Source of the DNA: Actinomycetota bacterium
GTDB lineage: Bacteria; Actinomycetota; Acidimicrobiia; Acidimicrobiales; VFJN01
DNA length: 38,797 bases
Reading direction: 5' to 3'
NCBI GenBank assembly: GCA_009886035.1
Contig: VFJN01000193.1
Coordinates: 1 to 38,797 of the forward strand
How positions within the stretch are numbered: position 1 is the stretch's first letter; each line of letters begins with the position of its first letter. This document shows, in pieces, positions 1 to 38,797 of this stretch. The notes under the pieces are model-generated. The model was not told the DNA's origin. It ran no database searches and saw nothing but the letters and a program-made list of their open reading frames with translations. The translations under genes and the position numbers were made by a program.

Positions 1-467
1 ATCGAGACTCGCTATCGACCGAACTGAAGAAGGGGAACTACGAGGTACGTCTCGAAGGCGACTGCTCAGCCGAAGACCTAGTCTTCACAGAGGGCGGCAT
101 GACCGACACCGAACACAAGGTGGACGACCTCATTCAGGACGGGCTGCGGATCGAGAAGACGACCACGTGGCGGATCAAACAGGAAGACGGTTATCGCATG
201 GCCGGATGTCGAGGCGTCATCTTGTACCCGGACGGGCTGAAGGTGCCTCCGGCCCCCTCGACCACCACCTCAACCACTGAAAAGACGACGCCTAGCACCT
301 CCACAACCACCGCTACATCACCACCCGCTACATCACCACCCGCAGGCGTGTATTACGCGAACTGCGACGCCGCACGGGCAGCAGGGGCAGCGCCCATTTA
401 TGAGGGGCAGCCTGGCTACCGGACCGCTCTCGATCGTGACCGTGATGGGATCGCGTGCGACAAGTAG
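1..467 (+). CDS. C-terminal part of an excalibur-domain protein with Thr/Ser/Pro-rich linker (5' truncated by window edge)
   Basis: Frame stays open from base 3 upstream of the track ATG at 99 (RDSLSTELKKGNYEVRLEGDCSAEDLVFTEGG...). C-term YYANCDAARAAGAAPIYEGQPGYRTALDRDRDGIACDK matches the excalibur pattern (C..A...G.API..G.PGY...LDRD.DG.AC). Confidence 0.8.
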   Translation, partial: RDSLSTELKKGNYEVRLEGDCSAEDLVFTEGGMTDTEHKVDDLIQDGLRIEKTTTWRIKQEDGYRMAGCRGVILYPDGLKVPPAPSTTTSTTEKTTPSTSTTTATSPPATSPPAGVYYANCDAARAAGAAPIYEGQPGYRTALDRDRDGIACDK

Positions 468-539
468 GCGCTCGCCTCGATTCAGCCTGAGCAGCCTCTC
501 ATCGCCTACGGACCCCCTGTGCTACGCGGACGTTCCGAT

Positions 540-647
540 CTCCCCGCCCTCCGGCTCCACGACCTTCGCCAGACCTGGGCCACGCTCGCCCTCGAAGCCG
601 GGGTCGACGTCGCCGAGCGGGTGGCCGATACGATCTTCGGGGCGTAG
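540..647 (+). pseudogene. Tyrosine recombinase (phage-type integrase) C-terminal remnant
   Basis: Frame translates LPALRLHDLRQTWATLALEAGVDVAERVADTIFGA*; RLHDLRxTxATLALEAGV is the box II (HxxR) region of tyrosine integrases. No N-terminal integrase sequence upstream, and the segment between GVD and the stop is too short for the catalytic Tyr box. Confidence 0.6.
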
Positions 648-657
648 GCCCCGAAGA
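634..657. terminator. Perfect 10-bp inverted repeat at the integrase-remnant stop
   Basis: tcttcggggc gtag gccccgaaga; GC-rich stem, 4-nt loop, no strong T tract. Confidence 0.4.
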
Positions 658-782
658 CTCCTCCGGGGGGCTGATTCCTTGGTGACCTTCTGGTCGGCAG
701 CGAACGCTCGCCGCTGACCGGCGCATCCCTCCCGGTGTGATCAACCGGTGATCAGGGTGCCACTCTCGGTGCAGTTCAGACA

Positions 783-811
783 GAAGCCCCAGGCCGCTGA
801 CCTGGGGCTTC
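783..811 (-). terminator. Stem-loop downstream of tRNA-Gln
   Basis: gaagccccagg ccgctga cctggggcttc: perfect 11-bp stem, 7-nt loop, about 16 bp past the tRNA 3' end on the minus strand. Confidence 0.6.
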
Positions 812-826
812 GTTTGCAGAACTGGG

Positions 827-898
827 CTCGGGGGGGAGGACTCGAACCCCCAATGACTGGATCAGAACCAGTTGTGTTACCGATTACACCACCCCCGA
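827..898 (-). tRNA. tRNA-Gln (anticodon CUG)
   Basis: Reverse complement TCGGGGGTGGTGTAATCGGTAACACAACTGGTTCTGATCCAGTCATTGGGGGTTCGAGTCCTCCCCCCCGAG folds as a cloverleaf: acceptor TCGGGGG/CCCCCGA, anticodon stem ACTGG/CCAGT with loop TTCTGAT, T-loop TTCGAGT. CCA not encoded. Confidence 0.92.
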
Positions 899-947
899 AT
901 GGGCGGGCCGTCACCATACCGAAATACCCCGTGAGCTCGCACACCGG

Positions 948-1607
948 TCAGTCATTCATAGCGTTGTCCAGGCGGAAGAGTCGGTCATAACCAATGACGC
1001 GTCCGAGAGCCACCGCCACCGATTCTCGACCGAGTTGGCGCAGTTCCCCGCGCCAAGAGAGCCTGGTTTCGCTCGGCGACACACTGGCATCGAGGCCCAA
1101 ATCCTCCGCAATCGCCTCCACCCGGTACGCGTGATACCCGTCGGTTACCAGCACCACCGTCGTGAGCTCCTGGGTCACCAGAAAACGGGCCGAGGCCGCC
1201 AAGGACTCCCAGGTGCTGCTGCCATCCACCTCCTTGAGGAGATCTTCATCGGGCACCCCGTGGGCCCGCAGATAGTTGTAGCCCGCGGTGGCCTCGGTAA
1301 AACGGTCACCTTTCTGCCGTCCTCCGGTGATCACGATCTTCGACGCCATGGAGGCCTCGTAGAGTTCCAGGGCGTGGTCGAGGCGGTCCTGCAGCACCGG
1401 GGACGGGACGCCGTTGTACTGCGCCGCCCCCAGCACCACGATGGCGTCAGCGGGCCGAGCACCATCACGGGTGCTGGCCCGGTAGACCTGCACGAAGGCC
1501 ACCCCGAGGCACAGCACCACGGCTAACCCGGCGAAGGCCACCAACCCCACCACCCGTCGCAGCCACCGCCACCGACGCCGGGGAGTGAGCACTGAGGCGT
1601 CGGTCAT
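948..1607 (-). CDS. YdcF/SanA-type DUF218 membrane-anchored protein
   Basis: MTDASVLTPRRRWRWLRRVVGLVAFAGLAVVLCLG (TM) then ADAIVVLGAAQYNGVPSPVLQDRLDHALELYEA...IVITGGRQKGDRFTEA, typical of DUF218. Start overlaps the gltX stop (ATGA). Confidence 0.82.
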   Translation of the reverse strand: MTDASVLTPRRRWRWLRRVVGLVAFAGLAVVLCLGVAFVQVYRASTRDGARPADAIVVLGAAQYNGVPSPVLQDRLDHALELYEASMASKIVITGGRQKGDRFTEATAGYNYLRAHGVPDEDLLKEVDGSSTWESLAASARFLVTQELTTVVLVTDGYHAYRVEAIAEDLGLDASVSPSETRLSWRGELRQLGRESVAVALGRVIGYDRLFRLDNAMND

Positions 1608-3013
1608 AGGCGCGCTCGCGCCGCCCGCAAACGATCGAGGGTGCGCGTCTGGCCCAAAGCGGCCAACGACTCGAACAGGGGTGGCCCCACCGATCGCCCG
1701 GTGGTGGCCACGCGCACCGGTCCCTGGGCTTTGCTGAGTTGCGCCTCGCCCTGGGCATTGACCACCCCGGCGGATACCGCGGCGGCCTCCACCGCCGCTC
1801 GGATTGGCTCCACTTCCCACTCGGTGACCTGCGTCAGACCCGCAATGGCCGCATCCACCATCTCTCGGGCGTTGATGCCCTTCACCATCGCCTTGTCCCA
1901 GGAGACGTCATCGAGCGTGAGGGGCCCGTCGAGCAGGAAAGCCACCATCGGCTCGATTTCGGTGAAGAGGCGCACCCGCTCTTGGATCAGCGGTGCAATC
2001 GGGGTGAGGACAGCCTCCACTTCGGGTCCGCTGAGGAACGGTCGGGCCCGTTCGATGAACTCACCCACCGGCAGCGCCCGGAGGTATTCGGCGTTTATGT
2101 GCTGCAATTTCTTCACGTCGAAGAACGCGGGTGACGGGGTGACATCCTCCAGCCGGAACTGCTCGATGATCTCCGCCAGCGGTCGGATCTCGATGCCATC
2201 ACTCGGACCCCACCCCAGCAGCGCCAAATAGTTCACCATCGCCTCCGGCAGGTAGCCCTGCGCGGCGAAATCGGCCACCGAAACGGCGTCCTTGCGCTTC
2301 GACAACTTCTTCCGGCCCTCATTCACCAACATCGGCAGATGGGCAAAAACCTCCGGCCGCCCAAGGCCCAGCGCATCGCGCAGCAGAAGGTACTTCGGTG
2401 TGCCGGGCACGTGGTCCTCGCCCCGCACCACGTGGGTAATCCCCATGGCGGCGTCGTCGTAGGCATTCGACAACAAGAACATCGGCAGGCCGGTAGACCG
2501 CAGCAGCACAAAATCCTCGATCGTCTTGTTCTCGAAGGACACCTCGCCTCGCACCAGATCGGTGAAACCGGTGACGCCATCATCCGGCGTGCGAAACCGA
2601 AGGGCCGTCGCCTCGGATCGGGGTAACCCCCGGTCCCGGCAAAAGCCGTCATACCCAGGAGGACCACGGCGCGCTTTGGCGCGGGCTTGCACCGCCTCGG
2701 TCACACAGTCGCACCAGTAGGCGCGTCCCTGATCGAAGAGCGACAGCGCGGCTTCCCGGTGGGCGGGAAGATTGTCGGCTTGCATCACGATCTCGCCGTC
2801 CCAGTCCAAGCCCAGCCAACGCAGCGACGTCAGGATGTTCTCCACCAACTCCGAACTGGAGCGCTCCCGGTCGGTGTCTTCCACCCGCAGCAGCATCTCC
2901 CCGCCGGTGCGACGGGCCTCTAACCAGTTGAATAAGGCGGCCCGAGCGTTGCCAACATGCAAAAAGCCGGTGGGCGATGGCGCGAAACGCAGACGAGAGT
3001 TCGCAGATGTCAC
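1604..3013 (-). CDS. gltX: Glutamyl-tRNA synthetase
   Basis: VTSANSRLRFAPSPTGFLHVGNARAALFNWLEARRTGGEMLLRVEDTDRERS (HIGH-like motif) and LSKRKDAVSV (KMSKS-like). ORF track extends upstream without homology; GTG start chosen. Confidence 0.93.
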   Translation of the reverse strand: MTSANSRLRFAPSPTGFLHVGNARAALFNWLEARRTGGEMLLRVEDTDRERSSSELVENILTSLRWLGLDWDGEIVMQADNLPAHREAALSLFDQGRAYWCDCVTEAVQARAKARRGPPGYDGFCRDRGLPRSEATALRFRTPDDGVTGFTDLVRGEVSFENKTIEDFVLLRSTGLPMFLLSNAYDDAAMGITHVVRGEDHVPGTPKYLLLRDALGLGRPEVFAHLPMLVNEGRKKLSKRKDAVSVADFAAQGYLPEAMVNYLALLGWGPSDGIEIRPLAEIIEQFRLEDVTPSPAFFDVKKLQHINAEYLRALPVGEFIERARPFLSGPEVEAVLTPIAPLIQERVRLFTEIEPMVAFLLDGPLTLDDVSWDKAMVKGINAREMVDAAIAGLTQVTEWEVEPIRAAVEAAAVSAGVVNAQGEAQLSKAQGPVRVATTGRSVGPPLFESLAALGQTRTLDRLRAARARL

Positions 3014-3041
3014 CCTCGGAGAGTACCGGTCTCGCCCGGGG

Positions 3042-3578
3042 TCAGTGAGGGGCCACGGGAAGTTCGCCGAACAAGTCCTGCCAGCGAGCGGCGTGCGCTT
3101 GGGCGATCTGGGCCGGGGACCACCGCAGGACCGCCTCGGGGACGAGATCCGCCAGGCGGCGCTGTTCGGTGTAGTGGTGCGGATGCGCCACCTCCTGGAA
3201 CATGGTTCGACGCAGCTCGACGAGGTCCGAAGGCGCGACCCCGAGGAAACCCCAGATGGTGAGGGCAACCGTGAGATCGTGCACCACGGGGGCTCGGCCG
3301 AACAGCGACGCCCGCTTCAGCGCCACCCCCACCGCGCCGGCCAGGGCATCTTTCTCGTGCTCACCAGGGGTGAGGGTGAGACGGCCCTCGAAGCGTCGAG
3401 CCAGCGTGAGGGCGTAGCCCTGATCCGGCCCCGGATGGCCGAAGCCATCGCCGCGAGGCTGACCCTCGGGCAGATCACCGGGTCGGTCGGCCCGCCAGGA
3501 TCCCGACCGCCGGGGCGGGGACTCATAGCCCCGCACGGAGGCGTTGACAGCGACAGGAACGTACTCGGGTGCAGCCAC
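3042..3578 (-). CDS. Hypothetical protein (178 aa) embedded between cimA and gltX
   Basis: Same-strand ORF with short gaps to neighbours (9 bp after the cimA stop); no family recognised. Confidence 0.6.
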   Translation of the reverse strand: MAAPEYVPVAVNASVRGYESPPRRSGSWRADRPGDLPEGQPRGDGFGHPGPDQGYALTLARRFEGRLTLTPGEHEKDALAGAVGVALKRASLFGRAPVVHDLTVALTIWGFLGVAPSDLVELRRTMFQEVAHPHHYTEQRRLADLVPEAVLRWSPAQIAQAHAARWQDLFGELPVAPH

Positions 3579-3587
3579 CCCCCGAGC

Positions 3588-5201
3588 CTAGTTTTCCGTG
3601 TGGATGAGACCCCACACGAGCGCATCGATGAGGGCCTGCCAGGAGGCTTCGATGATGTTGGCGGACACCCCAATGGTGGTCCACGCCCGATCCCCATCGG
3701 TGGAATCGATGAGCACCCGCACCACGGCATTGGTGTTGGCCACCCCATCGAGAATCCGCACCCGGTAGTCGGTGAGATGAATGTGGGCGAGTTGGGGATA
3801 GGCCCCCACCAGCACGGCCCGAAGGGCCTGATCCAAGGCGTTGACCGGCCCGTTGCCGGCGCCCACCTCGATGAGACGCTCCCCCTCGATCCACAGTTCG
3901 ACGGTGGCTTCGGTCTCGATGGTGGCCGGGGTGTCGGCCTGTGCGGGCGTGCGGTGATACGTGGTGGCCCGGTAGCCCTCCACGGTGAAGTAATTCTGGG
4001 TCCAACCCCCCGCCCGGCGCATCAACAACTCCAGGCTGGCGTCGGCGGCCTCGAACACAAACCCTTCCGCCTCCAGCCCTTTGAGGTGGTCCGACAAGGT
4101 CCCGGCGGCGGCCTCGCTCAGCTCAACCCCTAGTTCCTTGGCCTTCAGCACCATGCCGGCGCGCCCGCCGAGATCGCTCACCAGCACTCGGGTGCGGTTG
4201 CCGACGAGATCGGGGACGATGTGCTCGTAGGTCGCGCCACCGGCCTTACCCACCGCCGACGTATGCAAACCCCCCTTGTGAGCAAACGCCGACATCCCCA
4301 CGTAGGGATCAGCCGAATGAGGTGGCAGGTTCACGAGTTCGGCCACGTGGCGACTCACGGTGGTGAGGCGCGCCAGTCGGCCCTCCGGAAGGCAGCGCAC
4401 CCCGAGTTTGAGTTCAAGATTGGGAATGCAGGTCATCAGATTGGCGTTCCCCGTGCGTTCGCCGTAGCCGTTGACCGTGCCCTGCAGGTGGGTGGCTCCC
4501 CCGAGCACACCGGCTACCGAGTTCGCCACCGCGCAGCCGGAGTCGTTCTGGGTATGGATACCGAGTTGCTGGCCGGACCCGAAGTAGGCATGCACCTCAC
4601 CGGCGATGCGCTCAACCTCGTGGGGCAAAGATCCCCCGTTGGTGTCGCACATCACGAGACAATCGGCACCGCTGGTGGCCGCCGCCTCCAATACCGCCAG
4701 CGCATACTCCGGGTTGGCTTTGTAGCCGTCGAAGAAGTGCTCGGCATCGAAGAATACGTCGAGCCCGGCGGCCTTGAGGAACTCCACGCTCTCCCCCACC
4801 ATGGCCACGCCTTCGTTCAAGGTGGTGCCCAAGGCCTCGAGGACGTGAAAATCCCAGCTCTTGCCCACGATGCACACCGCCGAGGTGCCCGCCGCCACCA
4901 GCGCCTTCAGGGTGGGATCGACATCTACCTTGCCCGCCGGTCGGCGCGTGGAACCGAAAGCCACCAGCGTCGCCGTCTCCAAATGCAGTTCGGTGAGCGC
5001 CCTCCGGAAGAACTCCTCATCTTTGGGGTTGGCCTGCGGATAGCCACCCTCGATCCACGCCACCCCCAGCCAGTCGAGTTGCTCAGCCACCTTCAGTTTG
5101 TCTTCGACGGTGAGAGAAATGCCCTCGAACTGGGCGCCGTCGCGCAGCGTCGTGTCGAAGATCTCAACCGAAGGCGGAAGCGGCCGATCGGCTAGTGACA
5201 C
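3588..5201 (-). CDS. cimA: (R)-citramalate synthase (LeuA-like)
   Basis: VEIFDTTLRDGAQFEGISLTVEDKLKVAEQLDWLGVAWIEGGYPQANPKDEEFF...CDTNGGSLPHEV...GIHTQNDSGCAVANSV...GERTGNANL; CimA-type DTTLRDGAQ and C-terminal LeuA dimer domain. Confidence 0.9.
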   Translation of the reverse strand: MSLADRPLPPSVEIFDTTLRDGAQFEGISLTVEDKLKVAEQLDWLGVAWIEGGYPQANPKDEEFFRRALTELHLETATLVAFGSTRRPAGKVDVDPTLKALVAAGTSAVCIVGKSWDFHVLEALGTTLNEGVAMVGESVEFLKAAGLDVFFDAEHFFDGYKANPEYALAVLEAAATSGADCLVMCDTNGGSLPHEVERIAGEVHAYFGSGQQLGIHTQNDSGCAVANSVAGVLGGATHLQGTVNGYGERTGNANLMTCIPNLELKLGVRCLPEGRLARLTTVSRHVAELVNLPPHSADPYVGMSAFAHKGGLHTSAVGKAGGATYEHIVPDLVGNRTRVLVSDLGGRAGMVLKAKELGVELSEAAAGTLSDHLKGLEAEGFVFEAADASLELLMRRAGGWTQNYFTVEGYRATTYHRTPAQADTPATIETEATVELWIEGERLIEVGAGNGPVNALDQALRAVLVGAYPQLAHIHLTDYRVRILDGVANTNAVVRVLIDSTDGDRAWTTIGVSANIIEASWQALIDALVWGLIHTEN

Positions 5202-6109
5202 AGCTCGACCCAGTGTCGGAACTGCGCCACTTGACCCCGCACGACCTTGCCGTATTCCGTCCCAATGGCCATGGTGACTGATCCGGGGAAGGGAATCGTG
5301 CGGTCGTCGACCGATCTCACCGACGAAACCTCCGCCGCTGTACCCACCACGAACATCTCATCAGCAACATAAAGATCGCTCCGCGTCAGCTCACCAAACA
5401 CCATGTCGATGTCCATCGAGCGCGCCATTGTCATGACCGTGTGCTGGGTGATGCCCTCCAAGGCACCCGACGACAGCGGTGGGGTGATCACCCTCCCCCC
5501 GCGTGACACAAAGATGTTTTCCCCCGTGCACTCCGAAACGAGGCCCTGCTGATTCAGCATGACCGCTTCGTCGTACCCCGCATTGAGCGCCTCGACCTTG
5601 GCCAGGCTCGAGTTTACGTAGTTGCCAGTGGTTTTGGCCGCCGGCGGCATGGTGTTGTGGTCGTGACGCATCCAACTACTGATCTTCAACCGCACGCCCT
5701 TGGTGAGGGCGTCGTCGCCGAGGTAGGCCCCCCACGGCCAGCAGGCGATGGCCACATCCACCGAGCATGGAAGCGTGTTGAGACCCATCTCGCCGAAGCC
5801 GTAATAGGCGATCGGTCGGATGTAACAGGCCGGCAGGCCCGAAGCCAACACGGTTTCCTTGACCGCCTGCACGAGTTCCGCCACCGAATAAGGAATCGAC
5901 ATCCCCAAAATAGCGGCGGAGCGAAACAACCGTTCGATGTGATCAGTAAGCCGGAACACACCGGGACCGTCGGCGGTCTCATAGGCACGAATGCCCTCGA
6001 ATACACCCGTCCCGTAGTGGAGGGTGTGGGTGAGCACATGGATGTTGGCCTCCGCCCAAGGGACCTGCTCTCCGTTCATCCAGATCGTGGGGGTGGGGGT
6101 AATCGGCAT
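5192..6109 (-). CDS. ilvE: Branched-chain amino acid aminotransferase
   Basis: MPITPTPTIWMNGEQVPWAEANIHVLTHTLHYGTGVFEGIRAYET...NYVNSSLAKVEALNAGYDEAVMLNQQGLVSECTGENIFV; class IV aminotransferase. Overlaps the cimA start by 10 bp. Confidence 0.93.
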   Translation of the reverse strand: MPITPTPTIWMNGEQVPWAEANIHVLTHTLHYGTGVFEGIRAYETADGPGVFRLTDHIERLFRSAAILGMSIPYSVAELVQAVKETVLASGLPACYIRPIAYYGFGEMGLNTLPCSVDVAIACWPWGAYLGDDALTKGVRLKISSWMRHDHNTMPPAAKTTGNYVNSSLAKVEALNAGYDEAVMLNQQGLVSECTGENIFVSRGGRVITPPLSSGALEGITQHTVMTMARSMDIDMVFGELTRSDLYVADEMFVVGTAAEVSSVRSVDDRTIPFPGSVTMAIGTEYGKVVRGQVAQFRHWVELCH

Positions 6110-6123
6110 GGTGAGGTTCCCTA

Positions 6124-7110
6124 TCAGTGTGAGAGACGAGCGACTACGAGGTCGCCCACCTCGCGGGTGGAGCCGGTGATGGTGGCGGTATCTGCGCAGG
6201 CGGAGCGCACCCGATCGGCGGCGGCACCCTCCCCTAGATGGTCGAGCATCAAGGCCGCGGAGAGGATCGCCGCCACCGGATTGGCCTTGTCCTGGCCTGC
6301 GATATCGGGAGCCGAGCCATGTACGGGCTCAAACATCGACGGCCCCGTGCGCGCCGGGTTGAGGTTGCCGGAACTAGCGAAACCGATGCCCCCCGATACC
6401 GCACCCCCGAGGTCGGTGAGAATGTCGCCGAACAAATTGTCGGTCACGACTACGTCGTACTGTTCCGGACTCTGCACGAAATAGATGCAGGCGGCGTCGA
6501 CATGGTGGTAGTTCGTACTGACGCCGGGATACTCGACGGCCACCTCCGAAAACGTGCGGTCCCAAAGATCGCCCGCGAAGGTGAGCACGTTGGTCTTGTG
6601 CACCAACGTGAGGTGGCGTCGTGGCCGACTGTCGGCCAGCGCAAAGGCATAGCGAACACAACGCTCTACGCCGTGGCGGGTGTTCACTGAGCCCTGGGTG
6701 GCCACTTCGTGCACCGTGCCCTTCCGCAACACCCCGCCCTCGCCCACGTAGGGGCCTTCCGTGTTTTCCCGGATCACGATCATGTCCACGTTGTTGGGCG
6801 GGTAGAGGAACGGGCGCTGGTTGATGTAAAGGTCCAACTCGAAACGCATTTTCAGGAGCAGGCCTCGTTCGATCACTCCCGGGGGAACGCCAGGGGTGCC
6901 CACCGCACCGAGCAGGAGGGCATCGAGGCCGCGCCACTCCTCAAGGATCTCGTCGGGGAGGATGGTGCCATCGCGCAGGTAGCGGGTACCGCCGAGGTCG
7001 TACTCCACCGTGTCGAGTTGCACCCCGGCGGCGCGCACAACCTTGAGCGCTTCCGCGATGACTTCGGGGCCAATCCCGTCGCCGCCGATGATCCCCACCT
7101 GGTGACCCAC
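6124..7110 (-). CDS. leuB: 3-isopropylmalate dehydrogenase
   Basis: [27 protein letters not shown]...[11 protein letters not shown]...[29 protein letters not shown]...[24 protein letters not shown] start preceded by AAGGAGATGAA. Confidence 0.92.
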
Positions 7111-7133
7111 TTCATCTCCTTGGGTTAGAACGG

Positions 7134-7160
7134 AAAAACCGCCCACCAAGGCGGACGGTT
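7134..7160 (-). terminator. Leader terminator upstream of leuB (putative attenuator)
   Basis: Minus strand AACCGTCCGCCTTGGTGGGCGGTTTTTCC: GC-rich stem with G-U wobbles followed by a U tract, 24 bp before the leuB GTG. Confidence 0.75.
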
Positions 7161-7164
7161 GGAG

Positions 7165-7189
7165 AGCGCACGTCTATTCGACGCGCGCT
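7165..7189 (-). promoter_or_regulatory. First leader hairpin, overlapping the leader ORF stop (leuB attenuator)
   Basis: Minus strand AGCGCGCGTC GAATA GACGTGCGCT: 10-bp stem with one G-U; leader ORF TAG lies at its 5' edge. Confidence 0.7.
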
Positions 7190-7226
7190 AGACGATGCTA
7201 GATACAGCCTGAAAATGCTTACTCAC
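7188..7226 (-). CDS. Putative leader peptide of leuB operon, MSKHFQAVSSIV*
   Basis: GTG AGT AAG CAT TTT CAG GCT GTA TCT AGC ATC GTC TAG, ending at the first leader hairpin; an in-frame upstream GTG would give MLQARLCGVSKHFQAVSSIV*. Confidence 0.5.
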   Translation of the reverse strand: MSKHFQAVSSIV

Positions 7227-7304
7227 GCCGCAGAGTCTCGCCTGCAACACGCGTCTTCGTCAACTAGGTTTCGGCTTCAGGTCCCGATTCTAGGAGCACA
7301 AGAT

Positions 7305-8843
7305 ATGCAGACGCCATTGACCATCGGGGGGCACCTCCAGAGGGCCGGTGTGGTGTACGGGGACCGAATCGGGATCATCGATGAGCCTGACGCGCCCGGT
7401 GGGGGCTTGGGAAGGGTCACCTATCGACGCATGCACGAATTGGCCCAGGCCCAAGCCGCCAACCTCGACGAGCGAGGTATCGGAGGCGGCGAGCGAGTCG
7501 CCGTTCTGTCCCAGAACAGTGGTCGACTGCTCACCTCATTCTTTGGCGTGAGCGGGTACGGACGGATCTTGGTACCCATCAATTTCCGCCTGTCGTCAGA
7601 GGAAACCGGTTATATCCTCGAGCACTCAGGGGCCGACATGCTCCTCGTCGATGCCGAGCTGGCCGAGGCGGTTGCTCACCTGAAGGTGAAGCATCGCGTG
7701 GTGATGGGCACCAACAGCGACAGCGAGATCTACCTCGAGGGTCGCACGCCCGTCCCGTGGGAGGACGAGGACGAAAACGCCACCGCCAGCATCAACTACA
7801 CCAGCGGAACCACCGGCCGCCCCAAGGGTGTGGAGATGACCCATCGCAACCTCTGGACCAACTCCGCCATCTTCGGCTGGCACGCCGGCCTGTCCGATCG
7901 CGACACCTACCTTCACACGCTGCCCATGTTTCACTGCAACGGATGGGGCATGCCCTACGCCCTCACCGCGATGGGAGTGCCCCAGGTCGTGCTGCGCAAG
8001 GTCGATGGCAGCGAGATTCTTCGCCGGGTCGAGGAACACGGCGTGACCTTCATGTGTGGTGCGCCAGCGGTGGTGGCCATGGTGCTGGAGGCGGCTGCCT
8101 CCTGGGACGGCCCCATTCCGGGGAACGGCACGGCCCGTATCGTGGTGGCTGGCGCTCCGCCCCCCACCCGCACCATCGAGCGGGTCGAAACCGAACTGGG
8201 CTGGGAAATGATCCAGGCCTACGGCCTGACCGAGACCGCCCCCATACTCACCATGAACCGCACTCGGCCGGAATGGGATGGCCTCACGCCCGGCGAGCGG
8301 GCCATCAAGCTCTCCCGGGCCGGGGTGGCGGCGGTGGGTATCGACCTGCGTACCGACGAGCACGGTGAGATTTTGGCTCGGGGTAATCACATTCTCAAAA
8401 GTTACTGGGGGCAGCCCGAAGCCACCGACGAGGCCCTGGCCGGCGGATGGTTCCACACTGGCGATGGGGGTGCCATCGACGACGACGGCTATCTCACGAT
8501 CAGCGACCGCAAGAAAGACGTGATCATCACCGGCGGCGAGAACGTGAGTTCCATCGAGGTGGAAAATGCGCTCTTCTCCCACCCGGCGGTTGGTGAGGTC
8601 TGTGTCTTCGGCGTGCCCGACCCTAAATGGGGCGAGACCATCAAGGCGCTCGTCGTGCTCGCCCCCGGCCAGGCCGCCAGTGAGGACGAGCTCCGGGCGT
8701 GGTGCAAGGAACGGATGGCGGGTTTCAAGTGCCCCACCACCGTCGAGTTCCGCGACGAACTCGCCCGCACCGCCACCGGGAAGCTCCAGAAATTCAAGCT
8801 CCGCGCCCCCTACTGGGAAGGTCGGGACCGCCAGGTCAACTAA
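7305..8843 (+). CDS. AMP-dependent acyl-CoA synthetase/ligase
   Basis: INYTSGTTGRPKGVEMTHRNL, YGLTETAP, WFHTGDGGAIDDDGYLTISDRKKDVIITGGENVSSIEVE, TATGKLQK; ANL superfamily. Confidence 0.9.
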   Translation: MQTPLTIGGHLQRAGVVYGDRIGIIDEPDAPGGGLGRVTYRRMHELAQAQAANLDERGIGGGERVAVLSQNSGRLLTSFFGVSGYGRILVPINFRLSSEETGYILEHSGADMLLVDAELAEAVAHLKVKHRVVMGTNSDSEIYLEGRTPVPWEDEDENATASINYTSGTTGRPKGVEMTHRNLWTNSAIFGWHAGLSDRDTYLHTLPMFHCNGWGMPYALTAMGVPQVVLRKVDGSEILRRVEEHGVTFMCGAPAVVAMVLEAAASWDGPIPGNGTARIVVAGAPPPTRTIERVETELGWEMIQAYGLTETAPILTMNRTRPEWDGLTPGERAIKLSRAGVAAVGIDLRTDEHGEILARGNHILKSYWGQPEATDEALAGGWFHTGDGGAIDDDGYLTISDRKKDVIITGGENVSSIEVENALFSHPAVGEVCVFGVPDPKWGETIKALVVLAPGQAASEDELRAWCKERMAGFKCPTTVEFRDELARTATGKLQKFKLRAPYWEGRDRQVN

Positions 8844-8864
8844 CCCAACTACGCTCGGAGGGTT

Positions 8865-9332
8865 ATGCCGCCCACGCACTATCTCTCCCAACCGGCCTAC
8901 GACCGGCTCAAGGCCGAGCACGACGACCTCACCACGGTCGGGCGAGTGAGCATTGCGCGCAAGATTGAAACTGCCCGCGAGTTGGGCGACTTGAAAGAAA
9001 ACGGCGATTACCACGCCGCCAAAGACTTCCAGGGCCAGATGGAGGCCCGGATCCGCCAACTCGCCTCCATGATTGAGCATTGCGAGATTGTGGAAGGCAC
9101 CGACGGCTCCGCCGTCGAGCCCGGATCCGTGGTGGAACTCCGCTACGAAGGCGACGACACCACGGAGCAATACTTCTTCGGCTCGGTCGAAGAACGGGGC
9201 GTGGACCACGAAATCATCAGTCCACAGTCGCCGCTGGGCAAAGCCCTCATCGGCAGAACGCCGGGCGACGAGGTGAGCTTCGAAAGCCCTACCGGCGCCA
9301 CCCTGACCGTCCAGGTCGTCACGATTCAGTAG
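8865..9332 (+). CDS. greA: Transcription elongation factor GreA-like
   Basis: YLSQPAYDRLKAEHDDL...IARKIETARELGDLKENGDYHAAKDFQGQMEARIRQL...SPLGKALIGRTPGDEVSFESPTG. Confidence 0.88.
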   Translation: MPPTHYLSQPAYDRLKAEHDDLTTVGRVSIARKIETARELGDLKENGDYHAAKDFQGQMEARIRQLASMIEHCEIVEGTDGSAVEPGSVVELRYEGDDTTEQYFFGSVEERGVDHEIISPQSPLGKALIGRTPGDEVSFESPTGATLTVQVVTIQ

Positions 9333-9356
9333 GCGTGCACGGTCACCTTTTGCGAC

Positions 9357-10028
9357 TCAGTCGGCGCCAGACTGTTGGCCCGCCGATGCGGCGCCGGTGG
9401 CCCGTTCGATGCGGTCGGCGGCGGCAACGACCTCGGCCCCGTACCGCTCGCCCGGCGTGTGGCTGAGGCGCTCGATCGGGCCACTCAGCGACACCGCCGC
9501 TACCACCTCACCGCGGGCATCCTGCACCGGCGCCGACACACTGGCCACCCCTTGTTCACGCTCACCCACGCTCGCCACCCATTCCCCGGGGGCGCCGCCG
9601 AGAACGTGACCCGCACTCCCCCGATCCATCGGCAGGCGGGCGCCCACGGGCACGATCGTGCGCAATTCACGAGAAGACTCGATCGACTCGACGCACACGC
9701 GGGCATCACCGTCGCGCACGAAGAGTTGCACGCTTTCCCCCGTCTGCTCGTGGAGCCAGGCCAACGCGGGCCGGGCGGCCGCCCACACCGGCACCGCCTT
9801 GGCGGCCTCATGGCCAAGCCCGATCAAACGCAGACCGAGGCAGAAGCGACCGGCATGGTCCCGGCGCAACAGCCCGTGGTGCTCCAACGCCACCGCCAGA
9901 CGATGGGCCGTAGGCCGACTGAGCCCGGTGGCCACCACCAGTTCGGCCAACGAGCGCGGTTTGACCTCCACCGCCGCCAGCAGGCCCATGGCCTTGTCCA
10001 ACACGCCGACACCGCTTAGACTGTCCAT
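9357..10028 (-). CDS. IclR-family regulator (LtbR/NdgR-like), divergent from leuCD
   Basis: SGVGVLDKAMGLLAAVEVKPRSLAELVVATGLSRPTAHRLAVALEHHGLLRRD (wHTH) and an IclR C-terminal domain. The divergent IclR/leuCD arrangement is known in actinobacteria. Confidence 0.9.
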   Translation of the reverse strand: MDSLSGVGVLDKAMGLLAAVEVKPRSLAELVVATGLSRPTAHRLAVALEHHGLLRRDHAGRFCLGLRLIGLGHEAAKAVPVWAAARPALAWLHEQTGESVQLFVRDGDARVCVESIESSRELRTIVPVGARLPMDRGSAGHVLGGAPGEWVASVGEREQGVASVSAPVQDARGEVVAAVSLSGPIERLSHTPGERYGAEVVAAADRIERATGAASAGQQSGAD

Positions 10029-10041
10029 TGGGTAGGATTAT

Positions 10042-10060
10042 TGTCTCATTATATAAGACA
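10042..10060. promoter_or_regulatory. Candidate IclR operator / divergent promoter
   Basis: Imperfect 19-bp palindrome TGTCTcATtatATaAGACA in the 49-bp AT-rich intergenic gap; TATAAT -10-like element on the minus strand inside it. Confidence 0.65.
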
Positions 10061-10077
10061 GTCAAGAGGACATCGAC

Positions 10078-11478
10078 ATGGCCAAGACGCTCTCGGAAAA
10101 GGTGTGGGACCGCCACGTGGTGCGCAGTGCACCGGGCGAACCCGACCTGCTCTACATCGATCTTCACCTCGTGCACGAGGTGACCAGCCCCCAGGCCTTC
10201 GACGGCATCCGTCTGGCGGGCCGCTCGGTTCGCCGCCCCGATCTCACGGTGGCCACCGCCGACCACAACGTGCCCACCAAGGACAGCGATCAGCCCATCG
10301 CGGATCCGATCTCCGCCCGGCAACTCGAAGTGCTCGCCTCCAACACCGCCGAATTCGGGATCACCCACTACGGCATCGGCGATCCCAACCAGGGCATCGT
10401 CCATGTCATCGGTCCCGAGCAAGGGCGCACCCTGCCCGGCATGACCATCGTGTGCGGGGATAGCCACACCTCAACCCACGGTGCCTTCGGAGCGTTGGCG
10501 TTCGGTATTGGCACCAGCGAGGTGGAGCACGTACTGGCCACCCAAACCCTTCCCCAGGTTCGGCCCGGCACCATGGCGGTCACCGTGACCGGCACGCTGC
10601 CCGCCGGGGTCACTGCCAAAGACGTGATCCTCGCCATCGTTGGCCGCATCGGAACCGGCGGCGGGATCGGCTCGATCATCGAGTACCGGGGCGACACCAT
10701 CGAACGCCTTTCGATGGAGGGCCGCATGACGATCTGCAACATGTCCATCGAAGCCGGCGCCAAGGCCGGGCTCATCGCGCCCGACGACATCACCTTCGAG
10801 TACCTCAAGGGCCGCACCCACGCGCCGGAGGGCGAGGCCTGGGAGCAGGCATTGGCCGACTGGCGGTCCCTGCCCACCGATCCCGGTGCCACCTTCGACA
10901 AAGAAGTCCACATCGACGCCACCACCATCACCCCGCATGTTTCCTGGGGCACCAACCCCGCCCAGGTAGTTCCCCTCACCGGCACCATCCCCTCTCCCGA
11001 GGACATCGCCGATCCCCACGAACGCGACAGCGCCGTCCGGGCCCTGGAGTACATGGGCCTCACCGCCGGTACCCCGGTGCGAGAGATCCCCGTCGACACC
11101 GTGTTCATTGGGAGTTGCACCAACTCCCGCATTGAGGATCTCCGCGCCGCGGCCGCGGTGGCGGAGGGTCGTCAGGTGAAAGCGGGTCTGCGCACGTTGG
11201 TGGTCCCCGGCAGTTTTGCCGTGAAACTCCAGGCCGAGGCCGAAGGGCTCGACGTGATCTTCACCACCGCCGGGTTCGATTGGCGAGAACCGGGCTGCTC
11301 GATGTGTTTGGCGATGAATCCCGACAAACTCGCCGTGGGTGAGCGATCGGCGTCGACGAGCAACCGCAACTTCGAAGGCCGACAGGGACGGGGCGGACGC
11401 ACCCACCTCGTGTCGCCGGCGGTCGCCGCCGCCACCGCCATCGCTGGTCACTTTGCCCTACCGGAGGATCTCGTCTGA
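10078..11478 (+). CDS. leuC: 3-isopropylmalate dehydratase large subunit
   Basis: [13 protein letters not shown]...[33 protein letters not shown]...[17 protein letters not shown]...[13 protein letters not shown]; Fe-S cysteines present. Confidence 0.96.
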
Positions 11479-12068
11479 TGGATGCCGTACAGATCGTGCA
11501 AGGCACTGCCCTCCCGCTCGACCGCTCGGATGTGGACACAGACCAGATCATCCCGGCCGAGTGGCTCAAACGCGTTGAACGCACCGGATTCGGCCCGGGC
11601 CTGTTCTCGTCGTGGCGCGACGAGAAAGACTTCGTGTTGAACGACGAACGTTTCGCAGGGGCCAACGTCCTCGTAGCCGGTCCCAACTTCGGCACCGGAT
11701 CCAGCCGGGAACACGCCGTGTGGGCGATCATGGACTACGGCTTCGCGGCCGTGGTCAGCCCCCGCTTCGCCGACATCTTCCGCAACAACTGCACGAAGAA
11801 CGGCCTGGTACCGGTGATGGTCTCCGCCGAGGTGGGCGAAAGGCTCCTCGCCGCGGTGGAAGCTGATCCCACCCTGGAGTTTGTGGTCGACGTCGACCGT
11901 CGCACGCTCAGCGTGCCCGCCCTCGACCTCGAGGTGGACTTCCCTCTCGAAGACAGCGTGCGCGAACGCTTCCTCCAAGGCCTCGACGACATCGGCATCA
12001 CCCTGCGCGCCGAATCCGCCATCACCACCTTCGAGGCCACCCGCCCGGCCTGGCTCCCCACCGCTTAG
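11478..12068 (+). CDS. leuD: 3-isopropylmalate dehydratase small subunit
   Basis: GTALPLDRSDVDTDQIIPAEWLKRVERTGFGPGLF...GPNFGTGSSREHAVWAIMDYGFAAVVSPRFADIFRNNC. Confidence 0.95.
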   Translation: MDAVQIVQGTALPLDRSDVDTDQIIPAEWLKRVERTGFGPGLFSSWRDEKDFVLNDERFAGANVLVAGPNFGTGSSREHAVWAIMDYGFAAVVSPRFADIFRNNCTKNGLVPVMVSAEVGERLLAAVEADPTLEFVVDVDRRTLSVPALDLEVDFPLEDSVRERFLQGLDDIGITLRAESAITTFEATRPAWLPTA

Positions 12069-12086
12069 CCCGCCGACCTACGGGCT
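12067..12086. terminator. Weak shared terminator hairpin between convergent leuD and M1 peptidase
   Basis: agcccg ccgaccta cgggct; 6-bp stem covering part or all of both stop codons. Confidence 0.35.
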
Positions 12087-13487
12087 GATGGGGTTGTAGA
12101 GCCAGGCCTGGAACAGATCACCCAACCGCTGGCCGCTGATGGCTTCGGCCAGGGCAATGAACTCCGGGGTGGAACCGTGGGCGCCGGCTCGCTCCGATGC
12201 CCAGGTGCGCAGGATCTCGAAAAAGGCGCCGTCGCCGACGGTCTCTCGCAACGCCTGCAGCGTCCTGCCCCCCCGGAGATACACCGACGGCACAAAGAGT
12301 TCATCCGGCCCCGGGTCGCCCGGGGGGATGTTATTTCCCGCCGCCGCGGCCTCCTGGGCCAGAGCAGCCGCCGTGGGGCCACCGGAGCGCTCTTGGTAGA
12401 TCCACTCGGCGTAGGTGGCAAACCCCTCGTTCAGCCAGATGTCGTTCCAGCTGGCGACGCTCACCGAATTGCCGAACCATTGGTGCGCCAGTTCGTGGAG
12501 CAGCGTGATGTCCGCCCCCCGACCCTGCACCACCAATTCACGGCCCAGAACCGTGAGCGTCTGGGTTTCCAACGCGAAACCGAGTTCGTCATCCACCACC
12601 AGAACCCCGTAGGCCTCGAAGGGGTACGGTCCGAACACCTCGGCCAGCGCTCGGATCATGACGGCAGTACCTTCCGTGGCCACCCGTCCCTCCGTCGCCC
12701 ACTTCCGGTGGAAAGCGTGACGCACCACCACCCCGTCCACCGTTCCCCCATCCACCAACTCGTAGTCGCCGATGGCGATCTGGACCAGATAACTAGCCAT
12801 CGGATCGCGCACCTCGTAAGTCCAGGCCGTGGCGTCATCCCCCAGTTCCTCGCGGCCGGCCAGCCGACCGTTGGCGGCCACCGTCTGATCGCTTGGGGCG
12901 GTAACCCGCAGGGTGTAGGTGGCCTTGTCGCTCGGATGATCATTCACCGGGAAAAACGTGGCGGCGCCCCCCGGTTCAGACACCACAAAGGCCTCCCGAC
13001 CGCGGGTCTGCCACCCCAACGCGAACAAGTCCGTTCCCATGCTGATCGGGGTGGGCCGGCCGTGATAGGTGACCTCGGTCGTGAAGCGCCGGCCCTGCCC
13101 GATCACCTGATCGGGGGTGATCACCAGTTCTCGCCCCACCCGATCGAACGTCGCCGGGCGTCCATCGACGGTCACCTTGCGCACCTCCATCCCCGCCAGG
13201 TCCAGGTCGAACCGGCTGAGGTTCTGGGTGGTCACCGACCGGATGGTGGTCACCCCCTCCAGGTGTCCCTCATCGGCAGCCCAGGTGAGATCCACCCGGT
13301 AGTGGTCCACCGCGTAGCCCCCGTTACCCAATTCCGGGAAGTAGGGATCCCCCACCCCCACCGCGCCCGGGGTTCCCCCCGGGGATGCCGCCAGATCCGC
13401 CGCCGGGCCCAGGATCATCAGCGCGCCCACCATCCCCAACGCCACCGACGCGAAGGGAGCCAACCGCGATCGACGCACCTGCGTCAC
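12078..13487 (-). CDS. Secreted M1-family metallopeptidase
   Basis: N-terminal signal-like segment (APFASVALGMVGALMILGPAADLAAS); zinc motif HELAHQWFGNSVSVASWNDIWLNEGFATYAEW. Confidence 0.9.
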   Translation of the reverse strand: MTQVRRSRLAPFASVALGMVGALMILGPAADLAASPGGTPGAVGVGDPYFPELGNGGYAVDHYRVDLTWAADEGHLEGVTTIRSVTTQNLSRFDLDLAGMEVRKVTVDGRPATFDRVGRELVITPDQVIGQGRRFTTEVTYHGRPTPISMGTDLFALGWQTRGREAFVVSEPGGAATFFPVNDHPSDKATYTLRVTAPSDQTVAANGRLAGREELGDDATAWTYEVRDPMASYLVQIAIGDYELVDGGTVDGVVVRHAFHRKWATEGRVATEGTAVMIRALAEVFGPYPFEAYGVLVVDDELGFALETQTLTVLGRELVVQGRGADITLLHELAHQWFGNSVSVASWNDIWLNEGFATYAEWIYQERSGGPTAAALAQEAAAAGNNIPPGDPGPDELFVPSVYLRGGRTLQALRETVGDGAFFEILRTWASERAGAHGSTPEFIALAEAISGQRLGDLFQAWLYNPISP

Positions 13488-13545
13488 ATAACCAGATTCG
13501 CAGTGCCGGTTGGCGGACCCTCGGGCCTACCCCGAACCCCGACGG

Positions 13546-15397
<1,852 letters not shown>

Positions 15398-15453
15398 GTG
15401 TTTATCTTTCCGCTCCGCCGCCTCGCCCGTCAAGGCAGCAGTAGGGTTCCGGC

Positions 15454-15756
15454 GTGATCAAACGGTCCTTCCCCAGGGGACTGGCGCTCGTTGTGCTGGT
15501 CGGGCTCGCCTGGCTCATCTCCCGGCGCCGGGGGGCAACGGCCCCCGCATCGGCGCTCCCGCCGGTCCCTGCCCTCGTGCCGTGGGTTCCACCCGAAGCC
15601 AACGGGTGTCCCTCCAGCCATCCCGTAAAGGCCAAACTCGCCTCCAAGATTTTCCACCAGCCGGGCATGGCCAACTACGAGCGCACCAATCCCGACCGCT
15701 GCTATCTCAACGACACCGCCGCCGCCGCCGACGGCTTCCGGGTGGCCAAGCGGTAA
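15454..15756 (+). CDS. Small membrane-anchored protein with sunset-like C-terminal domain
   Basis: MIKRSFPRGLALVVLVGLAWLISRRR (TM) then CPSSHPVKAKLASKIFHQPGMANYERTNPDRCYLNDTAAAADGFRVAKR, resembling G.CPIK.N..S.IYH.PG...Y..T.P..C.....A...G.R..K. Confidence 0.7.
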   Translation: MIKRSFPRGLALVVLVGLAWLISRRRGATAPASALPPVPALVPWVPPEANGCPSSHPVKAKLASKIFHQPGMANYERTNPDRCYLNDTAAAADGFRVAKR

Positions 15757-15762
15757 GCGGAT

Positions 15763-17322
15763 CTACAGCGCCGCTACCGATACAACACCCGGTACCGCCC
15801 GGATCGCTGCTTGCACGGCAGCGGGCACCGCTACGCCGGTGGCCAGCACCATCAACGAGGCCATTCCTTGGGGGGAACGCCCCAGGTGCATGTCGTCGAT
15901 GTTGATGGCGGCTTCACCCACCACACCGGTAACCGCCGAGATCATCCCGGGCACATCGTTGTTGCGCACCACCACCATGTGGTCGGCCGGGGGGAGATCG
16001 ATCGAATAGTCGTCCAGCATGACGATGCGCGGCTGGGCGCTGAGGCCCACCAGAGTGCCTCCGATGGCATGGTCTCCACCGCGAATGGTGATCAAGTTGA
16101 CGTAGTCGTGCGTGGTGGTGGAGGAGGACTCCCGCACTTCCACCCCGCGCTCGGCGGCCAGCCGCGGCGCGTTCACATAACTCACCGGCTCGGCGCTCAC
16201 CTTGCTGAACACCCCCTTGAGGACTGACAGAGTGAGGATGCGAGTGTCGGACTCGGCCAGGTGGCCCTCGTAGCCGATCTCCAAAAGGTCGGTGATGCTG
16301 GCCGACAGACCGGCGAAGAGTCGGCCCAGTTGCTCGGCCAGGGGCAGATAGGGGCGCACCACACTGGATGCCTCCGCCGCGCTCACGTTCACCGCGAACG
16401 GCACGAACTCACCGGCGAGCGCCAGGGCCACCTGCTCGGCGATGGTGTCGCCCGCTTTATCCTGCGCCTCGGCGGTACTCGCGCCGAGGTGCGGGGTAAC
16501 CACCACTTGGGGCAACCCGAACAGCGGCGACGACGTGGTGGGCTCAGTGGCGAACACGTCGATGGCTGCGCCACCGATCCGGCCCGCCCGGATGGCTTCA
16601 GCGAGGGCGACTTCGTCGATCACTCCACCGCGAGAAACATTGATCACCCGCAGGTTCGGCTTGGCCTTGGCCAACAACTCTTCACTGATCATCCCAAGCG
16701 TTTCGGGCGTCTTGACCACGTGAAGGGTGAGGAAATCGGATTGGGCCACCAGGTCGTCGAGGCTCAGTAGCTCCACGTTGATCTGACGGGCCCGCTCGGC
16801 GGCCACGAACGGATCGTGCGCCACCACCCGCATTCCGAAAGCCAACGCTCGCTGGGCTACCAGTTTCCCGATACGACCCAACCCCACGATCCCGAGGGTC
16901 TTGTCGGCCAGTTCGATGCCCTCCCATTGCGAGCGCTCCCAGCGCCCGGCCACGAGCGCCGCGTGGGCCTGGGGAATGTTGCGGGCCTGAGCCAGCAGCA
17001 TCGCCATCGTGTGTTCGGCGGTGGTGAGAATGTTCGATTGGGGGGCATTGACCACCATCACGCCCTGGGCGGTGGCGGCGTCGGTGTCTACGTTGTCGAG
17101 GCCGATACCGGCCCGGCCCACCACCACGAGATCCTGGCCCGCTGCGATCACCTCGGCGGTAACCGTGGTGGAGGAACGGATGATGAGCGCCTGCGCTCCC
17201 ACCACGGCCGCCAGCAGGCCCTCAGGGGTGAGGCCGAGTTGGAGGTCCACCTCATGGCCCGCCGACCGCAGGCGATCGAGCCCACCGTCGGCGATCTTTT
17301 CGGTCACGAGGATCCTGGCCAT
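15763..17322 (-). CDS. serA: D-3-phosphoglycerate dehydrogenase (long form with ACT domain)
   Basis: MARILVTEKIADGGLDRLRSAGHEVDLQLG...VVGRAGIGLDNVDTDAATAQGVMVVNAPQSN...LGIVGLGRIGKLVAQRA...C-terminal ACT-like HMVVVRNNDVPGMISAVTGVVGEAAINIDDMHLGR. Confidence 0.95.
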   Translation of the reverse strand: MARILVTEKIADGGLDRLRSAGHEVDLQLGLTPEGLLAAVVGAQALIIRSSTTVTAEVIAAGQDLVVVGRAGIGLDNVDTDAATAQGVMVVNAPQSNILTTAEHTMAMLLAQARNIPQAHAALVAGRWERSQWEGIELADKTLGIVGLGRIGKLVAQRALAFGMRVVAHDPFVAAERARQINVELLSLDDLVAQSDFLTLHVVKTPETLGMISEELLAKAKPNLRVINVSRGGVIDEVALAEAIRAGRIGGAAIDVFATEPTTSSPLFGLPQVVVTPHLGASTAEAQDKAGDTIAEQVALALAGEFVPFAVNVSAAEASSVVRPYLPLAEQLGRLFAGLSASITDLLEIGYEGHLAESDTRILTLSVLKGVFSKVSAEPVSYVNAPRLAAERGVEVRESSSTTTHDYVNLITIRGGDHAIGGTLVGLSAQPRIVMLDDYSIDLPPADHMVVVRNNDVPGMISAVTGVVGEAAINIDDMHLGRSPQGMASLMVLATGVAVPAAVQAAIRAVPGVVSVAAL

Positions 17323-17404
17323 GGGGCGAGTCTGGTCGGCCCCTGCGCACAGCCGCCAACCCATGGCCGGCGCGACCGTCGCCCCGGGCCTTTGCCGTGC
17401 ACCC

Positions 17405-19351
17405 TCAGCGATGGAGGTTCTCGACCGGGATTGGTTCGATGGCCTCGTGCGGGGGGAGGGAGAAGCCGAACACCTGGGCGTAGAAACTCAATTCTCCGTC
17501 GAGCGACGCCCGAATGTTCTCTGCCTGGCGGAAGCCATGCTGCTCACCGGCGAAGGCCATATAGGCCACCGGCACCCCCTTGTCCCGCAGTGCTCCCACG
17601 ATCATCTCCGCCTGGTTGGGTGGCACGATGAGGTCATCGAGGCCCTGGAACACCGCCAGGGGGCGGTCGAGGCGGTCGGTGTGGAAGATGGGCGAGCGGG
17701 CCTCGTAGGTGGCCCGCTCAGCGGGCCAAGGACCCACCAGGCTGTCGGGATAGCGGCTCTCAAACTTATGGCTGTCGGCGGCGAGCGCTCCGAGGTCCGC
17801 AACGCCATAGTGGCTGGCCCCGGCCGCGAACACGTCGTGGAAGGTGAGGGCCGCCAACGTGGTGAAGCCGCCCGCTGAGCCCCCGCGGATGCACAGTCGG
17901 GCTGGATCCACATCGCCCCGGCGCACGAGAAACTCCCCCACCGCCACACAGTCCTCCACGTCGGCGATCCCCCACTGCCCGTCCAACAGCTTCCGGTAGG
18001 CCCGGCCGTAGCCGGTGGACCCGCGGTAGTTCACGTCGGCCACCGCGAAGCCTCGGCTCGTCCAGTACTGACGACCGAGCGACAGCAGGGAGCGGGCCGC
18101 CGAAGTGGGCCCACCGTGGATCATCACCAACAACGGCGGTTTGTCGCCGGCTGGGCCAACCCAATCGGGATTGGTGGGGGGATAGAACAACGCGTGCGCC
18201 ACTCCCCCCCCGCCGGTGGGGAACGCGATCGTCTCCGGCGCCGCGAACCACTGCGGCGCGAGACCGAGGGGGCGAGGCGGCACCACTTCCTCGACCGAAA
18301 CGAGGTGACCACCCTCGATCACCGCTCGCGCCACGTGAAGTTCGCGATGGGGGCTCGCCGCCAGGTACACGAGGTTGTCGCCGCTCCCGCGTAATCCGTC
18401 GATCACCGTGTGGGGCACATCCAGCGGTGGGCTGCTGCCATCCTCGGGGTCCCAGACGGCGAGGCGGTCGAACCCCTCCTCGACGTAGCGAAAGGCCACT
18501 CGACCGCCATCAAGGAAGGCAAAGCAGGATTGGCCAAACACCCACTGGGGGAACCCGATGTCGGCGCCGAGGTCCACCATCACCTCGGTTCCCCCCGCCG
18601 GGGTCCACCGGTAAAGGCTCCAGAACCCGGTGCGGTCAGCGAAGAACCACAGCGATCCGTCGGGGGCCCAGGTGGGCTGACCAACCGACTCGCCTCCGTC
18701 GCGCCCGGCCACCACGGTTCGCTCCCCGTTGGCTTCCACCATCACTCGGGTGGCATCCCAGGGCATGTCGGGGTGATCCCATTCAATCCAGCAGAATGCC
18801 TCGCCGTCGGGGCGCCACCGCGGGTCGCTCACGAAGTCCGGGCCCTCCACCATCACGGCGGGAACCGACGGTTCGTGGGCGGCGAGGCACACGATGGTGT
18901 TGGTGGCCTCCCGACCGTCGGCATGATGCTCCTCCTGCACGCACAGCAATCGGGTGCCATCGGGATGCAACGAGCCATCCGTGTAGCGCAACGAGCGGGC
19001 CACCGCTGGTGCCGGTGTGAGCGGCTCGGGCTCGCCCCCCGGGACGAGGCGGTGGAGGCGCTGGGTAGCCCAGTCGGCGAACCACAGCACACCGTTGGCC
19101 ACCCACCACGCTCCCCCACCGTATTCATGCACGGCGGTGCGGGCGTTCCACGGCGGCCCCAGCACTTCGGTCACCACTCCATCCACAGAGCGGCGCATCA
19201 CCGCACTTCGCCCCAACTCTTCCGGCCGGCTTTCGGACCACCAGAGGTCATCGCCGTCCAGTGCCACCGCCGCGGGTTGACGCGCCGAACGCACCACCGA
19301 CTCGCTGGTGATCGGGGTCGGCCAGGAGCCGTACGGGGCCACCGCGGTCAT
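17405..19351 (-). CDS. S9-family (prolyl oligopeptidase-like) peptidase
   Basis: [48 protein letters not shown]...[16 protein letters not shown] (GGSAGG nucleophile motif). Start overlaps the aminotransferase stop (ATGA). Confidence 0.9.
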
Positions 19352-20583
19352 GTGGCTTCGGCCAGCAGGGCGCCGATGCGCCGACAGCCCTCCGTGAGGT
19401 CGTCGTCGCCGAGAGCGAAACTGAGGCGGGCGTACCCAGGGGCAGCGAAGGCTTCGCCGGGCACCACCGCCACCTTGGCTTCCGCGAGCAGGATCCCACA
19501 CAACTCGGCGCTAGTGGCGGCGGTGTGCCCCCGGATCGAGCGGCCCAGATAGGCCGAGAGATTGGGGAACGCGTAGAAGGCCCCCTGCGGTTCCATGCAC
19601 GTCACCCCGTCGATGCTGCGCAGGAGCCGCCACATGGTCTGGCCGCGCCGGAAGAACGCCTCGCGCATCTCCCCTACGGCGCTGAGATCGCCGCGCAGCG
19701 CGGCGATGGCGGCGCGCTGGGAAACATTGGCCACATTGGAGGTCTGGTGCGACTGCAGGTTCGTGGCGGCGGTGATCACATCGACCGGCCCCAGCATCCA
19801 CCCCACCCGCCAGCCGGTCATGGCGTAGGTCTTAGCCACGCCGTTCACCACCACACACCGGTCGGCGAGTTCGGGCACCACCGCCGGCATGGAGACAGAC
19901 CGATGCTCGCCGTAGGTGAGGTGCTCATAGATCTCGTCGGTGACCACCCAGATGCCCTTGTCCACCGCCCAGCGGCCGATGGCCTCCACCTCCTCTGCCG
20001 GGTACACCGCACCGGTGGGGTTGGAGGGCGACACGAACATGAGCGCCTTGGTCTTAGGGGTAACGGCAGCGTCGAGTTGGGCCAGGGTGACACGAAACCC
20101 GGTGCTCTCATCGGTGGGCAGAATCACCGGCACACCACCGGCCAGGGCGATCGGCTCGGGGTAGGTCGTCCAAAATGGGGCGGGGAGCAGCACCTCGTCG
20201 CCGGGGTCGAGCAGGGTGGCAAAGGTGTTGTAGACGGCGTGCTTTCCCCCGTTGGTCACCAGCACCTGACCAGGAGCGACCGACAGGCCCGAGTCGCGGA
20301 GCGTCTTGGCGGCGATGGCCTCCTTGAGCTCCGCCAAACCGCCGGCGGGCGAGTACTTGTGGTTTCGCGGGTCGTGGCAGGCCGCCACCGCCGCTTCCAC
20401 GATGTGGGGCGGTGTGGGGAAGTCTGGTTCCCCGGCCCCGAAGCCAATCACGGGTTCGCCCGCGGCTTGCAACGCCTTCGCCTTGGCATCCACCGCCAAC
20501 GTGGCGGACTCGGTAATGGCCGCGATGCGACGGGATACTCGGGGGGTGGCCAACGGGCTTGCTCCTTGGTGGACTCCGCCCAT
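19348..20583 (-). CDS. Pyridoxal-phosphate aminotransferase, AspC-like (aspartate aminotransferase)
   Basis: [54 protein letters not shown]...[12 protein letters not shown]...[25 protein letters not shown] track extends to 20634; exact start uncertain. Confidence 0.88.
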
Positions 20584-20675
20584 CGTGACACGCGGCCGGG
20601 CCCCAACCCACATGGATTCACGCCTCTGGTTCATTCGCCTCGCCCCGAGGCGGCTCCATCCGCCAACATAGGTGA

Positions 20676-21809
20676 GTGACCTCCGCCCCTCGCCCTGTGA
20701 TCACCATCCCCACCGACCTCCTGCCCCTCGACGGCCGCTTCGGCTGTGGGCCCTCCAAGGTGCGGCCCGAAGCCGTCGCCGCCCTCGCCGCCGCCAGCAC
20801 GGACTATCTCGGCACGTCGCATCGCCAGGCTCGGGTCCAGTTCGAGGTGAGCGCCCTCCGCAACGGGATCGCCGAACTCTTCGCGCTCCCTGACGGCTAC
20901 GAGGTGATGCTCGGCAACGGCGGCACGACGGCGTTCTGGGACGCCGCCACCTTCGGTCTCATCGACCACTGCAGCCAGCACCTCTGCTTCGGGGAGTTCT
21001 CCTCCAAATTCGCCACCGCGGCGGCCGCCGCGCCGTTTCTCGGCCAGCCCTCCACCATCGTGGCCGAGCCCGGCACCCATCCACTCCCGGTCTCCGACGC
21101 CAGCGTGGACGCCTACTGCCTCACGCACAACGAGACCTCCACCGGGGTAGCCATGCCCCTGCACCGCCCTGCCGGGGCCGAAGGCCTCGTGCTCGTCGAT
21201 GCCACCTCGGCCGCCGGCGGGCTCCGGTTCGACCCCCACGAGGTCGACGTGTACTACTTCGCTCCCCAGAAATGTTTGGCGTCTGACGGTGGCCTGTGGC
21301 TCGCCGCCGTGTCGCCCGCCGCCATCGAACGCATCGAGCGGATCGCCGCCTCGGACCGCTGGGTACCGGCATCACTCGATCTGGGAATCGCGCTGGAGAA
21401 CAGCCGCAAGGACCAGACTTACAACACGCCCGCCCTGGCCACCATCTTCTTGGCCACCCAGCAGGTGGATTGGATCAACCAGCAGGGAGGCCTTGAGTGG
21501 GCCGCCACCCGTTGCGACACCTCGGCCGCCGCCATCTACGACTGGGCCGACGCGTCGAGCTACGCCACCCCCTTCGTGGCCGTGGCCGAAGAACGTAGCC
21601 ACGTAGTGGCCACCATCGACCTCGATGCCGATGTGGTGGACGCCAACATGGTCTCCAAGGTCCTGCGAGCTAATGGCGTGCTCGACACGGAGAGTTACCG
21701 CAAACTCGGGCGCAACCAGGTGCGGGTGGCTCTGTTCCCCTCGATCGACCCGGCCGACGTGACCGCCCTCACAGCCTGCATCGACCACGTCGTAGCCGCT
21801 CTGGCCTAA
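20676..21809 (+). CDS. serC: Phosphoserine aminotransferase
   Basis: [41 protein letters not shown]...HNETSTGV...[35 protein letters not shown]. Confidence 0.94.
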
Positions 21810-21920
21810 CCAAAAACATCTCGCCACGCGCCCGACGAACACCGCCGCCGGCCTCGTTCTTCCCGAGAGCGATCCGGTAGTTCTCCCGCGCCGTGACACC
21901 GCCCGCTACGGTCCGCCCCT

Positions 21921-23642
21921 ATGCCCACTAGTAGCGAAGTTCGTGCCCAACTCACCGGCCCAGCCGGAATGTTCGAGGTCGTGACCGAAGATGTGCGGGG
22001 CCGCCCCACGCAGGTCTACGCCACTCGCATGCCCTCGCTGCGTTCCGTACTGGAGGTGGGACTGCTGCGGGGCGACGAGCAGACGTTCCTGAGTTACGGC
22101 GAGCGCACCTACGGGTTCGGCGAGTTCGGCCGGGTCACCAATGGCGTGGCCCAGGCTCTGCGCAGCCGATTCGGCCTCGCCAAAGGCGACCGCGTGGCGG
22201 TGCTCTCCCAAAACAATCCCGAGTGGTGTCTCACCTTCTGGGCCACGGTGTCCCAGGGCGCGGTGCTGGTGGGCCTCAACGGGTGGTGGACCACCGAGGA
22301 GATCGAATACGGCCTCCAGGACTCAGGAGCCAAGGTCCTCGTGGCCGACCGCAAACGGTTTGAGCGCATCGCCGATTCCCTCGATCTGGCCCCCCGCCTC
22401 GAGCACGTGTTCCTCACCGACTGCACGCCGGCCGATCTGGACCGGGCCAATGATCCCCGGCTCCACCCCTTCTCCGACCTCACCACCTCGCCCAGCCCCG
22501 ATCTGATCGACGCCGAAATTGCCGAGGACGACTATGCGGTGATCTTCTACACCTCGGGCACCACCGGCCGTCCCAAGGGGGCTATCTCCACCCATCGCAG
22601 CATGATCGCCAACCTGCAGAACACGATGTACAACGCCGTGGCCAACTCGATGTCGGGGAATGCGTCTCTGCCCGATGGCGGCGGACAGAACGTGGCCCTG
22701 TTCACGTCCCCGCTGTTCCACGTGTCGGGCTGCCACTCCACGCTGGTGGTCGGTTTGCTGGCCGGTTTGAAACTGGTGATGCCCGAGGGTCGCTTCCTGC
22801 CCGAGACGGCGCTGCAACTGATCCAGGAGCACGGGGTCACCCTCTGGGCCACGGTGCCGACGATGGTGTGGCGGGTGTGCGAGCACCCCGACCGCCACGC
22901 CTACGACACCAGTTCGGTGCGCAGTGTGGCCTTCGGCGGATCGCCATCGGCCGAGGAACTGCAACGGATGGTTCACGAGACCTTCCCCAGCGTGTCGAGC
23001 ACCTCAAATGCCTATGGCCTCACCGAAACCTCATCAGTGGCCACCGTGATCTCCGGCGCCGATGCCATCGCCAAGCCCGACTCGGTGGGTCCACCGGTCC
23101 CCACTGTGTCTCTGAAAATCACCGGTGCCCACGGCGAGGAAGTTGGCCCGGGAGAAACCGGCGAGGTCTGCATCAACGGACCCATCCTCATGGCGGGGTA
23201 CTGGAACAAGCCCGAGGCCACCGCAGAGGCTATTGATGCCGACGGCTGGCTTCACACCGGCGACGTTGGCCATCTCGATGCCGACGGCTTCCTCTTCATC
23301 ACCGATCGCAAGAAGGACATGATCATCCGGGGCGGCGAAAACATCTACAGCGTGGAGATCGAACAGCGCCTGGTGGCCCACCCCGAGATCGCCGATGCGG
23401 CCATCTACGGCGTGCCCCATCCTGAGCTGGGCGAGGAAGTCAAAGCCACCGTGCAACTCGAACCCCATTCCCGCCTCACCGCCAGCGACATCCAGCAATG
23501 GGTGGCCGGAGGGCTCGCCGCCTTCAAGGTCCCGGCGTTCGTGGATCTCACGTTCGACAAGTTGCCCCGCAACGCCAGCGGCAAGCTTCTCAAAAACGTG
23601 CTGCGCGGAGAAGGCGACGTCAGCTTCGTCGAGACGATGTAG
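21921..23642 (+). CDS. Acyl-CoA synthetase (ANL superfamily)
   Basis: VIFYTSGTTGRPKGAISTHRSM, AYGLTETSSV, GWLHTGDVGHLDADGFLFITDRKKDMIIRGGENIYSVEIE, LPRNASGKLLKNVLR. Confidence 0.92.
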   Translation: MPTSSEVRAQLTGPAGMFEVVTEDVRGRPTQVYATRMPSLRSVLEVGLLRGDEQTFLSYGERTYGFGEFGRVTNGVAQALRSRFGLAKGDRVAVLSQNNPEWCLTFWATVSQGAVLVGLNGWWTTEEIEYGLQDSGAKVLVADRKRFERIADSLDLAPRLEHVFLTDCTPADLDRANDPRLHPFSDLTTSPSPDLIDAEIAEDDYAVIFYTSGTTGRPKGAISTHRSMIANLQNTMYNAVANSMSGNASLPDGGGQNVALFTSPLFHVSGCHSTLVVGLLAGLKLVMPEGRFLPETALQLIQEHGVTLWATVPTMVWRVCEHPDRHAYDTSSVRSVAFGGSPSAEELQRMVHETFPSVSSTSNAYGLTETSSVATVISGADAIAKPDSVGPPVPTVSLKITGAHGEEVGPGETGEVCINGPILMAGYWNKPEATAEAIDADGWLHTGDVGHLDADGFLFITDRKKDMIIRGGENIYSVEIEQRLVAHPEIADAAIYGVPHPELGEEVKATVQLEPHSRLTASDIQQWVAGGLAAFKVPAFVDLTFDKLPRNASGKLLKNVLRGEGDVSFVETM

Positions 23643-23748
23643 CCCCCTGACCGACGGGGCCACATTTGGCTCAACCAGTGGGGGGCATCTGCCGATCACC
23701 TAAGCGACCCGCACACCGGTAAAAGTCCAACGGAACGACGAGGCCCCT

Positions 23749-23808
23749 ATGCAACCCCAATCCCCCTTCGACCTTCCCGTCCAGCCCGACCCCGGGAAGG
23801 CATCATGA
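23749..23808 (+). CDS. Candidate 19-aa upstream ORF, MQPQSPFDLPVQPDPGKAS*
   Basis: ATG...GCA TCA TGA ending in an ATGA overlap with the 23805 start; no homology evidence. Confidence 0.3.
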   Translation: MQPQSPFDLPVQPDPGKAS

Positions 23809-24386
23809 CCGCGTTGGCGACCTCGGCGATCCGCCGGCGGGCCATCCCCCTCGACCTTCGTACGGGCCGGGCCCCCAAGTCCGGGATGCGCCTCGCCGGC
23901 CGGGCGGTATCGATCATCGCGGCGGGTCTCATCCTCGCACCGATCGTGGTCGTCGCAATGGGGTATCACCCGGCCATCGTGGCGACGCAAAGCGCCTCCC
24001 CCGGGATCGATAGAGGCGACATTCTCCTCAACGAGATCGTCATGCCATCAGCCGTGCAGGTGGGCGACATCATCACCTACGCCCCCGAGCCGGGATCGGC
24101 CACGGTCACCGGCATGGTGGCCCGGGTGAACCACACGGGTGGGACCTACTCCTTCAGCCTTGAGGGGTCCCCGAGCGATACCTCAGCATGGTCGCCGTCG
24201 GCCCAGGAGAACGTCACCCGGGTGGCCTTGCGATCCGCCTTCCTCGACGGCGCCCTGAGCGTTGTCAGCCCGCTCGCCGCTAACGACCCGGGTCTCGGCC
24301 TGGCGCTGGGAGCGGCGGCCGTCCTGCTCATTGGTGTGGTCTGGATGGCCCTGGCTTCGCGCCCAGCCTCTCCCGAATACTGGTGA
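23805..24386 (+). CDS. Signal peptidase I (SipW/S26B)-like membrane protein, probably catalytically degenerate
   Basis: TM (VSIIAAGLILAPIVVVAMG), YHPAIVATQSASPGIDRGDILL resembling the SMxP / GD box of S26B peptidases, VQVGDIITY, C-term TM; no clear catalytic His or GDxN box. Confidence 0.55.
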   Translation: MTALATSAIRRRAIPLDLRTGRAPKSGMRLAGRAVSIIAAGLILAPIVVVAMGYHPAIVATQSASPGIDRGDILLNEIVMPSAVQVGDIITYAPEPGSATVTGMVARVNHTGGTYSFSLEGSPSDTSAWSPSAQENVTRVALRSAFLDGALSVVSPLAANDPGLGLALGAAAVLLIGVVWMALASRPASPEYW

Positions 24387-25412
24387 TCAGCCGCCGCTGA
24401 TGTCCTGCACTCGCTGCTTGCCCGCAGAAATCCAGGGCATCATGCCGCGAAGTTGCTCTCCCACCTGCTCGATCTGGTGCTCAGCCCCCTTCGCCTTGAG
24501 GGCCGTGTAGTTCGCTCGGCCGGATTCAGCCTCGGCCACCCACTCCGCCGCAAAGCGACCGTCCTGGATCTCATCGAGGACCTTGCGCATCTCGGCCTTC
24601 ACCGCCGCATTGATGATGCGGGGGCCGCGGGTGAGGTCGCCGTACTCCGCGGTGTCGGAGATGGAATACCGCATCCCGGCGATGCCCTGCTCGTACATCA
24701 GATCCACGATGAGCTTCAGCTCGTGCAGACATTCGAAGTAGGCCGACTCCGGCTGGTAGCCCGCATCCACGAGCGTTTCGAAGCCCGCCTGCACGAGCGC
24801 CGTGAGCCCGCCGCAGAGCACAACCTGCTCGCCGAAGAGATCCGTCTCTGTCTCTTCCTCGAAAGTCGTTTCCAACACACCGGCCCGGGCCCCACCGATA
24901 GCCGCCGCGTAGGACAGAGCCAGGTCACGGGCATGGCCAGAAGGGTCCTGCGACACGGCGATCAGACACGGCACCCCGCCGCCTTCGGTGTAGGTGCGGC
25001 GCACAAGGTGGCCGGGACCCTTGGGGGCCACGAGGGCCACATCCACATCGGCCTGCGGCACCACCTGGTCGAAGCGCACGGAGAAACCGTGGCCCACAAA
25101 CAACGCATCGCCGGCGGAAAGATTGGGAGCGATGTGGTCGTTGAAGATCGCCTTGTGCTCGGTATCCGGCCCGAGCAGCATGATCAGATCAGCTTCGGCG
25201 GTGGCTTCCGCCACCGACAGCACCCGCAGACCGGCCGCCGAGGCCTTGGCCACGGAGGCCGATTCCGGTCGGAGACCGACGCGTACATCCACGCCCGACT
25301 CCTTGAGATTGAGGGCGTGGGCATGGCCCTGTGAGCCGTACCCGATCACGGCGACCTTACGGGCCATAACGAGGGAGAGATCGGCATCTTTGTCGTAGTA
25401 CACGTTGGCCAT
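24387..25412 (-). CDS. ilvC: Ketol-acid reductoisomerase
   Basis: [48 protein letters not shown]...[13 protein letters not shown]...[16 protein letters not shown]...[36 protein letters not shown]. Confidence 0.97.
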
Positions 25413-25481
25413 GGAGGGTCACTTCCGCAGTAGATGGGCTGGGGTGCGACCATAATCCCTGAGAACAAGGCCCACCCCTTC

Positions 25482-25504
25482 GGCCCGTCATCAGAAAACG
25501 GGCC
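25482..25504 (-). promoter_or_regulatory. Stem-loop between ilvN and ilvC
   Basis: ggcccgt catcagaaa acgggcc; 7-bp perfect stem. Confidence 0.35.
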
Positions 25505-25506
25505 CG

Positions 25507-26040
25507 TCAGACCTGATGCAGCCGAGGGTCGACGACGTTGTCAAGTTTCGGAAGCGCCACCCGACCGGTCCGCTGAAGCTCAACGATCCCGAAGGGCTCC
25601 AGCCGTTCGGCACAGCCATCGAGTTTGTCGGGGTGGCCCTCCACCGACAGGGTGAGCCGGTCTTCACCTTCATCGAGGACGCGGCCCACGAACTCGTCGA
25701 CCAGGGCCAGAATCTGGGGGCGGACGGCCGGTGGCGCCTCGACGGTGACGAGAAGCAACTCGCGCTCCACGGCATGACGGGGGTCAAGTTCGGTGATGCT
25801 CACCACGCTGATGAGCTTGAAGAGTTGCTCCGTCACCTGATCAAGCGGGGCCGAGGCCACGTCCACCGCAATCGTGATGCGACTGAAATGCTCGTCCTCC
25901 GTCGGTGCCACCGCCAGGCTGATGATATTGAAGCCGCGGCGAGCGAACAGCCCCGACACCCGCGCCAGTACCCCTGCCTTGTTTTCCACCAACACGGAGA
26001 GAATGTGGTGGGTGATGTCATCGGGGGAAGCACTCATCAC
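25507..26040 (-). CDS. ilvN: Acetolactate synthase small (regulatory) subunit
   Basis: [53 protein letters not shown] domain. Overlaps the ilvB stop. Confidence 0.95.
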
Positions 26041-27791
26041 TCGATGCCTCGACGGAGACCGGGATCCGTGATGATGTCGTCGTTGCTGTTCCCGGGGGCC
26101 ACCATTGGGTAGACCTTTTCCGCCGCGTCGGTGCGGAAGTCGATCACCACCGGACGGTCGTTGATCTCGTTGGCCTTCTGGATCGCCACCGCCACCTCTT
26201 CGGGGGAGTCCACGCGCATCCCCACGCAGCCCATAGCCTCAGCCCACATTTTGTAGTCCGGCAGATCGGGCGAGAGGTACACCTCGGAGTAGCGCTCCCC
26301 GTAGAACATCTCCTGCCACTGGCGCACCATGCCGAGGTAGGCATTGTTGAGGATGGCGATCTTCACCGGAATGCGCTCCGCCGCCGCCGTCACCAGCTCC
26401 TGGGCGGTCATCTGGAAGCAGCCGTCACCGTCCACCGCCCACACGGTGGAATCGGGTCGGCCAACTTTGGCTCCGATGGCCGCCGGGACGGCGAAGCCCA
26501 TCGTGCCCAAACCGCCGGAGTTCACCCAGGTGTACGGGCGCTCGAAGTGCCAGTACTGGGATGCCCACATCTGGTGCTGGCCTACCCCGGAAACCACGAT
26601 GCAATCGTCGGGGTTGTTGTCTCGCAACTGCTCGAGCACGAACTGAGGCTTGAGGGAGTCGCCCGGTTCGGCGGGCACGTAGGCCAACGGGTTGGTTTCC
26701 TGCCAGCCAGCAATCGTCTGCTGCCATCCGGAGCGGTCGGGGAACGCCGCTCCGTCAGCCAGCAGTTCCTTCATTACCTCCACCAGTTCCTCGATCACCA
26801 ACCGACAATCGCCCACGATGGGCACATCGGGCCGCCGGACCTTCCCGATTTCCGCCGGGTCGATGTCCACGTGGATCACCTTGGCGTCGGGGGCAAAGGA
26901 ATCAACCTTCCCGGTGATCCGATCGTCGAACCGGCTCCCGAGCGCGACCAGTAGATCCGAACGCTGCATGGCCGTGACGGCGGTGTAGTTACCGTGCATC
27001 CCGGGCATCCCAAGACACAGCGGGTGGGAATCGGGGAAGGCCCCTCGGGCCATCAAGGTGGTGACTACGTGAACGCCGCACAACTCCGCCAGTTCGTGGA
27101 GAGTCTCCGCCGCCCGGGCCTTGAGGATGCCGCCGCCGGCATAAATCACCGGACGTTCTGCCCGCAGGATGAACTCCGCCGCCTCCCGGATCTTGCGGGG
27201 GTCGCCGCGGGTGATCGGCCGGTAGCCGGGAAGACCGGCGAGCACATCGGCATCGTCGGGCCAGTGCCACTCCATGACCGAGTTCGGATTCCGGCGGTCG
27301 ATGATGTCCTTGGGAATGTCGAGGAGCACCGGCCCGGGCCGCCCGGTGGTGGCGATGTGGAAGGCCTCCCGCACCGCCCGGGGGATGTCCTGGGCCGAGG
27401 TGATCAGTTCGTTGTGCTTGGTCACCGACCTCGTAATGCCGATCGTGTCGCACTCCTGAAAGGCGTCGGTCCCAATGGCGCTTACGGGCACCTGGCCGGT
27501 GATCACCACGAGAGGGATCGAGTCCATGAAGGCGTCGCACAGCGGGGTGACGATGTTGGTGGCGGCCGGGCCGGAGGTGACCATCGCCACGCCGGGACGG
27601 CCGGTGACGTGGGCGTATCCCTCCGCCATGTGGCCTGCGCCCTGCTCATGGCGCACGAGGATGTGGCGGATCGCACTGTCGATCAGCGGGTCATAGGCGG
27701 GCAGGATGCAGCCGCCGGGCAGCCCAAAAATGGTGTCGACGCCCTCCATCTCGAGGGATTTGATCAAGGCTTCCGATCCGCTGAGCTGCAT
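26037..27791 (-). CDS. ilvB: Acetolactate synthase large (catalytic) subunit
   Basis: [33 protein letters not shown]...[33 protein letters not shown]...[20 protein letters not shown]; ThDP enzyme. Confidence 0.97.
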
Positions 27792-27822
27792 GTCCTGGGT
27801 GCCTTTCGGGCGTAACGCAAAC

Positions 27823-27842
27823 GACCTCCCGGGTGGGAGGTC
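27823..27842 (-). terminator. Leader terminator-like hairpin upstream of ilvB (putative attenuator)
   Basis: Minus strand GACCTCCC ACCC GGGAGGTC followed by GTTTGCGTT; 8-bp perfect stem, weak U tract. Confidence 0.65.
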
Positions 27843-27846
27843 GAGG

Positions 27847-27878
27847 AGCGCACGGGCGAGAGAAAAACGCCGTGCGCT
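27847..27878 (-). promoter_or_regulatory. First leader hairpin of ilvB attenuator
   Basis: Minus strand AGCGCACGG CGTTTTTCTCTCGC CCGTGCGCT; 9-bp stem overlapping the leader stop. Confidence 0.7.
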
Positions 27879-27912
27879 AAGTAACTACCTGAAGGATGGT
27901 CGGGGTGGTCAC
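27877..27912 (-). CDS. ilvB leader peptide [11 protein letters not shown]
   Basis: GTG ACC ACC CCG ACC ATC CTT CAG GTA GTT ACT TAG: Ile-Leu-x-Val-Val codons just before the hairpin; GGGAAGA upstream. Confidence 0.7.
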
Positions 27913-27952
27913 GGGGGAATCTTCCCACGCCGCCACCACTCTGGCAACCTGA

Positions 27953-29653
27953 TCAGGCCTCCGTGATAGCCCCCCGTTCGGCGCCGGTGGCCAGTCGGGC
28001 GTACTTCGCCAGCACGCCGGTGGTGTACCGCGGCTCCGGCAGCTTCCACCGGGCTTTGCGCTCGGCGAGAGTGGCTTCGTCCACCAACAGGTCCACGGAG
28101 TGGCTCTCGATGTCGATCACGATGCGATCGCCCTCCTCGATGAAGGCGATTGGTCCCCCCTCCACCGCCTCCGGCGCGACGTGCCCGATGCAGAAGCCAT
28201 GCGTGCCCCCGGAAAAACGACCGTCCGTGATGAGCGCCGCATCACCGCCCCGCCCTACTCCCTTCATGGCCCCGGTGATGGCCAGCATCTCCCGCATACC
28301 CGGGCCACCCTTGGGGCCCTCATAGCGGATGACCACCACATCGCCGGCCTCGATCTTCTCGGCCAGGACGGCCGCCATGGCCGCGTCCTCCCCATCGAAC
28401 ACCCGCGCTCGCCCCTCGAAATGAAGACTGTCGATACCGGCCACCTTCACCACGGACCCGCGTGGCGCCAGCGTGCCCCGCAGGACGGCAATGCCCCCCA
28501 CGGCGTGCAGCGGATCCGACAGCGGGTGGATCACCTCCCCATCGGGGGCAGGGGCGTTGATCTCGGCCAGGTTCTCCGCCACCGTCCGGCCCGTGACGGT
28601 GAGGCAGTCGCCGTTGAGCAAGCCGGCGTCGAGGAGATGCTGCATCACCACGGGGATACCCCCGATGCGGTCGATGTCGACCATGTGGTACTTGCCGTGG
28701 GGCTTGGTGTCGGCAATGTGGGGCACCCGGGCCGCCACCTTGTTGAAGTCGTCGAGGGTGAGATCCACCCGCGCCTCCGCGGCGATGGCGAGCAAATGGA
28801 GCACGGCGTTGGTGGAACCGCCCAGGGCCATCACGACGGCAATAGCATTTTCGAACGCACCCATCGTCATGATTTGGCGGGGTCGGATGCCCTTCTCGAG
28901 CAACCGGACCACGGCCTGACCCGAGGCGTAGGCGAAATCGTCGCGACGATGATCGGGGGCCGGTGGGCTCGACGAACCGGGCAGGGACATCCCCATCGCC
29001 TCGGCCACCGACGCCATGGTGTTGGCGGTGAACATGCCCGCACAACTGCCCTCGCTGGGGCAGGCGCTCCGCTCGATGGCATCGAGCTCGGCGAGGTCCA
29101 TGGTCCCCGCCGCGTAGGCCCCCACGGCCTCGAATACCGACACGATGTCGGTGGCCTGTCCCTTGTGCGATCCCGGGAGGATGGATCCGCCGTAGAGAAA
29201 GACCGCCGGCAGGTTGACGCGCGCCGCCGCCATGAGCATCCCCGGCAGGCTCTTGTCGCAACCGGCGAAGGTGACCATGCCGTCGAAACGCTCGGCGTGC
29301 ATCACCGTTTCGATCGAATCGGCGATGACCTCCCGGCTCACCAGCGAGGCCCGCATCCCCTCGTGCCCCATGGAGATGCCATCGGACACTGCGATGGTGG
29401 TGAACTCAATGGGGAAGCCACCAGCATCGCGCACCCCCACCTTCGAGCGCTTGGCGAGGCGGTCGAGGGGAAGGTTGCAGGGGGTGACCTCGTTCCACGA
29501 CGACGCCACCGCCACCTGCGGCTTTTCCCAATCGTCGTCAGTCATGCCGATGGCCCGAAGCATGGCCCGGGCCGGTGCCCGATTGGGGCCGTCGGTTACC
29601 TCACGGCTACGCGGCTTGATGTCCACCGGCACGTCACCCTCATGGCTGTTCAT
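27953..29653 (-). CDS. ilvD: Dihydroxy-acid dehydratase
   Basis: [63 protein letters not shown]...[19 protein letters not shown]...[35 protein letters not shown]. Confidence 0.96.
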
Positions 29654-29707
29654 AACCGAAAGGCTACCGGGGGAAGCGTCGCGGGGCCTTGTCCCCAACC
29701 CGGCCGT

Positions 29708-31171
29708 TCAGAGCCCGGCTTTGCGGCGGAGGAGCGCGGTGGCGGCTTTGCCATCGGCCTGGCCGCTGGAGGCCTGCATCACCTTGCCCATAAAGAAGCC
29801 CGAGAGTTTGCCCCGCGCCTTGTCGTCGCCGCTGCGAAACTGCTCCCATTCCTCGCCATGAGCGGCGATGAGGCCGTCGATGATTCCTTCCAGCGCCGAG
29901 CTGTCGAGGGCTTCGAAACCGCGCGCCTGGGCAATCTCCGCCGGGGCACCACCGGTGGCAACCATCTCGGCCAGCACGGTTTTGGCCTGGGTGGCCGTGA
30001 GCTCCCCGCCGGTCTCCATCTTCACGAGATCCCCGAAGCGCTCCGGCGACAACGTCTCGGCCCCGTCCACGGCCAGGTTGTGCTCCACGTGGGTAAGAAC
30101 ACGACCGGCGTCGGCCCCGCCGCCAATGGCGGCCCGCGCAAGGTGATCGAGACCGCGTTCCACCGCCATCACCACACCACCAGCGGTGGCGGGCACCCCG
30201 GCGGCCTCGGCCAGTGCGGCGCGGCGCGCCCCCGGCAGCACCGGCAAAGCGGCATCGATACGGGCGATATCCGCCGCCGAGGGCTCCAAGGGCACCAAAT
30301 CCGGCTCGGGGAAGTAGCGGTAGTCATCGGCGTCTTCCTTCACCCGCAGGGTGCCGGTGCGGCCGGAGGCTTCATCCCAATGGCGGGTCTCCTGGCGCAC
30401 CGTCTCCCCGTTGGTGAGCAAGTCGATCTGACGAAGAGCCTCATGATCGATGGCCCGCCCGAGCGAACGTACCGAGTTGAGATTCTTGATTTCGCAACGA
30501 GTGCCCCAGGGCTCGCCCAGGTGGTGCACCGACACGTTGGCATCGACGCGCATCGAGCCTTCTTCCATCTTGGCGTCGGATACGCCGGTCGCCAGCAGGA
30601 TGGCCCGCAGCTCGTTGGCGTACTCCTTGGCCTGCTCGCTGCTGCGCATATCGGCTTCCGACACGATCTCCACGAGCGGTACGCCCGAGCGGTTGTAATC
30701 CACCAGGCTGTGCTCGGCATCGTGGATACGGCCCCCGCCCCCCACGTGGTTGAGTTTGCCGGTGTCTTCTTCGATGTGGGCGCGGGTGATACCGATGCGC
30801 GGGCCCGACGGAAGATCCAGGTGGCCCCCCAGGTTGGTGGGGAGGTCGTACTGGGTGACCTGATAGTCCTTGGGCTGGTCGGGGTAGAAGTAGTTTTTAC
30901 GAGAAAACACGGAGCGTTTGACGTCGCAGTTGAGGGCGCGGCCGAGCCGCATCGCCAGTTCCACGGCCTGCTCGTTGAGCATCGGCAACGAACCCGGCAA
31001 GCCCAGGCAGGTGGGGCAGGTGTTGGCGTTGGGCTGATCGCCAAAGTGGTTGGGGCAACAACAGAACAACTTGGTGGCGGTGGCCAACTCACAGTGCACC
31101 TCCAGTCCGATCACCATCCCCCAGCCCTCGGGGAGGACCGAGGCGTTCGGGGAGGGGGTGGAGGGGGTCAT
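29708..31171 (-). CDS. gatB: Asp-tRNA(Asn)/Glu-tRNA(Gln) amidotransferase subunit B
   Basis: [63 protein letters not shown]; overlaps the gatA stop (ATGA). Confidence 0.96.
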
Positions 31172-32586
31172 GCCATGGCTCCTTCAAGGGTGGCGGCCAC
31201 TTGGAACATGGTCACTTCATCGAGCGCGTTGGCCATGATCTGCACTCCCACCGGGAGCCCATCGTCCCCGCTGCCGAAGGGCACCGACATGGCGGGGTGG
31301 CCGGCCAGGTTGGAGGGAATCGTGCAGATGTCGTTCAGGTACATCGCCAGCGGATCGGCCTTGGCGCCCAGCGCGAACGCAGTGGTGGGCGCGGTGGGCG
31401 AGATGAGTACGTCAAAGCGCTCATAAGCGGCTTGGAAATCGCGGATGATGAGGGTGCGCACCTTCTGGGCCTTGCCGTAATAGGCGTCGTAGTAGCCCGC
31501 CGACAGGGCATAGGTGCCGAGCATGATGCGCCGCAGCACCTCTGGGCCGAAGCCCGCGGTACGGGTGCGGTCATACATCTCTGCCGTGGTGGGTGCATCC
31601 ACCCGCAGGCCGTAACGCACCCCGTCGTAGCGGGCCAGATTGCTGGAGGCCTCGGCCGGCGCAATGAGGTAGTAGGCAGACAGCCCGTAGATCACCGCCG
31701 GTACCGACACCTCCTCCACCTTGGCTCCCGCCTCGCTCAGCGCCTCGGCCGCCGCCGCCACCCGGGCCGCCACATCGGGGGCGATGCCCTCGGCCTGGCA
31801 CAATTCGGTCACCAACCCCACCCGCAGGCCGGCCACGCCGTCGCCGAGGCGAGGCAGCACCGGGGGCAACGCCTCAGGAATCGACGTGCTGTCGCGTGGG
31901 TCGTGACCGGCGATCACCTCGTAGAGGGCGGCCGCATCGGCCACCGTGGTGGCGAACGGTCCAATCTGGTCGAGACTCGAAGCGAAGGCCACGAGGCCGT
32001 AGCGAGACACCCGCCCGTAGGTGGGTTTGACCCCCACCACCCCGCACAGGGCGGCGGGTTGACGGATCGAACCGCCGGTATCCGAACCGAGGGCCAAGGG
32101 GGCGAACCCCGCCGCCACCGCCACCGCGCTGCCGCCCGAGGAGCCCCCGGGAACCTTGGTGATGTCGTGGGGATTCTTGGACGGCCCGAAGGCGGAGTTT
32201 TCCGTGGAGGACCCCATGGCGAACTCATCGAGGTTCGTTTTTCCCACTGAGATCGCTCCGGCGGCGGTCAGTCGCTCCACCACGGTGGCGTCATAGGGGG
32301 GCTTCCACCCGGCGAGGATCTTGGATGAACAGGTGGTGGGTATGCCGGTGGTGCAGAGGTTGTCCTTCAGGGCAATCGGCACCCCCGCTAGGGGTCCGGG
32401 GTCATCGCCGGCGGCCACTCGGGCGTCCACCGCATCAGCGGCGGCCAGGGCCTGCTCGGAGGTCACCAGGTTGAAGGCATGCAACTCGGCCTCGCGCGCC
32501 CCGATGAGCGACAGGTGCTCCTCCATCACGGCGCGAGCGGTGCGCTCACCGCCTCGCACCGCCGCCGCGATCTCCAGCGCGCTCAC
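31168..32586 (-). CDS. gatA: Glu-tRNA(Gln) amidotransferase subunit A
   Basis: Amidase signature: [24 protein letters not shown]...[69 protein letters not shown] start overlaps the gatC stop. Confidence 0.96.
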
Positions 32587-32882
32587 GGTGCATCCCCCAG
32601 CACCGACGGCACGCGGAACATGCCATCCTGCGCGGCCGGGGCCGCCGCCAGTACCGCATCGCGCACCCCGGCGTGGCGCACCACGTCGGGGCGCCACACG
32701 TTCGTGAGCGGGTAGGGGTGCGACGTGGCGGGCACGTCATCGAGGTCGAGGGCCTCGACATCGGCCGCATTGGCCAAAATCGCCGCCAGTTGGGGGGTGA
32801 AGGTGTCGATCTGCTCATCGGTCAACTCCAACCGAGCCAACGTGGCGACATGGACTACTTCCTCACGCGACAGCGATGCCAT
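32583..32882 (-). CDS. gatC: Glu-tRNA(Gln) amidotransferase subunit C
   Basis: [62 protein letters not shown]. Confidence 0.95.
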
Positions 32883-33012
32883 GACCCCATCGTAGGGGCG
32901 GGATCCCCAACCTCAGGAATACCAGGGAGCAAACCCGCCCCGGCGGGCCGCTCGCTACGGTGGGTGTCCTAGTGGCGCGGCCCGCGCGCCCGTCGAGCAT
33001 GGAGCAATCGCC

Positions 33013-33873
33013 GTGGCTGTCGTCGTTATCACCGGATGTAGCAGTGGGTTCGGCCTCGAGGCAGCCCTCGCCTTTGCCCGACGGGGCGACACGGTCTGCG
33101 CCACGATGCGGAACCTCGGCAAAGCCGATGTCCTTCGGACACGAGCGGCCGAGATTGGGGTGACGGTGGAGGTGGAAGCCCTCGACGTGACTGATGATGA
33201 TTCCGTAGCCCAGGCCATTGCCACGATCACCCAACGCCACGGTGCCATCGACGTGCTCGTGAACAACGCCGGGGTGGGGTTTGGCGGCCCCGTGGAGACG
33301 ATGCCCATGGCGGCGGCGCAATCCGTCATGGACACCAACTTCTGGGGGGCTGTGCGCATGATTCGCGGCGTGCTTCCTTCCATGCGGGTGCGCCGGGCTG
33401 GGGTGATCATCAACGTCACGTCGCTCAGCGGCCTTATCCCCGGCGCGCTCTACACCGGCATGTACGCCGCGTCGAAGCACGCGCTCGGCGCCCTCAGCGA
33501 GGCACTCCTCACCGAGGTAGGGCCCTACGGGGTCCGGGTCGTGTGCGTGGCGCCCGGCTTTTTCGCCACCCAGATCACCGCCAACAGCGATGCCACCGAC
33601 GACGGCATCGCCGGGTCGGCCTACGAAGCCGATGCGCGTTGGTGGAACGACTTCATGGCCAGCAGCGTCACCAGCGGCGCCGGTGCGGAGATCGTGGCCG
33701 ACGCCATCGTGGCGGCCAGCACCGATCCGGCCACCGCGCTCCAGCAACCAGTGGGCGAGGATGCCGCCTTGTACCTCGACCTCTGGGATCAGACTCGCAC
33801 CTTCGAAACCTGGATCGAAACGGCCCTCGGCGTGGTGGAGATGACCGCCGGCCCTCGCCCCACCCCCCACTGA
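33013..33873 (+). CDS. SDR-family oxidoreductase
   Basis: VVVITGCSSGFGLEAALAFARRGDTVCATMRNL (cofactor-binding TGxxxGxG), NNAGVG, YxxxK as YAASKHALGALSEAL. Confidence 0.92.
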   Translation: MAVVVITGCSSGFGLEAALAFARRGDTVCATMRNLGKADVLRTRAAEIGVTVEVEALDVTDDDSVAQAIATITQRHGAIDVLVNNAGVGFGGPVETMPMAAAQSVMDTNFWGAVRMIRGVLPSMRVRRAGVIINVTSLSGLIPGALYTGMYAASKHALGALSEALLTEVGPYGVRVVCVAPGFFATQITANSDATDDGIAGSAYEADARWWNDFMASSVTSGAGAEIVADAIVAASTDPATALQQPVGEDAALYLDLWDQTRTFETWIETALGVVEMTAGPRPTPH

Positions 33874-33934
33874 TCCCCGCCGCGAGCGACGCCTGCTGAC
33901 CCCCTGACCCGGCGCCCGGCCCGGGAGAGTTGTG

Positions 33935-33952
33935 TGAGTGAGCGCTCACTCA
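33935..33952. promoter_or_regulatory. Perfect 18-bp palindrome, candidate TetR operator
   Basis: TGAGTGAGCGCTCACTCA, overlapping the 33938 GTG start of the adjacent TetR gene. Confidence 0.8.
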
Positions 33953-34552
33953 GATACCGTCGCCGGCATGATCAAAGCCGCCGAAGCCAAACGGCACCCT
34001 CGGGCCCCCGCCATGGCGCCCCGGGAGCGGCGGGCCGCCATCATCGGAGCCACTCGGGCCCTCCTCCTGGAAAACGGCGCCATGGTCACCACCCGGCAGA
34101 TCGCCGAAGCCGCCGGCATCGCCGAGGGAACGATCTTTCGGGTGTTCGCCGACAAGGACGAGTTGATCGGAACCGTTATCGACGAAACCGTGGATCCGGC
34201 CCCCCTCGAACGGGCCCTCGAAGCCGTCGACCCCTCCGCTCCGGTGGAGGTCATGCTCACCGCCACCATCGAACTGCTGCAGCGTCGAGCGATAGAAATC
34301 TGGCGCCTCATGGCCAGCGTAGGTCCGCAGTTCCACGATCGGGTTCACCGTCCCATGACCGACAGTCCCGCCTTGGCGGCCCTGTTCCAGGCCCACCACC
34401 ACACCATCACCGTCCCCCCGGTGGAAGCGGCGCGGCGCCTCCGGGCCGTCACGCTCGCCACCAGCCATCCGATGCTGGTCGAGCAACCCATCTCCCCGGC
34501 GGAGATCACCACCATGTTTCTCTACGGAATGGCTCGCCGGTCCCCATGCTGA
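33938..34552 (+). CDS. TetR-family transcriptional regulator
   Basis: ERRAAIIGATRALLLENGAMVTTRQIAEAAGIAEGTIFRVFADKDELIGTVIDE; ATG at 33968 (MIKAAEAKRHP) is an alternative start. Confidence 0.9.
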   Translation: MSAHSDTVAGMIKAAEAKRHPRAPAMAPRERRAAIIGATRALLLENGAMVTTRQIAEAAGIAEGTIFRVFADKDELIGTVIDETVDPAPLERALEAVDPSAPVEVMLTATIELLQRRAIEIWRLMASVGPQFHDRVHRPMTDSPALAALFQAHHHTITVPPVEAARRLRAVTLATSHPMLVEQPISPAEITTMFLYGMARRSPC

Positions 34553-36279
34553 TCCACCTCCTGCGCTCACACCTTCGGCCCTACCGTTCGCTCCTCCTTC
34601 TCGTCGTCGTGTTGCAGACGGTGCAGTCGGCGGCGGCCCTTATGCTCCCCGGGCTCAACGCCGAGATCGTGGACCAGGGCGTGCTCCTGGGCAACAACGC
34701 CTACATCCGCTCCCGCGGTGCCCTCATGCTCATGTTCTCCATCATCCAGGTGGTCTTCGCCGTGGCGGCCGTGCGCTTCGGCGCCAAGGTGGCCATGAAT
34801 TTCGGCCGGGACCTGCGCACCAACCTCTTTCACCAGGTCAACGACTTCTCTGCGCAAGAGGTGGGCACTTTTGGAGCGCCCTCGCTCATCACCCGCATCA
34901 CCAACGACGTCCAACAGGTACAGATGCTCGTGGTGATGGCCTGCACCATGGCCGTCGCGGCCCCCATCACCATCGTGGTGGGCCTCTACATGGCCCTGCG
35001 TCAAGACGTAGGGCTGTCGGTCGTGATGCTGTTTGCCATGCCCGTCGCCGCCATCGTGCTCGGTGTCATTGTGAGCCAGATGGTGCCGGCCTTCCGCAAG
35101 ATGCAGGACCAAATCGACCGCATCAATCGCGTGATGCGCGAGCAGATCACCGGCATTCGGGTGGTGCGGTCCTTCGTGCGGGAGCCCCAAGAGCAAGCCC
35201 GCTTCGCCGAGGCGAGCGCCGATCTCACCACCACCGCGCTGCGCAGTGGACGACTGATGTCGGCCATGTTCCCCATCGTCAACGTGCTCATCAACGTCTC
35301 CAGCGTGGCCGTGCTGTGGATCGGGGCCTACGAGGTGAGCCGCGGCCAACTGGAAGTGGGGTCGCTCATCGCCTACCTGAGTTACCTCGTGCAGATCCTC
35401 ATGTCGGTGGTGATGGCCACCTTCACGATCTCGATGGTGCCCCGCGCCTCGGTGTCGAGCAATCGGATCACCGAAGTCCTCCACACCGACTCCTCGGTGG
35501 CTCCCCCGCTCAACCCGGTGCGCAACGTACCGCGCCTTGGGACCCTGGAGATGAGGGGGGTTGCGTTTCACTACCCCGGCGCCGAGAAACCCGTGCTCAG
35601 CGACCTGAGCTTCACCACCACCCCGGGCCACACCACCGCCATCGTGGGCAGCACCGGGGCCGGGAAGACCACCCTGGTGGGCCTCGTCCCCCGTCTGTTC
35701 GATGCCACCGCTGGCACGGTGCTCGTCGACGGTGTGGATGTACGTGATCTGGAACCAGAGCGCCTCTCCCACTGCATCGGCCTCGTGCCCCAGAAGCCGT
35801 ATCTGTTCTCCGGCACGGTGGCCAGCAACCTTCATTTTGGCAAACCCGATGCCACCGAGGAGGAAATGTGGGAGGCCCTCGAGGTGGCCCAGGCCGCCGA
35901 CTTCGTGCGAGCCATGCCCGGCGCTCTCGAGGCCCGTATCGACCAAGGCGGCGCCAACCTGTCGGGCGGCCAACGCCAGCGGCTGTCCATTGCTCGAGCG
36001 TTGGTGCGACGGCCATCGATCTACTTGTTCGACGACTCGTTCTCGGCGCTGGACCTCACCACCGACGCCAAACTTCGCGCCGCCCTGACGCCCTACACCG
36101 CCGATGCGGCCGTCGTGATCGTGGCCCAGCGGGTATCGACCATCGCCACCGCCGACGACATCCTCGTGCTCGAGGATGGCCGGCTCGTGGGTCGGGGGAC
36201 GCACGACGAACTCCTGGCCGATTGTCCCACCTACGCCGAGATCGTCCAGTCCCAGATCGGGGAACGGTCCGCCGCATGA
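34546..36279 (+). CDS. ABC exporter half-transporter with degenerate NBD
   Basis: MLIHLLRSHLRPYRSLLLLVVVLQTVQS (TMD); Walker A VGSTGAGKTT; signature LSGGQRQRLSIARAL; IYLFDDSFSALD; VAQRVSTI. Overlaps the TetR end. Confidence 0.93.
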   Translation: MLIHLLRSHLRPYRSLLLLVVVLQTVQSAAALMLPGLNAEIVDQGVLLGNNAYIRSRGALMLMFSIIQVVFAVAAVRFGAKVAMNFGRDLRTNLFHQVNDFSAQEVGTFGAPSLITRITNDVQQVQMLVVMACTMAVAAPITIVVGLYMALRQDVGLSVVMLFAMPVAAIVLGVIVSQMVPAFRKMQDQIDRINRVMREQITGIRVVRSFVREPQEQARFAEASADLTTTALRSGRLMSAMFPIVNVLINVSSVAVLWIGAYEVSRGQLEVGSLIAYLSYLVQILMSVVMATFTISMVPRASVSSNRITEVLHTDSSVAPPLNPVRNVPRLGTLEMRGVAFHYPGAEKPVLSDLSFTTTPGHTTAIVGSTGAGKTTLVGLVPRLFDATAGTVLVDGVDVRDLEPERLSHCIGLVPQKPYLFSGTVASNLHFGKPDATEEEMWEALEVAQAADFVRAMPGALEARIDQGGANLSGGQRQRLSIARALVRRPSIYLFDDSFSALDLTTDAKLRAALTPYTADAAVVIVAQRVSTIATADDILVLEDGRLVGRGTHDELLADCPTYAEIVQSQIGERSAA

Positions 36280-38132
36280 GCACCGACACCCACGCCCCGA
36301 AGATCGACCTCACCGCCCCCGATACTCGAGCGGCGAGCCGCTGGAACTCCGCCGGCATGCCCACCGAGAAGTCCACCGAGTTTGGCGTGGCGGTCCGACG
36401 CCTTCTCCGGCTGCTGGGCCCGGAACGGCCCGTGCTGGTGCTGGTGGCCATCACCGCCATCGTGAGCGCCACCCTCAACGTGCTCGGGCCACGCGTGCTC
36501 GGCCACGGCACCGATGTGATCGTCCAAGGAATGCGCGGTCCCACCGGGATCAACGTCAGCGAACTCCACCGCGTGCTCCGCCAGGCGATCGCTCTCTACG
36601 CCGGTTCGGCGATACTTTCCCTGGCCACCGCGTGGATGATTGCGGGAGTGGTGCAGCGACTCATGCACCGCCTCCGACTCCAGGCTGAAGCCAAGGTCCA
36701 CGCGCTGCCGCTTCGCTACATCGATCGTCAGGCCCGCGGCGACCTCCTCAGCCGAGTGACCAACGACCTCGACAATCTGGCGCAAAGCCTGCAGCAAACC
36801 CTCAGCCAAATGCTTACATCGGTCCTTCTGCTTATCGGCGTCGCCACCATGATGATCCTGATCTCCCCGTCGCTGGCCCTCGTCGCCCTCACCACGGTTC
36901 CCGTTTCGGTCTTTGGCATGAAGAAGGTGGCCGCCCGGGCTCGCCCGAAATATCTCGCCCAGTGGGGAGCCACGGGCACCCTCAACGGTCAGATCGAGGA
37001 GGCCTTCACCGGCCACACCATCGTGCGAGCGTTTGGCCGCCAGCAGGAGGTGGAAGCCCGCTTCGCTACCACCAACGACACGCTCTACGAGGCCGCCTTT
37101 GGCGCCCAGTTCATGTCCAGCCTGATGCAGCCCCTCACGATGTTCCTCGGCAACATCCAGTACGTGCTCGTGGCCGTGGTGGGCGGGATGCGGGTGGCGA
37201 CGGGCAGCGTCTCGATCGGCGACGTCCAAGCCTTCATTCAGTACTCGCGCACCTTCTCGATGCCCCTCACCCAGTTGGCTTCGATGCTGAACGTTTTCCA
37301 ATCTGGGATCGCATCCCTCGAACGGGTGCTCGAACTGCTCGACAGCGAGGAGGAGACGCCCGACCCGATCGATAGCGCCCCCCTCGCCACCGCCGCCGGC
37401 CGGGTCGCCTTCGAAAACGTGTCCTTCTCCTACGATCCCGACCGCCCCCTCATCGATGGTCTCTCCCTGGTGGCCGAACCGGGCCAAACCATCGCCATCG
37501 TGGGTCCCACCGGGGCCGGGAAGACCACCCTGGTGAACCTCATCATGCGGTTCTACGACCTCGATGGAGGGTGCATCACCCTCGACGGACGCGACATCGC
37601 CCACATCCCGAGACGAGTGCTGCGGGAAAACATCGGCATGGTGCTCCAGGACACCTGGCTCTTCGGCGGGACCATCCGCGAAAACATCGCCTACGGCCAA
37701 CCCGGCGCCTCGGAGGAGCAGATTCTTACCGCAGCGCGATCCACCTACGTCGACCACTTCGTAGCCACCCTGCCCGACGGCTACGACACCGTGATCAACG
37801 AGGAGGGCGACAACATCTCGGCGGGACAAAAACAGTTGATCACCATCGCGCGCGCCTTCCTGTCCCAACCGACCATCCTCATCCTCGACGAAGCCACCAG
37901 TTCGGTCGACACGCGCACCGAGGTGCTCATCCAAGAGGCCATGAACGCTCTACGGGTAAACCGCACGAGCTTCGTCATCGCCCACCGGCTCTCCACGATC
38001 CGGGGCGCCGACGTGATCCTCGTGATGGAGGACGGCCGCATCGTGGAGCAGGGCCATCACGACGAACTTCTCAGCCACGACGGGCCCTACTTCCGCCTCT
38101 ACAACTCCCAGTTCACCGCCGCCATCTCCTGA
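36276..38132 (+). CDS. ABC exporter half-transporter with consensus Walker B and switch His
   Basis: Walker A VGPTGAGKTTLVNLI; NISAGQKQLITIARAF; ILDEATSSVDTRTE; VIAHRLSTI. ATGA overlap with the upstream half. Confidence 0.94.
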   Translation: MSTDTHAPKIDLTAPDTRAASRWNSAGMPTEKSTEFGVAVRRLLRLLGPERPVLVLVAITAIVSATLNVLGPRVLGHGTDVIVQGMRGPTGINVSELHRVLRQAIALYAGSAILSLATAWMIAGVVQRLMHRLRLQAEAKVHALPLRYIDRQARGDLLSRVTNDLDNLAQSLQQTLSQMLTSVLLLIGVATMMILISPSLALVALTTVPVSVFGMKKVAARARPKYLAQWGATGTLNGQIEEAFTGHTIVRAFGRQQEVEARFATTNDTLYEAAFGAQFMSSLMQPLTMFLGNIQYVLVAVVGGMRVATGSVSIGDVQAFIQYSRTFSMPLTQLASMLNVFQSGIASLERVLELLDSEEETPDPIDSAPLATAAGRVAFENVSFSYDPDRPLIDGLSLVAEPGQTIAIVGPTGAGKTTLVNLIMRFYDLDGGCITLDGRDIAHIPRRVLRENIGMVLQDTWLFGGTIRENIAYGQPGASEEQILTAARSTYVDHFVATLPDGYDTVINEEGDNISAGQKQLITIARAFLSQPTILILDEATSSVDTRTEVLIQEAMNALRVNRTSFVIAHRLSTIRGADVILVMEDGRIVEQGHHDELLSHDGPYFRLYNSQFTAAIS

Positions 38133-38157
38133 AGCACCCCAATCCGGAGTGGGGAGA

Positions 38158-38550
38158 TCAACCCACCGGCGGCAGCAGCGTGAGGGGCACCACCGTCACC
38201 GGGCCCTGCCCGACGCGACAATGCGCCTCGATGGTGGAGGGGGTGGTGGCGTAGGTCAGTTCGGCCCGCACCAGCCGATAGGTGAACTTCCCCGGCTCCA
38301 CCGTGAACGGTGAGGCGTTGCGGGCCACCTGCTCTCCGGCCTCGTCGCGAAACTCCACCACCAGTACTCCCTCACCCGCCTCCTCGGCGCGGCAGCGCAC
38401 CAGCACGATGAGATGGGGAGTGACGGTGACCGGAGCCGGCTCCGGTGCGGCCATCGAAAACATGATGCCGCCCAAATCGATGCGCGTGGACGGCCCGGGT
38501 GCCTCCCGCAACTGCAGATCCTCGCTGAACAGGGCCGCCACAATGTCCAT
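38158..38550 (-). CDS. Hypothetical protein (about 130 aa)
   Basis: MDIVAALFSEDLQLREAPGPSTRIDLGGIMFSMAAPEPAPVTVTPHLIVLVRCRAEEAGEG; ORF between convergent ABC and hydrolase genes. Confidence 0.55.
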   Translation of the reverse strand: MDIVAALFSEDLQLREAPGPSTRIDLGGIMFSMAAPEPAPVTVTPHLIVLVRCRAEEAGEGVLVVEFRDEAGEQVARNASPFTVEPGKFTYRLVRAELTYATTPSTIEAHCRVGQGPVTVVPLTLLPPVG

Positions 38551-38610
38551 GGGGCGCAACGCTAACGGAAGAGGTCGGGCCCCCCACCACCCCCATAGGG
38601 GACGGGCCCC

Positions 38611-38797
38611 TCAGTCGGCGGTGACCTTCCGCGCAAAGGCCACCGTGGCCGACTCCACCAAGGCTCGGTCGTAGTCCAACGTGGCGACGTGAAAACTCTT
38701 CTCGAGCCAGAGGTGCTCCACCGGACCGTCGATTTCCGCCACCAGGATGTTGCTGTCCTCGGGGTTCACTACATGGTCCTGGCGACTGGTGATCACC
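38611..38797 (-). CDS. C-terminal part of an alpha/beta-hydrolase (carboxylesterase/MGL-like), truncated by window edge
   Basis: VITSRQDHVVNPEDSNILVAEIDGPVEHLWLEKSFHVATLDYDRALVESATVAFARKVTAD: catalytic Asp (QDHVV) and His (SxHVxTLDYD) region. Confidence 0.75.
   Translation of the reverse strand, partial: VITSRQDHVVNPEDSNILVAEIDGPVEHLWLEKSFHVATLDYDRALVESATVAFARKVTAD

Follow-up and report, generated by a model that had tools for sequence, protein, structure and literature searches.

A leader-like element in front of leuB

What is a short open reading frame (ORF) that ends in valine and isoleucine codons doing in front of leuB, a leucine-pathway gene? The window (the whole 38,797-nucleotide stretch of DNA analysed here) encodes on its minus strand 3-isopropylmalate dehydrogenase (leuB, 6124..7110; NCBIfam NF002898, 485 bits against a cut-off of 393), branched-chain aminotransferase (ilvE, 5192..6109; NCBIfam NF005146/TIGR01122, above cut-off) and citramalate synthase (cimA, 3588..5201; NCBIfam TIGR00977, 684 bits against a cut-off of 450). 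These assignments bear out the gene order leuB-ilvE-cimA given in a first-pass annotation of the same DNA. The nearest named relatives of the LeuB protein come from Ilumatobacteraceae/Acidimicrobiales MAGs. The annotation had also described a small ORF ending in ATC GTC TAG at a 10-bp hairpin, with a U-tract terminator just before leuB, and had read this arrangement as an attenuator-like leader; all of these parts are found where it placed them.

Read along the minus strand, the region opens with a -35-like TTGACG (7258..7263; TTGACG/T and the 18-nt spacer are kept across the genus) and a -10-like GAGACT (7234..7239), with 7 nt between the end of the latter and the leader start codon. The leader ORF (7188..7226) has 12 codons, running from GTG (7226-7224) to TAG (7190-7188), and encodes MSKHFQAVSSIV. 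Its control codons are GTA at position -5, ATC at -2 and GTC at -1, and its peptide (AVSSIV) is among the weaker ones in the set described below. Hairpin 1 (7165..7189), a 10-bp stem with a loop of 5, abuts and overlaps the stop codon, taking in its AG. Downstream lies an intrinsic terminator, AACCGUCCGCC-UUGG-UGGGCGGUU plus U5 (7134..7160), with a 10-bp stem and a loop of 4 (7160-7137) and the U5 tract at 7138-7134. The start codon of leuB is GTG (7110-7108) with AAGGAG upstream, and this Shine-Dalgarno sequence sits downstream of the terminator, outside the leader structure. The element thus has the makings of an attenuator: a short ORF with codons for the operon's amino acids and an intrinsic terminator before the first structural gene.

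The 99-nt leader stretch folds at -37.9 kcal/mol (z -3.38), which beats 200 of 200 shuffles, and its terminator is the best-scoring terminator match within the first 12 kb of the window. A further terminator-like hairpin with a T-rich tail, GGCGGCGTGGTAATCGCCGTT, occurs at 9000-9021 on the minus strand and is probably coding sequence.

Conservation of the ORF, hairpin 1 and the terminator

We found LeuB in the genome of the window and in 59 order-level relatives, and examined the upstream DNA for 56. The leader is present in 36 of these 56 order-level genomes, a 37th genome (G038, L051/L253) carries a more distant copy with the peptide end AVIIE, and copies from other orders of the class bring the total to 72 leuB leader sequences. 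Some lineages have leuB-ilvE-cimA without the leader. Four records titled Bifidobacterium breve (L133, L135, L138 and L163) encode a LeuB of the Acidimicrobiales type, and L133 and L138 have Acidimicrobiales-type leaders too; the titles look wrong for these MAGs.

The first-pass annotation had proposed aligning related upstream regions for covariation and codon conservation, and had held that a conserved terminator beside a small ORF that is not conserved would point to another mechanism or to a simple upstream terminator. We see the opposite. Conservation takes in the ORF end, its frame, the Val/Ile codons, hairpin 1 beside them and the terminator as one set (36 leaders in the order, 72 leuB leaders in the class), which supports the attenuator reading, and pairing statistics support both hairpins. 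Hairpin 1 is paired in 95.6% of cells, with both-sided changes in 8 of its 9 pairs. When the two hairpins are taken jointly, the values observed on five pairing measures, covariation included, were reached by none of 500 shuffles, and slid partners pair far less than the true hairpin arms. Hairpin 1 of other families in the class reads GCGAACG...CGUUCGC and the terminator shows no matching change.

The terminator is the most sequence-conserved part of the leader, with a near-fixed GACCGUCCACC-loop-GGUGGGCGGUUUUU throughout the order. This would fit a plain, constitutive terminator (or an insulator) ahead of leuB, with the small ORF being incidental. Such an arrangement would not account for an ORF whose frame, stop position and Val/Ile end are all kept with synonymous variation, nor for a hairpin that covaries right beside the stop. 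Moreover, the gene upstream of the leader, which encodes an AMP-binding enzyme and starts at about 7304, is divergent, so no upstream operon ends at the leuB leader terminator. We therefore consider a plain terminator highly improbable, and rejected a simple upstream terminator on the divergent neighbour and the conserved ORF.

Leader codons and the isoleucine route

If the ORF is read by a ribosome, its last codons should matter, and they are strongly biased. Codons -2 to -5 of the 72 leuB leaders (n=288) comprise 149 Ile, 95 Val, 3 Leu and 41 others. At these positions Ile and Val together make up 70% in frame, compared with 0.6-1.1% in either of the other frames. Of the 72 leaders, 68 have Ile at position -2, with ATT and ATC exchanging synonymously. 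Rare synonyms are favoured in the control codons, with GTA used for 34 of 50 Val and ATT for 46 of 68 Ile, compared with 7% and 18% respectively in a reference of nine window genes from one genome that is indicative only.

Valine and isoleucine codons in front of leuB had struck the first-pass annotation as less familiar than leader peptides at leuA or ilvB. The Val/Ile peptide itself is confirmed, and its oddity disappears once the rest of the operon is taken into account. LeuB has a second role, in the citramalate route to 2-oxobutyrate. Downstream of the leader, cimA lies in the same operon at 30 of the 30 with-leader leuB loci that have enough downstream DNA. Threonine deaminase was not found among the four PALP-fold proteins of the window's own genome (93% complete), which are CysM-like, TrpB, D-cysteine-desulfhydrase-like and ThrC (TrpB and ThrC having been identified by reading the sequences). 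Given that citramalate synthase is the operon's last product and that this genome yielded no threonine deaminase, a Val/Ile leader at leuB is what one would expect, and leuB-ilvE-cimA is best read as an isoleucine/valine operon. Control of leuB would then be tied to isoleucine via the citramalate route. Overall, the annotation's observation was right and understated. In two leuB-cimA operons without ilvE, the leaders (IIIIR in L020, TISIP in L022) have no Val among their last four codons, a lead that the Val codons may track ilvE.

One RNA design in front of several genes

R1, a covariance model derived from the leuB leaders, has three matches at E < 1 in the window's own genome: the leuB leader (1e-14), a leuA leader (15290..15376, minus strand; E 2.3e-6) and an ilvB leader (27809..27888, minus strand; E 3.1e-4). 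The latter two consist of a short peptide (15 and 14 protein letters, respectively), a hairpin and a terminator, and the earlier suggestion that all three leaders share one architecture is thus upheld by a model trained on leuB leaders. Across the class, 193 of 296 genomes have an R1 match. The first recognised gene downstream of the 71 matches that we read was leuB in 43 cases, cimA in 16, ilvB in 11 and leuA in 1. All but two of 22 further R1 loci precede ilvB, cimA, leuB, ilvE or ilvD; L230 and L254 have no recognisable gene downstream, and the match at L254 is weak (E 0.03). At L247 the peptide has a Leu run and the downstream gene, which matches CimA at only 29%, may be leuA.

Codon identity varies with the gene downstream. 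Before cimA, positions -2 to -5 contain 67 Ile, 1 Val and 0 Leu, and before ilvB 7 Ile, 17 Val and 15 Leu (chi-square p 7e-31 for codon identity against downstream gene, a value uncorrected for genome relatedness and indicative only). The window's leuA leader has a run of Leu codons. Where cimA stands apart from leuB, the leader precedes cimA and has an Ile run, as in G012, which has no leader at leuB. One further leader (L248 position 1501, G046) lies between leuB and ilvE-cimA, with a Leu/Val/Ile mix in its peptide (...ALVILLV).

The operon could also be controlled by an RNA element to which a protein or ligand binds, either in the manner of a riboswitch or as suggested for the actinobacterial LEU element; the ORF would then be secondary. 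The sequence conservation of the terminator does exceed what pairing needs, and an RNA-binding protein has been proposed for LEU elements (PMC1262725). Against this, the leader offers just two small hairpins with variable loops and no conserved unpaired pocket. Rfam 15 at its gathering threshold gave no T-box or other riboswitch match to the leader, with sub-threshold matches to unrelated families only; the one Rfam match in the window is a tRNA gene at 827-898 on the minus strand. Codon identity, moreover, switches among Ile, Val and Leu from gene to gene on an unchanged RNA design. A constant design whose codons follow the gene argues for the sensing of charged tRNA rather than of a bound protein or ligand, and makes the leader ORF the predicted sensing part. 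We judge an element of the protein- or ligand-bound kind improbable. Instead, the comparison suggests that one conserved RNA design can carry a branched-chain attenuator whose codons are exchanged (Ile/Val, Ile, Leu/Val or Leu) to match the downstream gene.

The leader ORF is probably translated leaderless

Many relatives share a promoter class of the form TTGACG-N17/18-GACACT. In all 24 leaders that match TTGACG/GACACT at 10 or more of 12 positions, an in-frame ATG or GTG lies 6-10 nt past the -10 element; by eye, the window's leuA and ilvB leaders have a similar spacing. With the -10 this close to the start codon, transcription should begin at or next to that codon, so translation of the leuB leader ORF is probably leaderless, starting at GTG 7226. 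The first-pass annotation had offered two starts. The in-frame extension to an upstream GTG is present as claimed (as is one to a TTG), but the start of this 20-codon version falls within the -35/-10 spacer and is probably not transcribed, and we rejected it in favour of the short ORF.

There are precedents for such initiation. RNA-seq in S. lividans showed that the leader peptides of ilvB, leuA, leuS and trp (ilvL, leuL, trpL) are transcribed leaderless (PMC8079986), and the C. glutamicum ilvBNC leader peptide is formed without a ribosome binding site, as cited in PMC10272879. The S. lividans leaders resemble the leuB leader in that the transcript opens with the ORF and hairpins come after it. 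Their list includes neither leuB nor cimA, and they were identified by RNA-seq, whereas we infer the leaderless start of the leuB leader from promoter spacing.

Proposed mechanism and the search for an antiterminator

Given the parts observed, their conservation, a codon bias that depends on both the frame and the downstream gene, and the covariation of the hairpins, we think it highly likely, on sequence grounds, that the element is a leader-peptide (ribosome-mediated) transcription attenuator of leuB-ilvE-cimA that senses charged tRNA-Val and tRNA-Ile. Transcription would start at GTG 7226 or no more than about 3 nt from it, and the ORF would be read as a leaderless mRNA. When Ile-tRNA and Val-tRNA are ample, the ribosome would pass the last five codons, terminate at the UAG and leave, whereupon hairpin 1 and then the terminator would form and RNA polymerase would halt before leuB. 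Should Ile or Val run low, the ribosome would be held on GTA, ATC or GTC, and its front would then cover the 5' arm of hairpin 1. The blocked hairpin 1 would in turn prevent the terminator, so that the terminator is evaded and the operon transcribed as a predicted starvation response. Bacteria of this class would thus, very probably, gauge their isoleucine/valine supply by the speed of a ribosome on a 12-codon mini-gene.

In a classical attenuator, an antiterminator would connect the held ribosome to the terminator. We looked for one between region 2 (the 3' arm of hairpin 1) and region 3 (the 5' arm of the terminator) in two registers, comparing energies with those of shuffled sequence, counting pairs and scanning every upstream 12-mer by position against the terminator arm. 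Once freed, the 3' arm of hairpin 1 can pair with the 5' arm of the terminator in two short registers, and the 2:3 register pairs in 82.5% of cells, compared with at most 63% when slid. The energy of this pairing is no better than with a shuffled region 2, its covariation shows no excess over shuffles, and the 12-mer scan gave nothing clearly above controls. The 2:3 complementarity is further broken in the other families of the class that have the GCGAACG...CGUUCGC hairpins.

These results point to either a short, kinetic antiterminator or another ribosome-dependent route. The latter is a variant of the attenuator reading and does not exclude it: translation of the same ORF would control termination by ribosome-RNA polymerase coupling, pausing at hairpin 1, NusG- or Rho-assisted termination or stalling by the nascent peptide, and not by a 2:3 switch. 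The energy and covariation tests leave room for such a route, as do the many leaders that end Ile-Pro-stop, which could slow termination. However, Pro is the last codon in 22 of the 72 leuB leaders and so is not required (50 of 72 lack it), and a hairpin abutting the stop codon followed by a U-tract terminator comprises the usual parts of a classical attenuator. We consider these other routes possible, if on the unlikely side. Somewhat more doubtful still, in our estimation, is the broadest version: a class-wide set of paralogous leaderless leader-peptide switches (at leuB-ilvE-cimA, cimA, ilvB and leuA) that share one RNA design, exchange only their control codons and evade the terminator without a conserved antiterminator stem, via a ribosome-dependent route other than 2:3/3:4 pairing. 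The leaders offer many natural variants with which to probe how leaderless leader peptides control termination in Actinomycetota.

Relation to known attenuators

In the E. coli attenuators of ilvGMEDA, ilvBN and leuABCD, stalling of the ribosome on branched-chain codons governs the terminator, as we propose for the leuB leader. Unlike the leuB leader, they have documented antiterminators, longer leaders and Shine-Dalgarno initiation, and to our knowledge none of them is found at leuB. The leuB leader belongs to this known class of leader-peptide attenuators; its position is what we did not find described, as our search of the open-access literature returned no description of a leader-peptide attenuator before leuB or cimA.

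Within the Actinobacteria, candidate ilvB leader peptides with terminators (Corynebacterium, Mycobacterium and Streptomyces) and the LEU element before leuA are known (PMC1262725), and reporter data exist for the ilvB-II motif, the C. glutamicum ilvBNC attenuator, alongside an account of E. coli ilvB attenuation (PMC10272879). The ilvB attenuators (PMC1262725; ilvB-II, PMC10272879) and the leuB leader alike have a short uORF with branched-chain codons, then an intrinsic terminator, in front of a branched-chain operon. The leuB leader differs in its gene (leuB-ilvE-cimA), in having Ile/Val without Leu and in belonging to a different class of bacteria; furthermore, its hairpin begins at the stop codon, whereas the ilvB-II uORF spans most of P1.

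The LEU element (PMC1262725) likewise has a leader ORF upstream of a leucine-pathway gene. There, a run of Leu codons near the stop pairs with the leuA Shine-Dalgarno sequence and there is no clear terminator, whereas the leuB leader has no Leu run (3 of 288 codons), has an intrinsic terminator and leaves its Shine-Dalgarno outside the structure. We therefore rejected the LEU element as the identity of the leuB leader.

Earlier mutational work on the ilvB and leuA leaders of Streptomyces was ambiguous. In S. coelicolor, the ilvB leader codons were not needed for regulation, as cited in PMC1262725, which counts against the attenuator reading.

Related leaders outside the class

R1 also matches in front of cimA in other Actinomycetota, at hairpin-terminator leaders with Ile codons (IIIS-stop, VIIP-stop, LLIIG...). 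These loci (L195, L179, L174, L189, L162, L161, L183, L200 and L173) come from Kribbella, Modestobacter, Geodermatophilaceae, Actinomadura, Acrocarpospora, Streptomyces, Glycomyces and Herbidospora, and in several cases the stop is displaced into hairpin 1. A leader of the same design (L222, G384), likewise from outside the class, lies near ilvD and has a peptide ending in RVLLIT.
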